NCBI GenBank assembly: GCA_902600225.1
Contig: CACKIH010000004.1
Location: 24,857 to 88,856, forward strand
Source: an uncultured Alphaproteobacteria bacterium
Lineage (GTDB): Bacteria; Pseudomonadota; Alphaproteobacteria; HIMB59; GCA-002718135
Direction: 5' to 3'
Length of the DNA: 64,000 nucleotides
Part shown: one piece after another, positions 1 to 64,000 of the stretch
Numbering within the stretch: position 1 is the first letter of the stretch
Layout: every line of letters begins with the position of its first letter
Position numbers and translations under genes: made by a program
The notes under the pieces: generated by a model
What the model was told of the DNA's origin: nothing
The model's input: the letters and a program-made list of their open reading frames with translations, nothing else
The model's database searches: none

Positions 1-681
1 AACCAAGAATTACCATCATATGCTCATGCTGTAGGTGCAGTTTATAGAAACTCAGACCCATCAGATATTGTCGTAACTGCAGCTGGAGGGTTAGTAGGTG
101 AAGTGGTTCAAATATGGAAACCTAAAGAACTAAATACTTTTGAAACTGAATGGGGTTTTAGTTGCATGAGTTATGAAATATCAGGTGCACTTGGAATCAA
201 AATGGCAAAACCTAATCAGGATGTAATTGTATTTGTAGGTGATGGATCATACCTTTTACAAAATAGCGACATCTACAGTTCAGTTTTATATGATAAAAAA
301 TTAATTATAGTTGTTTGTGATAATGGCGGTCACATGGTTATTAATAGATTGCAACTAGCAAAAGGTGGAAATGAATATCTTTGTAATCTCAATGCAGCCA
401 GAGCGACAAATGTACAGTTTGTAGATTTTGAGGCTCACGCAAAAAGTATGGGGGCAAATGGTGAGACTGTTAAATCCATTTCAGAGTTAGAGGCTGCTTT
501 CAAAAGAGCAAAAGAATCAGACAAAACCTATGTTATTTCTATGAAAACAGATGGGTATGAATGGTTAGAGGGGACAGCTTTCTGGGAAAGTCCAACACTT
601 GAAGTAGATAATACCGAAGGTAAGAAATCAGCTCTTAGTGAATTTTTAGAAGGAAAAAATAAACAACGTAAAGGCGTATAA
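1..681 (+). CDS. iolD: 3D-(3,5/4)-trihydroxycyclohexane-1,2-dione acylhydrolase (IolD), C-terminal part; 5' end outside window
   Basis: Frame 1 is open from base 1 (NQELPSYAHAVGAVYRNSDPSDIVVTAAGG...); ThDP-enzyme motif VGDGSYLLQNSDIYSSV and IolD-like EWGFSCMSYEISGALGIKMA. Confidence 0.85.
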   Translation, partial: NQELPSYAHAVGAVYRNSDPSDIVVTAAGGLVGEVVQIWKPKELNTFETEWGFSCMSYEISGALGIKMAKPNQDVIVFVGDGSYLLQNSDIYSSVLYDKKLIIVVCDNGGHMVINRLQLAKGGNEYLCNLNAARATNVQFVDFEAHAKSMGANGETVKSISELEAAFKRAKESDKTYVISMKTDGYEWLEGTAFWESPTLEVDNTEGKKSALSEFLEGKNKQRKGV

Positions 682-714
682 AAATAAATTTCTATTTCTA
701 AAATAAAAAATTGT

Positions 715-1743
715 ATGAGTCAAAACAAGCCTATAATTTTATTAGATCCATATCCAAGAACAATGGACCTACTTTTTTCTAAAGAAAATTTAAACTACTT
801 AAAAAAAAATTTTAAACTTATTACAGCGCCAAATAAAAATAAAAATAATTTTTATGAAAAAAATCTACCTAAGGCAGATTATATTTTTGGGCAACCCAAT
901 TTACCTTCATCTTTAATTTCAAAATCTACAAAACTTAAAGCCATATTTAATGTAGAGAGCAATTTTATGGACAATATGGATTACGATTATTGTTTTAGAA
1001 AAGGAATACATGTTTTAGCAACATCTCCTGTGTTTGCTCAACCTGTTGCTGAAATGGCAATGGGTCTTACTCTATCTATAGCGAGAAGTATTCATATTGC
1101 TCACTCCGACTTTATTTCAAAAAAAGAAAAATATGGTGGTACAATAAGTCAGAAAAATTTTTTAATAAAAAATAAAACATTTGGTTTAATTGGATTTGGT
1201 GATTTAGCTAAATCTCTTACGCCTATACTAAAAGCATTTTCTAATAATATTATGGCTTATGATCCTTGGATACCCAATAAAGAAATTGAAAAATTTGATG
1301 TTAAGCCAACCAGTTTAAATTCGTTACTCAAGAATGCTGACATAATTTATGTATTAGCTTCCATTACTTCCTCTAATGAATCTATGATTAATTCTTCTAA
1401 ACTTAAATTAATAAAAGATGGCTCAGTTTTTGTATTAATGAGTAGAGCAGCCATAATAAATTTTGTTGATTTTTTTAATTTTTTAAAAAATAGAAATGTG
1501 TTTGCTGCAATTGATGTTTTTCCACAAGAACCATTTCCTAAAAATCATAAATTAAGAAAACTTAAAAATGTAATTTTTTCTCCGCATAGGGCTGGCGCAT
1601 TAGACAGTGTATTTAAAGAGATGGGTGAATTAGTAATTCAAGATTTAAAACTTATTTCAAAAGGTCTACCTCCTAAATTATGCAAAAAAGCTGAAAGAGA
1701 AACTGTTAAATATTTACGTTCAAAACCAGTTGATATTAATTAA
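715..1743 (+). CDS. D-isomer-specific 2-hydroxyacid dehydrogenase family protein
   Basis: ORF; NAD-binding GLIGFGDLAKSL, MSRAAIINFVDF and DVFPQEPFPKNHKLRKLKNVIFSPHRAG motifs. Confidence 0.8.
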   Translation: MSQNKPIILLDPYPRTMDLLFSKENLNYLKKNFKLITAPNKNKNNFYEKNLPKADYIFGQPNLPSSLISKSTKLKAIFNVESNFMDNMDYDYCFRKGIHVLATSPVFAQPVAEMAMGLTLSIARSIHIAHSDFISKKEKYGGTISQKNFLIKNKTFGLIGFGDLAKSLTPILKAFSNNIMAYDPWIPNKEIEKFDVKPTSLNSLLKNADIIYVLASITSSNESMINSSKLKLIKDGSVFVLMSRAAIINFVDFFNFLKNRNVFAAIDVFPQEPFPKNHKLRKLKNVIFSPHRAGALDSVFKEMGELVIQDLKLISKGLPPKLCKKAERETVKYLRSKPVDIN

Positions 1744-1764
1744 AATTTATTTAAAAACACTCTT

Positions 1765-2511
1765 ATGTCAGATAACTTAGTACTAGAAGCTAAATCAGTT
1801 TCAAAATTTTTTGGTACTATCACAGCTCTTCAAAATGTAGATCTTCATTTAAATAAAGGTGAGGTTCTTGGTGTCGTCGGAGATAACGGTGCTGGAAAAT
1901 CTACATTGATGAAAGTTTTATCAGGATTATATAAGCCAAGTGAGGGTTCACTTTTTTTTGATAAGGAAAAAGTAACTTTAAATAGTCCCAGAGACTCACA
2001 AAATTTGGGCTTAGAAATGGTATATCAAGATTTAGCACTAGCTGGTAATCTCCCTATCGGTGACAATATTTTTTTAGGAAGAGAACCAACAAGAAAAGTT
2101 GGCCCTTTCAATTTTTTAGATCATAAAAAAAGAAAACAGTTAACGGAAGAGCATCTTGCAAAACTTAAAATAAACGTAAAGAGTGCTGATCAAAAGGTTG
2201 AAGAATTATCAGGCGGACAAAGACAAGCAGTTGCAATTGCTAGAGCTACAGCTTTTAATGCAAAAATTGTATTGATGGATGAACCAACAGCAGCACTTGC
2301 TGTTAAAGAAGTTGGAAAGGTTCTAGATTTAATTTTAAATCTAAAAAAATTAGGTGTTAGTGTAATTGTAATTAGTCACCGTATGGATGATATTTTTACT
2401 GTTTGTGATCGCGTAATGGCACTTTTTCAAGGAACAAACTTCGCTGAATCAGAATTAAAAAATACTTCAAGAGACGAAGTGATTGGATGGATCATGGGGA
2501 AAAAAGATTAA
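1765..2511 (+). CDS. Sugar ABC transporter ATP-binding protein (CUT2-like, single ABC domain)
   Basis: Walker A GDNGAGKST, signature LSGGQRQAVAIARA, Walker B IVLMDEPTAAL; 248 aa. Confidence 0.9.
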   Translation: MSDNLVLEAKSVSKFFGTITALQNVDLHLNKGEVLGVVGDNGAGKSTLMKVLSGLYKPSEGSLFFDKEKVTLNSPRDSQNLGLEMVYQDLALAGNLPIGDNIFLGREPTRKVGPFNFLDHKKRKQLTEEHLAKLKINVKSADQKVEELSGGQRQAVAIARATAFNAKIVLMDEPTAALAVKEVGKVLDLILNLKKLGVSVIVISHRMDDIFTVCDRVMALFQGTNFAESELKNTSRDEVIGWIMGKKD

Positions 2512-3518
2512 TGGATAAGAATCAAGAAACTTTATTTGTCAGACTTATTCCTTTTTTTGAGAGATATGGAATCTTATTACTGATCCTAATAATGATTGCT
2601 GTCCTACATTTGTTGCAACCTGATGTTTTTTTATCATGGAGAAATGTAACAAATATTTTTAAACAAGTTTCTTGGCAGTCTATGTTAGCGCTTGGTGTCT
2701 TTATGGTCATTGTAACTGCAGGTATAGATCTATCAGTCGGTTCAATTATTATGTTATCATTAATGGGACTCGCTATTGCTTCGAAGGCAGGAATGCCTTG
2801 GTACGTTGTCATGTTAGTTGCACCAGCAATTGGATTTTTGTGCGGTATGTTTAATGGTATTGGCATTACCTTACTTCGCATGCCTCATCCGTTTATTATG
2901 ACATTGGGCACGCTGTATATATTTAGAGGAATTGGAAACCTTATTTCTGGAGGAGTGCCAATAACAGGTTTTGCTGAACAGATAAGAGTTATCGGAAATG
3001 GTAAAATTAAACTGGATGTTTTTTTCGGAGAAGGGGCGCGAGAGTACATTCCTACAAGTTTGATTTTAATGATTGTTATATTCTTTATCTTTTGGATATT
3101 TTTAAATCATACAAGAATAGGTAAATGGATTTATGCGATTGGTGGTAACCCTGGAGCAGCAAGAGCAGCAGGTATAAATGTTGATCGTATTTTAATCGTA
3201 GTTTACACCCTTTGTGGTTTCTTGGCTGGTATTGGAGGGTTAATTTTAGCTGGAAGAACGAATTCTGCTTATCCGAATGCTGGTTTACAATCTGAGTTAG
3301 ATGCGATTGCAGCAGTCATTATAGGTGGTGCAAGCTTCTTTGGGGGCAGAGGAACCGTTTTAGGTGTGTTTGCTGGAGTCATGATCATGGGCATACTCCG
3401 AAATGGTCTAAATCTAATGAATGTTAGTGTTTTCTGGCAACAAGTTCTTATTGGGTCAATTATTATTTTGGCTGTTTATATCGATGTTCTAAGAAGACAA
3501 CTTGCGACCAGAACATAA
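2511..3518 (+). CDS. Sugar ABC transporter permease (RbsC-like)
   Basis: Multi-TM; GIDLSVGSIIMLS and AAVIIGGASFFGGRGTVLGV motifs; start placed at ATG 2511 (TAATG overlap with the upstream ATPase) rather than 2487. Confidence 0.88.
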   Translation: MDKNQETLFVRLIPFFERYGILLLILIMIAVLHLLQPDVFLSWRNVTNIFKQVSWQSMLALGVFMVIVTAGIDLSVGSIIMLSLMGLAIASKAGMPWYVVMLVAPAIGFLCGMFNGIGITLLRMPHPFIMTLGTLYIFRGIGNLISGGVPITGFAEQIRVIGNGKIKLDVFFGEGAREYIPTSLILMIVIFFIFWIFLNHTRIGKWIYAIGGNPGAARAAGINVDRILIVVYTLCGFLAGIGGLILAGRTNSAYPNAGLQSELDAIAAVIIGGASFFGGRGTVLGVFAGVMIMGILRNGLNLMNVSVFWQQVLIGSIIILAVYIDVLRRQLATRT

Positions 3519-3606
3519 TATTAAAAAATAATTACTTTCTGACAAACAGTCACTTGATTAGATTTCATTTTTGATTAATGATTAAAAAAAAATTTTAGGA
3601 GGAAAA

Positions 3607-4524
3607 ATGAAATTTTTTATTTCTTTAATTACTACTTCTATATTGTTTTTTTCAGGTAGTCTTTTAGCAGGCTCACATGCAAAAACAATAATGCTAAGTA
3701 CTAAAGGACCAGGTGCTGGAAACCCTTTTTGGGCTTCAGTTGAAGCTGGTGCTAAAGATGCTGCTGAAGAGTTTGGTGTAAACCTAATCATACTTTCACC
3801 ACCACAAGAAAGTGATGTAATGGCTCAGGTAGCTCAAATTGAAGACCAAATTGCAAAAGGTGTAGACGGTATTGCGATCGCACCAACTGATCCTAACGCA
3901 GTTGCACCAATTCTTGATGATGCAATGGCTTCAGGTGTTCCAGTTGTATACATTGATACTAATGGAATTAATGAAGGTGTAACTTTCATTGGTACAAACA
4001 ATATCAATGGTGCTGCTTTAGCTGCTCAATACATTTGTGATAATGTTCCAAGTGGTTCTGATGTTGCAATCCTTCAAGGTATGATCACTCAAACTACTGG
4101 TCAACACAGAGCTGAAGGATCTAGCAAAGGTCTTAAAGCATGTGGTATGAACGTTGTTGCTGAACTTCCAGCTAACTGGGATACTGCACAAGGTATGTCA
4201 GTAACTGAAGATATCATCACTGGTAACCCAAATCTAAAAGCAATCTTTGCTTCTAATGATAATATGGGTCTAGGTGCTATCCAAGCATTAAAAAATGCTG
4301 ATATGCTAGATGATGTTGTCGTTGTTGGATTTGATGCTAACCCTGATGCTGCCGCAAGTGTAATGGCTGGTGAAATGTCAGCTACTATTGCTCAATTCTC
4401 ATATAACATGGGATATATGGGTGTAGAAAATGCACTTAAATTAGCAAATGGTGAAAGCATTCCAGATAACATTGATACTGGAACTGTATTAGTTACTAAA
4501 GAAAACGCTGCAGACTTTATGTAA
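3607..4524 (+). CDS. Ribose-type periplasmic sugar-binding protein
   Basis: Signal peptide, AGGAGG RBS, type I periplasmic binding protein motifs (GVDGIAIAPTDPNAVAPILDDAMASGVPVVYIDT). Confidence 0.9.
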   Translation: MKFFISLITTSILFFSGSLLAGSHAKTIMLSTKGPGAGNPFWASVEAGAKDAAEEFGVNLIILSPPQESDVMAQVAQIEDQIAKGVDGIAIAPTDPNAVAPILDDAMASGVPVVYIDTNGINEGVTFIGTNNINGAALAAQYICDNVPSGSDVAILQGMITQTTGQHRAEGSSKGLKACGMNVVAELPANWDTAQGMSVTEDIITGNPNLKAIFASNDNMGLGAIQALKNADMLDDVVVVGFDANPDAAASVMAGEMSATIAQFSYNMGYMGVENALKLANGESIPDNIDTGTVLVTKENAADFM

Positions 4525-4550
4525 GCTGTAGAAAATAAATTTCTCAAAAG

Positions 4551-4574
4551 GGCCGCTTTGCGGCCTTTTTTTTT
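4551..4574 (+). terminator. Rho-independent terminator after binding protein gene
   Basis: GGCCGC-TTT-GCGGCC followed by 9 T. Confidence 0.9.
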
Positions 4575-4646
4575 ATCAATATTTATAATTTTTATATACT
4601 TATCTTTATTTTTCCTTAAATTAAATCTCATTAAATAGGAGGAATA

Positions 4647-5600
4647 ATGAAAAAATTAATTTTTATTATAGCTTCGGCTATTACTTTTTTAACTATTTCT
4701 TTCTCAGCAAACGCACTTAAAGTTGGTGCTCTATATTTAGATACTGCTGGTTTTTTTGGTGAAATCAAATACGGTATAGAAAAAGCTGGAGAAGAAGAGG
4801 GTATCGAACTTACAGGTGCTAACTCTCAAAGTGATGTTGCTAGAGAAGCTGAATTCATAGATACACTGCTTGCAACTGGTGTTGATGTTGTAATTATGTC
4901 ACCAGTGTCAACAGAATCTTCTGTTGCGGCTGTTGAAAGACTTGCAGAAGCAGGAGTACCAGTAGTTTGTTACAACACTTGCTTAAATGATGAAGATGCT
5001 AAAAGACTTGCATATGCTTTGGTAACTACAAGTCAAAGAGAGCTAGGATATCCTGTTGGTATTATTGCTGGTAACTGGGCAATTAAAGCAGGAATAGATC
5101 TAAAAATTGGAATTCACAATTGTAACAGATATGAAGCTTGTCAAGAAAGAGAAGATGGTTTCATTGATGGATTAAAATCAACAGGTGTGAATTTTGAAGT
5201 AGTTAACAATCAAGAAGCTTTTTCAAATGATGTTGCAACACAAGTTGGAACAGATATGCTAATTGCAAATCCTGAAATCAATCTAATGTACGCAGCAAAC
5301 GAGGGTGGAACAATTGGTGCCGTTAATGCTGTTTTAGCAGCTGGTCAAATTGGCAAAACATATGTTATGGGTACTGATGCAACAGCAGAGTTGATGAATT
5401 TTGTCAGTGATGGTGAAATTTTGTTAGCAGTTAATTCACAATTTCCAAGAGACATGGGAGCAGGTGCAATGAGAGCTGCATTAAAAGCTGTAAAAGGTGA
5501 GGCAATTGATGAATATGTTCAATTAACACCTACTAAAGTATTCACTTCAATAGATAAGATAGCAATTGATACTTGGTTATCTGAAAGAGGATACGATTAA
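4647..5600 (+). CDS. Sugar ABC transporter substrate-binding protein (type I PBP family)
   Basis: Signal peptide, AGGAGG RBS, GVDVVIMSPVSTESSVAAVERLAEAGVPVVCYNT. Confidence 0.88.
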   Translation: MKKLIFIIASAITFLTISFSANALKVGALYLDTAGFFGEIKYGIEKAGEEEGIELTGANSQSDVAREAEFIDTLLATGVDVVIMSPVSTESSVAAVERLAEAGVPVVCYNTCLNDEDAKRLAYALVTTSQRELGYPVGIIAGNWAIKAGIDLKIGIHNCNRYEACQEREDGFIDGLKSTGVNFEVVNNQEAFSNDVATQVGTDMLIANPEINLMYAANEGGTIGAVNAVLAAGQIGKTYVMGTDATAELMNFVSDGEILLAVNSQFPRDMGAGAMRAALKAVKGEAIDEYVQLTPTKVFTSIDKIAIDTWLSERGYD

Positions 5601-5612
5601 TAAATCATTTAA

Positions 5613-5639
5613 GGGGTATCTTAAGATACCCCTTTTTTT
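5613..5639 (+). terminator. Strong terminator-like hairpin directly abutting the permease start codon
   Basis: GGGGTATCTTAAGATACCCC + 7 T; the ATG of the next CDS begins at 5640. Confidence 0.85.
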
Positions 5640-6632
5640 ATGACAGAACAGACTTTAGAAAAAAATAAAAAGAAAATAAAAATTAGTAATCTTCATGAGA
5701 TAGGATTGTTAATTGCGTTGATTTTAGTTCTTCTTTTATTTTCATTCACTACTGAAAATTTTTTTACTCAAAGAAATTTTACTAGTATTTTAAGAAGTGC
5801 TTCTTACGTTGGATTAATTGCATTCCCAATGACCTTTGTTTTAATTACAAGAGAAATTGATATCAGTGTTGGCCCTTCTGTTGCATGGTCTGGTTTATTT
5901 TTTGTTATTTTAATTAAGTGGTATGATTTCAGTTATTTTTCATCAGCCGCTATTGTAATTTTATGGGGAATACTCTTAGGTTATTTTATAGGTATTGCTC
6001 GAACAAAATTATTTATTCCAACGTTTATTACAACTTTAGCATTGTGGAGCGCTTTAAGAGGTTACTCACTATTTGTAACAGAAGGCAGACCAATTGCAAT
6101 AAGTAATAAAGAGTTTCGATATCTTTTTGGTGGTGACATTTTAGGTTTACCAACTGTTACATGGATAATGCTTGGGGCCTTTCTAGTTTTTTGGTTTGCT
6201 AGTAAGTATACAGTCACTGGAACAAATTTTTATGCTGTTGGCGGCAATCCTAAAGCCGCAAGAAATATTGGTATTAATGTTGATAGAGTGAAGATTCTAG
6301 CATTGATAGGAACTAGTCTTTTTGCTGCTATTGTAGGAATATTATTTGTCGCAAGAGTATCTTCAGGAAATGCAAACCTTGCAGATGGCATGGAGTTCGA
6401 TGTTATTGCTGCAGTTGTAGTTGGCGGAACAGCACTCGGAGGTGCAGTAGGAACTATGACTGGCACTTTACTTGGATGTGTATTTATAGCTATGATCAGT
6501 AATGGTTTAATACATTGGGGAATAGATCCAGATTTAAACAAAGTTGTTAAAGGTATTATAATTTTTTTAGCAGTAGTAATTAATTCTAATGTTACTTTTA
6601 AATCGAATTCGGGCGGACCAAAAGAGGATTAA
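5640..6632 (+). CDS. Sugar ABC transporter permease (RbsC-like)
   Basis: Multi-TM; REIDISVGPSVAWS, AAVVVGGTALGGAVGTMTG. Confidence 0.88.
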   Translation: MTEQTLEKNKKKIKISNLHEIGLLIALILVLLLFSFTTENFFTQRNFTSILRSASYVGLIAFPMTFVLITREIDISVGPSVAWSGLFFVILIKWYDFSYFSSAAIVILWGILLGYFIGIARTKLFIPTFITTLALWSALRGYSLFVTEGRPIAISNKEFRYLFGGDILGLPTVTWIMLGAFLVFWFASKYTVTGTNFYAVGGNPKAARNIGINVDRVKILALIGTSLFAAIVGILFVARVSSGNANLADGMEFDVIAAVVVGGTALGGAVGTMTGTLLGCVFIAMISNGLIHWGIDPDLNKVVKGIIIFLAVVINSNVTFKSNSGGPKED

Positions 6633-7372
6633 TGGAGATTCTAGAATTAAATAATATTTCTAAAAGTTTTGGAGCTATCAAAGCACTAGATAATGTAACA
6701 TTATCTTTACGATCAGGAGAAGTTCTAGGACTAATGGGCGATAATGGTGCTGGGAAATCTACCTTAATAAAAATTATAGCTGGGAACTTTAAACAATCAT
6801 CTGGAACAATAAATTTTGAAAACCAAAAGGTTGAATTTTCAAAACCAATGGAAGCTAGAGATAAAGGTATAGAAGTTGTTTACCAAGACTTAGCATTATG
6901 TGATAATTTAACAGCAGCTTCTAATATTTTTCTTACTAGAGAGATTAAAAGAAATTTTGGATTAATAAAAATTATCAATTTTTCAGAGATGTTTAAAAGA
7001 GCTAAAGATATTTTCAAAGATCTTAAGTCAGAAACATTACCAGATGAAGAAGTGAAAATGATGTCTGGAGGTCAAAGACAGGCAGTGGCTATTGGTAGAA
7101 CAAAATTATCGAAAGCTAAAGTTGTATTGTTAGATGAGCCCACTGCAGCAATCAGTGTAAGACAAGTGGCGGAAGTATTAGAGTTAATTAAGCAACTTAA
7201 AAATCAGGGTATAGCTGTTGTTATCATTAGTCATAGAATGCCCGATGTTTTTGCAGTCAGTGATAGAATTGCAGTACTAAGAAGAGGTCAATTAGTGGCA
7301 AACAAACTTGCAAAAGAAAGTTCACCTGAAGAAGTTACAGCTTTAATCACAGGCGCTATTGAAAAAGCCTAA
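6632..7372 (+). CDS. Sugar ABC transporter ATP-binding protein (CUT2-like, single ABC domain)
   Basis: GDNGAGKST, MSGGQRQAVAIGRT, VVLLDEPTAAI. Confidence 0.9.
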   Translation: MEILELNNISKSFGAIKALDNVTLSLRSGEVLGLMGDNGAGKSTLIKIIAGNFKQSSGTINFENQKVEFSKPMEARDKGIEVVYQDLALCDNLTAASNIFLTREIKRNFGLIKIINFSEMFKRAKDIFKDLKSETLPDEEVKMMSGGQRQAVAIGRTKLSKAKVVLLDEPTAAISVRQVAEVLELIKQLKNQGIAVVIISHRMPDVFAVSDRIAVLRRGQLVANKLAKESSPEEVTALITGAIEKA

Positions 7373-7394
7373 TTGTTGATTTATTTTAATATTT

Positions 7395-8366
7395 ATGCAC
7401 GTTGATGATACTTGGTTTAAGCCTAAATTAAACAAAAAATTATTAAAAGAATTATCAAAAAGAAGTGATTGGGAAGGTTTCAAACATTTTGGAATTTACT
7501 TCTTTTTTTTATTCTTATTTGGTTTTCTTACCTACCTAACCTGGGGAAGCTTATTATCCCTACCCCTTCTCATCTGCTACAGTACGATATGGGCTTATAG
7601 CCCCTCTAATTGGCATGAAACACTACATCGGACAGCATTTAAAAATAAAATATTAAATGATGTTTTTTATTATGTTAGTTCTTTTATGGCTAACATGGAG
7701 CCAGTAAGATGGAGATGGAGTCATACTTTTCATCATAGTCATACTCTTCAAACACATGGTGATTATGATCACGAGATACAATTAACAAGACCAACAGATT
7801 TAATACATTTCTTTTGTCAATTTATTCCATTTGGACAACTAATCTATCCGCATAAAACTCTTCAGTTCGAAATAGTAAAACACTCAATGGGCTACTTAAC
7901 AGATGTTGTAAAACAGAATGCTCCAGAAAAAGAAAAATCAATCATAATTAGAAATTCAAGATTGTTTGTGTTGTTGTGGTTATTAATTATTTCAATTTCA
8001 ATATATTATACTTCTTGGTTACCAATTTTTTTATTTCTACTTCCAAATTATTTAGGCGCACCTCTAAATCAAATTGTTAACATAACACAACATTTGGGTG
8101 TGCCATTTGATGTTAAAGATCATCGATTAACAACTCATAATATAAAATTAAATCCTATCTTTAGTTTTTTATATTATCATATGGAATATCATCTTGAGCA
8201 CCATCTATTTCCAACTGTGCCATCTTATAATCTTCCGAAATTACACAAGCTCATTAAAGATCAAATACCTCAGCCCCATCCTTCATTATTTTCATTTTGG
8301 AAATCAGTTCTTCCATCCGTTATAAAACAAGCTTACAATTCAAAGCATTCATACAAAATGTATTAA
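7395..8366 (+). CDS. Fatty acid desaturase-fold membrane di-iron protein (paralog 1)
   Basis: Histidine boxes HETLHR, HTFHHSH, EYHLEHHLFP; multi-TM. Confidence 0.82.
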   Translation: MHVDDTWFKPKLNKKLLKELSKRSDWEGFKHFGIYFFFLFLFGFLTYLTWGSLLSLPLLICYSTIWAYSPSNWHETLHRTAFKNKILNDVFYYVSSFMANMEPVRWRWSHTFHHSHTLQTHGDYDHEIQLTRPTDLIHFFCQFIPFGQLIYPHKTLQFEIVKHSMGYLTDVVKQNAPEKEKSIIIRNSRLFVLLWLLIISISIYYTSWLPIFLFLLPNYLGAPLNQIVNITQHLGVPFDVKDHRLTTHNIKLNPIFSFLYYHMEYHLEHHLFPTVPSYNLPKLHKLIKDQIPQPHPSLFSFWKSVLPSVIKQAYNSKHSYKMY

Positions 8367-9187
8367 TATTTATCTGATAATTTCAAAAAGCTTTCGTATT
8401 CTTTATCCTCAATTCCAACAGTGATCTTAGGGTCATCAAACTTTTTATCTTCAGTGTCTTTAATAAATTCCTTGTAAGCATTTACTCTTTCAACATGAAG
8501 TTTATCGAACTCTTTTTTAAAGTTTCTATAGATTCTTGAATGTCTTGGAACGTGGCCTGTGTTGTATCCAAGAATGTCTTGAGAAAATAAATATTGTCCA
8601 TCACAACCAGAACCACTGCCCATTGAAATTGTTAATAGCTTTACTTTTTTTGTAATTATTTCAGCTACTTTTGGAGGAACAACTTCAACCTCTAGACCTA
8701 TTGCTCCTGCATCATCAAGTTCTAAAGCATGTTCTAATACTTGAATTGCTTCTTTGGCATTTTTACCAATCGCTCTAAAACCACCAATCCAATTTACATG
8801 ACCTGGTATCAAACCAACATGACTAATTACTGGAACTTTTTCTTTTCTCAAACTTTTAATAATACTTGAACTATTATTTGTATAAAATGAATCACAACCA
8901 ATTGATAACAATTTGTACGCCGCTCTCACTGCTTCATCAGCAGTTGCGTATGATTTTTCAGGTGCAGCACTCATCAGGTGAGTGTTAGGTGCCGCATCTC
9001 TTATTCTTTTAACATCATCTAATTTTCCAAAAATTCCATGGTGCGGCATATCATACGCTGTACATATCATATCAATCCCAGCCTCTTCTGCTGCTATTGC
9101 CTCTTCTACATTATTTACATATACCTCATGAATTTGTCTGACACCCTTAAGCTTTAATAGGTCATATACGGTTAGTTTTTTTTTCAT
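8363..9187 (-). CDS. PanB-like (ketopantoate hydroxymethyltransferase / PEP mutase superfamily) protein, divergent
   Basis: VISHVGLIPGHVNWIGGF, SMGSGSGCDGQYLFSQDILGY; TIM-barrel-like ORF on the minus strand. Confidence 0.7.
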   Translation of the reverse strand: MKKKLTVYDLLKLKGVRQIHEVYVNNVEEAIAAEEAGIDMICTAYDMPHHGIFGKLDDVKRIRDAAPNTHLMSAAPEKSYATADEAVRAAYKLLSIGCDSFYTNNSSSIIKSLRKEKVPVISHVGLIPGHVNWIGGFRAIGKNAKEAIQVLEHALELDDAGAIGLEVEVVPPKVAEIITKKVKLLTISMGSGSGCDGQYLFSQDILGYNTGHVPRHSRIYRNFKKEFDKLHVERVNAYKEFIKDTEDKKFDDPKITVGIEDKEYESFLKLSDKY

Positions 9188-9233
9188 AAATCTTGTTTAT
9201 TTTTTTTTTATAAAAATTATATATATTAAATAT

Positions 9234-10262
9234 ATGACTGTCATTAGAGATACAAATGTTTCTGCGGATCTTGAAGCCAAACTAGGTAAGAATATTTGGT
9301 GGAAACCAGATCTTGACAGAAAAGTATTAAAAGAACTCTGTGTTAAAAGATCCTTACCAGGAATTATTTATGTCTCATTATATTTTTTTGCTTTAGCTAT
9401 TTCAGGTTATCTAGCATATTATACCTGGGGTACTTACTGGACAATTTTATGGTTTTGGGTCTATGGAACTATTTACACTTTCAGCGGTGCTTATGACCAC
9501 GAAAGTCGACATAGAACACTTTTTAAAGAAAGATGGTTAAACGATTTATTTCAATATATTTTTTCTTTCATGACAAATTTTGAACCAGTGCGATGGAGAT
9601 GGACTCACACTTTACATCATAGTTACACATTACATACAAAAGAACCTCATGATTTTGAAATTCAAGTAGATAGACCAAGTAAGCTATTTAAATATTTCGT
9701 TAGTTTTATCCCTTTTGGACCTCTGCTATGGATACATCAGTCCTATTTAGTAGAAACATTAAAAAATTCCCTAGGTATAATGACCCCGGTAATAAGAGAT
9801 TGTGTGCCAAAAGAACATCAATGGAAAGTTTTTTTATCTTCTAGAATTCATATGTTAATATGGTTATCTATAATTTTATTTTCTATATATTTTCAAACTA
9901 TTTTACCTGTATTGTTTTTTCTTTTACCTACATTTTATGGAAACACGTTATTTTTTATGTGCGGTTTAACTCAACATGCAGGACTTGCATTTGATGTTAA
10001 AGATCACAGAGTAAATACAAGAACAGTAATTCTTAATCCAATATTAAGCTGGCTTTACATTAAATTAGAGTATCATATTGAACATCACATGTACCCTCAA
10101 GTACCTTGGTATAATCTACCAAAATTACATAAAATTATTAAGAATCAACTACCAAAACCAAACTATGGTTTAATTAGCGCCTACAAAGATATTGTGCCAG
10201 TTATTATTAAGCAGGCATTTGATCCAAACTACGTTCCTGATAGAAAAATACCAAACGTATAA
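9234..10262 (+). CDS. Fatty acid desaturase-fold membrane di-iron protein (paralog 2)
   Basis: HESRHR, HTLHHSY, EYHIEHHMYPQVPWYNLPKLHK. Confidence 0.82.
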   Translation: MTVIRDTNVSADLEAKLGKNIWWKPDLDRKVLKELCVKRSLPGIIYVSLYFFALAISGYLAYYTWGTYWTILWFWVYGTIYTFSGAYDHESRHRTLFKERWLNDLFQYIFSFMTNFEPVRWRWTHTLHHSYTLHTKEPHDFEIQVDRPSKLFKYFVSFIPFGPLLWIHQSYLVETLKNSLGIMTPVIRDCVPKEHQWKVFLSSRIHMLIWLSIILFSIYFQTILPVLFFLLPTFYGNTLFFMCGLTQHAGLAFDVKDHRVNTRTVILNPILSWLYIKLEYHIEHHMYPQVPWYNLPKLHKIIKNQLPKPNYGLISAYKDIVPVIIKQAFDPNYVPDRKIPNV

Positions 10263-10323
10263 CGTAATTTTATTTTTCAATTTTTTATTTTAAATTTTGT
10301 AGTAATGTATATCATTTAACAAT

Positions 10324-11481
10324 ATGAAAAATATTGGATTGATTGGCTGCGGTAATATTGCAGAAACATATTTTAGAGCGCAAGAATATTTTAACAACAT
10401 AAATTTTGTAGCTTGTGCTGATATCAATTTAGATGCAGCTAAAAAAACAGCTGAGCAGTACAATATTGCAGCTCTATCAGTTGATGAAATATTAAATGAT
10501 AAAAATGTAGACATTATTCTTAATCTCACAATCCCTCAAGCGCATTATGAAATATCTAAAAGAGCTCTTGAGGCAAACAAACATGTTTATTGTGAAAAAC
10601 CAATGAGTGTTAAATTTGATGACGCAAAAGAATTATTAAATTTAGCAAAAAAAAATAGCTTATATATTGGTAATGCCCCAGACACTTTTTTAGGAGGAGG
10701 AGGACAGCTTACTAGAAATTTAATTGATAATAATGATATTGGACAAGTTTTAACAGGCAATTTTATATTTGCTTTTCCTGGCGTTCAAGATTTCCATCCA
10801 AGTCCTGAGTCTTGGTTTCAAGAAGGGGGAGGGCCTGTAATAGACATGGGTCCATATTTTTTTACCACACTTGTCAATCTTCTAGGGCCTGTTAAAAATA
10901 TAAGAGGCAGAGGAGCAAAATTTTTTGACAAAAGAGAATACAAAGCTGGTCCAAAAAAAGGTGAAACTTTTAATGTTGAAATCCCAACTTCGTACATGTT
11001 TAATATTGAGTTTCAAAGTAAAGCAATTGTTCAGGGTTTCATTTCATTTGATGTCTTAAATCATAAACGTAATCATATGGAGCTTTATGGTACTAAGGGT
11101 TCAATAGTAGTCCCTGACCCAAATATGTTTGGTGGTCCAGTATCTATCTCTGGCGAGTTTGGATCTGAATGGAAAGATATTAGCGTCGAAGATAAACCCC
11201 TTGGAAAAACAAATATAGTTAACCATAGTGGAAGAAGTAATGAGGCGCCTGAACAAGCAAACTATAGGGGTATTGGTCTTGCAGAAATGATTGATGCAAT
11301 TGAAAATAATAGAATGCATAGATGTAATGGAGAACTTGCTCTTCACGTTTTGGATGTAATCGAGTGTGCCATGATTTCTTCAATTTATAAAGTGGAGGTT
11401 GAACTCCGCTCCTCATGCGTGAAACCTGAACCTATGCATGATGATTTTGTAAGATATATCCTGAAAAAAGACACATCTTAA
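10324..11481 (+). CDS. Gfo/Idh/MocA family oxidoreductase
   Basis: GLIGCGNIAETYF, HVYCEKPMSVKFDDAKEL, GGGPVIDMGPYFFTTLVNLLGPV. Confidence 0.9.
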   Translation: MKNIGLIGCGNIAETYFRAQEYFNNINFVACADINLDAAKKTAEQYNIAALSVDEILNDKNVDIILNLTIPQAHYEISKRALEANKHVYCEKPMSVKFDDAKELLNLAKKNSLYIGNAPDTFLGGGGQLTRNLIDNNDIGQVLTGNFIFAFPGVQDFHPSPESWFQEGGGPVIDMGPYFFTTLVNLLGPVKNIRGRGAKFFDKREYKAGPKKGETFNVEIPTSYMFNIEFQSKAIVQGFISFDVLNHKRNHMELYGTKGSIVVPDPNMFGGPVSISGEFGSEWKDISVEDKPLGKTNIVNHSGRSNEAPEQANYRGIGLAEMIDAIENNRMHRCNGELALHVLDVIECAMISSIYKVEVELRSSCVKPEPMHDDFVRYILKKDTS

Positions 11482-11583
11482 TTCTTAAGCCGACTGCGCT
11501 ATTTTTTCATTAAAATAGCCAACATTTCTCCTTGTTTTACCAACCTATTCTTGCTAGGAAATTATTATTTATAGGAGGAATGC

Positions 11584-12549
11584 ATGAAAAAATTTGCTTC
11601 AATTATTCTTGCCTCAGTAGCTTTTTTTGCTACTTCAGCAAAGGCAGAATATAAATTTAACTTTGTAATGCACAGTGATACGAACAATGCTTTTTGGGCA
11701 GCTGTTCACAAAGGTTTTAAAGATGCTTGTGCACAAGTTGGCGCTGATTGCCAAATGTTAACTCTATCTGGTGATGGAGATCAACAAGAGCAATTACAAA
11801 ACTTGGAATCATCAATTGCTCAAGGTGTTGACGGTATCGTAACTACAATTACTAACCCAACTATCTTTGATGCTGCAGTTGATGAAGCTTTAGCTGCTGG
11901 TATTCCAGTAATTACAGCTAACACAGATGATCCAGAAGGTGCAGCAGGTAGTAATAGACTTGCTTATGTTGGACAAGATTTAGAAGCAGCAGGTTATGAA
12001 CTTGCAGCAACTTTATCAAAACAATTCCCTGATGGTCCTGTACACGTATTAATTGGTGTCGCTGATATGAACCAATCTTGGGCTTACACAAGAGCTAATG
12101 GTATTGCTAGATTCATGGATGATTTCAAAGCTGCTAACCCAGACAGAGAAATTACATATGAAAAAATTGAATCTGGTATGGACCTTTCAACTGTTGGAAA
12201 CAGAGTTGCTTCATACGTACAAACTAACCCAAACACTACTGCTTACTTTGATGTAGGATTTTGGGAAGCAGGTGCTGCACAAGGTATAAGAAACCTTGGT
12301 TATGAGCCTGGTCAAATGTTGCTAGCAGGATTTGACTTAGTTGACGTTGTATTTGAAGAAATGGAAAAAGGTTATGTTCAACTTACAGTTGACCAACAAC
12401 CATACTATCAAGGATACATGTCTGTACACCAACTATATTTAATGAATAAATATGGTTTAAGTGCATTAGATATTAATACTGGTAAAGCTATGATTGGACC
12501 GGATGATGTTGCAAAAATCCGTTCATTCAAAGGTATGTCAGTTAGATAA
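11584..12549 (+). CDS. Ribose-type periplasmic sugar-binding protein
   Basis: Signal peptide, AGGAGG RBS, GVDGIVTTITNPTIFDAAVDEALAAGIPVITANTDD. Confidence 0.9.
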   Translation: MKKFASIILASVAFFATSAKAEYKFNFVMHSDTNNAFWAAVHKGFKDACAQVGADCQMLTLSGDGDQQEQLQNLESSIAQGVDGIVTTITNPTIFDAAVDEALAAGIPVITANTDDPEGAAGSNRLAYVGQDLEAAGYELAATLSKQFPDGPVHVLIGVADMNQSWAYTRANGIARFMDDFKAANPDREITYEKIESGMDLSTVGNRVASYVQTNPNTTAYFDVGFWEAGAAQGIRNLGYEPGQMLLAGFDLVDVVFEEMEKGYVQLTVDQQPYYQGYMSVHQLYLMNKYGLSALDINTGKAMIGPDDVAKIRSFKGMSVR

Positions 12550-12565
12550 TCTAACTATAACTTTA

Positions 12566-12594
12566 GCCGGATAGTTCCTATCCGGCTTCTTTTT
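12566..12594 (+). terminator. Terminator-like hairpin between binding protein and permease genes
   Basis: GCCGGATAG-TTC-CTATCCGGC followed by TTCTTTTT. Confidence 0.82.
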
Positions 12595-12603
12595 AAAAAA
12601 AAT

Positions 12604-13635
12604 ATGAACACTAATAATTTAAAATCAATTTTAATGCGTCCTGAGATAAGTACCTTCATTATGTTTGTGGTGATTATGACAGGTTTTTTTATTGCTAATG
12701 AGAATTTTTTAAGTGCCCGAAATATTCGAATTGTTATGGGTATTACTCCTGAATATATTATTGTAGCTATTGGTATTGCAATACTCATGATATCAGGTGA
12801 GTTTGATCTTTCTGTAGGCTCGGTATTTGCACTTGTTCCAATGACCATGGTTCAACTTGTTCACCAAGGTATGCCGCCATGGGTTGCAATTGCATTAGGT
12901 CTTTCAATTGGTATTGCAGTTGGTTTTGTTAATGGTTTCATAACATTAAGGTTTGGTATCCCTTCATTTATTGCAACACTAGGAATGCTCTATATTGCTA
13001 GAAGTTTAACAACAGTTGCAACAGGTGGCTTTCCACCTCCTTTCCCACATGAATTACCAAACGAACTATTTGTTTTTCAATTTGAAGTATTCAGAGCTTC
13101 ATTATTTTGGATGTTAGGGGTAGCCTTTATTGCTGGAATTATGTTGCATAGAAGTAATTTAGGTAACTGGATTTATTCAACTGGCGGCGATACAGCAGCT
13201 GCATCATCCATGGGTATTAAGACCAATAATGTTAAAATGTTTTGTTTCATTCTTTGTGGTTTTTTAGCTGGATTTGCAGGAATGATCCAAACATTTAGAA
13301 TTGAAGCTCCACTACCCTCGCAAGGTTATTTACTTGAACTAGAATCAATAGCTGCTGCAGTTATTGGAGGAGTAAGTTTATTTGGAGGAGTAGGAACTAT
13401 TTTTGGTGCAGCAATTGGAGCAATCTTAATTCGCTTTCTAGAAAGTGGAATTATCATGGCAAGGATAGACGCTGAATGGTTTAGAGCAGGATTAGGATCA
13501 TTAATTATTATTTCTGTAGTTTTCAATACTTGGGTTGTTAGAAGAGGTGAAAACATGGTTCATAAAAATCAAGCAGAAGAAAATGAAAATAATTCTCAAA
13601 ATAATGAAACTGTAACGGAGAGTAAAGATGAGTAA
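12604..13635 (+). CDS. Sugar ABC transporter permease (RbsC-like)
   Basis: SGEFDLSVGSVFALV, AAAVIGGVSLFGGVGTIFG; hydrophilic Asn/Glu-rich C-terminal tail. Confidence 0.88.
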   Translation: MNTNNLKSILMRPEISTFIMFVVIMTGFFIANENFLSARNIRIVMGITPEYIIVAIGIAILMISGEFDLSVGSVFALVPMTMVQLVHQGMPPWVAIALGLSIGIAVGFVNGFITLRFGIPSFIATLGMLYIARSLTTVATGGFPPPFPHELPNELFVFQFEVFRASLFWMLGVAFIAGIMLHRSNLGNWIYSTGGDTAAASSMGIKTNNVKMFCFILCGFLAGFAGMIQTFRIEAPLPSQGYLLELESIAAAVIGGVSLFGGVGTIFGAAIGAILIRFLESGIIMARIDAEWFRAGLGSLIIISVVFNTWVVRRGENMVHKNQAEENENNSQNNETVTESKDE

Positions 13636-14371
13636 TGAAAACATAATTGAGTGTAAAGATCTTAATAAATACTACTCTGGTGTTCACGCTCTTAAAAATC
13701 TTAGTCTGAAAATTAAAAAAGATTCAGTTGTTGGTCTCATTGGAGACAATGGAGCTGGTAAATCAACATTGATAAAAATTTTATCAGGAGCTCATTCACC
13801 TGATTCAGGACACATATACTTTGAAGGTAATGAAGTAAAATTTAAATCTACTAAAGAAGCTATGAATCTTGGTATTGAAACTATTTACCAATACTCAGCT
13901 CTTATTCCTCAAATGTCCATTGCTAGAAATATTTTTATTGGAAGAGAACAAACCACTTTCTCTCTTGGTTCTATAGGATTAATGAAAACTAAATCTATGG
14001 ATAAAGCTGCTATGGATGCTTTAAATGATGTTGAACTTCATTTAAGATCTCCAGATACACCAGTAAATCAATTATCTGGTGGAGAAAGACAAGGTGTCGT
14101 TATTGCAAGAGCAATGTATTTTAAATCAAAAGTTTTAATACTTGATGAGCCAACTAACCACTTATCTGTTAAAGAAACCAACAAAGTGTTACGATTTGTT
14201 GAGGGTTTGAAAAAACAAGGTGTGACTTCAATTTTTATTACACATAACTTAAGTCATGTATATCCTATAGCGGATCATCTTTGTGTTATGGCAAGAGGTG
14301 AGAAAATTGCTGATTTAGCTAAAGAAGATACAAATATTGATGAATTAACTGATTTATTGGTAAATGGGTAA
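13628..14371 (+). CDS. Sugar ABC transporter ATP-binding protein (CUT2-like, single ABC domain)
   Basis: GDNGAGKST, LSGGERQGVVIARA, VLILDEPTNHL. Confidence 0.9.
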   Translation: MSNENIIECKDLNKYYSGVHALKNLSLKIKKDSVVGLIGDNGAGKSTLIKILSGAHSPDSGHIYFEGNEVKFKSTKEAMNLGIETIYQYSALIPQMSIARNIFIGREQTTFSLGSIGLMKTKSMDKAAMDALNDVELHLRSPDTPVNQLSGGERQGVVIARAMYFKSKVLILDEPTNHLSVKETNKVLRFVEGLKKQGVTSIFITHNLSHVYPIADHLCVMARGEKIADLAKEDTNIDELTDLLVNG

Positions 14372-14401
14372 ATATATTTCAATTTCTTTGTGGGGGAATA
14401 A

Positions 14402-15337
14402 ATGATTAGTAAAGAACAAATCGAACAATATAACGAAGAAGGATACACGATTGTAGAAGATGTATTTGATAAAGATGAATTAAATCCAATTCTAAATGAA
14501 TTTGATGAAATTGTAGATGACTTTGCAGAAAAGGCTTTTCAAGCTGGTAAAATTCAAAACAAGCATGAAGACAAAGATGTATTCAAAAGATTAGCTTCAT
14601 TGGAAAAAGATTTTAAAGGTTCTTCAGTATTAATTCATCACAGAGGTGAGTTAAAGCCTGCTCTTGCCAACCTTTGGGGATCAAAAAAACTTTTAGATAT
14701 GGTAGAAAACTGGGTTGGTAAGGATATTTCTGGTCATCCTGTTTGGAATATTAGATCAAAAACTCCTCAAACTGCAAGAATGACTGTTCCGTGGCATCAA
14801 GATTCAGCATATTTAAAAGAGGGGGCAGAAAAAACTACCCAACCTGCTGCATGGATACCCTTTCTAGACGTAAACAAAAATAATGGTTGTATGCAAGTTG
14901 TTCCTGGTGGACACAGACCTGAGAGAGTCTTGAATCACAAGCTTGAAAAAAAAGATGGATCAGTAAAAGATTCTTGGTATTTGTTTATTGAAGAAAAAGA
15001 TATTCCAGATGAAAAAGTAGTTACATGTGAAATGAAAGTTGGTTCTGTCTTATTTCTTCATCAGCTAGTACCTCATCGATCTCTTGAAAATTTATCTGAT
15101 GATGTAAGATGGAGTGTTGATTTAAGATTTCAAAATCCAAAAGATGAAGCTGGTTTTCATACTGGTCTTGTTGATCCAATTATTATGAGAAAATCGGAAG
15201 ACCCTAGTTACACCGCTGATTGGGACTCATGGTTTAAAGGTTATGAAGAAGAGCATACTAAATTTAGAGGAACATCAAAAAAGGATCAATTTGACTCTTC
15301 TGTTGATGGATCTTGGCTTGATCGTTGGGATAACTAG
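14402..15337 (+). CDS. Phytanoyl-CoA dioxygenase (PhyH) family protein
   Basis: VPWHQDSAYL (HxD) and distal His in LHQLVPHRS followed by RWSVDLRFQ; Fe(II)/2OG fold pattern. Confidence 0.85.
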   Translation: MISKEQIEQYNEEGYTIVEDVFDKDELNPILNEFDEIVDDFAEKAFQAGKIQNKHEDKDVFKRLASLEKDFKGSSVLIHHRGELKPALANLWGSKKLLDMVENWVGKDISGHPVWNIRSKTPQTARMTVPWHQDSAYLKEGAEKTTQPAAWIPFLDVNKNNGCMQVVPGGHRPERVLNHKLEKKDGSVKDSWYLFIEEKDIPDEKVVTCEMKVGSVLFLHQLVPHRSLENLSDDVRWSVDLRFQNPKDEAGFHTGLVDPIIMRKSEDPSYTADWDSWFKGYEEEHTKFRGTSKKDQFDSSVDGSWLDRWDN

Positions 15338-15351
15338 ACTAAATATTTATA

Positions 15352-16335
15352 ATGCACGTTAATTTAGATGACTGGTACAAACCTGAAGTTGATAAAAAGG
15401 TATTAAAAAATCTATCAAAGAGAAAAGATCTTCCAGGATTAATACATTTCTTTTTTTATTTTTTATCTTTATTTGCATCAGGTTATCTAGCGTACTTAAC
15501 TTTAGGAACTTGGTGGACATATTTGTTCTTTTTTATTTACGGTACAATTTACGCATTTAGTGTAGCGAACTGGCACGAAACTGTTCATCGAACTGCTTTT
15601 AAGACACGTTGGATAAATGAAGTTTTTTATCACATTAGTTCTTTTATGTGTGACTTTGAAGGTTTTAGATGGCGGTGGAGTCATACTTTTCATCATTCAA
15701 AAACATTACAAACAGAAGATGATTATGATCACGAAATACAAGTTTCAAGACCTATTGAGTTATTTGCATTCTTTTTGAATTTTATACCTCTTACAGATTT
15801 ATTATATCCACATAAATTAATTAAGTTTGAAGTTCTAAAACATGCTTTTGGAAAATTTACTCCAGTCATTGATATAACTGCACCTAAAGAAGAAAAGAAA
15901 AAAATTCTTTGGAATTCCAGATTGTATGTCTTTATTTGGGTTTTGGTATTTGCTTACTCTTTTTATATCGGTTCTTTTTTACCAATTATTTATATTATTC
16001 TACCTACTTATATTGGAAAGCCAATTTGGTTTGCTGTTAATGTTACGCAACACCTAGCTGCAAAAGTTGACACAAAGGATCACCGTTTAAGTACTTATTC
16101 TGTGAGAATCAATCCAATTTTAAGTTTTCTATATTGGCACATGGAATATCATTTAGAACATCATATGTTTCCAATGATCCCGTCTTATAATTTAAAGAAA
16201 TTACGAAAAGAAATTGATAATGAACTACCTAAACCTTTTACTAGTCTTTTCGATTTTTATAGAAAAGTTTTACCAGCTGTTATCTCTTTAGCAACAGATC
16301 AAAATAAATACTACAAAGTAAAATTAAATAACTAA
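15352..16335 (+). CDS. Fatty acid desaturase-fold membrane di-iron protein (paralog 3)
   Basis: HETVHR, HTFHHSK, EYHLEHHMFPMIPSYNLKKL. Confidence 0.82.
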   Translation: MHVNLDDWYKPEVDKKVLKNLSKRKDLPGLIHFFFYFLSLFASGYLAYLTLGTWWTYLFFFIYGTIYAFSVANWHETVHRTAFKTRWINEVFYHISSFMCDFEGFRWRWSHTFHHSKTLQTEDDYDHEIQVSRPIELFAFFLNFIPLTDLLYPHKLIKFEVLKHAFGKFTPVIDITAPKEEKKKILWNSRLYVFIWVLVFAYSFYIGSFLPIIYIILPTYIGKPIWFAVNVTQHLAAKVDTKDHRLSTYSVRINPILSFLYWHMEYHLEHHMFPMIPSYNLKKLRKEIDNELPKPFTSLFDFYRKVLPAVISLATDQNKYYKVKLNN

Positions 16336-16337
16336 AT

Positions 16338-16763
16338 TTACCAAGATCCAGAGTTTTCCATTGATTTCCAAGGCTCTTGTTGTGGTAATGATTCACCCTC
16401 TTGCAAGATTTCAATTGAAATTCCATCAGGAGAACGAACAAATGCCATGTGCCCATCTCTTGGAGGTCTGTTTATAGTAACGCCATTATTCATAAGTTTT
16501 TCACAAACTTCATATATATTTTTAACACTGTAAGCGAGATGACCAAAATTTCTTCCACCAGTATATTTTTCAGGATCCCAGTTATACGTTAATTCTAATA
16601 AACCAGTTTTTTCATCACTATTTTCTGCCGCTAAAAATATTAATGTAAACCTACCTTTTTCATTTTCTACTCTTCTAACTTCTTTCAATCCAAGTTTATT
16701 ACAATAAAAGTCTAGTGATGCATCAATATTTTCTACTCTCACCATTGTATGCAAATATTTCAT
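16338..16763 (-). CDS. gloA: Lactoylglutathione lyase-like VOC protein
   Basis: HTMVRVENIDASLDFYCNKLGLKEVRR, LELTYNWDPEKYTGGRNFGHLAYSVKNI, FVRSPDGISIEILQ. Confidence 0.85.
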   Translation of the reverse strand: MKYLHTMVRVENIDASLDFYCNKLGLKEVRRVENEKGRFTLIFLAAENSDEKTGLLELTYNWDPEKYTGGRNFGHLAYSVKNIYEVCEKLMNNGVTINRPPRDGHMAFVRSPDGISIEILQEGESLPQQEPWKSMENSGSW

Positions 16764-16820
16764 TGTAGATAAATATAATACTAATAATAATTTTAAATCA
16801 ATTATTATTTATTTATAAAG

Positions 16821-18884
16821 CTAATATTCCAAAACTAACGCTTCATGTATTTGAAACTTATCCACTTTAATTTGGATAGATTTTCCATCTTCTAATTTAA
16901 TTTCTTTTTCAAGATTTACAAAATATGCTTTTTTAATTTTTTCATTTAGATTAATATTTAATTCAACACCGTGAATTTCAGGCACATCTTCAATTATTAA
17001 ACATCTTCCTCTTTGTAGTGGTGGAGCATATAAGAGATGAACAACATATCGATTTTTATTTTCTTGATGAAGTAATGTAATTCTCCCAGAGCTTGGTAAA
17101 CCCTTGCTTTCGATTAATAGATTTTTGTGTAAGTGCCTAATTGTATTTCCAAATAGTTGACGATGAACTTTTGATCCATTTTCTGCATATATTCTATCTA
17201 AATCATGAGCAAAAAAAACTGTGTTCTTATATTGTAGTACAGCTGGATAATTTTCTTTATCAAGTTTGTTTGGCGCATATAAGTGTCCATTATATTTTTC
17301 TAATGTTCGACTAAAATATGGCACTTTAATATCTGCTAGAATATTACTATCCTCAACAGCTTCTGATTTAATACCAGGTAAATAAGTTATAAACGGAGAA
17401 GAAACTAAATTATTTGATAACTCTTTTCTTACTTGTACATAATCCATATCAAAATCAGATGGCCCAATATATTTTGCTCCAAGATCAAAAATAAATTTAT
17501 CACTTTTATTATTAAGAGCACCTTTCCCAATCACAACCAACGCCCCACCTTTATTCTGAAAATGTTTCAGTTTTTTTATTTCTTCTTCCGATAGAGTATT
17601 TGATGATGGAATAATAATTAATTCAAAGTTGTTAATTCTTTCTTGAGAAGCGTTAATACTTACGACTTCGTATTCAATATGCTCTTCCAATAACATTCTA
17701 GCAACACCATCATCGGCATTGTAAGAACCTGTCAAATAAAGAGCAATATTTGAAAAAGGTTTGCCACCAATTCCATAATCTTCAATTTTTTTTATATATT
17801 CAAAAGCAACACCGACGTTCTTATATGTATCCAAATCCATTTCTCCACTTGGGTGAAGATGATCGCCAAAATTACATCGTGCACCGTGGGAGATCATAGC
17901 AGCTGCTTCATATTTTAGTGCATCAGGATATTTAAAACCTCCAAATTCTCCCCATGAAGTATGAAATTTACCACTCATACCAATTATAGGTTTATTTGTA
18001 TAATTATGAAAATATCTAGACTGAGTTGCTATCTTATCATAGCCGCCCCAAGTTGTTGGTAAATCTTCTAAATCATTTTTAGTTGAGTTTTCATGAACGC
18101 GGTAAAGTAAATTTTCTTTTCTCTCAAGAACAGTTAAACCATTATAAAATATACTTGCATCTGGTTTCATAGACTGAATATGAGCAGTCATATTTTTAGT
18201 AAAATTTTTTAGAACAATTTCATTCCAATGAGCATTTACTTCTTCAGGGTTACCGATATCATAACCAGTTTCCTTTATAGATTGCTTACAATTATCACAG
18301 TAACATTTTAGTTGAGTGAAATGTATATCAAAGAAAAAACCATCCACTTGGTAATTTGAACACAATTCAGTAACCATGTTTGAAATTAATTCTTCATACT
18401 TTCCCGAGGGACACATAAATTTCCAATTACAATAAGGTCTAAACTCTTTACTTTTTTGTCTTATCTCTTTATCGCTATGTTGACCGGTGCTTGTAATTTC
18501 TTCAATTTCGTTTCCAGTTTTTTTATTAAACTCAATTATACTTCCATCACTATTTCTTGCGCACCATTCTGGATGAATTTCTGCATCATGTGCTGACCAT
18601 CCGACAGTTAAATATATTGGAGCTTTTACATTAATTTCGTGACAAGCTTCAATTTGTTGACCAAGTAAATCAATATTTAAATTTGGATGAATTTTTGCAT
18701 GCTTTAATTTTGTTGGATAATAACACCAACTATGATGACATTTTCCAAAAATATTAATCTGATTAATATGCCCAATTTGTAGAGCTTCTTTAAATTGTTC
18801 TTTTGAAAAATATTTTCCGACATCAGGGATATGCTCTGACGTGTGAAAATCTAAGTGTATTTGCCTTGATGGTTCATTCATCAA
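16821..18884 (-). CDS. Putative glycoside hydrolase (GHL6 / beta-galactosidase-trimerisation-like)
   Basis: TIM-barrel-like N-terminus (HIPDVG..., WCARNSDGSI, VDGFFFDIHFTQLKCYCDNCK) and a glutamine-amidotransferase-like trimerisation-type C-terminal segment (ELIIIPSSNTLSEEEIKKLKHFQNKGGALVVIG). Confidence 0.6.
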   Translation of the reverse strand: MMNEPSRQIHLDFHTSEHIPDVGKYFSKEQFKEALQIGHINQINIFGKCHHSWCYYPTKLKHAKIHPNLNIDLLGQQIEACHEINVKAPIYLTVGWSAHDAEIHPEWCARNSDGSIIEFNKKTGNEIEEITSTGQHSDKEIRQKSKEFRPYCNWKFMCPSGKYEELISNMVTELCSNYQVDGFFFDIHFTQLKCYCDNCKQSIKETGYDIGNPEEVNAHWNEIVLKNFTKNMTAHIQSMKPDASIFYNGLTVLERKENLLYRVHENSTKNDLEDLPTTWGGYDKIATQSRYFHNYTNKPIIGMSGKFHTSWGEFGGFKYPDALKYEAAAMISHGARCNFGDHLHPSGEMDLDTYKNVGVAFEYIKKIEDYGIGGKPFSNIALYLTGSYNADDGVARMLLEEHIEYEVVSINASQERINNFELIIIPSSNTLSEEEIKKLKHFQNKGGALVVIGKGALNNKSDKFIFDLGAKYIGPSDFDMDYVQVRKELSNNLVSSPFITYLPGIKSEAVEDSNILADIKVPYFSRTLEKYNGHLYAPNKLDKENYPAVLQYKNTVFFAHDLDRIYAENGSKVHRQLFGNTIRHLHKNLLIESKGLPSSGRITLLHQENKNRYVVHLLYAPPLQRGRCLIIEDVPEIHGVELNINLNEKIKKAYFVNLEKEIKLEDGKSIQIKVDKFQIHEALVLEY

Positions 18885-19074
18885 AACAGCTTATTTTATA
18901 AATTATTAAATTTAAATAATTTTTTTAAAAAAATTAAAAATAAAAAAAATTAAGTAATTCTCTAGTTTTTTTTATACTTTTAAAGTCAATTTAAAATACG
19001 AAAATATTCAAAAAGTATTTATTTTTGGCTCCTTTATGCTAACTTCTTACTATCTTAATAAGGAGGAATGTAAG

Positions 19075-20358
19075 ATGAAACAATATTTTAGTCGTTTATG
19101 GACTGGATTATTAATTACTTTTTTTTCTTTTTCTTTTATTAGCAGCTCGTATGCTATTGATATAAAACTTTGGGATCTGTCAGGTAGACAAGGTCAAGAT
19201 GAGTTTTATGAATTATTACAAAAAGAAGTAAAAAAATATAATCCAGATATTAATGTTATTGTTACTGAGTGGGAAAATGAGGCATATAAAACTCAAATTC
19301 AACTTGCTCTAAATGGTAACGATGGACCTGATGTCTTCTTTAACTGGTTTGGTGAAGATAGTGCAAGATTAGCAAGAGCTGGTTTAGCACTAGATTTGAC
19401 ACCTTACGCTGATATGGAAGGTGGTTATGGAAACTTTATAAGTAAAGGTTGGCAAGATGCTGGTGCAGTAGATGGAAAAATTTATGGTGTTGCTAATAAA
19501 GCAGTTTCAAAATACTTCTATTACGATCCTGCATTCTTTGATCAACATAACTTATCTGTTCCTACAACATTTGGAGAGTTAATTGATACTTGTAAAAGTA
19601 TTAAAGCAATAGATCCTTCAATCGTTCCATGGCCAATGGGTAATTCTGAAAGATGGAAATTAAATCATGTTATTACTATGCTTAATCAAAGAGTAGTAGG
19701 AGCAGAAAACACAAAAGCAGATTATGCGTTAACTGCACCTGATGATGAATTATTTACAAATCCTAAATATGTTGAAGCTTGGGAAAAAGTTGTTGAACTA
19801 AATGAGAATTGTTTCAATGATGCACCAAATGCAACTAATCCAGAATTAACGCGATCAATGTTTGCAGCTCAAATTTCACCTATGATGTATTGTGGAACTT
19901 GGTGTGGAGGTATTTTCGCTTCTGAAGGTTTTACAGATTTTAAAATGTTTAGATTTCCACGAGTTGAAGGTGGAGCTGATGATGGAACTGTAGGCTTTTT
20001 AGTTGCAGAAGGATTACAAGTATCGGCAAAAACTAAACATCCAGAAGCAGCAGCTTTAGTAGCATCAATTAATGTATCTGATATTATGGCTCTAGCAGAT
20101 GCTGAGTTGAGAGGTAGTTTGATATCAAATGCAGCTTTAATTGATCAAATGGAAGATGCTCCTCATTGGTTTACATTTTATGTCAATGATATCGCTGACA
20201 AAAGTGGACATGTAAATGTTCTAGATGTTCTTTTAGAAGCGAATGTATCTAATGCTTATCTTGATATGGGAACTGAAGTTCTTAATGGAACTAAATCTCC
20301 ACAAGAAGCAATGGATTTCATTAGAAAAGTTGCTTTAGAAGCTAAAGCAGCAATGTAA
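19075..20358 (+). CDS. Extracellular solute-binding protein family 1 (CUT1 sugar ABC transporter)
   Basis: RBS AAGGAGG before ATG 19075; signal peptide; NGNDGPDVFFNWFGEDSARLARAGLALDLTPY. Confidence 0.88.
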   Translation: MKQYFSRLWTGLLITFFSFSFISSSYAIDIKLWDLSGRQGQDEFYELLQKEVKKYNPDINVIVTEWENEAYKTQIQLALNGNDGPDVFFNWFGEDSARLARAGLALDLTPYADMEGGYGNFISKGWQDAGAVDGKIYGVANKAVSKYFYYDPAFFDQHNLSVPTTFGELIDTCKSIKAIDPSIVPWPMGNSERWKLNHVITMLNQRVVGAENTKADYALTAPDDELFTNPKYVEAWEKVVELNENCFNDAPNATNPELTRSMFAAQISPMMYCGTWCGGIFASEGFTDFKMFRFPRVEGGADDGTVGFLVAEGLQVSAKTKHPEAAALVASINVSDIMALADAELRGSLISNAALIDQMEDAPHWFTFYVNDIADKSGHVNVLDVLLEANVSNAYLDMGTEVLNGTKSPQEAMDFIRKVALEAKAAM

Positions 20359-20371
20359 TAAAAAAATTAAT

Positions 20372-20398
20372 TTCGGCTATTAAAAATTAATAGCCGAA
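20372..20398 (+). other. Inverted repeat (hairpin) after the CUT1 binding protein gene, lacking a T tract
   Basis: TTCGGCTATTA-AAAAT-TAATAGCCGAA, perfect 11-bp arms. Confidence 0.8.
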
Positions 20399-20406
20399 GT
20401 TATCAT

Positions 20407-21312
20407 ATGAATAAAACTCAAACAAACTCAACTGGTTTTTCTTTATCAAGTGATAGGGTATCCGTAATTATTCTCTTAATCCCAGCCCTAATATTTTGTA
20501 CAATATTTATCTTTATTCCAGCATTTTGGGCCATAGTTGGATCGTTTTATAGCTATGGGATGACTTCTCTTAATGATTGGAAGTGGGTTGGTTTTGATAA
20601 TTATATAAAAGCATCACAAGATGAATTTTTTTGGATTGCATTAAAAAATAATTTTATAATTGTTTTTGCATCAATCGTCCTGCAAGTAGGTGTGGGTACA
20701 ATACTAGCAGCAATCTTGGATCGAGGAATAAAATATGGAAAAGTAATTTTTCGAACTATTATATTTACACCAATGGTTATATCATCCGTTGCAGTAAGTA
20801 TAATTTGGTTAATAATTTATGATCCAAATGTTGGAATCTTAAATAGCATATTAAAAGCAATAGGCTTGCCAACACCTTCAATGGGTTGGTTGGGGGACCC
20901 GGATATATCTATTTGGATGATTATGATTGTTGCAGGTTGGCAAAATACTGGATTTATGATGGTATTAATCTTAGCTGGTTTACAAGGAGTTTCTAAAGAA
21001 GTTTATGATGCAGCAGAGATAGATGGTGCAACGGGTGTAAAAGCATTTTGGTATATTACTCTTCCTATGATTAGAAATATTCTAATCGTTGCAATTTTGA
21101 TAACAACTATTGGTGCATTTAAAGTATTTGAATTTGTTTATGTCTTAACGCAAGGTGGTCCATCGAATGCAACTCAAGTATTAGGAACATATATTTATTT
21201 ACAAGCATTTAATTTATTGCATATGGGTTATGCCAATGCCTTGTCAGTTGTACTATTAATTATTGCTTTAATTTTAGGCTGGTTTCAACTTAAAGCAAGT
21301 AGGAGAGCGTAG
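20407..21312 (+). CDS. CUT1 sugar ABC transporter permease (MalF/UgpA-like)
   Basis: Multi-TM; EVYDAAEIDGATGVKAFWYITLPMIRN EAA motif. Confidence 0.88.
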   Translation: MNKTQTNSTGFSLSSDRVSVIILLIPALIFCTIFIFIPAFWAIVGSFYSYGMTSLNDWKWVGFDNYIKASQDEFFWIALKNNFIIVFASIVLQVGVGTILAAILDRGIKYGKVIFRTIIFTPMVISSVAVSIIWLIIYDPNVGILNSILKAIGLPTPSMGWLGDPDISIWMIMIVAGWQNTGFMMVLILAGLQGVSKEVYDAAEIDGATGVKAFWYITLPMIRNILIVAILITTIGAFKVFEFVYVLTQGGPSNATQVLGTYIYLQAFNLLHMGYANALSVVLLIIALILGWFQLKASRRA

Positions 21313-22130
21313 TGAGTAAATTTAAGTTAGCTAATATATTTGCTTACGGTTTTGTAACTCTCTTTAGTATCTATGTACTATTACCAATAATAGTGATGAT
21401 ACTGACTACTTTTAAAACAAGAAGGGAAATTTTTTTAGAACCACTAGGTTTACCAGGTCAATTTAATTTTTCTTCATTTGAAAAGGCATTATCCATTGGC
21501 CTTGGGGGTTTTATCTTCAATTCTTTTTTGGTTTCATTATTTTCAGTTATTTTAATAGTAATAATTGCAGGAATGGCTGCCTATGTTCTAGCAAGAATAG
21601 ATTTTAGAATAAATAGATATGTCTATTTATTAATCGTTGCAGGTTTCGCAATACCTCCAGCAGCTGTGCTTGTACCACTTTATGCAACAGTATCAAATTT
21701 AGGATTATTAAATAGTATATATGGTGTTGTAATGCCGTTAACTGCATTTGGAATTCCATTTACCGTTATTTTATTTTATGCTTTCTTTTTAGATTTCCCA
21801 AAAGAAGTTGAGGAAGCAGCCACTATTGATGGTTGTAGTAAGATGCAGATTTTTTTTAGAATTATTATTCCATTATCTGGTCCAGCTATTGCTAGTGCAG
21901 CAATTTTTCAAACTGTGTGGATCTGGAATGAATTTCTACTAGCCTTAATTATGTTGACATCTGATGAAGTAAAAACTTTGCCATTAGGATTAATGAAGCT
22001 GAGAGGAGAATGGTCATCTGATTGGCCATCCATTATGGCTGGACTAACTATAGCAATCTTACCAGTTCTTATAGTATTCTTGATTTTCCAAAAATACTTT
22101 GTAAGGTCTTTGGCAGGTTTAGGAAAATAA
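21312..22130 (+). CDS. CUT1 sugar ABC transporter permease (MalG/UgpE-like)
   Basis: EVEEAATIDGCSKMQIFFRIIIPLSGP EAA motif. Confidence 0.88.
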   Translation: MSKFKLANIFAYGFVTLFSIYVLLPIIVMILTTFKTRREIFLEPLGLPGQFNFSSFEKALSIGLGGFIFNSFLVSLFSVILIVIIAGMAAYVLARIDFRINRYVYLLIVAGFAIPPAAVLVPLYATVSNLGLLNSIYGVVMPLTAFGIPFTVILFYAFFLDFPKEVEEAATIDGCSKMQIFFRIIIPLSGPAIASAAIFQTVWIWNEFLLALIMLTSDEVKTLPLGLMKLRGEWSSDWPSIMAGLTIAILPVLIVFLIFQKYFVRSLAGLGK

Positions 22131-22135
22131 ATAAC

Positions 22136-22414
22136 ATGGCCAAAAGACAAAAAGTTTTAGTTCTTTATTTAAAGTTACCAAGCTTAGAAGGCGAAGTAAT
22201 TTCTTGGGCAACCTTTGATGGCACGGGAAAAAAACTGCATATGACAGGTGATAGTGATGAACCGCCTTATCCTACAGGTTTGGATGCTTTATTAGATGGC
22301 TGGAGATTATTTCAAGCAAGTCAAGCTATTCCAGAACATCCAGGTCAAGAATTCAGAACATCGTATTTAAAGCATGAATTTTTTTTTGAAAAATTAGAAG
22401 AAGGAGATTTTTAA
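22136..22414 (+). CDS. Uncharacterised 92-aa protein
   Basis: ATG 22136 soon after the permease stop (MAKRQKVLVLYLKLPSLEG...); no family recognised. Confidence 0.6.
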   Translation: MAKRQKVLVLYLKLPSLEGEVISWATFDGTGKKLHMTGDSDEPPYPTGLDALLDGWRLFQASQAIPEHPGQEFRTSYLKHEFFFEKLEEGDF

Positions 22415-22415
22415 T

Positions 22416-23336
22416 ATGGCTAAGTTATTGACAACAGAGCAAATGGCAGAATTTGCAAATAGTGGATGCTTATTTTTTGATGAATTAATTGATGAACAAA
22501 CTAATAAAGAGTTTTTAGATGATATTGGTCATACAGAAATTGATGAAGTTGATAGTGTTCAGGATTATTATAGAAATATTAAAGCAACTAGTAGTATTCC
22601 CAGAATACCAGCAGGAACAAAACTTAAAGATGCCTATCCAAAAGGTTCTCCTTTAGAAAAAATCTTCGCACATGAAGTTGTTGATGGTGCTATTAAAAGT
22701 TTAGTTGGCAGCAACACAATAATTGATCACCAGTTTCTTCATATTACATTTCCTACCAAATACTTTAAACAAGCTAATCAACGTCAGATGTCTCAACAAA
22801 ATCATCAAGATAGCACAATTGATCCAAGAAGTACTTTTGACGTACAATTATTTTATTTTCCAACAGAGGTAACAAAAGCAATGGGAGGAACAAGATATCA
22901 CCCTGGTACGCATTTACGTATTGTTAATGAATTTGGAATTGCAAAATATCAAAATATTTTAGGCCAAAAGAGTATAGTGTGTAAACCTGGCACAATTGGT
23001 ATTTTCCATAGTGGATTATGGCATGGTGCAGGTGTAAATTTTTCAGAAAATATTCGCTATATGTTTAAAGTGAGACTCCAACCCACAGAAAAACAGGAAT
23101 TATTATGGGATCCTGAAAAAAAATATCAGCCATTGCCAAACCGTGCACTTTATTGGACGGATGAAAGTAAGGATAAAACAATAAATGATATTTTAATGAG
23201 ATCTTACCCCTGGCAAGAAGCAGATACAAATAGACTAGACAAAATCAATGTTGTTAAATTTTGGAGATTGTTAACTGGTCATAAGAAAATGGATGTTGAT
23301 TATTGGTTAACACGCATTGAAAATGAACTATACTAA
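22416..23336 (+). CDS. PhyH-like Fe(II)-dependent dioxygenase family protein
   Basis: NHQDSTIDPRS (HxD), GGTRYHPGTH, GIFHSGLWHGAGVNFSENIRYMFKVRL. Confidence 0.75.
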   Translation: MAKLLTTEQMAEFANSGCLFFDELIDEQTNKEFLDDIGHTEIDEVDSVQDYYRNIKATSSIPRIPAGTKLKDAYPKGSPLEKIFAHEVVDGAIKSLVGSNTIIDHQFLHITFPTKYFKQANQRQMSQQNHQDSTIDPRSTFDVQLFYFPTEVTKAMGGTRYHPGTHLRIVNEFGIAKYQNILGQKSIVCKPGTIGIFHSGLWHGAGVNFSENIRYMFKVRLQPTEKQELLWDPEKKYQPLPNRALYWTDESKDKTINDILMRSYPWQEADTNRLDKINVVKFWRLLTGHKKMDVDYWLTRIENELY

Positions 23337-23379
23337 ATAAATAATTTTCATCACGATTATTTAAAAAAGAACTTATTTA

Positions 23380-24522
23380 ATGAAAACTGGAATAATTGGT
23401 TGTGGAAATATTGCAGACATATACTTCTCTAATTCAATAAAATATTTCAATAATTTCGAAATTGTAGCTTGTGCTGATATTAAACCAGAAGCTTCTAAAC
23501 ATTATGCTAATATTTATAATGTAGAAAATTTAACTATTGATCAAATACTTAATAATGAAGAAATAGAATTAATCATCAACCTAACAATTCCTGATGTCCA
23601 TTTTGAAGTTTCTAAATCAATTATACAATCTGGAAAACATGCGTATTCAGAAAAACCACTATCAATTGAGTTTGATCAGGGAAAAAAACTTTTAGAATTA
23701 TCACGTCACAAAAATTTGTATTTAGGATGTGCACCTGACACCTTTCTAGGCGCTGGCATACAAGAATCAAAAAAAATTTTATCTAATAATACAATTGGTA
23801 ATATCGTATTAGGAAGTATTTCAATGGGTGTGGCTGGTCATGAAATTTGGCATCCAAATCCAGATTTTTACTATCAATATGGTGGTGGTCCAGTCCTTGA
23901 TATGGGGCCATATTATTTTACAGCTCTTGTGAATTTATTAGGTCCAGCTAAAAATATTTATTCACAATCAAGGACGGTTTACAAAAACAGAGTGATTGGA
24001 AGTGGAGAAAGAAAAAACCAACAAATAAAAGTAGATATTCCTACTACTTTAATTTCACAAATTGAGTTTGAAAACGGTACATTAATAGACTCATTTTTCT
24101 CTTTTGATATTTGGAAGCATAACAAAAATCATATTGAACTTTATGGGGATTTGGGGTCCATAAATATCCCTGATCCAAATACTTTTGGCGGATCTATACA
24201 GTTATGTACAGAGAAAAATGGTGAATGGAAAACTATAGAGACTAACGAAAATAATTTAGGTAAAATAAATGTTCAAAACAGTAAAAAAACTAATGAAAAA
24301 CCAGGTATAGCAAATTACAGAGGAATAGGAGTTAGTGAAATGGTTGATTCTATTAAAAATAATAGATTAAATAGATGTAACGCCGAGTTAAGTCTTCATG
24401 TTTTAGACATCTTAGACACAATAATTAAATCTGCTAAAGAGGATAAAAAATTGAAATTAAGAAGTTCTGTATCAGCGATTGAATATTTTTCAGAAGAGGA
24501 AAATTTTAAATTATTAAAATGA
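23380..24522 (+). CDS. Gfo/Idh/MocA family oxidoreductase
   Basis: GIIGCGNIADIYF, GKHAYSEKPLSIEFDQGK; similar throughout to the 10324 CDS. Confidence 0.9.
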   Translation: MKTGIIGCGNIADIYFSNSIKYFNNFEIVACADIKPEASKHYANIYNVENLTIDQILNNEEIELIINLTIPDVHFEVSKSIIQSGKHAYSEKPLSIEFDQGKKLLELSRHKNLYLGCAPDTFLGAGIQESKKILSNNTIGNIVLGSISMGVAGHEIWHPNPDFYYQYGGGPVLDMGPYYFTALVNLLGPAKNIYSQSRTVYKNRVIGSGERKNQQIKVDIPTTLISQIEFENGTLIDSFFSFDIWKHNKNHIELYGDLGSINIPDPNTFGGSIQLCTEKNGEWKTIETNENNLGKINVQNSKKTNEKPGIANYRGIGVSEMVDSIKNNRLNRCNAELSLHVLDILDTIIKSAKEDKKLKLRSSVSAIEYFSEEENFKLLK

Positions 24523-24535
24523 AGGTAAATTTATA

Positions 24536-25249
24536 ATGAAAAAAGCATTAATCGTGTTTGGAGGTTGGCCAGGACATGAGCCTGAAAAATGTAATGAAAT
24601 TTTAAGTAAATTCTTAAATTCTGAAGGTTACGAAGTCAGATCTGAAAATTCAACAGAAGCTTTTGCTGAAGATTATGTACACGAAATGGATTTAATTATA
24701 CCAATTGTTACAATGGCTTTTCATCATTCTCCCAAAGGAGAAATAAAGAAAAATGAAGTTAATAATTTAATAAAAGCAGTTGTAAATGGTTGTGGTCTTG
24801 CAGGTCATCATGGAGGTATGTGTGATGCTTTTAGACAATCAATTGATTGGCAATTTTTAACTGGTGGTCAATGGGTAAGTCATCCTAATGGTATTCACGA
24901 TTATAAAGTTAATATTACAAAAAGAAATGATCCAATAATGGAGGGTATTGAAGATTTTGATTATCATTCTGAACAATATTACATGCACGTTGATCCAATG
25001 AATGAAGTTTTAGCAACAACTACTTTTCAAGGTCATGAAATATGGAAATTAGAGCAAGAGCCAGGAAAGCCAGGAGATGATCAATATCAAACAGAATGGA
25101 TAAAGGGTGTTGAAATGCCAGTTGTATGGAAAAGAAAAATTGGAAAAGGAAAAATTTTTTACACTTCCCTTGGTCATTTTGCTGATGAGCTTAATCATCC
25201 AGAAATGAAAAAAATTTATCATCGTGGTTTGCTTTGGGCATCAAGATAG
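24536..25249 (+). CDS. ThuA domain protein (trehalose utilization-like)
   Basis: GGWPGHEPEKC, GCGLAGHHGGMCDAFR, DYHSEQYYMHVDP, GKGKIFYTSLGHFADE. Confidence 0.85.
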   Translation: MKKALIVFGGWPGHEPEKCNEILSKFLNSEGYEVRSENSTEAFAEDYVHEMDLIIPIVTMAFHHSPKGEIKKNEVNNLIKAVVNGCGLAGHHGGMCDAFRQSIDWQFLTGGQWVSHPNGIHDYKVNITKRNDPIMEGIEDFDYHSEQYYMHVDPMNEVLATTTFQGHEIWKLEQEPGKPGDDQYQTEWIKGVEMPVVWKRKIGKGKIFYTSLGHFADELNHPEMKKIYHRGLLWASR

Positions 25250-25273
25250 AGTAAGATAATTTAGGGAGATTAT

Positions 25274-26587
25274 ATGACAGATTATTTTAAAAATATTCCT
25301 GAAATTAAATACGAAGGAGAAAATAGCTCTAATCCATTAGCATTTAAATTTTACGATGAAGATAAGGTTGTCTTGGGCAAAACAATGAAAGAGCATTTAA
25401 GATTTGCAACTTGTTACTGGCATACATTTACTTGGCCAGGTCTTGATCCATTTGGAGGTCAAACATTTAATAGACCTTGGATGCAAGCAGGTGACGAAAT
25501 AAAAATGGCTGAAATGAAACTTAATGCTGCATTTGATTTCTTTACTAAAATCAAAACTCCCTTTTTCTGTTTTCACGATAGAGATATATCTCCTGAAGGC
25601 TCAAACTATGCAGAAACCCAAAAAAATTTCTTTCATATAATAGATTTAATGGAACAAAAAATTAATAACTCAGGTATGCAATTACTTTGGGGGACAGCAA
25701 ATGCGTTCTCTCATAAAAGATATATGAGTGGTGCTTCTACAAACCCAGATCCAGAAGTTTTTGCATATAAAGCTGCACAAGTAAAAGATTGTATGGATGC
25801 AACGATGAGATTGGGTGGTCAAAACTACGTTCTTTGGGGTGGTAGAGAAGGATACGAAACTATTCTTAACACTGACATGACGAAGGAGACAGCTAATCTT
25901 CAAAGATTTTTAGAATTAGTTGTTAACTATAAACACAAGATAGGATTTAAAGGTCAAATTTTATTGGAACCAAAACCTCATGAACCAACTAAACATCAAT
26001 ACGACTTTGACTCTGCAACTTGTTTAGCATTTTTACGAAAGGCAGGTTTAGAAAATGAGATTAAACTAAATGTTGAAGTTAATCATGCAACTTTATCTGG
26101 TCATAATTTTGAACATGAAATTGCTTACGCTACTTCAAACAGTGCCTTAGGAAGTATTGATATTAATAGAGGTGATACTTTGATAGGTTGGGATACGGAT
26201 CAATTCCCAAATAATCCTGCCGACTTAATTATGTCATTTTATTTTATCTTTAAGAATGGCGGCTTAGGCCAAGGAGGGATGAATTTTGATGCAAAAATAA
26301 GAAGACAATCTATCGATGCTGAAGATTTATTCCATGCTCATATTGGAGGCATGGATGTTTGTGCAAAAACACTTATTGCTGTTGAAAAAATGATGAATGA
26401 TAATGTTATTCCTAAGTTTATTGAAGATAGATATGAAGACTGGAATAAAAGTTTGGGGCAGTTTATTCATAATAAAGATACTGGATTAGATGATATAAAT
26501 AAAAAAGTAATCGACGATAATATTGAACCAGAACCTCGTTCAGGAAGACAAGAATATCTGGAAAATATCTTAAATAAATATTTGTAG
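25274..26587 (+). CDS. xylA: Xylose isomerase
   Basis: FCFHDRDISPEG, WGGREGYETILNTD, LLEPKPHEPTKHQYDFD, NVEVNHATLSGHNFEHE. Confidence 0.92.
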   Translation: MTDYFKNIPEIKYEGENSSNPLAFKFYDEDKVVLGKTMKEHLRFATCYWHTFTWPGLDPFGGQTFNRPWMQAGDEIKMAEMKLNAAFDFFTKIKTPFFCFHDRDISPEGSNYAETQKNFFHIIDLMEQKINNSGMQLLWGTANAFSHKRYMSGASTNPDPEVFAYKAAQVKDCMDATMRLGGQNYVLWGGREGYETILNTDMTKETANLQRFLELVVNYKHKIGFKGQILLEPKPHEPTKHQYDFDSATCLAFLRKAGLENEIKLNVEVNHATLSGHNFEHEIAYATSNSALGSIDINRGDTLIGWDTDQFPNNPADLIMSFYFIFKNGGLGQGGMNFDAKIRRQSIDAEDLFHAHIGGMDVCAKTLIAVEKMMNDNVIPKFIEDRYEDWNKSLGQFIHNKDTGLDDINKKVIDDNIEPEPRSGRQEYLENILNKYL

Positions 26588-26629
26588 TTACTAACCATAA
26601 GTTTCTATACTAATTGATTTATAAATATT

Positions 26630-27559
26630 ATGAAAATTTATAAATTAGATACAGCATCAGATTTTGAAAAATTAAACCTTTGTCTCGCAATAGGTAATTT
26701 TGATGGAATACATAAAGGGCACCAAGAAATAATAAATAAAATTAAGGAGATTGCATCAAACAATAATTTATTATCTTCTATAATGAGTTTTAATCCTCAT
26801 CCTCGTATTTACTTTAATCAAATTAATGAGCCTTTTAATATTTATACTCAAAATGATAAAATAAATTTTCTTGAAAGATTGGGTTTAGATATATTTATAG
26901 ATTTTTCTTTTGATAACAATCTATCAGTATTATCAGCTGATGATTTTGTAACTAAAATTCTTATTGATAAATTAAACATTAAATATTTAGTTATAGGTAC
27001 TGACTTTAAGTTTGGAAAAGACAGAAAAGGTAATTTTAAAACATTAGAAAAGTATGCTGAAAAAAATAATTTTAATATTCATTCAATCGAACCTATTATG
27101 CTTACTGATAAATCTGATAAATATTCATCTTCGATAATTCGATCACAAATAAAAGAAGGTTATATGGAAGATGTTACAGAGTCTTTAGGTAGGCCCTGGC
27201 ATATGCATGGAACAATAATTGAAGGCGATAAAAGAGCTAGAGAAATCAATTTTCCGACTGCTAATATGATACCAGATCAACACATATTACCAAAAAGAGG
27301 TGTTTACTGTGTGGAAGTGCTATTAGAAGGCAAAAAATACAAAGGTGTTTCAAATTTTGGTTTAAGACCAACAGTCGATGGAAGCAAACTCCTTCTAGAG
27401 ACACATATGTTTAATTTTAGTGAAGAAATATATGGTAAAGAATTGACTGTTGAATTCCTTACATTTATTAGGTCTGAACAAAAATTTAATAATTTTGAAG
27501 AATTAACCAAGCAAATCAACAAAGATATAAATACAGCTAAAGAATATCATCAACTATAA
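26630..27559 (+). CDS. ribF: Bifunctional riboflavin kinase/FAD synthetase
   Basis: AIGNFDGIHKGHQ, GRPWHMHGTIIEGDKRAREINFPTANM, VSNFGLRPTVDG. Confidence 0.93.
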   Translation: MKIYKLDTASDFEKLNLCLAIGNFDGIHKGHQEIINKIKEIASNNNLLSSIMSFNPHPRIYFNQINEPFNIYTQNDKINFLERLGLDIFIDFSFDNNLSVLSADDFVTKILIDKLNIKYLVIGTDFKFGKDRKGNFKTLEKYAEKNNFNIHSIEPIMLTDKSDKYSSSIIRSQIKEGYMEDVTESLGRPWHMHGTIIEGDKRAREINFPTANMIPDQHILPKRGVYCVEVLLEGKKYKGVSNFGLRPTVDGSKLLLETHMFNFSEEIYGKELTVEFLTFIRSEQKFNNFEELTKQINKDINTAKEYHQL

Positions 27560-30336
27560 TGGAATATAAAGATACAATTTTTCTTCCCAAAACATCTTTT
27601 GAAATGAGAGCTAACCTTCCGGCAAAAGAACCTGCAATAATAGAGGAGTGGGATAAAGAAAATATTTTTAAAAAGCTAAGAGATAAATCTAAAGGTAGAG
27701 AAAAATTTGTTCTTCATGATGGTCCGCCATACGCAAATGGACATATTCATATGGGAACAGCTCTTAATAAAATTTTAAAAGATGTCATTGTGCGAACACA
27801 ACAAATGGCTGGTAAAGACTCTATCTATGTTCCTGGTTGGGATTGTCACGGTTTACCAATTGAATGGAAAATAGAAGAAGAATATAGAAAAAAAGGAAAG
27901 AACAAGGATGATGTTCCAACTGTTCAATTTAGAAATGAGTGTAGAGAGTTTGCAGAAAAATGGATCGAGATACAAAAAAAAGAATTTAGACGACTTGGTG
28001 TTGAAGGAGATTGGGAAAATCCTTACCTCACAATGTCAAATCAAGCAGAAGCGCAAATTGTTCGAGAGCTTGGAAAATTTCTACTTGATGAAAGCTTGTA
28101 TAAAGGAGCAAAACCAGTTCTCTGGTCCGTTGTAGAAAAGACAGCTTTAGCTGATGCTGAAGTTGAATATGAAGATCATACGTCCAACACTATATATGTT
28201 AAATTTTTAATTAAAAATTCTACTGATAAAGATTTAATTGATTCTAATATAGTTATTTGGACAACAACTCCTTGGACTATTCCAGGTAACAGAGCTCTGG
28301 CATATGGTAAAGAATTAGATTATTCACTTATTGTCGTTGAAGAATTAGAAGAAGATAGTCTAGCCAAAATAAATGATAAATTAATATTTGCTTCAGAACT
28401 TTTAGAAAATGTAACTAAAGAAATTGGGATTAAAAAATTTAGTATAAAAAAGAAATTAAAAGGAGATAATTTATCTTCTTGTGAATGTGAACATCCGTTT
28501 AAACAATTGGGATACGATTTTATTGTAAAACCATTTCATGGAGATTTTGTAAATTTAGAACAGGGAACAGGAGTTGTGCATATAGCTCCTGGACACGGAG
28601 ATGACGATTATGTTTTAGGTATAGAAAATAATGTTGATATTATCCAGACAGTTCAAGATGATGGAAAATATAATCAACATGCCGTTGGTTTTGAAGGCGA
28701 GCATATTTATAAAGTAGATCACAAAATTGCAGATAAATTAGAAGAATTTTCAAAATTATTATTTAAAGGTACTCTTCGTCATAGCTACCCACATTCATGG
28801 CGGTCTAAAGCTCCTCTTATTTATAGAAATACTCCACAATGGTTCATTTCCATGGAAAAAAATAATTTAAGAGACATTGCTCTTAAATCAATTGATGAAA
28901 CTATTTTCTATCCTCCTCAAGGCCAAACAAGGCTTAGATCAATGATTGAAACTAGACCAGATTGGTGTGTATCTAGACAAAGAGTGTGGGGTGTACCTTT
29001 ACCATTATTTGTAAATAAAAAAACGGGTCAACCTTTAAGAGATGAAAATATTATCAATAGAATAGCAGACATATATGAAAAAGAAGGAAGCAATACGTGG
29101 TTTACCGAAGATCCACAAAGGTTTTTAGGGGATGAATATTCACTTGAAGATTATGAACAGGTTAAAGATGTAGTTGAAGTATGGTTTGATAGTGGTTCTA
29201 CACATGCTTTTTGTCTAGAACAAAGAGAAGATTTGAAATGGCCTGCATCGATGTACTTAGAAGGAAGTGATCAACACAGAGGATGGTTTCATTCATCTCT
29301 TTTGGAGTCTTCTGGCACAAGAGGTAAAGCGCCTTATGAAAGTGTTCTGACACACGGGTTTGTTGTTGATGGAAGAGGACGTAAAATGTCTAAATCTTTA
29401 GGTAATGTTATTTCTCCAGATGATATATTAAAAAAATATGGAGTAGATATTTTAAGATTATGGGTCGTCGCATCTGATTATTATGATGATCTGAAGCTTG
29501 ATAATGCTATCCTCCAATCACAAGCTGAGTCTTATAGAAGAATAAGAAATACCTTTCGTTTTTTAATTGGCAATTTAAATGATTTCACTAAAGAGGAACC
29601 TATTGATGAGAGTGAGTTTCCAGAGTTAGAAAAATATCTGCTTCATCGATTATGGGAAGTGGATCAAGTTGTTCAAAAATGTGTATCAACATTTAACTTT
29701 CACTTGATGTTTACTACATTACTGAACTTTTGTTCAAGTGATCTTTCAGCTTTTTATTTTGATATTAGAAAAGACACAATATATTGTGATAGCAAAGAGT
29801 CCGTTCAAAGAAGATCTACTAGAACTCTATTAAATATAATTTTTAATCATTTAGTAAGATGGTTTGCCCCATCTATTTCCTTTACTTCTGAAGAAGCCTG
29901 GAAAGCTATGGGAAATAAAGAAAGTATACACCTACAAGATTTTTTACAATGTAAAAATGAATATGAGGATAATCAATTAAATGAAAAATGGAGTTTAATT
30001 AAAAATATAAGAAAAGTTGCTACTGGAGCAATTGAAAAAATAAGAGAAGAAAAAATCATTCGCTCAAGTCTTGAGGCACACATAGATATTTTTGTTTCTG
30101 CAGAGAGTTATAAAAAACTAGAGAAAGTAATGTTTGATGAAATTACAATTACCTCATCATTTTCTTTGTATGTAATTGACGAAAAATCCAAAGGTTTTTC
30201 TATTGAAGATATTTCTGATGTTATCGTAAAAGCTTCAAAGGTAAGTGGAGAAAAGTGTCAAAGATGTTGGAAATATGAGGCAAAGTTAATAAATGATGAA
30301 GTTTGTAACAGGTGTAATACTGTAATATTTAAGTGA
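27559..30336 (+). CDS. ileS: Isoleucyl-tRNA synthetase
   Basis: DGPPYANGHIHMGTALNKILKD, GRKMSKSLGN (KMSKS), C-terminal CQRCWKYEAKLINDEVCNRC. Confidence 0.96.
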   Translation: MEYKDTIFLPKTSFEMRANLPAKEPAIIEEWDKENIFKKLRDKSKGREKFVLHDGPPYANGHIHMGTALNKILKDVIVRTQQMAGKDSIYVPGWDCHGLPIEWKIEEEYRKKGKNKDDVPTVQFRNECREFAEKWIEIQKKEFRRLGVEGDWENPYLTMSNQAEAQIVRELGKFLLDESLYKGAKPVLWSVVEKTALADAEVEYEDHTSNTIYVKFLIKNSTDKDLIDSNIVIWTTTPWTIPGNRALAYGKELDYSLIVVEELEEDSLAKINDKLIFASELLENVTKEIGIKKFSIKKKLKGDNLSSCECEHPFKQLGYDFIVKPFHGDFVNLEQGTGVVHIAPGHGDDDYVLGIENNVDIIQTVQDDGKYNQHAVGFEGEHIYKVDHKIADKLEEFSKLLFKGTLRHSYPHSWRSKAPLIYRNTPQWFISMEKNNLRDIALKSIDETIFYPPQGQTRLRSMIETRPDWCVSRQRVWGVPLPLFVNKKTGQPLRDENIINRIADIYEKEGSNTWFTEDPQRFLGDEYSLEDYEQVKDVVEVWFDSGSTHAFCLEQREDLKWPASMYLEGSDQHRGWFHSSLLESSGTRGKAPYESVLTHGFVVDGRGRKMSKSLGNVISPDDILKKYGVDILRLWVVASDYYDDLKLDNAILQSQAESYRRIRNTFRFLIGNLNDFTKEEPIDESEFPELEKYLLHRLWEVDQVVQKCVSTFNFHLMFTTLLNFCSSDLSAFYFDIRKDTIYCDSKESVQRRSTRTLLNIIFNHLVRWFAPSISFTSEEAWKAMGNKESIHLQDFLQCKNEYEDNQLNEKWSLIKNIRKVATGAIEKIREEKIIRSSLEAHIDIFVSAESYKKLEKVMFDEITITSSFSLYVIDEKSKGFSIEDISDVIVKASKVSGEKCQRCWKYEAKLINDEVCNRCNTVIFK

Positions 30337-30785
30337 TTAAAACAGCAGTATTTATTTTTTTGATTTTATTAGATTTATTTACAAAATTTTTTATTAAGAA
30401 TAATTTATTTTTAAATCAATCAATACAAATCAATGAATATTTTGATTTAGTTTATGTTCAGAACTTTGGTGTTTCTTTTGGTTTATTTTCTGGTTATGTT
30501 TCTCATTGGATATTAATACTTATAGCCTTAATAGTTGTTATATTAATTTTTTATTTACTTATTAAATCAGATAAACAACTTGAAAAACTGGCTTATTTCT
30601 TTGTTATAATTGGGGCTTTGTCAAATATTATTGATAGATTGATAAATAGTTATGTTGTTGATTTTATCTTACTACATTATGAAAATTTTTATTGGCCCGC
30701 ATTTAATCTAGCAGATATTTATATTACAATTGGAATTATCATGTTAATAATGAGTTTTTTTATAAAATCAAAAACAGTAAAATGA
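30333..30785 (+). CDS. lspA: Lipoprotein signal peptidase
   Basis: GTG start overlapping the ileS stop; NFGVSFGLFSG, GALSNIIDRLINSYVVDFI, FNLADIYI. Confidence 0.92.
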   Translation: MIKTAVFIFLILLDLFTKFFIKNNLFLNQSIQINEYFDLVYVQNFGVSFGLFSGYVSHWILILIALIVVILIFYLLIKSDKQLEKLAYFFVIIGALSNIIDRLINSYVVDFILLHYENFYWPAFNLADIYITIGIIMLIMSFFIKSKTVK

Positions 30786-31282
30786 AAAACGTTATTTTTG
30801 TAACAATCATTTCCTCAATTTTTCTATTTTCTTGTAATACTATTCGAAGTAGTGCCGGTGTAGAAAGAAAAGTAATAGATGAATATAATGTAGTTGAAAA
30901 TCCTCCATTAGTAATCCCGCCAAATTTTAATTTATTACCACCTGATCAAATTGAATCAAAAGATATTGATGATACAGATAGTGAGCTTGCAAAGGAAATT
31001 CTTTTTGGCCTGGATGAAGAAAATGATGAAACACCTTCTGAAAATTCTGTTATAGACAATATTTTAAAAGAAACTGAAGCAGATCAAGTAGATAATAGTA
31101 TCAGAGAAGATCTTGATGGGAACTCAGAAGATGAAATAAGTCAAGATAATACAGATGTTGAAAGTGAAAATATAGAAGAGCCAAAAAAGAAGAAAAGATT
31201 TTTCTTTTTCAACAGTAAAGAAGAAAATGAAGATGGCGAAGAAGGTGAACCTAAAAAGAAAAAAAGATTTTTCTTCTTTTAA
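30782..31282 (+). CDS. DUF3035 (BamF-like) lipoprotein
   Basis: Lipobox-like IFLFSCNT; NVVENPPLVIPPNFNLLPP; downstream of lspA as in many alphaproteobacteria. Confidence 0.72.
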   Translation: MKNVIFVTIISSIFLFSCNTIRSSAGVERKVIDEYNVVENPPLVIPPNFNLLPPDQIESKDIDDTDSELAKEILFGLDEENDETPSENSVIDNILKETEADQVDNSIREDLDGNSEDEISQDNTDVESENIEEPKKKKRFFFFNSKEENEDGEEGEPKKKKRFFFF

Positions 31283-31290
31283 TTTTATAA

Positions 31291-32490
31291 ATGGAAATAA
31301 AATACTTTAATTCAAATTTTGACAAAATTACTCAAAATAAAGATACTGATCAAAGTATAACTAATGTAATAGAAAAACTCCCTTCTCTTAATATTATTTC
31401 AGATAAAAATTTATTAGAAGAAACTATAAAAATTTCAAATCAATTTAAAGAGAAAAAGGAAAAAATAATTGTATTTGGAACAGGAGGTTCAAATTTAGGA
31501 GCTAGAGCATTAAATAATATTATTTTAAATAATAAAATTATCTTAGAATTTTATGATAATGTTGATCCTACTAATTTTGAAAAAAATTTTCAAAATATTA
31601 ATTTTGAGCTAACTGGCTTCTTAGTTATCTCAAAATCGGGTACTACACCAGAGACATTATCTCAATTTTCATGTCTCTACCAAAAGGCAATAGAAGCTAA
31701 CAAAGTTGAAGATTTTTTTTCAAATACTCTAATCATAACTGAATTTAAAGAATCACCACTTTTTAAAATTGCTAAAGATAATAATTGTTTACTATTAGAG
31801 CATCATAAAGATGTTGGAGGTAGATATTCTATATTTACCAATGTTGGTATAGTTCCTGCAATCATTTCTGGATTAAATATAGATGCACTTTTTGGCGGAG
31901 CATCTGAAGTAATTAATAATATTGATAATTACAAACCGTACGATCTTGGAAGATATTTAACTCAAAAAGAAAATGTAAAATTTACTAATAATGTTTTAAT
32001 GACATATTCTGATTCACTTTATTTTTTTGGAAAATGGTATCTGCAACTTTGGGCAGAAAGTATTGGAAAAAATAATAAAGGTATTACAGCAATTCATTCA
32101 GTAGGGACCACTGATCAGCATAGTCAATTACAACTGTATTTAGATGGACCTAAAGATAAATATTTCACCTTTATCACTACAGATCATTCAAATAAGGGCA
32201 TAAAAATTAATAATAATATGTTTGAAAATACCGATATTGACTATTTTAAAGATAAAACAATGGGAGATCTAATGGAAGCTGAACAGCGCGCAACCATTGA
32301 AACTTTTAAATTAAATAATTTTAGTTTTAGAGAAATCTATATTCCTAAAATAGATGAACAAAACTTAGGTAAATTATTATCTTTTAGTATAATAGAAACA
32401 ATTGCTTCCTGTATGTATTTAGATGTTGATCCCTTCGATCAACCTGCTGTTGAACAAGGTAAAAAACTAACTAAAACTTATTTAAGATAA
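31291..32490 (+). CDS. pgi: Glucose-6-phosphate isomerase
   Basis: GTGGSNLGARALNNI, VISKSGTTPETL, VGGRYSIFTNVGIVPA, QLQLYLDGPKDKYFTF. Confidence 0.9.
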   Translation: MEIKYFNSNFDKITQNKDTDQSITNVIEKLPSLNIISDKNLLEETIKISNQFKEKKEKIIVFGTGGSNLGARALNNIILNNKIILEFYDNVDPTNFEKNFQNINFELTGFLVISKSGTTPETLSQFSCLYQKAIEANKVEDFFSNTLIITEFKESPLFKIAKDNNCLLLEHHKDVGGRYSIFTNVGIVPAIISGLNIDALFGGASEVINNIDNYKPYDLGRYLTQKENVKFTNNVLMTYSDSLYFFGKWYLQLWAESIGKNNKGITAIHSVGTTDQHSQLQLYLDGPKDKYFTFITTDHSNKGIKINNNMFENTDIDYFKDKTMGDLMEAEQRATIETFKLNNFSFREIYIPKIDEQNLGKLLSFSIIETIASCMYLDVDPFDQPAVEQGKKLTKTYLR

Positions 32491-33042
32491 TTTAAAAATA
32501 TAAATTATTGTTTTACCGTAAGTCTTTTTTTGAAGGAGATTTAAATTTTCTGGAATTACAATATTATCTTTCACACCCGTTTCTAAACCAATGACGGTAG
32601 TATTTTTAATGTTACTAGATAAATTTTCTAAAAGCTTTGTTAAATTATACTTTGCATATGGTGGATCAATATAAACAACTGAAATATTTTTAAATTCTAT
32701 TTCTAATTTAGAATGAATAAGGTCTTCTTCATAAATTTTAAATTGATTATTTTTACAAATACTTAAACAATTTTTTCTTAAAATTTTAAGAACTTCAATA
32801 TTATTCTCAATAAAAATTACTTCACTCATTCCTCTAGAAATTGCTTCTAAACCCATTGTGCCAATACCTGCGAAAAGATCTAAAAAAATTTTATTTTTAT
32901 ATAATTCGATAGAATTTTTGATTGCATAACTTTCAATAATTGAAAAAAAAGCTTCTCTTTTTAGAGAAGAAGTTGGTCTTACAAAATCATTAATACTAGC
33001 TAATTTTTTTTGCTTAAACTTTCCCCCAGTAATCCGTATCAT
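32482..33042 (-). CDS. rsmD: 16S rRNA (guanine966-N2)-methyltransferase
   Basis: MIRITGGKFKQKKL, FLDLFAGIGTMGLEAISRG, YIDPPYAKYN. Confidence 0.92.
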   Translation of the reverse strand: MIRITGGKFKQKKLASINDFVRPTSSLKREAFFSIIESYAIKNSIELYKNKIFLDLFAGIGTMGLEAISRGMSEVIFIENNIEVLKILRKNCLSICKNNQFKIYEEDLIHSKLEIEFKNISVVYIDPPYAKYNLTKLLENLSSNIKNTTVIGLETGVKDNIVIPENLNLLQKKTYGKTIIYIFKLS

Positions 33043-33731
33043 TTGCTAATTGAATTTAATTTTTGAAATTGCCCTTCTTTAAGTCTTCCAAGCTTATAAG
33101 GTCCATATCCAATTCTTATTAATTTAACTATATTCCATGAAAAATAATTACATATATTTCTAATTTCTCTATTTTTTCCCTCTTTAAGTTTAAATATTAA
33201 CCAACTATGATTTTTTAATTTTTTTTCAAAGGCAACTTTAATTTTTTTATAATTTATTTCTTTAATTGTAATGCCTTTATTTATTTTTTGTAAATCAGTT
33301 TTTTGTACATTGCTATTTATACAAACTCTGTAGACCCGCTCAATGTTTGAAGATGGATGTTCTAAATATCTTGAATAATCACCATTATTAGTTAGTAAAA
33401 TTAATCCTTCACTCATGTAATCTAATCTTCCAACACTTATCAATTGACCAATATTTTTTGGTAATAAATCAAAAATTTTTTTTCTACCTAAATTATCTTT
33501 TGTACTACAAATATATTTAATTGGTTTGTATAACTTCCATAATTCAACTTTATTTATTTTTTTAACAATTTTATTATTAACTTTAATAACATCCAAATCA
33601 CTTACTTTATGACTTGGATGAACACATAGTTGATTATTAATTTTAATTTTTTTTTCAACTATTAATTTTTCTGCATCTCTTCGTGAACAAATTCCAGCAC
33701 TGGATAGATATTTTGAAATTCTAATATTCAC
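33039..33731 (-). CDS. RsuA/RluB-family pseudouridine synthase
   Basis: S4 domain (RISKYLSSAGICSRRDAEKLI), VGRLDYMSEGLILLTNNGD, LKEGKNREIRN. Confidence 0.9.
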   Translation of the reverse strand: MNIRISKYLSSAGICSRRDAEKLIVEKKIKINNQLCVHPSHKVSDLDVIKVNNKIVKKINKVELWKLYKPIKYICSTKDNLGRKKIFDLLPKNIGQLISVGRLDYMSEGLILLTNNGDYSRYLEHPSSNIERVYRVCINSNVQKTDLQKINKGITIKEINYKKIKVAFEKKLKNHSWLIFKLKEGKNREIRNICNYFSWNIVKLIRIGYGPYKLGRLKEGQFQKLNSISK

Positions 33732-34426
33732 TTTGCTTCATTAATAAAATTTTTGATTATTTTTATATCATATTTTGTAATTAAAAATTCAGGATGCCAT
33801 TGTAAGCCAATACACCATTTGTGTTTTTTGTGTTCTATTCCCTCAATAACACCATCATTAGCTACACATGAAACATTCAAGTCTTTACCAATTTTTTTTA
33901 CTGACTGATGATGTGCACTATTAACTTTAATTTTTTGAGACCCACATATTTTATGTAGTTGAGTATTTTTTGAAATATTAACAATATGACTAGTTTGATT
34001 TCTTGGATTTACTTGTTCATGGTTTATTGGATCTTTTTTTAAATCTTGTATTAATGTTCCACCACATGCAACATTAATAAGTTGCGCACCACCACAAATT
34101 CCTAATATAGGTTTATTATATTTAAAAAATTTATTGAAAATATTTAATTCAAAATTCGTTCTCTTATTTTTAATATTTTTAGATTGAGTATTACTTGTTT
34201 TATATAATTTAGGGTGAATATCAAAATCTCCTCCAGTAATAATTAAACCATCAATTAAATGACAAAAATCATCAATATATTTTTTTTCGTGCAACAAAGG
34301 AAATGGAATAGCATTAAATTTTGTTAAGGAAGTTAAGTAATTTTCCCTTAGCGCATACCATGGAAATTTTGAGTATGTTTTCTTTTTTTCACTATCAAGA
34401 GTTATTCCAATAATTGGTTTTTTCAT
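33728..34426 (-). CDS. Gamma-glutamyl-gamma-aminobutyrate hydrolase family (class I GATase, peptidase C26)
   Basis: GLIITGGDFDIHPKLY, PILGICGGAQLINVACGG, LQWHPEF. Confidence 0.85.
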   Translation of the reverse strand: MKKPIIGITLDSEKKKTYSKFPWYALRENYLTSLTKFNAIPFPLLHEKKYIDDFCHLIDGLIITGGDFDIHPKLYKTSNTQSKNIKNKRTNFELNIFNKFFKYNKPILGICGGAQLINVACGGTLIQDLKKDPINHEQVNPRNQTSHIVNISKNTQLHKICGSQKIKVNSAHHQSVKKIGKDLNVSCVANDGVIEGIEHKKHKWCIGLQWHPEFLITKYDIKIIKNFINEAK

Positions 34427-34466
34427 TATAATTCAACTATAATGTACAACATAAGTGTGTTCCAGA

Positions 34467-34922
34467 ATGAACGTTGATTTTTTTATGAAAGAAGCAATTA
34501 TCGAAGCAGACAAAGCTTATAATTTAAATGAGGTTCCAGTTGGAGGAATACTTGTCGATAACACAACGAACAAGATTGTAGCCAGAAGTTACAATACAGT
34601 AAATAAAGATAAAAATGCTATTAAACATTGTGAATTAAATCTAATTCAAGAAACTTGCGAAAGACTAAAGCTAAAATATTTAGAGAATATGACATTATTT
34701 GTTACCTTGGAACCATGCACTATGTGTGCTAGTGCAATAAGTGAGGTACATATTAAAGATGTATATTTTGGTGCATATGATGAAAAAAATGGAGGAATTG
34801 AAAAACTCCGAGTTGCTTTTCAAAGACAAAATATATTTATGCCAACTATTTATGGTGGCATTATGGAAAAAGAATGTAGTAGTTTACTAAAAAAATTTTT
34901 TAAAAATAAAAGTGATAGATAA
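34467..34922 (+). CDS. tadA: tRNA-adenosine deaminase (TadA-like)
   Basis: EVPVGGILVD, HCE, TLEPCTMCASAI zinc motif; ATG 34467 preferred over GTG 34455. Confidence 0.85.
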   Translation: MNVDFFMKEAIIEADKAYNLNEVPVGGILVDNTTNKIVARSYNTVNKDKNAIKHCELNLIQETCERLKLKYLENMTLFVTLEPCTMCASAISEVHIKDVYFGAYDEKNGGIEKLRVAFQRQNIFMPTIYGGIMEKECSSLLKKFFKNKSDR

Positions 34923-36243
34923 AATTAATATACCAGAATTTGAGGTTTCAGAATTTAATCAAGCGTTTAAAGAAGTAATTGAGTCCAATTTTAATTATGT
35001 AAGAATTAAAGGAGAAATTTCTGAAGTTAAAACTGCAACAAGAGGTCAAATCTATTTAACACTTAAAGACGAGGATTCTATTTTAAGTGGAGTTATCTGG
35101 GATCAGAAAAAAAAATATTTAGATATAAATCCAGAAATAGGACTAGAAATAATAGCAACTGGCAGAATCACCACTTGGTCTCGTTATAAAACTACTTACC
35201 AAATTGATATTGATAAAATTGAAATTGCAGGAGAGGGAGCACTTTTAAAACTTATTGAAGAAAGAAAAAAAAGACTTCAAAAAAAAGGCTATTTTGATGA
35301 AGATAAAAAAATCCCATTACCTTTTTTGCCTGATAGATTAGGTATAATTACCTCTCCCACTGGCTCTGTAGTACATGACATAATTAATAGGGTGAATGAT
35401 CGTTTTCCAATGCCATTAGATATATGGCCTGTTTCTGTTCAGGGTGTTGACGCAGCAGATAGCATTATAAATGCTATCGAAGGTTTCAATAAACTTAAAT
35501 CTAGTAAACCAGATATTCTTATTGTTGCCAGAGGTGGAGGTAGTACTGAAGACTTAATGGCATTTAATGATGAAAATCTTGCAACAAGTGTTTTTGAATC
35601 AAAGATACCAATTATTTCAGCAATAGGTCATGAAACAGATACAACAATTATTGATTTAGTATCAGATTTGAGAGCGTCTACACCAACTGCAGCAGCTGAA
35701 AAAGCTACCCCAGTTAGATTTGAATTAATAGAAAAAATTAAAAATTTACAACTTAGATTAAACACAAAAGTAAATTCACAAATTCAATCCAAAAAAGAAA
35801 ATTATGAATATTTAAATAAATTTCTTAAATCTCCAAGCTTGATAGTTAATAATTATAAGGAGAAGCTTTTAGATGATTTTAAAAATTTAACTTTATCAAT
35901 TGAAAATAAATTTAGTATATCAAAATTGAATCTTCTTAACCTGGGAAAATCTATTATTTCACCAGATTCATCAATAAACTTAAGACAAACAAAGATTAAT
36001 AATCTTTCAAAAAATCTTAATTTGAATATAGCCAATAATTACAAAGATAAGCTTGAAAAATATAAGTCTAATATAAGATTACTCAATTCCAATTCTATTT
36101 CTTCAAATCTTAAGAAAGGATACTCAATTTTGATGAATAAAAAGAAAATTGTTAAGACAAGTAAAAAAATTACTACTGACGATCAATTATCAGTGAAACT
36201 TATTGATGGTACAATTGATATAAAAGTAACAAAAATTAACTAA
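34912..36243 (+). CDS. xseA: Exodeoxyribonuclease VII large subunit
   Basis: VRIKGEISEVKTATRGQIYLTLKDEDS, ARGGGSTEDLMAFNDE, AIGHETDTTI. Confidence 0.95.
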   Translation: MIDKINIPEFEVSEFNQAFKEVIESNFNYVRIKGEISEVKTATRGQIYLTLKDEDSILSGVIWDQKKKYLDINPEIGLEIIATGRITTWSRYKTTYQIDIDKIEIAGEGALLKLIEERKKRLQKKGYFDEDKKIPLPFLPDRLGIITSPTGSVVHDIINRVNDRFPMPLDIWPVSVQGVDAADSIINAIEGFNKLKSSKPDILIVARGGGSTEDLMAFNDENLATSVFESKIPIISAIGHETDTTIIDLVSDLRASTPTAAAEKATPVRFELIEKIKNLQLRLNTKVNSQIQSKKENYEYLNKFLKSPSLIVNNYKEKLLDDFKNLTLSIENKFSISKLNLLNLGKSIISPDSSINLRQTKINNLSKNLNLNIANNYKDKLEKYKSNIRLLNSNSISSNLKKGYSILMNKKKIVKTSKKITTDDQLSVKLIDGTIDIKVTKIN

Positions 36244-37099
36244 ATCTTTTATGTTGCCAGAACCATTGACTGGGTTCTGCTTTAATCCACTGTTCAATCT
36301 TATTATGAATTTCTTCCATCATCTGAGTATCATTAATTTCTAAATTATTATGATAAAGTGGCTCTAAAAATGTTAGCTCAATATTCCCATTATCAATTCT
36401 TTTATTTTGTATTGGAATTATTGGTAAGTTATATTTTCTAGCTATTTTTAAAAAACCTGTTTGTGTTTTAACTTTTTTATTAAAAAACATTACTTCTTCT
36501 CCTGAGGAGTCTTTTTGATCTATTAATAATACAATTGATAAAGAATTATTTATTGCATCAACAACATCTTTAGCACTTTTCTTACCTTTGGGAGTGTAAA
36601 AGCTATTTTTAGAAACAAGAGAATTTTGTCTAATATTAAGTATTAGTTTATCAATAAAATTATTGTTTATATGCCGATAAATGCCACCAATATTTATTCC
36701 AATTCTATCTAAACCTGGAACTAATACTTCCCAATTAGATTGATGAATACTGATAAAAATTGCTTGTTTTTTGTTTTTAATAAAATCTTCTATATGTTCA
36801 AGATTGATATATTTTATTTTATTTTTAATAAAAATATCATTTATTCTTAAAAGTTCACAAATTGTAATTCCAAGATTGTTCCAACTTTTTTTAATAATAT
36901 TCTGTATTTCTTCATCTTTAAGATTCGGGAAAACATACTTACAGTTATTTATAGCTGTTTTGTTGGCTCGTGAAAATTTGCCAAAAGTTCTAAATAAAAA
37001 TGATGAGAATTTCAAAGATAGATTGAGTGGTAAAATCTTATATAAAAAATAAATAAAAATAAATCCAATATACTGTAAAAAGTAAATTATCTGTTTCAT
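36236..37099 (-). CDS. Lipid A biosynthesis lauroyl acyltransferase-like (LpxL/HtrB family)
   Basis: HQSNWEVLVPGL, LLIDQKDSSGEEVMFFNKKVKTQTG, QWFWQHKRF. Confidence 0.88.
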   Translation of the reverse strand: MKQIIYFLQYIGFIFIYFLYKILPLNLSLKFSSFLFRTFGKFSRANKTAINNCKYVFPNLKDEEIQNIIKKSWNNLGITICELLRINDIFIKNKIKYINLEHIEDFIKNKKQAIFISIHQSNWEVLVPGLDRIGINIGGIYRHINNNFIDKLILNIRQNSLVSKNSFYTPKGKKSAKDVVDAINNSLSIVLLIDQKDSSGEEVMFFNKKVKTQTGFLKIARKYNLPIIPIQNKRIDNGNIELTFLEPLYHNNLEINDTQMMEEIHNKIEQWIKAEPSQWFWQHKRFS

Positions 37100-38094
37100 A
37101 TTGCTAAATCATTAATTTTATTTTCTAGTACATTACTTAAAATCTCTTTTAGCAAATTTTCATCTTCAAATTTGATTTCACCATTAAGTGTGCTGACTAA
37201 AGAACGATATGATTTTGGTATTCTTACAAAATCTTTTTTTGTAGTAACCAATACAGATTTTGTAAGATTAGCATTTTCTGCAAGATTTAACATGTCATTT
37301 TCATCAAATATATGATGATCTGGATAGCTAATTTTTTTTTCTAAAATGGCGCCTTGTTCACTTAGTGAATTATAAAATTTTTCAGGATAAGCAATGCCTG
37401 CAAAAGCTGTTACTTTTTGGTTTTTATAAATTTTATTATCTGTACTAATTTGAAATTTTGCATGAATAATAGGAACAGTGCTAGGAATTTTATCTTTAAC
37501 ATCTTGAGCAATTTCACCAATTACAATTACTAAATTTGCTCTAGAAATACCTCTTGATATGCTTTCCCTAAGAGGTCCAGAAGGAATAACTCGTTTATTT
37601 CCAAATCCTTGTTCACCATTAATTACTATAATTGAAAAATCTTTTTGAAGAGTTGGATTTTGAAAGCCATCATCCATAATTATACAGTCAGCACCTTTTT
37701 CTTTAGCTAAAATGAACGATTTATTTCTATCTTGACCAATCCAAGTTGGAGCAACTTCAGCTAGCAACAAGGATTCATCTCCAACACTTTTTGCCGAATG
37801 CCACTCTTTAACGAGAACATTAGATGTTTCAACTCCACCATAACCCCTTGAAACAAAGTGAGGATTGTATCCATTAAGTTTTAATAAATTTCCAATTTTT
37901 AATGCAACAGGTGTTTTACCAGCACCTCCAACCACTATATTCCCAATACAAATTACAGGAATTCCAGAAGATGTTTTTCTACTAACAAAATTTCTTATTT
38001 TAGTTCCAAATCTAAATAGTAATGAGAGTGGATATAAAGAATTTGATAAGTATGTGTCATTTTTTTTATACCAAAATTTAGGAGCTTTAAGCAT
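37096..38094 (-). CDS. lpxK: Tetraacyldisaccharide 4'-kinase
   Basis: GNIVVGGAGKTPVALKIG, DDGFQNPTLQKDFSIIV; start taken at internal MLKAPKFWYKK, avoiding overlap with waaA. Confidence 0.9.
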   Translation of the reverse strand: MLKAPKFWYKKNDTYLSNSLYPLSLLFRFGTKIRNFVSRKTSSGIPVICIGNIVVGGAGKTPVALKIGNLLKLNGYNPHFVSRGYGGVETSNVLVKEWHSAKSVGDESLLLAEVAPTWIGQDRNKSFILAKEKGADCIIMDDGFQNPTLQKDFSIIVINGEQGFGNKRVIPSGPLRESISRGISRANLVIVIGEIAQDVKDKIPSTVPIIHAKFQISTDNKIYKNQKVTAFAGIAYPEKFYNSLSEQGAILEKKISYPDHHIFDENDMLNLAENANLTKSVLVTTKKDFVRIPKSYRSLVSTLNGEIKFEDENLLKEILSNVLENKINDLAI

Positions 38095-38095
38095 T

Positions 38096-39316
38096 TTAAT
38101 TAATGTACTTTTCGATGTCTTTGAAAAGCTTTTCTTTTTCAAAGAAAGTTCTATTAGAAAACTTAAGTGCATTTGCTTGAATTTTTTTTACTTCAAAATT
38201 ATTATTTAGTAATTCTTTCATCTTTACATCAATATCTTCAAACTTATTTACCATTATACATGAATTTGCTTTTACCATATCTTCATAAATATTAGTCCAA
38301 TTATCAACATAATTACCGCTAATAATAGCACATCCATAACTTGCAGGCTCTATAGGATTATGTCCGCCAATATTTTTTAAAAAAGAACCACCTAAAATAA
38401 CTAAATCACTAATTTTAAAATATTGATCTAATTTTCCAAAACTATCAATTATTACGATATTATTTTCCTCAAATTCTTTCTTCGATTCTAAAGAAATATT
38501 AAATCCTTCATTATTTAATTCTTGCTTAATTGTACTAATTCTTTCTGGATGCCTTGGTGCAAGATAAATTTTTAAATTAAATTCATGAATTGTTTTTTTA
38601 ATACATTTAATTATCTCTTTTTCCTCATTAGAATGAGTACTTGCAATCATGATTGTATTTGATTGATCTTTATTTATTGAAGAATTGTTTTTGTTGTTAG
38701 CTAATTTTAAATTTCCAACATAGTCAATTTGTAAGTTTGTTAATTCTTGAATTCTTTTTTTGTCATCTTTGCTTTGTGCAAAAATTTTATTAAAACTCTT
38801 TAATGAATTTCTGTAGAAATTTTTTAGACTTTTCCATTTTTTAAAAGAAGTTGGAGAAATCCTTGCATTTACATATAAACAATTGATATTTTTAACTCTA
38901 ATTTTATTAAGCATATTTGGCCAAATATCTGACTCTATCCAAAGAATCAGATTTGGTTTCCAAAAGTTTAAAAATCTTGAACACCATAGAGACACATCAA
39001 ATGGGATGTATTGATGGATAATTTTATTTTTATAAAACTCTTCAATATATTCTGCTGAAGATTTTGTTGTTGTAGTAACTAAAATATCAAATACTTTATG
39101 ATATCGTTCTATAATTAAATCTGAAGATTTAAATTCGCCAATACTTGCTGCATGTATCCATAAAATTTTTTTCTCATTATTTTTTTTTAACGTTGGTTTT
39201 CCAAACCGTTCAATAAATCTTAGTCTATCCTCTTTTTTTCTATAAATCCTAATGAATAAGTTAAAAATAATTACTGGTATGAGAAGAGTACTGAGTATTT
39301 GATATATTCTAAGCAT
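38096..39316 (-). CDS. waaA: 3-deoxy-D-manno-octulosonic acid transferase
   Basis: LWIHAASIGEFKS, LWIESDIWPNML, ASTHSNEEKEII, GGHNPIEPASYGCAIISG. Confidence 0.92.
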   Translation of the reverse strand: MLRIYQILSTLLIPVIIFNLFIRIYRKKEDRLRFIERFGKPTLKKNNEKKILWIHAASIGEFKSSDLIIERYHKVFDILVTTTTKSSAEYIEEFYKNKIIHQYIPFDVSLWCSRFLNFWKPNLILWIESDIWPNMLNKIRVKNINCLYVNARISPTSFKKWKSLKNFYRNSLKSFNKIFAQSKDDKKRIQELTNLQIDYVGNLKLANNKNNSSINKDQSNTIMIASTHSNEEKEIIKCIKKTIHEFNLKIYLAPRHPERISTIKQELNNEGFNISLESKKEFEENNIVIIDSFGKLDQYFKISDLVILGGSFLKNIGGHNPIEPASYGCAIISGNYVDNWTNIYEDMVKANSCIMVNKFEDIDVKMKELLNNNFEVKKIQANALKFSNRTFFEKEKLFKDIEKYIN

Positions 39317-39980
39317 TTAGATTTTTTTCTGCTGATTCCATGCAATCATTAATTTTTTCTTCCAAGAAATTCTTATATTTGTCTAAATCATCATCTTTAG
39401 TAGAAGAAGGAATAGTAATTGGTTCACCCCAGACAAATCTACATCTTGAAAATGGATATGTAATTAAAAATGAGTCCCAAGATTTAAGTTTAAGATTTTT
39501 ATTTGAAGCAAAACCAAGTGGTATAATAGGGACTTGAGAATGAATTGCAATTTTTATAATTCCTTCTGAGACTTTCTTATTTGGTCCTCTTGGTCCATCA
39601 GGAGTAATACCAATATAATTTCTATCTTTTAAAATTTTAAATACTTTCCTTAATGAAGGTGATTTATTTTTTGACATTATAGATACATTTTTTAAGTTAA
39701 AATGACCTGCAATATATGCACCAAATCGACCATCACTATGGCTAGATGCTAACATATTTAACACAGCTTTACTTTTCCATACATATCCTATCATCATCAA
39801 TTGACCATGCCAAAATGCTAAAATAAAAGGTTTATTCTCTCTCCACAATTTTTCTGGTAACTCAGAGTTTATAATCTGTATTTTAGAGGTGTAACATACG
39901 AACAAGATATATAGGTAACCTATAAATGCCAAAATTTTTTGAGATATAGAAAATTTAAAAATTTTTTTTTTAAAACTCAT
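39309..39980 (-). CDS. DUF374 / lysophospholipid acyltransferase-family protein
   Basis: AFWHGQLMMIGY, SSHSDGRFGAYI, GITPDGPRGPNKKVSEG. Confidence 0.85.
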   Translation of the reverse strand: MSFKKKIFKFSISQKILAFIGYLYILFVCYTSKIQIINSELPEKLWRENKPFILAFWHGQLMMIGYVWKSKAVLNMLASSHSDGRFGAYIAGHFNLKNVSIMSKNKSPSLRKVFKILKDRNYIGITPDGPRGPNKKVSEGIIKIAIHSQVPIIPLGFASNKNLKLKSWDSFLITYPFSRCRFVWGEPITIPSSTKDDDLDKYKNFLEEKINDCMESAEKNLNA

Positions 39981-41718
39981 TTTCCAACTGTTCTCTTAGT
40001 TGTAATTTTTTATAAATGGTTGATTTAGAAATTAATTCTTCATGTTTTCCTTGACTTTCAATTTTGCCTTTATCTAAAACGTAGATAATGTCAGCGTCTT
40101 CTATTGTGCTTAATCTATGTGCAATTATTAATTTGGTTTTATTATTCATCAGGCTATTTATTGTTTCATGAATTTTATTTTCAGTTATGTTATCTAAAGA
40201 AGATGTAGCTTCATCCATAATTAAAAGTGGCGCATCTTTTATTAGAGCTCGGGCAATAGCAATTCTTTGTCGTTGTCCACCTGATAATTTTACACCGTTT
40301 TCTCCAATAACAGTGTCTAGTTTTTGATCCAATTCTTCTGAAAAACTACTTACCCCAGCATTTTTAGCGACTAAACTAATCTCTTCATCAGTTGCATTAA
40401 GGTTTCCATATTTAATATTGTTAAATATACTTTCATTAAATAAAATTGTTTCTTGAGTTACTATTGAAACACTATTTCTTACATCTGTCAGATCTAATTC
40501 TTTTATATCTTTAGAATTAATTAATATAGAACCTGAATAATTATCATATAATCGCAAAATTATATTTGCTATCGTTGATTTACCAGATCCAGATAGGCCA
40601 ACTAACGCAACTTTTTTTCCTTTTGGTATTCTTAAACTTATTTTATCAAGTACTGTATTATCGTTATATGCAAATGAAACATCTTTAAACACAATGTCTC
40701 CATCTAGATCTATAGTTTTTTTTGGAGAAATATTTTCCATATTTTTTTCGCTTGTATCTAAAAGTTTAAATATTCTCTCAGCTCCAGCTAGGCCTTCCTG
40801 GACACTAATATTTAGATTGCCAAGTGCCTTTACTGGTTGATAAGCCAGTAGAAGACTTACTAAAAAACTCATAAATTGGCCTGTTGTCATACTTTCGTTT
40901 AAGACAAAAACACCCCCAGCATAAATTGAGAGTGCTACAGCTAAACTTCCAATAAATTCCATTAAAGGGCTTAAGCGATTGCTAATAAAAGCAGATTTTG
41001 TAAAATATTTTTGAATGAAACTAATTGTTTCAAAGGCTCTTTGTTTTTCATAGTTTTCTCTTGAGTATGCTTTTACTTGTCTAATACCTTTAATGCTCTC
41101 AGCTAATACATTAGAAAAAACTGCAATTTCGTTTTGGATAGTGTAAGTAATTTTTCTTATACTCTTCCCAATTTTTCTTATGGGCCAGATCGCTAAAGGG
41201 AATGCAAAAAAAGCAAAAAGAGTTAGGGTCCAACTTTGGTAAAACATATTACATAGTAAAAAGATAATAACTAAAACATCTTTTATAATTCCTGTTACAG
41301 ATTTAACTATTGCAAGTCTTAAGTAGTAAGTATCATTGATGAGTCTTGAAATTAAATTACCTGACTTAGAATCATTATAAAATTTCATATTCAAATACAT
41401 GAGTTTTTCAAACATCTGAGTTTGAAGTTTTGCAATAATAGAATGTGCAACTTTACTCATTTGATAAGAGTGAGTATAAGTTGCTAGTCCTTTACAAAGT
41501 GTGACTATAATAATTGCAATTGGAATTAAAAATAACATTTCTTTATTCCCTTTGATTAAAACTTCATCAAGCGCAGGCCTTACTAACCAAGCATGTAAAC
41601 CTGTTGCTGCTGCTGAAATAACCATCATAAATAAAGCTAAAATTATTTTGAGTTTATGATTCATTAAATAATCAAAAATTATTCTTGAAGTAACTGATTG
41701 TTTTTTATCTGAAGACAT
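39970..41718 (-). CDS. msbA: MsbA-like ABC transporter, fused TMD-NBD
   Basis: GLSGSGKST, LSGGQRQRIAIARAL, LLIMDEATSSLD; next to Kdo/lipid A genes. Confidence 0.85.
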   Translation of the reverse strand: MSSDKKQSVTSRIIFDYLMNHKLKIILALFMMVISAAATGLHAWLVRPALDEVLIKGNKEMLFLIPIAIIIVTLCKGLATYTHSYQMSKVAHSIIAKLQTQMFEKLMYLNMKFYNDSKSGNLISRLINDTYYLRLAIVKSVTGIIKDVLVIIFLLCNMFYQSWTLTLFAFFAFPLAIWPIRKIGKSIRKITYTIQNEIAVFSNVLAESIKGIRQVKAYSRENYEKQRAFETISFIQKYFTKSAFISNRLSPLMEFIGSLAVALSIYAGGVFVLNESMTTGQFMSFLVSLLLAYQPVKALGNLNISVQEGLAGAERIFKLLDTSEKNMENISPKKTIDLDGDIVFKDVSFAYNDNTVLDKISLRIPKGKKVALVGLSGSGKSTIANIILRLYDNYSGSILINSKDIKELDLTDVRNSVSIVTQETILFNESIFNNIKYGNLNATDEEISLVAKNAGVSSFSEELDQKLDTVIGENGVKLSGGQRQRIAIARALIKDAPLLIMDEATSSLDNITENKIHETINSLMNNKTKLIIAHRLSTIEDADIIYVLDKGKIESQGKHEELISKSTIYKKLQLREQLENEF

Positions 41719-42581
41719 TAAAAAGTTTGTAAAAGTAAAAATAACATAATTGCAAAAATATTATTTTGTCTGAAATAATAATTTGAACTTAACGGTGATG
41801 TTATATCCCATTTCTGAATTGCTATATACGTACAAATTGTGATAGTGGCTATAATAATTGAACTTAGTAAAAAATTTGAGGAATTCCATACAAAATAAGA
41901 CAGTATAATTAAGATAATAAGATAGCATGTTTGAACAAATCTTTTACCATTATTATCAAAATAAACTGCAGTAGATTTGATCTTATTTAAAACATCATCT
42001 GCCTTATCTTGGTAGGCATAAATAGTATCATATGCTAATGTCCAAAATATACATACAAAATACAATAAAAGAAAATCAAATGTAATTCGTGTATTAAATT
42101 GCATTGAAACTATTAGCACGCCCCAACTAAAAATAATTCCAAGGAATAATTGTGGGAAGAAAGTTATTCTTTTCATAAACGGATATAAAATAACAAATGG
42201 CACACTTAACAAACCTAATACAATTGACTTAAAATTAAACTCGAGAAGAATGAAAAAACTAATTACCAATAATATTATTAATAATAATATCGCTTCAGTA
42301 ATAGAAATCTTTTTTGATGCTAAAGGTCTAAATTTGGTGCGCGCAACTTTTTGATCAAAATCAATATCAATGATGTCATTAATTATACAACCTGCACTTC
42401 TCATTAAAAAAGAACCAATTAAAAAAAGTAAATACCAAAATATTAGTTTAGAAGTTTCTGTTTTTAGTAACGCTAAACCAAACCAGCAAGGCCACATTAA
42501 TAGAAGGAAGCCAATAGGTTTGTTTAGTCTGATTAACTCGCAGTAATCAAATATTTTTTTTACAACTAAGTTATCCCACAT
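41718..42581 (-). CDS. ubiA: 4-hydroxybenzoate polyprenyltransferase
   Basis: RLNKPIGFLLLMWPCWFGL, MRSAGCIINDIIDIDFDQKVARTKFRPLAS, DTIYAYQDKADD. Confidence 0.92.
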   Translation of the reverse strand: MWDNLVVKKIFDYCELIRLNKPIGFLLLMWPCWFGLALLKTETSKLIFWYLLFLIGSFLMRSAGCIINDIIDIDFDQKVARTKFRPLASKKISITEAILLLIILLVISFFILLEFNFKSIVLGLLSVPFVILYPFMKRITFFPQLFLGIIFSWGVLIVSMQFNTRITFDFLLLYFVCIFWTLAYDTIYAYQDKADDVLNKIKSTAVYFDNNGKRFVQTCYLIILIILSYFVWNSSNFLLSSIIIATITICTYIAIQKWDITSPLSSNYYFRQNNIFAIMLFLLLQTF

Positions 42582-42616
42582 ATATGAATATAATGTTATA
42601 ATTCTAAACTATTGTA

Positions 42617-43348
42617 ATGAAAATGTCTAAAACACGATTATTTGTATCAAAAAAATTATCAGCCAATATTTTAATCTATATAAAAAATAAGCAGCACCAC
42701 TTTTTGAAAAATGTTCTTAGAATCAAAAAAGAAGATAACATAAATTTATTCGATGGTTTGACAGGTGAATGGCTATCTAAAGTAATTTCTATCAATAGAG
42801 ATAACATTGTTTTACAAATACAAAACAAATTGAGAGATATTCCTCAAGAATCTGATTTATGGCTAATATTTGCCCCAATCAAATCTTATAGAATGAATAT
42901 AACCATTCAAAAAGCTACCGAGCTTGGTATTTCTAGATTTATTCCAATTTTGACAGAATATACAAATCAATCAAAAATAAATTTTAAAAATTTTGAATTA
43001 AATATCATTGAAGCATCAGAACAATCTGAAAGATTGTCAATTCCGACTTTAGAAAAAACAATTAAACTAGATGATTTAGTTGACAATTTTCCGTCTGATA
43101 GAGGTTTAGTATTTTGCGACGAAGGAAATGAAAATTTACCAACTATTTACAATGCATTAATTAATGAAACAAAAAAATACAAAAAATGGTCTGTCATTAT
43201 TGGACCTGAAGGTGGTTTTTCTGAAAAGGAACGAAGAACCATCTCTTCTTTGTCTTCATGCATATCCGTCTCTTTGGGAAAAAGAATTCTAAGATCAGAC
43301 ACAGCAACTACGTCTGCAATTTTTTCAATTCAATCGGTTATTGAATAA
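42617..43348 (+). CDS. rsmE: 16S rRNA (uracil1498-N3)-methyltransferase
   Basis: HHFLKNVLRIKKEDNINLFDG, IGPEGGFSEKE, LGKRILRSDTATTSAIF. Confidence 0.92.
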   Translation: MKMSKTRLFVSKKLSANILIYIKNKQHHFLKNVLRIKKEDNINLFDGLTGEWLSKVISINRDNIVLQIQNKLRDIPQESDLWLIFAPIKSYRMNITIQKATELGISRFIPILTEYTNQSKINFKNFELNIIEASEQSERLSIPTLEKTIKLDDLVDNFPSDRGLVFCDEGNENLPTIYNALINETKKYKKWSVIIGPEGGFSEKERRTISSLSSCISVSLGKRILRSDTATTSAIFSIQSVIE

Positions 43349-43446
43349 ATCATAATGAGCGACAACCTGTCCTAGAATTTTGCCTCTAAATCACTGGTTA
43401 ATTTACTGAATAATTTATTTATTAGTGTATACAATAACTAATTAAG

Positions 43447-45856
<2,410 letters not shown>

Positions 45857-45861
45857 TTTAC

Positions 45862-46782
45862 GTGGATGCTAAATCCTTAGAAGCTGGTTATAGCAATAAT
45901 TTCCTTTTAAGAAAATTTAAAGGTTATTATGAACTAATGAAACCAAGAGTTATGTCCTTGGTTATTTTTACTGCATTTGTTGGAATGTTTTTAGCACCTG
46001 GGCAGATAACATTTCTAAATAGTTTTCTTGTAATAGTTGCTATTGCATTAGGAGCTGGTTCATCAGCAGCAATTAATATGTGGTTCGATGAAGATATAGA
46101 TAAAACTATGGAAAGAACAAAACTAAGACCAATTCCACTTGGAATAGTTTCTAAAAATGAAGCCTTAGTTTTAGGGATATTAACAGGAACTATTTCTTTA
46201 ATTTTGATGCAATGGTTCTCAAATTCATTAGCAACAAGTTTACTTCTTTTTACAATTCTTTTTTATGTATTTATCTATACATTTTGGCTTAAACGAACAA
46301 CTTCATTAAATATAGTTATTGGAGGAGCAGCAGGAGCAATTCCGCCAATTATTGGATGGACAGCAGTTGTTCCTGAATTAAATTTCTTACCAATTAGTTT
46401 ATTTATAATTATATTTTTTTGGACCCCACCTCATTTTTGGGCCCTATCCGTATATAGATATAATGATTATAAAAATGCTAATGTGCCTATGTTACCAAAT
46501 GTAAGTAGTATTGAAGATACAAAAAAACAGATCGTTTATTATGCTGTAATATTAATTTTATCGAGTTATCTTCCATACTTAGATAGCAATGTTGGAATAA
46601 TATACTTAACTATAGTTACTACATTAAATTTATTATTATTTAATAGTTCTTTAAAGTTAAAAAAATCTAGAGAAAAAAAATCAATGCCAAATTCTGAAGG
46701 CTTAAAATTTTTTGCTATTTCAATTCTTTATTTATTCAGTTTATTCTCAGCATTATTGATTGATCATGTGGTACTAAGATGA
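45862..46782 (+). CDS. ctaB: Protoheme IX farnesyltransferase (heme o synthase); GTG start
   Basis: NMWFDEDIDKTMERTKLRPIP, FWTPPHFWALSVYRYNDYKNANVPMLP. Confidence 0.94.
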   Translation: MDAKSLEAGYSNNFLLRKFKGYYELMKPRVMSLVIFTAFVGMFLAPGQITFLNSFLVIVAIALGAGSSAAINMWFDEDIDKTMERTKLRPIPLGIVSKNEALVLGILTGTISLILMQWFSNSLATSLLLFTILFYVFIYTFWLKRTTSLNIVIGGAAGAIPPIIGWTAVVPELNFLPISLFIIIFFWTPPHFWALSVYRYNDYKNANVPMLPNVSSIEDTKKQIVYYAVILILSSYLPYLDSNVGIIYLTIVTTLNLLLFNSSLKLKKSREKKSMPNSEGLKFFAISILYLFSLFSALLIDHVVLR

Positions 46783-46886
46783 AAAATAGAAGAAGAAAAA
46801 ATATTATCACTTTAATTATTCTACTTTGTATTGTCGCATTCTTTTATTTGTGGACTTTATTTAAGGCTAATATTTTTGGAGTATAA
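46779..46886 (+). CDS. 35-aa single-TM protein in the cytochrome oxidase operon (CoxF-like small protein)
   Basis: ATGA overlap with ctaB stop and TAATG overlap with ctaG start; MKNRRRKNIITLIILLCIVAFFYLWTLFKANIFGV*; below the ORF-track length cutoff. Confidence 0.75.
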   Translation: MKNRRRKNIITLIILLCIVAFFYLWTLFKANIFGV

Positions 46887-47401
46887 TGACAAACACTAGA
46901 ACAGCTTTAGGATTATCGTTAATTGTTTTAACAATGATAACTTTAGTTGCTTTTTCGGTACCTTTATATGACTTATTTTGTCGTGTTACTGGTTATGGTG
47001 GTAAGACAAGTACATCTGAGTTCCTTTCATCATCAATTTTAGAAAGAGATATTAATCTTAAATTTAATGCCGATGTTAATGATAGTATAAATTGGACATT
47101 CACCGCACCAGAAAATATTAAATTTAAGGTTGGTGAAAATAAACTTGTTAACTATAAAGCTACAAATCAATCTGACGTTGAAACAATTGGAACTGCGACA
47201 TTTAATGTTTTACCAGAAAAGGTTGGTCCGTATTTTATTAAAACACAGTGTTTTTGTTTTGAAAAGCAGGCTTTAAAACCTGGTGAAACAGTTGAAATGC
47301 CGGTTGTGTTTTATATAGACCCTTCAATTAATGAAGATCCAACAATGAAAGATGTCGAAGAGATAACATTGTCATATACCTTTTTTAAATATATAGAATA
47401 A
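46886..47401 (+). CDS. ctaG: Cytochrome c oxidase assembly protein CtaG/Cox11
   Basis: VPLYDLFCRVTGYGG, KTQCFCFEKQALKPGETVEMPVVFYIDP. Confidence 0.94.
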   Translation: MTNTRTALGLSLIVLTMITLVAFSVPLYDLFCRVTGYGGKTSTSEFLSSSILERDINLKFNADVNDSINWTFTAPENIKFKVGENKLVNYKATNQSDVETIGTATFNVLPEKVGPYFIKTQCFCFEKQALKPGETVEMPVVFYIDPSINEDPTMKDVEEITLSYTFFKYIE

Positions 47402-47404
47402 CCA

Positions 47405-48250
47405 ATGGCTAATAAATCAACAACAGGGCAGAAACATCCATATCACTTAGTTGATCCAAGCCCACTTCCATTTTTATCATCAATAGCTGGTCTAGCAATG
47501 GCTGCTGGTCTTGTATTTTATATGCATTATGGAACTTCTTGGCTTCTTATCCTTGGTACAATTGGTTTGTTAACTATTATGTTTTTATGGTGGAGAGACG
47601 TAATTAAAGAGTCAACTTTTCAAAAGGTTCATACACCTGTTGTGGAACTGGGACTAAGATATGGAATGGCGCTTTTTATTGCATCAGAAGTAATGTTCTT
47701 TGTTGCTTTTTTCTGGGCTTTCTTTGATGCAAGTTTAACACCTAAATTACCTATAGAAGAATTCTCTGAAACTTTTGATAGTAATGGTGCTGTTGGTATT
47801 TGGCCACCAGAAGGTATTAAAACATTTGATCCTCTTGATGTTCCTTTTTTAAATACGTTAATATTATTAATGTCAGGTACTACTTGTACATGGGCTCACC
47901 ATGCTGTTAGAGAAGGTCATAGAGATCAAGCCATTCAGGCATTATGGTGTACTGTTGGTCTCGGAATTTTCTTCTCATTTATGCAGGGTGTAGAATATTA
48001 CGAAGCAGCTCATCATTATTTTAGTTTTACTGATGGAATATATCCGTCAGTATTTTATATGGCTACTGGTTTTCATGGATTTCATGTAATGGTTGGTACA
48101 GCATTTCTAGCTGTTTGTTTGTATCGTGTTTATAAAAATCATTTTACTCCAGATAGACATTTTGGATTAGAGGCTGCAGCATGGTACTGGCACTTTGTTG
48201 ACGTTGTTTGGCTGTTCTTGTTTGTCTGCGTTTATGTTTGGGGTGCATAA
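47405..48250 (+). CDS. ctaE: Cytochrome c oxidase subunit III
   Basis: HPYHLVDPSPLPF, SEVMFFVAFFWAFFDASL, FHGFHVMVGTAFL, WYWHFVDVVWLFLFVCVYVWG. Confidence 0.96.
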   Translation: MANKSTTGQKHPYHLVDPSPLPFLSSIAGLAMAAGLVFYMHYGTSWLLILGTIGLLTIMFLWWRDVIKESTFQKVHTPVVELGLRYGMALFIASEVMFFVAFFWAFFDASLTPKLPIEEFSETFDSNGAVGIWPPEGIKTFDPLDVPFLNTLILLMSGTTCTWAHHAVREGHRDQAIQALWCTVGLGIFFSFMQGVEYYEAAHHYFSFTDGIYPSVFYMATGFHGFHVMVGTAFLAVCLYRVYKNHFTPDRHFGLEAAAWYWHFVDVVWLFLFVCVYVWGA

Positions 48251-48940
48251 ATTAAAAACTTTCCCATAAAATTTTTTTTATTTAGTTTATTTTGTATTGC
48301 GCTGACAATATTTTTAGGAATTTGGCAATTGCAAAGACTGGAATGGAAAGAAAAAATTATTGCCGAATTTAATGAACTAAAGGATCAAAAACCACTTTCA
48401 CTTTCAATGGGAAAAATGAAGTATCCAAACATTGATGAGTTTACTAAAGTGATCACTTTAGGAACTGTTGACAGAAGTAAAAAAATTTTTTTTCCTGCTA
48501 AAACATTGAATGGGATTTCTGGTGTTAGAATAGCTAGTTTATTGTCAGATAATCATGGTAATAATTATTTAATTGATGAAGGTTGGTTTGAGCAAAGCAG
48601 ATATGATTATTTTAAAGACAATAATGAAATAATAAATGCTGAAATTCTAGGATACATCCGATACCCAACTCAAAAAAAGATGTTTACTCCCGAGAATTCT
48701 ATCTCTTCAAATGAATGGTATTATTATGATTTGGAGCAAATTCAAACTTTCTTAAATGTTAAGATAAATCAGAAGTTTTTCATTAAAAATATGAGTAATT
48801 ACGCAGAGAATTTCTTAATACCATCATCTCAAAATCATAATTTTTCAAATAATCATTTGCAGTATGCAATTACATGGTTTTTGATGAGTTTTTCTTTTTT
48901 GATTATTTTTATAATTTATTTATTTAGGAAGAAAAAATGA
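48251..48940 (+). CDS. SURF1 family protein; apparent start codon ATT
   Basis: The frame immediately after the ctaE stop encodes (I/M)KNFPIKFFLFSLFCIALTIFLGIWQLQRLEWKEK, a typical SURF1 N-terminal TM; ORF track starts inside it at TTG 48329. Confidence 0.75.
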   Translation: MKNFPIKFFLFSLFCIALTIFLGIWQLQRLEWKEKIIAEFNELKDQKPLSLSMGKMKYPNIDEFTKVITLGTVDRSKKIFFPAKTLNGISGVRIASLLSDNHGNNYLIDEGWFEQSRYDYFKDNNEIINAEILGYIRYPTQKKMFTPENSISSNEWYYYDLEQIQTFLNVKINQKFFIKNMSNYAENFLIPSSQNHNFSNNHLQYAITWFLMSFSFLIIFIIYLFRKKK

Positions 48941-50415
48941 AAACATATTTAAAACTTAAAGAGATCTTTAATGAAGCTTCACTGACATCAGATATTGCAG
49001 GTATTTTACATTGGGATATGGCAACAATGATGCCTAGCAGCTCAAGAGATCAAAGATCAGATCAATTAGCCTATTTATCAAAACTCAGTCATAGTAAAAT
49101 TTCATCTTCTGAAGTTGGTGATTTAATTGAAGATTCTAAGAATCTTAATCTAAGTAACAGTGATCAGAAAAACTTAAATGAAATGGATAGAGAATATAAA
49201 TTAGCTTCTGCTATTCCAACGGAGCTTGTAGAAAAAATTTCAAAATCTTCAGCTAAATGTGAAGGTGTTTGGCAAGAGGCAAGGGAAAAGTCCGATTTTA
49301 ATTTAGTAAAAAAAGATTTAGAAGAACTTATAAATTTAACAAAAGAAGAAGCAAATATTTTAGGGGAAACTTTTAAAGTTTCTCCTTATGAAGCACTAAT
49401 AAATAAATTTGAACCTTCTTCAGAGGAAAATAAAATATCTGAAGTATTTGATGATTTACAAAAATTTCTCACACCACTTATTGATAAAATTATTGATAAG
49501 CAAAAAAAAGAAGAAACACTTCCATTTGAAACAAGTATTGATGAAGAAAAGCAGAAAAATATTTCCGAATATATAATGAAACAAATAGGTTTCGATTTTT
49601 CAAGAGGAAGACTAGATAAAAGTGTTCACCCTTTTTGTGGAGGATCTACAAATGATGTTAGAATTACAACTAGATATAATAATGAAAATCCATTTTCATC
49701 TTTAGATGGTGTTATGCATGAAACGGGACATGCTTTATATGAGCTAAATCTACCAAAAGATTGGATGCATCAGCCAGCAGGTAAATCTAGAGGGATGGCA
49801 ATGCATGAAAGTCAATCACTATTAATTGAAATGCAAATCACTAGATCTTTAGCTTTTAAAAAATTTTTATCCAATACCTTAAATAAAAAATTTGATATAA
49901 AAGACAAAGCTACAAATCCAGACAATCTTTACAAATTAGGTACTCGAGTAAACAAATCTTTTATAAGAGTTGAGTCAGATGAAGTAACCTATCCTTTGCA
50001 TATTATCTTAAGATTTAATTTAGAAAGAAAAATTTTTAACAATGAAATAAATATTGCAGACATTCCCGATGCTTGGAATGATGAATTTAATAGATTATTT
50101 AATTTATCTATAAATAAAGACACTGATGGATGTTTACAAGATATTCATTGGTTTGCTGGATTATTTGGATACTTTCCAACATATTCATTAGGAGCACTCA
50201 CTGCTGCTCAATTTGCGTCTCAATTGAGAACTGATCAAAAGGAATTAGATCAGGAAATAGAAAATGGTGAATTTTCAAATTTAGTAAATTGGCTTAAAAA
50301 AAATATCCATGAAAAAGCTAGTTTTTTTTCAACTAATGAGGTTTTAGAACAGGTTACAAAGTCGCCTTTAAATGCTAAATATTTCAAAGAATATATTACT
50401 AGTCGCTATCTTTAA
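48937..50415 (+). CDS. M32 family carboxypeptidase
   Basis: ILHWDMATMMPSSS, DGVMHETGHALYELNLP (HExxH-type), HESQSLLIEMQ. Confidence 0.92.
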   Translation: MKTYLKLKEIFNEASLTSDIAGILHWDMATMMPSSSRDQRSDQLAYLSKLSHSKISSSEVGDLIEDSKNLNLSNSDQKNLNEMDREYKLASAIPTELVEKISKSSAKCEGVWQEAREKSDFNLVKKDLEELINLTKEEANILGETFKVSPYEALINKFEPSSEENKISEVFDDLQKFLTPLIDKIIDKQKKEETLPFETSIDEEKQKNISEYIMKQIGFDFSRGRLDKSVHPFCGGSTNDVRITTRYNNENPFSSLDGVMHETGHALYELNLPKDWMHQPAGKSRGMAMHESQSLLIEMQITRSLAFKKFLSNTLNKKFDIKDKATNPDNLYKLGTRVNKSFIRVESDEVTYPLHIILRFNLERKIFNNEINIADIPDAWNDEFNRLFNLSINKDTDGCLQDIHWFAGLFGYFPTYSLGALTAAQFASQLRTDQKELDQEIENGEFSNLVNWLKKNIHEKASFFSTNEVLEQVTKSPLNAKYFKEYITSRYL

Positions 50416-51791
50416 TGAAATATTTAAGTACAAGAGATGATTCTCTAAGCAGATCATTTAACGATATTCTTTATCAAGGATTATCAAGAGATGGTGGGCT
50501 ATATTTACCCCAAAGCTGGCCCAAAATAGACTTACTAAGTTTAAAAAATAAATCATACGAAGAAGTGGCATGTGAAATTATTTTTCCTTATGTAAATGAA
50601 AGTATAGAAAAATTAGATTTACAAAAAATTTTAAATGAAACTTATGCAAATTTTAATCATGAAAAAATAGCTCCACTAGTAGAATTAGAAAATAATAAAT
50701 TTTTATTAGAATTAATTTATGGGCCTACTTATGCTTTTAAAGATTACGCTTTACAATTTCTTGGTAACCTATTTTCTACAAGTCTAGAGATATCTCCAAA
50801 AAAAATTACTGTTTTAGGTGCAACTTCTGGTGATACTGGATCAGCTGCAATTCACTCTTTTAAATCAAAAAAAGATATAAATGTATTTATTCTACATCCT
50901 CATAATAAAGTATCACCTATTCAACAAAAACAAATGACTACAGTAATTGATAAAAATATTTTTAATATTGCTGTAGAGGGTAATTTTGATGATTGTCAAA
51001 AAATTGTCAAAGAACTATTTGTAGATGATGAAATACAAGAGTCGACTTCTTTAACTGCAGTAAACTCTATAAATTGGGCACGATTAATTGCCCAAGTTGT
51101 TTATTATTTTTGGTCTTATTTACAAACTGATAAGCATCAAATAAATTTTATTGTTCCTTCTGGAAATTTTGGCAATATCTTTTCTGCCTTTGTTGCTAAA
51201 CAAATGGGATTACCTATTGGTCATTTACATATTGCAACTAATTCTAATGATATCTTGAAGTCCATAGTAGACACTGGAGAAATGAAAAAAAAATCTGTTT
51301 ATCAAACATATAGCCCTAGTATGGATATACAAGTTTCAAGTAACTTTGAGAGGCAAATTTTTGAAAGCCTTAATAGAGATAGCAAAAGAGTAAATGAAGT
51401 ATTTGAAAGCTTTTCATCAAAAGGTTTTTATCAATTTGATGACTCTGTTTTAATTAAGTTTCAACAAATATATAAGGCTTCCTCAATTGATGATAGCCAG
51501 ACTCTGGAAACAATTAAATATGTGTATCAAAAATATAATTATATTGCTGACCCACATACTGCAACAGGACTAAAAGTATTATTAGATAAAAAAGATGATG
51601 AAGCATGGGTATCTTTGGTTTGTGCACATCCTGCAAAATTTGACAAAGCTGTGAATAAAGCAATTAATAAAGAAATTGAAATACCAAAAGAATTGAGCAA
51701 TCTCTTTGATAAAGAGGAAAAGATGACTATATTACCCAATAGTACTATGGATGTAAAAAACTTCATCTTAGAAAAAACAAGCAATGCATAA
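50415..51791 (+). CDS. thrC: Threonine synthase
   Basis: MKYLSTRDDSLSRSFNDILYQGLSRDGGLYLP, GPTYAFKDYALQFLG, GATSGDTGSAAIHSF. Confidence 0.95.
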   Translation: MKYLSTRDDSLSRSFNDILYQGLSRDGGLYLPQSWPKIDLLSLKNKSYEEVACEIIFPYVNESIEKLDLQKILNETYANFNHEKIAPLVELENNKFLLELIYGPTYAFKDYALQFLGNLFSTSLEISPKKITVLGATSGDTGSAAIHSFKSKKDINVFILHPHNKVSPIQQKQMTTVIDKNIFNIAVEGNFDDCQKIVKELFVDDEIQESTSLTAVNSINWARLIAQVVYYFWSYLQTDKHQINFIVPSGNFGNIFSAFVAKQMGLPIGHLHIATNSNDILKSIVDTGEMKKKSVYQTYSPSMDIQVSSNFERQIFESLNRDSKRVNEVFESFSSKGFYQFDDSVLIKFQQIYKASSIDDSQTLETIKYVYQKYNYIADPHTATGLKVLLDKKDDEAWVSLVCAHPAKFDKAVNKAINKEIEIPKELSNLFDKEEKMTILPNSTMDVKNFILEKTSNA

Positions 51792-53037
51792 AATTACTAC
51801 ACTAGAAAACGGATTAAGAATAGTAACTCAAAATATGCCAGGGCTGGAAACAGTATCAATGGGTATATGGAATTTTGTTGGTGGTAGAGATGAAACAAAA
51901 GACATAAATGGTGTTGCTCACCTTTTAGAGCATATGGCTTTTAAAGGCACCTCAACTAAAAATGCTCTTCAAATTGCCGAAACAATTGAAAATGTTGGTG
52001 GAGATATAAATGCCTATACTTCAAAGGAAATAACAGCTTATTATGTAAAACTCTTAGCTGATGATCTACATTATGGAATAGATATTCTGACAGATATTTT
52101 GCAAAATTCTACATTTGCTGAAGATGAACTTAATCGAGAAAGAGGAGTCATAATTCAAGAAATTGGAATGTACCTTGATACACCTGATGATATGATTTTT
52201 GATTATTGGCAAGAAAAAGCATATCCGGACCAACCAATGGGACGTTCCATATTAGGTAAAACTGATATTATTAAAAATATTTCAAGAGATGAAGTTAAAG
52301 ACTTCATGATGAATCATTATAATCCAAAAAAAATGATTATAAGTGCAGCTGGAAAAATTGACCATGATCAATTTGTAGAATCAATTAAAAAATCATGCAC
52401 TAATCTTCCAACTGGATTATCTACTGAAAGGGAAAAAGCAGATTACAAATCTGGAGAATACAGAGAAGATAAAAAATTAGAACAGATTCATCTATTGCTT
52501 GGTTTTGAAGGTATAGATTACCACCATGATGACTACTACTCTTTATTAGTTTACTCTTCTTTATTAGGGGGAGGTATGTCATCAAGATTGTTTCAAGAGA
52601 TTAGAGAGAAACGTGGTCTTGTATATGGCATTTCTTCTTTCAGCTCATCTTACACTGATACAGGTGTTTTTGGTATCTATTGTGGGACAGGAGAAAATCA
52701 AATTCAAGAACTCATACCTGTTTTATGTGATCAATTAAACGAAAGTCCTAACTCAATTACAGAAAAGGAAATCAATAGAGGTAAAGCTCAGTTGAAAGCA
52801 AGTTTAATGATGGGAAGAGAAAGTGCATTTAGAAGATGTGAAAGTGCTGCTAGACAACTTCTGGTCTTTAATAGAATAATCGAACCCGCTGAAACTATTA
52901 AAAATATAGACAAGGTCTCTAAAGAGACTGTTCAAAAGATTGCTAATGAAATTGTAAAAGGGCCAATAACTATATCGAGTATTGGACCATTATCTAAACT
53001 TGAAAATATTGATAAAATTCAAAATCGTATTAATTAA
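51784..53037 (+). CDS. M16 family zinc peptidase (mitochondrial processing peptidase-like)
   Basis: NGVAHLLEHMAFKGTSTK (HxxEH), GGDINAYTSKEITAYY, SSRLFQEIREKRGLVYGISSF. Confidence 0.93.
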   Translation: MHKITTLENGLRIVTQNMPGLETVSMGIWNFVGGRDETKDINGVAHLLEHMAFKGTSTKNALQIAETIENVGGDINAYTSKEITAYYVKLLADDLHYGIDILTDILQNSTFAEDELNRERGVIIQEIGMYLDTPDDMIFDYWQEKAYPDQPMGRSILGKTDIIKNISRDEVKDFMMNHYNPKKMIISAAGKIDHDQFVESIKKSCTNLPTGLSTEREKADYKSGEYREDKKLEQIHLLLGFEGIDYHHDDYYSLLVYSSLLGGGMSSRLFQEIREKRGLVYGISSFSSSYTDTGVFGIYCGTGENQIQELIPVLCDQLNESPNSITEKEINRGKAQLKASLMMGRESAFRRCESAARQLLVFNRIIEPAETIKNIDKVSKETVQKIANEIVKGPITISSIGPLSKLENIDKIQNRIN

Positions 53038-53061
53038 TCACTCAAAAATTTAGAAAATTTT

Positions 53062-54564
53062 ATGATTAAGTTTGCTACTTTTTTTTTAATTACGATATTT
53101 CTATCAACTACTGCAATAACAAAAGAGAAATATCCTTTTCAAGGTGGTCAAGGATTTGATATCAAGTACTTGTGGGATAAAAATTTAAATGGTAAGAAAA
53201 AATGGCTTCTACCAAAAAAGATGCTTAAGGATCAATTTCTAGCGAAACTCTTAGCGTATGATAAAACCCAATTTTGGTTTACAATGCATGATTTTATTGC
53301 AACAGGAGATTTCAACAGAGATGGTGTTCAAGATTACGTAGTAACAGTTTTAAATCTTGATAAACAATTCAAAGCAAAATTAGACGAGGATCAAGGCATC
53401 TATGTCTGTAAAGCTAATAAAGATGCTGGTGCTTGTTTGGCAGAGAAAGGTGTTACACAACATAACTATCAAATTATTCTTGGTAAAAAAGAAACTGGAA
53501 GAGCTGAAGGAAAAGAGTCATATTGGGGTACAGGGCTAATACAAGACAATTTACCATTCATACAAAGTGGAACTGCACAACCACTTATTGCAGATTTCAA
53601 TGGCGATGGTTGGGACGACATTTATTTGGCAGCGGCCGTTAATGATTTTGGAACAGGTTGCGGCGGGTATCATTCTTATTTCTTGTCACAGCCAGAAGGA
53701 TTCTTAAAAGAGTCAAGCGAATCACATATTGGTGACGGTAAAGATTTCAATAAAAAATATAAAAGAATTTGTAATTATTCACATAGAGCCGATGCAGGTG
53801 ATTTTGATAAAGATGGTGATATTGACATCATTCTTGCAAGTATTGATTGGAAAGGCAACAACGGTGAAATGATTTGTCTTATCAACGACGGTAAAGGTAA
53901 TATGAAAAGTTCAACTTGTGGTAATCAATATGCCTTTATTGTAAGACACGCAGATTTTGATGGTGATGGATACATCGATATGTTGGCAGGTGCTCATAGT
54001 TCAGATTGTTTTAAATATCATAGCAATTGGAAGGGTCATCAAAAAAGTTCTAAAAACAGACACAGTCTAAGAATTCTTTGGGGTAATGGTACTAACAAAT
54101 GGAACACCAAAAATTCAAAAGAAATAAAAAATGTAGGATATCACACAAAGACTAAAGATAATATTCCGCTATGTAATCCAGTAGGAACTATGGTTGCTGA
54201 TGTTGATAACGATGGTGATATGGATTTAGTAGGCTCAACTATTGGTCTTAATTATGTTGGAGGTTATTTAATTACTTACTTGAATGATGGTAAAGGTAAC
54301 TTTACAATCAGCTGGCAAAAATCAATACATAGCGTAACTAAATATAACAAAGAAAATTGGCCTATGTCAGAAGTTAATCACGATGAGAATGGTTGGTACA
54401 TATCACTACATCCTGTAGATATTAACTTTGATGGTAACATAGACTTTATGGTTAACGGTCATTGGCTTAATCCCGGCAATAATGATGTTTATATAAATAA
54501 TGGAGATGGAACTTTTAAAACAGTAAGTGATGTCGACTTGAGAAAGTACGCAAAAATATTTTAG
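53062..54564 (+). CDS. Secreted FG-GAP/VCBS-repeat protein
   Basis: Signal peptide; repeated DxDxDG motifs (DFNRDGVQDYVV, DFNGDGWDDIYLA, DFDKDGDIDII, DFDGDGYIDML, DVDNDGDMDLV). Confidence 0.8.
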   Translation: MIKFATFFLITIFLSTTAITKEKYPFQGGQGFDIKYLWDKNLNGKKKWLLPKKMLKDQFLAKLLAYDKTQFWFTMHDFIATGDFNRDGVQDYVVTVLNLDKQFKAKLDEDQGIYVCKANKDAGACLAEKGVTQHNYQIILGKKETGRAEGKESYWGTGLIQDNLPFIQSGTAQPLIADFNGDGWDDIYLAAAVNDFGTGCGGYHSYFLSQPEGFLKESSESHIGDGKDFNKKYKRICNYSHRADAGDFDKDGDIDIILASIDWKGNNGEMICLINDGKGNMKSSTCGNQYAFIVRHADFDGDGYIDMLAGAHSSDCFKYHSNWKGHQKSSKNRHSLRILWGNGTNKWNTKNSKEIKNVGYHTKTKDNIPLCNPVGTMVADVDNDGDMDLVGSTIGLNYVGGYLITYLNDGKGNFTISWQKSIHSVTKYNKENWPMSEVNHDENGWYISLHPVDINFDGNIDFMVNGHWLNPGNNDVYINNGDGTFKTVSDVDLRKYAKIF

Positions 54565-54602
54565 ATAAAAACTTAAATATTGTTTAATTAAATTTTAAAA
54601 AG

Positions 54603-54809
54603 TTATTTTATTTTTAAATCTTCTTTTATTGAATGATTCAGTTCTCCATCTTCAGATGATAAATTCATAGACACTTTTATAGATCCACCTATTTTGATAC
54701 TTCCTTCCAAAAATTTTTTTCGTATGTAATTTTCTATTTCACGTTGCGAGCTAATGCCAACTTGTTTAAGAAATTTTCTAATCTCTAAATTTAAATTATC
54801 TTCATCCAT
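54603..54809 (-). CDS. DUF6494-like small protein
   Basis: MDEDNLNLEIRKFLKQVGISSQREIENYI resembles remembered DUF6494 family members. Confidence 0.6.
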   Translation of the reverse strand: MDEDNLNLEIRKFLKQVGISSQREIENYIRKKFLEGSIKIGGSIKVSMNLSSEDGELNHSIKEDLKIK

Positions 54810-54862
54810 GATTTACTATAAATTATTTTGATAGATTCATTCAATAATGTTATTAATTTTAT

Positions 54863-55303
54863 ATGGAAACAGCTTGTTTTGAAACTAAACTTGGTTGGGT
54901 TACAGTGAAAAAAAACAGAGGCAATGTTTATTCACTTAGCTTTGGTAAAACCAATAAAACAATTGATTTAATTAACATTAAAAATCAGATTAATTTATAT
55001 GCTTCTGGAAAACTTAAAAATTTTAAAATTAACTATTCTTTTGAAGGTTCCCCTTTGCAAAAAAAAATTTGGAAAGAATTATCTAAAATTAAATATGGTA
55101 AAGTTTCAACATATGGAGAAATAGCAAAAAAAGTTGGGACATCTCCAAGATATGTCGGTAATGTTTGTGGACAAAATAAACTTTTACTTATTATCCCCTG
55201 TCACCGTGTAATTCGTAGTGATGGGAAACTTGGAGGATTTTCTGGTAGAGGGGGAATCAAATTAAAAAAAAGATTACTCAACTTAGAACAAAGTGTCTCA
55301 TAA
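54863..55303 (+). CDS. ogt: Methylated-DNA--[protein]-cysteine S-methyltransferase
   Basis: LLIIPCHRVIRSDGKLGGFSG active site. Confidence 0.92.
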   Translation: METACFETKLGWVTVKKNRGNVYSLSFGKTNKTIDLINIKNQINLYASGKLKNFKINYSFEGSPLQKKIWKELSKIKYGKVSTYGEIAKKVGTSPRYVGNVCGQNKLLLIIPCHRVIRSDGKLGGFSGRGGIKLKKRLLNLEQSVS

Positions 55304-56021
55304 AGTAATTATTCTTCAACATACACCCTTAGTAACTCCTGGGTACTTTACCAAGTTAATGAATGAAGACTTAGTAGAAACAACTATTATTCGATTGGAT
55401 GAAGGAGAAAAGATTCCTAGTAATCTTGATATATTTGATGGAATGATATGTTTAGGTGGACCAATGGATACTTGGATGGAAGAACAATATCCGTGGATGA
55501 TTGATGAAAAAAACAAGATAAAGGAATTTGTTCTCAATAATCAAAAACCATATCTCGGAATCTGTTTAGGCTGTCAATTTTTAGGTGAAATTCTTGGCGG
55601 TAAAGTAATTAAATCTAATCCTCCAGAAATTGGGGTATTAAATATTAATATTTTAGATAATAAAAAAAAGGATCGACTTTTTCAAAATTTTGATAATCAG
55701 ATTAAAGCATTGCAATGGCATAGTTACGAAGTAAGTGAACTAAATAATTCTGAAGTTACTATTTTGGGTTCATCAGATATTACAAAATTTCAAATTTTTA
55801 AGTATAAAAACCATGCTTATGGCATTCAATTTCATATGGAAGTCGATGAAAACACAATAATTAGATGGTCCAAAGTTCCTGAATTAAAAAATGCTTTAGA
55901 AAAATATTTAGGAAAAAACTCCATTGATGAATTGGATAAATTACTTAGAAATAATATTCAAGAAATGAACAATAATACTAAAAAATTATACGAAAATTTT
56001 AAAAATTTAATGACTACCTAA
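55293..56021 (+). CDS. Class I glutamine amidotransferase (GMP synthase-like)
   Basis: FDGMICLGGPMDTW, PYLGICLGCQFLGEILGG, YGIQFHMEVD. Confidence 0.87.
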   Translation: MSHKVIILQHTPLVTPGYFTKLMNEDLVETTIIRLDEGEKIPSNLDIFDGMICLGGPMDTWMEEQYPWMIDEKNKIKEFVLNNQKPYLGICLGCQFLGEILGGKVIKSNPPEIGVLNINILDNKKKDRLFQNFDNQIKALQWHSYEVSELNNSEVTILGSSDITKFQIFKYKNHAYGIQFHMEVDENTIIRWSKVPELKNALEKYLGKNSIDELDKLLRNNIQEMNNNTKKLYENFKNLMTT

Positions 56022-56055
56022 AAGTTTCATGTTTAAATAGTTTTGGAGAAAATGT

Positions 56056-57108
56056 ATGAAAAAAATTAAAGGACCTGCAATATTTTTGGCACAGTTTATA
56101 GGAGATAAAGAGCCATTTAATTCACTACCAAGTATCTGCAAATGGGTATCTGAACTTGGATATAAAGGGATACAATTACCTGCAGAAAATTTAGCAGTTT
56201 TTGATTTAGATAAAGCTGCTTCTAGTAAAGATTACTGTGATGAAATAAAAGGAATAGCAAAAAACTTTAATCTTGAAATTACTGATATTGCTTCTCATCT
56301 TACAGGTCAATTGGTTGCAGTACATCCTGCGTATGACACACTCTTTGACGGTTTTGCTGCTGATGAGGTAAAGGGTAATCCAAAAGCTAGACAAGAATGG
56401 GCTGTAAAAAGAATGATGAATGTAGCTCAAGCTTCAAAAAATTTAAATTTAAATACAGCTGCAACCTTTTCTGGTGCTTTGTGCTGGCCTTTTCTTTATC
56501 CATTTCCTCAAAGACCAGCAGGCTTAGAAGATGAGGCTTTTGGTGAGTTAGCTAAAAGATGGCACCCTATATTAGATAAATTTGATGAGTGTGGAGTAGA
56601 CCTTTGTTATGAAATTCATCCCAGTGAAGATTTACATGATGGCTCTACTTTTGAAATGTTTTTAGAAAAAGTTAAGAACCATAATCGATGTAATATGCTT
56701 TATGATCCAAGCCATTATGTTCTTCAATGTTTAAACTATCTCGATCACATTGATATTTATCATGAAAGAATAAAAATGTTTCATGTAAAAGATGCTGAAT
56801 TTAATCCATCTGGTCGGCAAGGTGTATATGGAGGGTATCAATCTTGGATTAACAGAGCAGGGAGATTTAGATCGCTAGGTGATGGTCAGGTTGATTTTAA
56901 ATCAATTTTTTCAAAACTTTCAGGTTATAACTTTGATGGTTGGGCAGTTTTGGAATGGGAATGCTGTATTAAAAGCCCTGAACAAGGTGCTGCAGAAGGA
57001 GCTCCATTTATTCAAAATCATATTATTGAAGTTACTGAAAAAGCATTTGATGATTTTGCAAGTTCTGGAACAGATGAAAAAGCAAATAAAAAAATATTAG
57101 GGATATAG
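56056..57108 (+). CDS. Sugar phosphate isomerase/epimerase (IolE-like TIM barrel)
   Basis: LGYKGIQLPAEN, VDLCYEIHPSEDLHDG, MLYDPSHYVLQ, DGWAVLEWECC. Confidence 0.87.
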   Translation: MKKIKGPAIFLAQFIGDKEPFNSLPSICKWVSELGYKGIQLPAENLAVFDLDKAASSKDYCDEIKGIAKNFNLEITDIASHLTGQLVAVHPAYDTLFDGFAADEVKGNPKARQEWAVKRMMNVAQASKNLNLNTAATFSGALCWPFLYPFPQRPAGLEDEAFGELAKRWHPILDKFDECGVDLCYEIHPSEDLHDGSTFEMFLEKVKNHNRCNMLYDPSHYVLQCLNYLDHIDIYHERIKMFHVKDAEFNPSGRQGVYGGYQSWINRAGRFRSLGDGQVDFKSIFSKLSGYNFDGWAVLEWECCIKSPEQGAAEGAPFIQNHIIEVTEKAFDDFASSGTDEKANKKILGI

Positions 57109-57117
57109 AGAAAATTT

Positions 57118-58263
57118 ATGAAAAAGAGACTGAGAATAGGAATGATTGGTGGAGGAATTGGTGGACAGGTAGGTAAATGGCATAGGCATGCTATGAGTTT
57201 AGATAATAAATATGAACTTGTAGCAGGATGTTTTTCTTCAAACGTTGAAAACGGTATAAATTCAGCAAATGAATTAGGAATAGATTTATCTAGAAATTAT
57301 CCAGATTTTGAAACTATGGCTACTAAAGAATCTGAGAGAGAAGATGGCATTCAAGTTGTTTCAATAGTTACTCCAAATCATTTACACGCACAACCTTCAA
57401 TAAAATTTTTATCCAAAAATATTAATGTAATATGCGATAAACCACTTACTGCAACAATGGATCAGGCTACAGATTTACACAATGCTGTCAAAAAATCAAA
57501 TGCACATTTTTTTTTAACTCATAATTATAGTGGCTATCCTGTAATTAGAGAAATGAGAAGAATTATCAAAGATGGTTTACTTGGCAAAATAAGAGTGATT
57601 AGAGGAGGTTACTTGCAAGGATGGCTTGGATCTAAAGAAGAAGAATCTAATAAACAGGCACAGTGGAGAACAGATCCAGCAAGAAGTGGTGTTGCAGGAT
57701 GCGTTGGAGATATAGGAAGTCACATCATGCATCTTGCGGAATTTGTTACTAATACAAGAGTTAAAGAAGTTGCCGCTGATTTAACAACATTTGTTGAAGG
57801 AAGAATGCTTGATGATAATGCAAGTATTCTAATTAGAATGGAAGATGGATCAAAAGGTAATTTGAGTGTTTCTCAAGTAGCTATTGGAGAAGAAAATAAT
57901 ATTACACTTTCTATATACGGTGAAAAGGGAGCTTTGCATTGGGCACAAGAGAACCCTAATTATGCAAGATTTTCACAAATAGGAGAACTCGATAAAGTAA
58001 TCACAAGAGGAAGTGTAATACAAACATCAGAATCTATGGGGCACACAAGAATACCGCCGGGTCATCCAGAAGCATTTATTGAAGCTTTCGCACAAATTTA
58101 CTCAGACGCTGCAGATGTCATCCAGAATAAGGATAACAAAGATGAATTATTAAAAGTTCTTCCAAATATAGATGATGGTTTGCACATAATGAAATTTATT
58201 AATGCTACTGTAGATTCGAGTAATAATAATTCTAAGTGGATAAATTTATCTGAAATAAATTGA
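57118..58263 (+). CDS. Gfo/Idh/MocA family oxidoreductase
   Basis: GMIGGGIGGQVGKWHRHA, NVICDKPLTATMDQATDL, CVGDIGSHIMHLAEFV. Confidence 0.9.
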   Translation: MKKRLRIGMIGGGIGGQVGKWHRHAMSLDNKYELVAGCFSSNVENGINSANELGIDLSRNYPDFETMATKESEREDGIQVVSIVTPNHLHAQPSIKFLSKNINVICDKPLTATMDQATDLHNAVKKSNAHFFLTHNYSGYPVIREMRRIIKDGLLGKIRVIRGGYLQGWLGSKEEESNKQAQWRTDPARSGVAGCVGDIGSHIMHLAEFVTNTRVKEVAADLTTFVEGRMLDDNASILIRMEDGSKGNLSVSQVAIGEENNITLSIYGEKGALHWAQENPNYARFSQIGELDKVITRGSVIQTSESMGHTRIPPGHPEAFIEAFAQIYSDAADVIQNKDNKDELLKVLPNIDDGLHIMKFINATVDSSNNNSKWINLSEIN

Positions 58264-58367
58264 TATTTTGGCAGTATTATTAGTTTTTTTTATATATGCA
58301 AATATTGCATACCAATATTCTCTTAAATATTCTTACTAAAATTCAATAATAAACTAATTCATCATCA

Positions 58368-58417
58368 CGTTCATCACTCTTTTAGGGTGACGGAAGTAGA
58401 CGAAAGTCGAAGGAACG
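58368..58417 (+). ncRNA. glnA-type glutamine riboswitch aptamer, copy 1 of the amt-1 tandem
   Basis: CGTTCATCACTCttttaGGGTGACGGAAGTAGACGAAAGTCGAAGGAACG matches the remembered glnA motif consensus (CGUUCA...CGGAAGUAG...CGAAGGAACG); P1 CGTT/AACG, hairpins TCACTC/GGGTGA and GAC/GTC. Confidence 0.88.
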
Positions 58418-58434
58418 CATGCAAAGTTATAAAT

Positions 58435-58484
58435 CGTTCAATTTGCCCTTAGGCAAATCGGAAGTAGGTTAAACCGAAGGAACG
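58435..58484 (+). ncRNA. glnA-type glutamine riboswitch aptamer, copy 2 of the amt-1 tandem
   Basis: CGTTCAATTTGCCcttaGGCAAATCGGAAGTAGGTTAAACCGAAGGAACG; same core with a covarying hairpin. Confidence 0.88.
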
Positions 58485-58577
58485 CGGATCTTAGTAATTA
58501 ATTTCCATAGCTAAGCATGAAAAGTAACACATGACTCAATGTGAGCCATGTACTGTGAAATTTATAATGGAGGATTA

Positions 58578-59864
58578 ATGTTAAAAAAATCTATATATTT
58601 CATTAGCATTATTGCCGTCTTTATGCTCTTTAGTTCATACGCGAGAGCAGAAGTAGACGGTGAAGTGCAATACATTTTAAATACATTCCTATTTCTTGTA
58701 TCTGGGTTCTTAGTCATGTGGATGGCAGCAGGATTTGCAATGCTTGAATCAGGACTTGTAACGTCTAAAAGTGTAGCAACAATAGCTGCAAAAAATATAG
58801 GCTTATATTCTATAGCTGGTTTAATGTTCTGGTTAGTTGGATATAACATGGCATATGGCATTCCTGCAGGTGGCTTTATTGGATCTCCACTTCCTTGGAG
58901 TGATGGTAGTGCTCTAGATACAGGTTATTCAGATGGTTCCGACTGGTTCTTTCAGATGGTATTTTGTGCAACAACTTGCTCAATCGTATCTGGAACACTA
59001 GCTGAAAGAATCAAAATTTGGCCATTTTTTATTTTTTGTGCTTTATTAACTGGTTTCATTTATCCAATCGAAATGGGTTGGCAGTGGGGTGGAGGATACC
59101 TAGCGGAAGCAGGTTTCTCAGATTTTGCTGGCTCAACCCTAGTACATAGTGCAGGAGCAGCAGCAGCACTTGCTGGTGCAATTTTGTTAGGTCCTAGATT
59201 AGGACGTTTTACTGACAGTGGCGAAGCAGCTCCAATGGAGCCTTTTGCAAATTCATCAATTCCTCTTGCAACTTTAGGTGTATTTATTCTATGGCTTGGA
59301 TGGTTCGGATTTAACGGTGGATCACAGTTAGCTATGGGTACATTTGATGATGTAACAGCAGTAGCAACAATATATATTAATACTAACCTGGCAGCTGGTG
59401 CAGGTGTAATGGCTTGTGCTGTTATTTCAAGACTAGTAACGGGTAAAACAGATGTTGTAATGATGCTTAATGGAGCATTAGGCGGTCTTGTAGCAATAAC
59501 TGCAGAACCATTAGCTCCTTCTCCTTTCCTAGCAGTAATCATTGGTGCAATAGGTGGATTAATCGTCTTCTACGGAACAAGACTTTTAATATCTCTTAAA
59601 ATCGATGATGTTGTTGGAGCAATTCCAGTACATGGTTTTGCTGGAATTTTTGGAACATTAGTAGTTCCAATTTCAAACACTGCAGCAAGTTTTGGTGCAC
59701 AACTTTACGGAATTATAGCAATTAACGTTTTCGTTTTTGTTGTATCATTTATTATTTGGTACATCATGAAAATGCTCTTTGGTATTAGAATTAGTGAAGA
59801 AGCTGAAAAACTTGGTACTGATAAATCTGAAGTAGGCGTAATGGCTTACAGCATCAGAGACTAA
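58578..59864 (+). CDS. amt: Ammonium transporter (Amt family), paralog 1
   Basis: RBS GGAGG before ATG 58578; GFLVMWMAAGFAMLESGLV, HSAGAAAALAGAILLGPRLGRF, DDVVGAIPVHGFAGIFGTL. Confidence 0.95.
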   Translation: MLKKSIYFISIIAVFMLFSSYARAEVDGEVQYILNTFLFLVSGFLVMWMAAGFAMLESGLVTSKSVATIAAKNIGLYSIAGLMFWLVGYNMAYGIPAGGFIGSPLPWSDGSALDTGYSDGSDWFFQMVFCATTCSIVSGTLAERIKIWPFFIFCALLTGFIYPIEMGWQWGGGYLAEAGFSDFAGSTLVHSAGAAAALAGAILLGPRLGRFTDSGEAAPMEPFANSSIPLATLGVFILWLGWFGFNGGSQLAMGTFDDVTAVATIYINTNLAAGAGVMACAVISRLVTGKTDVVMMLNGALGGLVAITAEPLAPSPFLAVIIGAIGGLIVFYGTRLLISLKIDDVVGAIPVHGFAGIFGTLVVPISNTAASFGAQLYGIIAINVFVFVVSFIIWYIMKMLFGIRISEEAEKLGTDKSEVGVMAYSIRD

Positions 59865-59868
59865 TGAA

Positions 59869-59934
59869 TTTAGTGATTAGCACATCAACTCCTTATAGTT
59901 GGTCACTAAAAAATGGGAGAGCATCTGCTCTCCC
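59869..59934. other. Two adjacent inverted-repeat structures downstream of amt-1
   Basis: TTTAGTGA...TCACTAAA (59869-76/59903-10) enclosing CAACT/AGTTG; then GGGAGAGC-atct-GCTCTCCC (59915-59934), flanked by A tracts, so a T tract exists only on the minus strand. Confidence 0.7.
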
Positions 59935-59963
59935 AAAAATGCAAATTATTATTGAGATATTTA

Positions 59964-60338
59964 ATGACTGAAACAGAAATAATTAAAGAGAAAAAAAGAA
60001 ACATATATTCTAGCTTCTTTTCAGAAGATTATGTCTCCAAATTTTTATTTAAATCAATTTTGCACCATGTTATCTCTCTTGAAATATATGAAAATAATAA
60101 ATTGAACGGAATTTCATTTGAAACAATTTGCGCAAATATACCTAAGTCAATTGGATCTAGATCATCTATTCAATCTATTTTAAACGAAGCTTTAGAAAAA
60201 AATATTTTTGTTAAAGAACAAAGTAAGTCAGACAAACGAATTAAAAATTATTATTTAAGCAATAATTTTCTCGATATGATTAATACATGGTTAAGAAAAG
60301 AAGGTTCATTTTTTAGTAAAATGAGTTTAGAAAATTAA
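59964..60338 (+). CDS. Uncharacterised protein, possibly winged-helix DNA-binding
   Basis: ORF track starts inside the 59915-59934 hairpin; ATG 59964 (MTETEIIKEKKRN...) more plausible. PKSIGSRSSIQSILNEALEKNIFVKEQSKSDKRIKNYYLS resembles a MarR-like recognition helix/wing. Confidence 0.55.
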   Translation: MTETEIIKEKKRNIYSSFFSEDYVSKFLFKSILHHVISLEIYENNKLNGISFETICANIPKSIGSRSSIQSILNEALEKNIFVKEQSKSDKRIKNYYLSNNFLDMINTWLRKEGSFFSKMSLEN

Positions 60339-60407
60339 TTAGATTTTATTAATTAAATCTAATACTATATCTTGATAGTTTCCAAATTATAGCTATAACT
60401 CAGTTCA

Positions 60408-60457
60408 CGTTCATCACTCTATTGGAGTGACGGAAGTAGACGATAGTCGAAGGAACG
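60408..60457 (+). ncRNA. glnA-type glutamine riboswitch aptamer, copy 1 of the amt-2 tandem
   Basis: CGTTCATCACTCtattgGAGTGACGGAAGTAGACGATAGTCGAAGGAACG. Confidence 0.88.
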
Positions 60458-60474
60458 CATGCAAAGTTATTAAT

Positions 60475-60523
60475 CGTTCAATTTGCAGTTTGCAAATCGG
60501 AAGTAGGTATACCCGAAGGAACG
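60475..60523 (+). ncRNA. glnA-type glutamine riboswitch aptamer, copy 2 of the amt-2 tandem
   Basis: CGTTCAATTTGCAgttTGCAAATCGGAAGTAGGTATACCCGAAGGAACG. Confidence 0.86.
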
Positions 60524-60615
60524 CGGATCTTAGTAATTAATTTCCATAGCTACGCATGATTTAATGCATAACTAAAGGGTAGTTATGTGTTCATAATTTT
60601 ATATGGAGTTCAATA

Positions 60616-61902
60616 ATGTATAAAAAATTTTTTAGTCTTTTTACAATATTCTCTTTTATTTTGTTGCTAAGTTCATCTGTGAGAGCAGAGGTTGACGCTG
60701 AAGTAGCATATATATTTAATACATTTTCATTTCTAGTTTGTGGATTTTTAGTCATGTGGATGGCTGCTGGTTTTCTATTTTTAGAATCAGGTCTTGTTAC
60801 AACCAGAAGTGTATCAACTATTGCTGCTAAAAATATTGGAAAGTTCGCAATAGTTTCAATTGTTTTCTATTTAATAGGATATAATCTTGGATATTCTGTC
60901 CCTGAAGGGGGTTATGTTGGAACACCATCAATATGGACTGATAATACATCTATGGAAACAGGTTATTCAGATGCTTCAGACTGGTTTTTTCAAGCTTTAT
61001 TTGTTTGTGCAACTGTTTCAATTGTATCAGGTGCAGTCGCAGAGCGAATAAAAATTTGGCCTTTCTTTACTTTTGCAGCAGTTCTTGGAGGAGTGATTTA
61101 TCCAATTCAAATGGGTTGGGAATGGGGCGGAGGTTGGTTAGACGCCCTTGGATTTGCAGATTTTGCAGGCTCGACATTAGTTCATGCTTGTGGTGGTTCA
61201 GCTGCTTTAGCTGGCGTAATTCTTTTAGGTCCAAGACTTGGGAGATTTAGCGCAAGTGGTGAACCAGCTAATATGGCCCCATTTGCTCCATCATCAATTC
61301 CATTAGTTACTCTAGGTACATTTATTTTATGGATGGGTTGGTATGGTTTTAATGGCGGGTCACAACTTGCATTAGGTTCTTATGAAGATGCAACAGCAAT
61401 GTCAAAAATTTTCATGAACACTCAACTTGCAGCTTGCGGTGGATGTATGGCTGGCGCAGCAATAACAAGATTGATTGGTGGTAAAACTGATATTGTTATG
61501 ATGCTAAATGGAGCTCTTGCTGGCCTAGTTTCAATAACTGCTGAGCCATTAATGCCTAATCCATTGCTTGCAATTGGAATTGGAGCAGTTGGAGGAATTA
61601 TAATGTATTACGGAACTAACTTCTTAAATTCATTAAAGTTAGACGATGTTGTTGGTGCAATACCTGTACATATGTTTGCTGGAATTTGGGGAACATTAGT
61701 CGTACCTTTAACTAATCCTGATGCATCATATGCAATTCAGTTATTAGGTGTTGCATCAGTATGTATCTTTGTTTTTGTTTTCTCTTATATTGTAATATAT
61801 TTAATTAAAAATATTATGGGATTAAGAATTAGTGAAGAAGCTGAAAAACTTGGAACTGATAAGGCTGAGGTAGGAGTTGTAGCTTATTCAATAAGAGATT
61901 AA
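60616..61902 (+). CDS. amt: Ammonium transporter (Amt family), paralog 2
   Basis: GFLVMWMAAGFLFLESGLV, GGVIYPIQMGWEWGGGWL, HACGGSAALAGVILLGPRLGRF, DDVVGAIPVHMFAGIWGTL. Confidence 0.95.
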   Translation: MYKKFFSLFTIFSFILLLSSSVRAEVDAEVAYIFNTFSFLVCGFLVMWMAAGFLFLESGLVTTRSVSTIAAKNIGKFAIVSIVFYLIGYNLGYSVPEGGYVGTPSIWTDNTSMETGYSDASDWFFQALFVCATVSIVSGAVAERIKIWPFFTFAAVLGGVIYPIQMGWEWGGGWLDALGFADFAGSTLVHACGGSAALAGVILLGPRLGRFSASGEPANMAPFAPSSIPLVTLGTFILWMGWYGFNGGSQLALGSYEDATAMSKIFMNTQLAACGGCMAGAAITRLIGGKTDIVMMLNGALAGLVSITAEPLMPNPLLAIGIGAVGGIIMYYGTNFLNSLKLDDVVGAIPVHMFAGIWGTLVVPLTNPDASYAIQLLGVASVCIFVFVFSYIVIYLIKNIMGLRISEEAEKLGTDKAEVGVVAYSIRD

Positions 61903-61917
61903 TATTTATAAAAAAAG

Positions 61918-61944
61918 TTAAGAGAGGTAATTTACCTCTCTTAA
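61918..61944. other. Near-perfect inverted repeat downstream of amt-2
   Basis: TTAAGAGAGGTAA-T-TTACCTCTCTTAA, 13-bp arms; no following T tract. Confidence 0.8.
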
Positions 61945-61962
61945 ATATAAAGGAGATAAATT

Positions 61963-62154
61963 ATGAAAACAGCATTTATTATCAGTGGAAAGAAACATAT
62001 ATTGAAATATGAAAGAAAAATGCCTGAAAAAGAAGTAATTAAAATGAAATCATTTGTGACAAATAAAGGAATGAAACTTACAAAAACTTCAAAGTTTAAA
62101 ATAAAAAAGGTTTTAGAAAAAGATAAAGAAAGGGTTTTTGAAATTATTCTATAA
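61963..62154 (+). CDS. Small basic protein (63 aa), unknown function
   Basis: AAAGGAG RBS upstream of ATG; MKTAFIISGKKHILKYERKMPEKEVIKMKSF..., Lys-rich; convergent and abutting with the yqgE-like gene. Confidence 0.55.
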   Translation: MKTAFIISGKKHILKYERKMPEKEVIKMKSFVTNKGMKLTKTSKFKIKKVLEKDKERVFEIIL

Positions 62155-62706
62155 TTAACAATTTCCAGAAAATAATGAGAGTTTACTTGCATCTATTCCT
62201 AATAGATTGAATGCATCGTTCCACTTATTATTAACTTTTTCGTCAAAAATAAAATCACTATCTGTTTTAAGAGTCATCCAACTATTTGAAGCTAATTCTT
62301 TTTCAATTTGTCCTGGACCCCATCCTGCATATCCAAGAGCTAGAATACTGTTCTTTGGACCATTGCCTTTAGAAAGGTCTTCAAAAAACTCTGAAGTACT
62401 AGTTAACGCAACGCCTTTATCTATTGTTAGTGTTTCTTTTTGAATTACTTCATCAGAATGTAAAACAAATCCTCTACCACTTTCAACTGGGCCACCATAG
62501 CGAATGTATAGTTTTTTATCCTCTAAGGGCTTGTCTATGCCTAATTGTTCAAGCAAATCGGGATAAAGATCATAGTCAATTTTTTTATTGATTATTATAC
62601 CCATAGCTCCATCTTTTGAGTGAGCACACATATAAATTACCGTTTTTTCAAATCTATCATCTTCCAAAGAAGGCATTGAAATTAAGAACTGACCAGTTAA
62701 ATTCAT
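62155..62706 (-). CDS. YqgE/AlgH (UPF0301) family protein
   Basis: MNLTGQFLISMPSLEDDRFEKTVIYMCAHSKDGAMGIIINKKI, YGGPVESGRGFVLHS, LGYAGWGPGQIEKELASNSW. Confidence 0.93.
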   Translation of the reverse strand: MNLTGQFLISMPSLEDDRFEKTVIYMCAHSKDGAMGIIINKKIDYDLYPDLLEQLGIDKPLEDKKLYIRYGGPVESGRGFVLHSDEVIQKETLTIDKGVALTSTSEFFEDLSKGNGPKNSILALGYAGWGPGQIEKELASNSWMTLKTDSDFIFDEKVNNKWNDAFNLLGIDASKLSLFSGNC

Positions 62707-62763
62707 ATAGTATATATATTCGCGTTAATTTATATTTTTCAATATTGTATTGATTTATTTTAT

Positions 62764-64000
62764 ATGGACAAGGTAATAAAAGTTATAAATCTGTTAAAAA
62801 TTGCAATAATATTTGCTTTTGGATTATTTAGCACAGCTGGATACTCCTTATCTTCAGATTGGGCAATTAGTGAAAAATCAAAAGTTAGATTAATTTCACC
62901 AATGACTTCATCAAATACTAATCAATTAATTTTAGCATTAGAATACGAACTAGAAGAGGAATGGAAAACGTATTGGAAATCGCCTGGAGGAGGAGGTTTT
63001 CCTCAAAAAATTATATGGAATAATTCTTCGAACGTTAAAGATATAAAAATACTATGGCCAGAGCCAATAGAATTTGAAATACTAGGTTTAAAATCAATTG
63101 GATATAAAGATAAAGTTATCTTTCCTTTGATTGTAGATCTAGAAGATAATCAAAAACAAACAAATTTAAATTTAAATATTAATTATTTAGTTTGTAAAGA
63201 TGTTTGCATTCCAGGTAGTGCAGATATTTTTCTAAATATACCATCTGGAGATGGTGAATATACAGATTATTTTTTTGAAATTGAAAAAGTTCTATCTACT
63301 ACTTTAAATAATAATATTGATTTTACACCTATTTCTAATTTCTCATTCAAGGCTATTGAAAATAACAATAGTGTTATTTTTGATATAGAAATATCAACCA
63401 CCTCTTTTTTTGATGATCCAAAAATTTTTATTCATACACCATTTGGACTACCTGTTGTAGAACCAATAAATAATTATTCCCTTGATTTCCAAAAATTGAA
63501 TACCTCTTTATATTACAGTGCCGATCAGTTTAATGAAAAAAAATTTCCAATGGAAATATTTTTTTATGATAATAATCACAGCTTTAAAGTTGAAAAAAGT
63601 GTAGAAATTGAAAATGTAGATAAAAATATCTCTACAAATACTAGTCTTATATACTTACTCTTAATTTCAATATTAGGCGGCTTTATTTTGAATCTAATGC
63701 CATGTGTTTTTCCGGTATTATCGTTAAAATTATTATCTGTAATTAATACTGAGGATAAAAAGATTAAAAGTATTTTTTTTATAACCGTATTGGGTATTAT
63801 CTCTTCTTTTCTAATACTTGGTGCATTTTTTGCTATCCTGAAACAAATTAATATTTCAATATCTTGGGGTATGCAATTTCAAGAACCCTACTTTTTAATG
63901 TTCATTTTGATAATTATATCAATGTTCTTCTTGAACACTCTTGGTCTTTTCCAAATAAATTTACCAAGTTTTCTATCTTCATCAAAAATTTTAAATTCAG
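62764..64000 (+). CDS. DsbD/ScsB-like thiol:disulfide interchange protein, N-terminal part, truncated by window end
   Basis: Open frame from ATG 62764 to the window end, absent from the ORF track; YWKSPGGGGFPQKI, NYLVCKDVCIPGSA, LISILGGFILNLMPCVFPVLSLKLLSV. Confidence 0.82.
   Translation, partial: MDKVIKVINLLKIAIIFAFGLFSTAGYSLSSDWAISEKSKVRLISPMTSSNTNQLILALEYELEEEWKTYWKSPGGGGFPQKIIWNNSSNVKDIKILWPEPIEFEILGLKSIGYKDKVIFPLIVDLEDNQKQTNLNLNINYLVCKDVCIPGSADIFLNIPSGDGEYTDYFFEIEKVLSTTLNNNIDFTPISNFSFKAIENNNSVIFDIEISTTSFFDDPKIFIHTPFGLPVVEPINNYSLDFQKLNTSLYYSADQFNEKKFPMEIFFYDNNHSFKVEKSVEIENVDKNISTNTSLIYLLLISILGGFILNLMPCVFPVLSLKLLSVINTEDKKIKSIFFITVLGIISSFLILGAFFAILKQINISISWGMQFQEPYFLMFILIIISMFFLNTLGLFQINLPSFLSSSKILNS

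Follow-up and report, generated by a model that had tools for sequence, protein, structure and literature searches.

Two neighbouring ammonium transporter genes, amt-1 and amt-2, were each preceded by a tandem pair of type-1 glutamine aptamers in the analyzed stretch of 64,000 nt (hereafter the window). Together with the leaders of glnA and of an ATP-grasp gene located elsewhere in the genome, these two leaders make up a small RNA regulon that is predicted to be glutamine-responsive. We consider it probable that tandem type-1 riboswitches, organized as a four-unit regulon and working through a shared translational platform, took over the sensing function of a lost GlnD/PII cascade.

The initial annotation had described two glnA-type copies, 17 nt apart, in the leader of amt-1. 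Reading of the sequence placed CGTTC...GAACG motifs at 58368-58417 and 58435-58484 with a 17-nt spacer at 58418-58434, and a search with cmscan against all 4227 Rfam families matched these positions. RF01739 (Glutamine; gathering score 35 bits) was the sole Rfam family above threshold in the window, where it was detected in four copies, all on the plus strand. Both aptamers of the amt-1 leader scored well above this cut-off, as the annotation had proposed to check: aptamer 1 (58366-58421, P1 CGTTC/GAACG at 58368-58417) with 61.4 bits and an E value of 4e-11 for the whole window, and aptamer 2 (58433-58488, P1 at 58435-58484) with 59.6 bits and an E value of 1.3e-10. Model positions 1-53 were aligned in both copies with zero broken pairs. 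The tandem leader on amt-1 was therefore correctly recognized, but a second pair before amt-2 had been overlooked (aptamer 1, 60406-60461, 61.3 bits; aptamer 2, 60473-60527, 55.4 bits). Judging from the four RF01739 positions, each of the two neighbouring amt genes owns one tandem pair; the window contains two pairs, and the genome four.

P1 and the GGAAGUAG / GAAGGAACG core were intact in all four window copies, and P3 was unbroken except in the fourth copy, where one pair is broken. Across 80 leaders the GGAAGUAG / GAAGGAACG core was near-invariant. The Glutamine-II model (RF01704, Downstream-peptide), which the annotation had also listed for checking, was rejected as the class of these aptamers, since its best match reached only 16.6 bits and thus fell below the cut-off of 33; the window aptamers were accordingly assigned to type-1. 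These results indicate that the window element is a real tandem glnA-class glutamine riboswitch, with a response to glutamine expected from the aptamer class.

The source assembly (1.25 Mb, 48 contigs, 75% complete) contained eight aptamers, which formed four pairs with no singles. On contig C45, the third pair occupied the interval between glnB (encoding PII) and glnA; on contig C9, the fourth stood 5' of an ATP-grasp gene that is circularly permuted. All of the aptamers sat in the 5' leaders of nitrogen-metabolism genes. Exactly four pairs were likewise counted in another genome of the genus, which is 96% complete. Among the 103 units read across the fetched loci, a tally in which a few places were read more than once, 92 were tandem (glnA 31, amt-1 23, ATP-grasp 22 and amt-2 16). 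Of the single-aptamer units, three were distant amt genes of one subclade, and the other eight were ATP-grasp readings that came from four genomes in a different family. The subclade (L086, L115, L116) belongs to the window's genus and carries an additional, distant amt of about 30% identity, whose different leader has one glutamine aptamer. In the ATP-grasp leaders (L039 and others), a short reading frame (about 20 codons, M-V-x-K...) begins directly 3' of the platform. In several genomes its stop codon and the start codon of ATP-grasp share bases (TAATG/TGATG), which suggests translational coupling.

The host of the window is probably placed next to HIMB59, in the second AEGEAN-169 clade. 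The closest sister family presumably includes the genome of strain HIMB59. Genomes of the second AEGEAN-169 clade have been described as carrying no more than two ammonium transporters each (PMC11366302). Across the order the aptamer was found in 108 of 163 genomes. All 108 belonged to the window's family, in which only three of the 111 genomes were without it, and it occurred in none of the HIMB59-family genomes listed, 35 match-free genomes of the order not being itemised. One genome of the window's family with zero glutamine aptamers, G539, was 93% complete. Among 395 genomes across the class, one other family was positive, with a single copy 5' of an ATP-grasp gene.

When 85,488 genomes were scanned for the pattern, tandem aptamers also appeared in SAR116, SAR86, SAR92 and one Porticoccaceae genome, among the matches listed. 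Within these listed matches, the SAR116 units were located 5' of amt and displayed a CATGC-type linker as in the window's genus, and the SAR86 units preceded glnA and other genes. At least three SAR86-type loci were aptamer triplets. The triplets of L146, L157 and L212 precede a gene whose putative product is an outer-membrane or porin-like protein, and their third aptamer is set apart by a linker with its own hairpin. In two further SAR86-type loci (L143, L201), tandem glutamine aptamers were located 5' of an apparent TonB-dependent receptor gene.

In Proteobacteria, glutamine is classically sensed by GlnD, which uridylylates PII. PII in turn steers GlnE, which adenylylates glutamine synthetase, and GlnK gates AmtB. 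The GlnD/GlnE domain PF08335 was identified in 24 of 24 sister-family genomes versus none of the 37 genomes of the window's genus, and the GlnE domain PF03710 in 22 of 24 versus none of 37. PF08335 was also absent from the 96%-complete relative of the same genus. With 37 genomes that are 55-89% complete, absence of GlnD and GlnE by chance is not credible. In HIMB59, one protein scored above the TIGR01693 cut-off for GlnD, and glnK is located immediately 5' of amt. The HIMB59 family usually has two PII genes, while the window's genus has one, beside glnA. No PII gene lies beside amt-1 or amt-2 in the window, as had been annotated, and the glnK-amt pair was absent from the genus. An apparent PII gene next to amt in G034, a genome of the same genus, was rejected, as it was a truncated glnB-type ORF near an Amt-like ORF of 697 aa. 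This 697-aa protein (L261) combines an Amt domain with a long additional region, and may be a sensor fusion.

The target sites of the cascade also differed. The PII T-loop around the uridylylated tyrosine read TELYRGAEYVVDFLPK in the sister family versus STGGIDPNDGYDDEFLAK in the window's genus, and the adenylylation site of glutamine synthetase read DKNLYDLPPEE in HIMB59 versus DINLYAASDEV in the genus. PII is kept in the genus, with its canonical T-loop eroded. The absence of GlnD and GlnE, the eroded T-loop and the changed adenylylation motif together indicate that the enzymes and their target sites decayed together.

The initial annotation had proposed that RNA-based sensing substitutes for the amtB-glnK arrangement. 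The comparison with the HIMB59 family, which has glnK-amt, GlnD and GlnE and no aptamer while the genus shows the reverse, favours this proposal, but a PII gene does exist beside glnA. The pattern suggests, as a strong hypothesis built on a correlation that may reflect a single branch, that RNA replaced the GlnD/PII cascade, the riboswitch regulon having assumed its glutamine-sensing role. We advance more tentatively the full claim that, in a family of streamlined marine alphaproteobacteria, a four-unit, dual-aptamer, single-platform regulon replaced GlnD, PII, GlnE and GlnK as the sensor for glutamine synthetase and ammonium uptake. The retention of PII itself in the genus counts against such a replacement.

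Loss of GlnD and GlnE could also be unrelated to the gain of the riboswitches, if genome streamlining did away with the cascade while the aptamers came from a separate inheritance or acquisition; we regard this as possible but somewhat doubtful. The tandem carriers of SAR86 and SAR116 were mixed for GlnD, which was present in some SAR86 genomes and in one SAR116 genome with tandem aptamers. Therefore, GlnD loss is not required for tandem aptamers. Of four genomes from the other alphaproteobacterial family, in which the ATP-grasp aptamer is single, three also had GlnD. NtrY/NtrX-like genes persist in the window's genus (L132), with a weak NtrX activator domain of about 70 bits, and this retention likewise fits separate events. 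Against them, aptamer and GlnD/GlnE were mutually exclusive between the two families searched within the order. In addition, glnA and amt, which are classically the two targets of the cascade, are among the genes preceded by riboswitches. Loss of sigma-54 was discarded as a component of the swap because RpoN was missing in the sister family too and is thus uninformative. Since sigma-54 is absent from both families and NtrY/NtrX-like genes remain, other nitrogen control is possible in the genus. If replacement of the cascade by RNA is true, it represents a clear evolutionary swap from a protein signalling cascade to riboswitches, with the sister family as a natural control. Growth is nitrogen-limited across much of the ocean, and AEGEAN-169, the probable host group, is common at the surface.

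All features of the two amt leaders are located on the plus strand. In the amt-1 leader, the 17-nt linker CATGCAAAGTTATAAAT (58418-58434) separates the two aptamers, is conserved in relatives and forms the 5' strand of a predicted linker-platform helix, pairing with 58507-58519. The 3' strand of this helix consists of ATAGCT (58507-58512) and GCATG (58515-58519) within the post-aptamer segment GGATCTTAGTAATTAATTTCCATAGCTAAGCATG (58486-58519). On the basis of its conservation, its pairing with the linker and modelled start-codon occlusion, this segment is a possible candidate for the strand that sequesters the Shine-Dalgarno sequence and start codon of amt-1. A predicted hairpin, CATGACTCAATGTGAGCCATG (58530-58550), lies between the platform and the ribosome-binding site; having no U-run, it is not terminator-like. 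It is followed by the Shine-Dalgarno GGAGG and the ATG (58569-58580, with the ATG at 58578-58580). The gene amt-1 (58578-59864) encodes a 428-aa ammonium transporter of the marine subtype (PF00909, 327.9 bits; TIGR03644, 574 bits). The amt-2 leader has the linker CATGCAAAGTTATTAAT (60458-60474), recognized from the sequence and the tally, and a post-aptamer platform segment (60525-60558) with the 3' end GCATG, recognized from sequence and conservation. The gene amt-2 (60616-61902) also encodes a 428-aa transporter of the marine subtype (PF00909, 322.5 bits; TIGR03644, 532.8 bits). The interval between amt-1 and amt-2 contains an ORF of 123-141 aa (59913-60338) that by eye resembles winged-helix regulators, and searches of Pfam and NCBIfam with this ORF gave zero matches.

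In the 92 tandem units of relatives, the linker was 16-18 nt long and near-invariant (CATGCAAAGTTATAAAT and close variants), and it stayed fixed even where the aptamer loops varied in length. Viral contigs gave no match to this exact linker. The segment 3' of aptamer 2, ...ATTTCCATAGCTAAGCATG (...ATTTCATAACTAGAGCATG in glnA), was as conserved as the linker and complementary to it, CATGC with GCATG and AGTTAT with ATARCT. The resulting helix had 98.4% standard pairs over 61 distinct combinations, and sliding the partner by 1-3 bases reduced this to 11-34%; pairs were tallied on anchored strands by script, since MAFFT placed the glnA linker one base out of register. Compared with shuffled partners, the helix had a mean z of -2.6 to -3.9. 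Variation comprised A-U to G-U in three CGTGC linkers and, at pair 8, U-G or U-A. All changes were of G-U type or one-sided, and fully compensatory pairs were not observed; this limited variation is therefore consistent with the helix rather than compensatory evidence for it. The interval between aptamer 2 and the helix contained a small hairpin with GGAU/AUCC in six leaders and GGAA/UUCC in five, and a mismatch there in 42.

Both aptamers would feed one expression platform that controls translation. When the linker is paired with the post-aptamer segment, the start region would be open, and when it is unpaired, this segment would fold onto the Shine-Dalgarno sequence or the start codon. In the ensemble model, preventing the linker helix changed start-codon openness from 0.76 to 0.02 for glnA, from 0.66 to 0.08 for ATP-grasp, from 0.68 to 0.35 for amt-2 and from 0.85 to 0.60 for amt-1. 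With shuffled platforms, none of 24 shuffles was as closed as the native glnA sequence, a result common to all eight leaders, while the amt start codon was occluded about as often as in the native one. Start-codon occlusion thus has support in glnA and, for the most part, in ATP-grasp; the effect was not significant in the amt leaders. This ensemble test took the place of motif-RBS pairing by duplex energy alone, which gave a mean z of just about -1 to -1.6 and, for ATP-grasp, of 0. A pairing switch between P1 GGAA and UUCC, with only 3-4 bp and weaker in glnA, was discarded by hand.

Physiology predicts that high glutamine would switch amt and glnA off. With moderate confidence, we propose that glutamine represses translation of the downstream genes, a sign that is not readable from secondary structure. 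It is unlikely that glutamine instead raises downstream expression, as at cyanobacterial gifB. Known type-1 and type-2 glutamine riboswitches do activate (PMC6316151), and for amt and ATP-grasp, P1 formation in the model promoted both the linker helix and an open start, which would predict an ON switch. The glnA model, however, favoured the closed state once P1 formed, and more ammonium uptake and glutamine synthetase at high glutamine would make little physiological sense.

The window units look like two aptamers on one platform, a layout resembling that of glycine riboswitches, with homologous aptamers, a short conserved linker and a single downstream platform. A review of tandem riboswitches files 157 glutamine doublets and four triplets as pseudo-cooperative, meaning two complete riboswitches each with its own platform (PMC9481103). 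It is rather improbable that the present pairs are such stacked riboswitches acting alone. The aptamers are merely 17 nt apart, and the linker (16-18 nt) contains no terminator and no ribosome-binding site, which leaves no separate platform for the first aptamer. This linker is also near-fixed across four loci and into SAR116, and pairs with a single downstream segment. The loci offer a defined system for asking whether twin glutamine aptamers cooperate via one platform. Transcription termination by a hairpin 3' of the platform is very unlikely. A hairpin does lie between platform and Shine-Dalgarno in the leaders, and inspection by eye showed U-rich stretches after a small number of divergent glnA leaders, yet just one of 83 leaders combined a strong hairpin with a U-run behind it; intrinsic terminators were thus rejected as the general platform and translational control is more likely.

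Previously, glnA RNAs were linked to genes for PII, glutamine synthetase and ammonium transporters, and tandem copies were noted (Weinberg et al., 2010, PMC2864571). A 2018 review considered glutamine riboswitches to be restricted to cyanobacteria, with amt and glnA associations only from environmental sequences (PMC6316151). Since tandem glutamine riboswitches and the link to amt are already published (PMC9481103; PMC2864571), the element is of a known kind. What is new is its genomic context, namely the lineage and a regulon mirroring the lost cascade, together with the apparent dual-aptamer single-platform layout. The published work searched, with the subscription literature largely outside it and hence weak as evidence, reported neither glutamine riboswitches in this lineage, nor an exclusive relation to GlnD/GlnE/GlnK, nor a shared linker-platform helix.

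Compared with the type-1 glutamine riboswitch (RF01739), the aptamer sequence, the P1-P2-P3 structure at 55-68 bits and the location in nitrogen-gene leaders are the same, while the host is proteobacterial, the targets are assigned in defined lineages and the linker-platform architecture is added. The doublets of PMC9481103 also have two RF01739 aptamers 5' of one ORF, but the present units differ in their near-fixed 17-nt linker and in having no first platform. The tandem glycine riboswitch shares two homologous aptamers, a short linker and one expression platform; its ligand and aptamer are different, and the likeness is one of layout. The cyanobacterial gifB riboswitch belongs to the same aptamer class, and its hosts are likewise without known glutamine-sensing enzymes (PMC6316151). 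However, it is an ON switch on a glutamine-synthetase inhibitor, whereas the targets here are amt and glnA. Finally, the GlnD-PII-GlnE and GlnK-AmtB cascade has the same input, glutamine, and the same targets, glutamine synthetase and Amt, that are predicted here, but it acts by covalent protein modification, in place of which the window's genus has RNA leaders.

Follow-up and report, generated by a model that had tools for sequence, protein, structure and literature searches.

The window, that is the whole 64,000-nt stretch analysed here, carries two neighbouring ammonium transporter genes, amt1 and amt2, each preceded by two glutamine aptamers in a row. Does each pair consist of two switches in series or of a single device, and why are the two leaders so alike when the proteins behind them have diverged? 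Tandem glutamine riboswitches, including those before amt, are already known: amt and glnA are known targets in marine sequences, and tandem glnA RNAs and the ammonium-transporter link were noted in 2010 by Weinberg and others (PMC2864571). The window comes from a draft genome (1.25 Mb, 75% complete) whose family consists of small marine Alphaproteobacteria; many genomes in it are labelled as ocean single-cell genomes.

Both genes belong to the Amt family (PF00909, E about 1e-96 to 1e-98) and are the only two Amt matches in the window's genome. The amt2 tandem sits in the 5' leader of this nitrogen-metabolism gene, whose ATG start codon (60616) lies 88 nt 3' of aptamer 2. The aptamers and genes are as follows.

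58366-58421, + strand: aptamer 1 of the amt1 leader (RF01739, 61.4 bits)
58433-58488, + strand: aptamer 2 of the amt1 leader (RF01739, 59.6 bits)
58578-59864, + strand: amt1, ammonium transporter (PF00909, E 1e-97)
60406-60461, + strand: aptamer 1 of the amt2 leader (RF01739, 61.3 bits, E 4e-11)
60473-60527, + strand: aptamer 2 of the amt2 leader (RF01739, 55.4 bits, E 2e-9)
60616-61902, + strand: amt2, ammonium transporter (PF00909, E 4e-96)

All four aptamers match the type-1 glutamine riboswitch model (RF01739, an Rfam covariance model of 53 positions with a gathering score of 35) over its full length and above the gathering score (55.4-61.4 bits). The preliminary description had assigned to amt2 a two-aptamer glutamine leader like that of amt1, and the RF01739 doublet before each gene bears this out. 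The stems that it quoted (TCACTC/GGGTGA against TCACTC/GAGTGA and ATTTGCC/GGCAAAT against ATTTGCA/TGCAAAT) are present, and the core CGGAAGTAG...CGAAGGAACG is indeed unbroken in all four copies. Both aptamers of the tandem retain the core residues, and the amt1 and amt2 copies presumably bind glutamine. The amt2 leader folds only modestly more stably than its shuffles do (z -1.6). Between the two genes lies an ORF (59964-60338, 124 aa) with no Pfam match, which resembles a winged-helix regulator by eye only, and 3' of amt1 there is a GC-rich hairpin of nine pairs (59914-59935) that is terminator-like on the minus strand only.

Across 27 related leaders, the proposed structure has 95.4% of cells paired, and pairing falls to 27-38% when the partners are slid. 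Changes on both sides occur at 16 pairs, as against 7.5 in shuffles, and none of 500 shuffles was as high. This signal is carried by the aptamer stems P2 and P3 and by a hairpin P4, P1 being invariant; the covariation among homologs that had been proposed as a check is thus found in the aptamer helices. Between amt1 and amt2 the leader core is 92.2% identical, whereas the coding sequences agree at 67.2% of positions (47.7% at third positions) and the proteins at 65.2%, in agreement with the earlier remark that near-identical leaders precede diverged proteins. Coding identity as high as that of the leader had been named as the sign of a simple recent duplication. The coding sequences are far less similar than the leader, which rules out a recent duplication of leader plus gene. 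Outside the core the two are dissimilar, with 43% identity in the upstream DNA and 61% in the platform that follows, so the constraint on the leader has sharp limits. Taken together, the pairing and covariation of the structure and the contrast between core and coding sequence indicate that the leader RNA is under strong constraint.

The pair had been read simply as two aptamers in a row. The aptamers stand, but that reading missed a conserved linker, a matching element 3' of aptamer 2, a further tandem, the genome's third, and a family-wide regulon. For the spacing, Infernal matches from 22 relatives and the window's genome were taken without choosing on spacing. Tandems make up 58 of the 65 leaders (amt 28, glnA 19, CP-ATP-grasp 11), and the aptamer-to-aptamer spacer is 11-12 nt in all 58. 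The linker, CATGC-(1-3 nt)-AGTTAT, hardly varies between the leaders of amt, glnA and CP-ATP-grasp genes, and a conserved ATA[GA]CT-(2-3 nt)-GCATG, located 20-30 nt 3' of aptamer 2, is complementary to it. The helix that the two would form is called P0 here.

58418-58430, + strand: P0 5' strand of amt1, CATGC, AA, AGTTAT (11 bp with 58507-58519, dG -11.6)
58507-58519, + strand: P0 3' strand of amt1, ATAGCT, AA, GCATG (complementary to 58418-58430)
60458-60470, + strand: P0 5' strand of amt2, CATGC (60458-60462), AA, AGTTAT (60465-60470) (near-invariant in 58 tandems)
60546-60558, + strand: P0 3' strand of amt2, ATAGCT (60546-60551), AC, GCATG (60554-60558) (115 modules)

In every class P0 comprises 11 bp at about -11 kcal/mol, with z of -3.5 to -4.1 against shuffled linkers (-3.6 for the amt2 duplex), and RNAalifold returns it unprompted in all five tandem classes (amt1, amt2, amtA, glnA and ATP-grasp). 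Counted on anchored sequences, P0 can be recognised in every one of the 115 distinct modules, and each of its pairs is kept in 94.8-100% of them; the changes seen are G.U/A-U exchanges, two mismatches and some fraying of the inner end. The internal loop changes size on both sides together, being 2:2 in amt leaders, 3:3 in those of glnA and 1:2 in those of ATP-grasp. Neither the linker nor the 3' element is present in single-aptamer amtB leaders, and in tandems from phage contigs and SAR86 the linker duplex has a z of about 0.1. By energy, P0 is the minority fold in glnA leaders (mean 0.24). The pairs hardly vary, and there is no true compensatory substitution among amt leaders or the 115 modules. 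Nor could such changes be gathered across the class, because RF01739 occurs in only six of 385 genomes spread over it: the window's own, one congener and four of another family (f10). Complementarity, conservation and matched loop sizes, rather than strict covariation, give good evidence at the sequence level for a predicted P0, which would form in the cell; its conservation could also have another cause.

Beyond aptamer 2, the amt2 leader holds the following elements.

60525-60545, + strand: weak hairpin P5, GGA...TCC, between aptamer 2 and the P0 3' strand (RNAalifold and single-sequence fold; GGA/TCC invariant in the amt set)
60541-60548, + strand: candidate anti-Shine-Dalgarno (anti-SD) TTTCCATA (7 pairs with TATGGAG; 3-nt overlap with the P0 3' strand)
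60566-60588, + strand: hairpin P4, GCATAACTA...TAGTTATGT, between P0 and the ribosome-binding site (4 of 9 pairs changed on both sides; 90.5% of cells paired)
60602-60608, + strand: Shine-Dalgarno (SD) region TATGGAG of amt2, just 5' of the ATG at 60616 (conserved in amt leaders)

Of the candidate anti-SD pairs, only the last is ever missing, in two of the 27 amt leaders, and no covariation is seen among them in this set. The duplex lies at -6.7 to -9.0 in amt leaders, whereas shuffles give about -2 to -3. No match beyond the null was obtained in CP-ATP-grasp leaders or in the glnA leaders of this genus, so the anti-SD is not a common platform, and a universal one was rejected in favour of one that holds in amt leaders only. 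Transcription termination was also rejected, as no terminator-like site is predicted on the + strand in the amt1 or the amt2 leader. This makes translational control likelier, and control of amt is probably translational according to these predictions.

Within the order, RF01739 matches were found in one family (106 of 162 genomes), with none among the sister-family genomes listed. The third tandem of the window's genome (locus L089, contig C9:12756-12877, - strand) precedes a circularly permuted ATP-grasp gene (PF14403/PF04174). In family f10 this gene has one aptamer before it at the 3 loci checked; it is not described as a glutamine-riboswitch target in the literature searched. The tandem arrangement before amt, glnA and CP-ATP-grasp genes is a family-wide regulon. 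The sole glutamine-synthetase match in the window's genome is another paralog and has no switch; the switch-bearing glnA known from relatives probably lies in the missing part of the genome. Three further loci, two of them labelled SAR116, have the tandem and P0 layout before amt genes with clearly diverged Amt. Other arrangements occur elsewhere. In SAR86 (L099 and L154), three aptamers in a row, joined by one linker of 7 nt and one of 24 nt that can itself fold into a hairpin, precede genes for an outer-membrane-like protein and Amt. On viral contigs (L210-L307), tandem aptamers with 7-11 nt linkers and no P0 abut a short SD-holding hairpin of small phage genes (CACC...GGGTG, CATC...GATG). 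At L201:3784-3862, divergent tandem aptamers are followed by a hairpin and T run, resembling an intrinsic terminator, before a 54-aa ORF.

The pair looks like a single device because its conserved spacer can pair with sequence after aptamer 2. We lean, with modest confidence, towards the tandem type-1 glutamine riboswitch being one composite device that controls translation of amt2 and, in the sister copy, of amt1. This reading builds on the aptamers, the gene, the fixed spacing and the conserved and complementary linker and 3' element as observed. P0 would enclose aptamer 2 and abut P1 of aptamer 1, and the device would have a single platform, located at the ribosome-binding site. P0 begins at 60458, which corresponds to C60 in the solved aptamer (numbering from the construct in PMC5393176). 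According to a review that covers the bound crystal structure, glutamine makes G23 enter P1, pairing with C60 just after P1 (PMC11477058). As C60 of aptamer 1 is the first P0 base, binding by aptamer 1 and P0 would meet at one nucleotide. At low glutamine, P0 would form, the TTTCC of the anti-SD would be held in P0/P5, the SD would be free and Amt would be made. At high glutamine, aptamer 1 may take its tail C, the start of P0, for the G23-C60 pair and weaken P0, and the freed element would cover the SD and lower Amt. From what is generally known of nitrogen control, less ammonium uptake and less glutamine synthetase would be expected at high glutamine. On such physiological grounds an OFF switch is favoured for amt.

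Glutamine might instead turn the gene on, by stabilising aptamer 2, P5 and P0 so that the anti-SD would be sequestered and more Amt or glutamine synthetase made. In cyanobacteria, the type-1 switch that has been characterised is turned on by glutamine, as is type-2 (PMC6316151), and forcing P1 in folding raises SD access from 0.50 to 0.77 in amt1 and from 0.42 to 0.86 in amtA, which, if anything, would speak for this direction. However, amt2 is unchanged (0.48 to 0.50), the single-aptamer amtB leaders are reversed (0.34 to 0.16), and for ammonium uptake and glutamine synthetase alike an ON response would be unexpected physiologically. Thermodynamic folding was rejected as a test of direction, since SD access moves differently between gene classes, and we consider an ON switch rather unlikely. 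Whatever its direction, the tandem could also consist of two independent switches in series, each with its own platform. A 2022 review files 157 doublets and 4 triplets in this way, as pseudo-cooperative, that is, as complete switches in series (PMC9481103), and the core residues kept in both aptamers would suit such a pair. That filing misfits the present group, because no platform can fit behind aptamer 1 in a spacer of this length. This spacer holds no terminator, SD or second start, is conserved like the aptamer core and can pair with the downstream element, and two independent switches are therefore improbable. By its spacing and single pre-gene region, the tandem corresponds to two aptamers with one platform, as in glycine riboswitches, the platform being predicted.

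The likeness of the two leaders could, for its part, stem from gene conversion between the neighbouring copies rather than from selection on each, both of which had been offered in the preliminary description. Conversion does occur at times. In the relative L193 (543-749 and 2581-2783), one of 16 genomes, the cores of amt1 and amt2 show 99.3% identity, which extends to the variable loops and ends after GCATG, the platforms beyond being 62% identical; the pattern is clearly that of a gene conversion confined to the riboswitch. It leaves the likeness in the window unexplained. With gaps counted, the window's cores (0.896 identical) are less alike than amt1 and the amt2 of other genomes (0.913), and over ten genomes same-genome cores show no excess, being 0.907 identical as against 0.906 when paired at random across genomes (P=0.21). 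The amt2 leaders also cluster as one group in the leader tree, with modest support (74% of bootstrap trees). Conversion as the source of the likeness is thus most improbable in this genome, but it did act in L193, and selection on the RNA is supported by these sequence comparisons.

Cooperative dual-aptamer riboswitches are rare, and the review places only glycine and guanidine-II riboswitches in that category. Tentatively, the tandems described here might represent a further, truly cooperative class in marine Alphaproteobacteria, with P0 and C60 coupling both sites and with amt, glnA and CP-ATP-grasp genes as its regulon; the amt tandems would then be cooperative. If true, dozens of glutamine tandems sharing a conserved, pairing linker would extend that list by one class, C60 in both the ligand site and the coupling helix would give a clear test of site coupling, and streamlined ocean bacteria would run ammonium uptake and glutamine synthesis through RNA. 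No account of P0 was found in the literature searched, which did not extend to the primary glutamine-aptamer papers, and its novelty is provisional.

Among known systems, the Downstream-peptide (type-2) glutamine riboswitch has the same ligand and a similar core, but its genes encode peptides of 17-100 aa, whereas large transporters are found here, and none of the Downstream-peptide families in Rfam reaches threshold within the window. Compared with RF01739, both aptamers fit the model from end to end, with CGGAAGTA, GAAGGAACG and the tail C all retained, and stand before amt and glnA; the conserved linker and P0 around aptamer 2 fall outside the 53-position model. The tandems of PMC9481103 are likewise doublets or triplets of one aptamer type before a single gene; here, however, aptamer 1 has no separate platform after it, and the linker is conserved and pairs downstream. 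The tandem glycine riboswitch shares two like aptamers, a short conserved linker and a single expression platform, while its ligand and fold are different, and coupling here is predicted to run through a long helix around aptamer 2.
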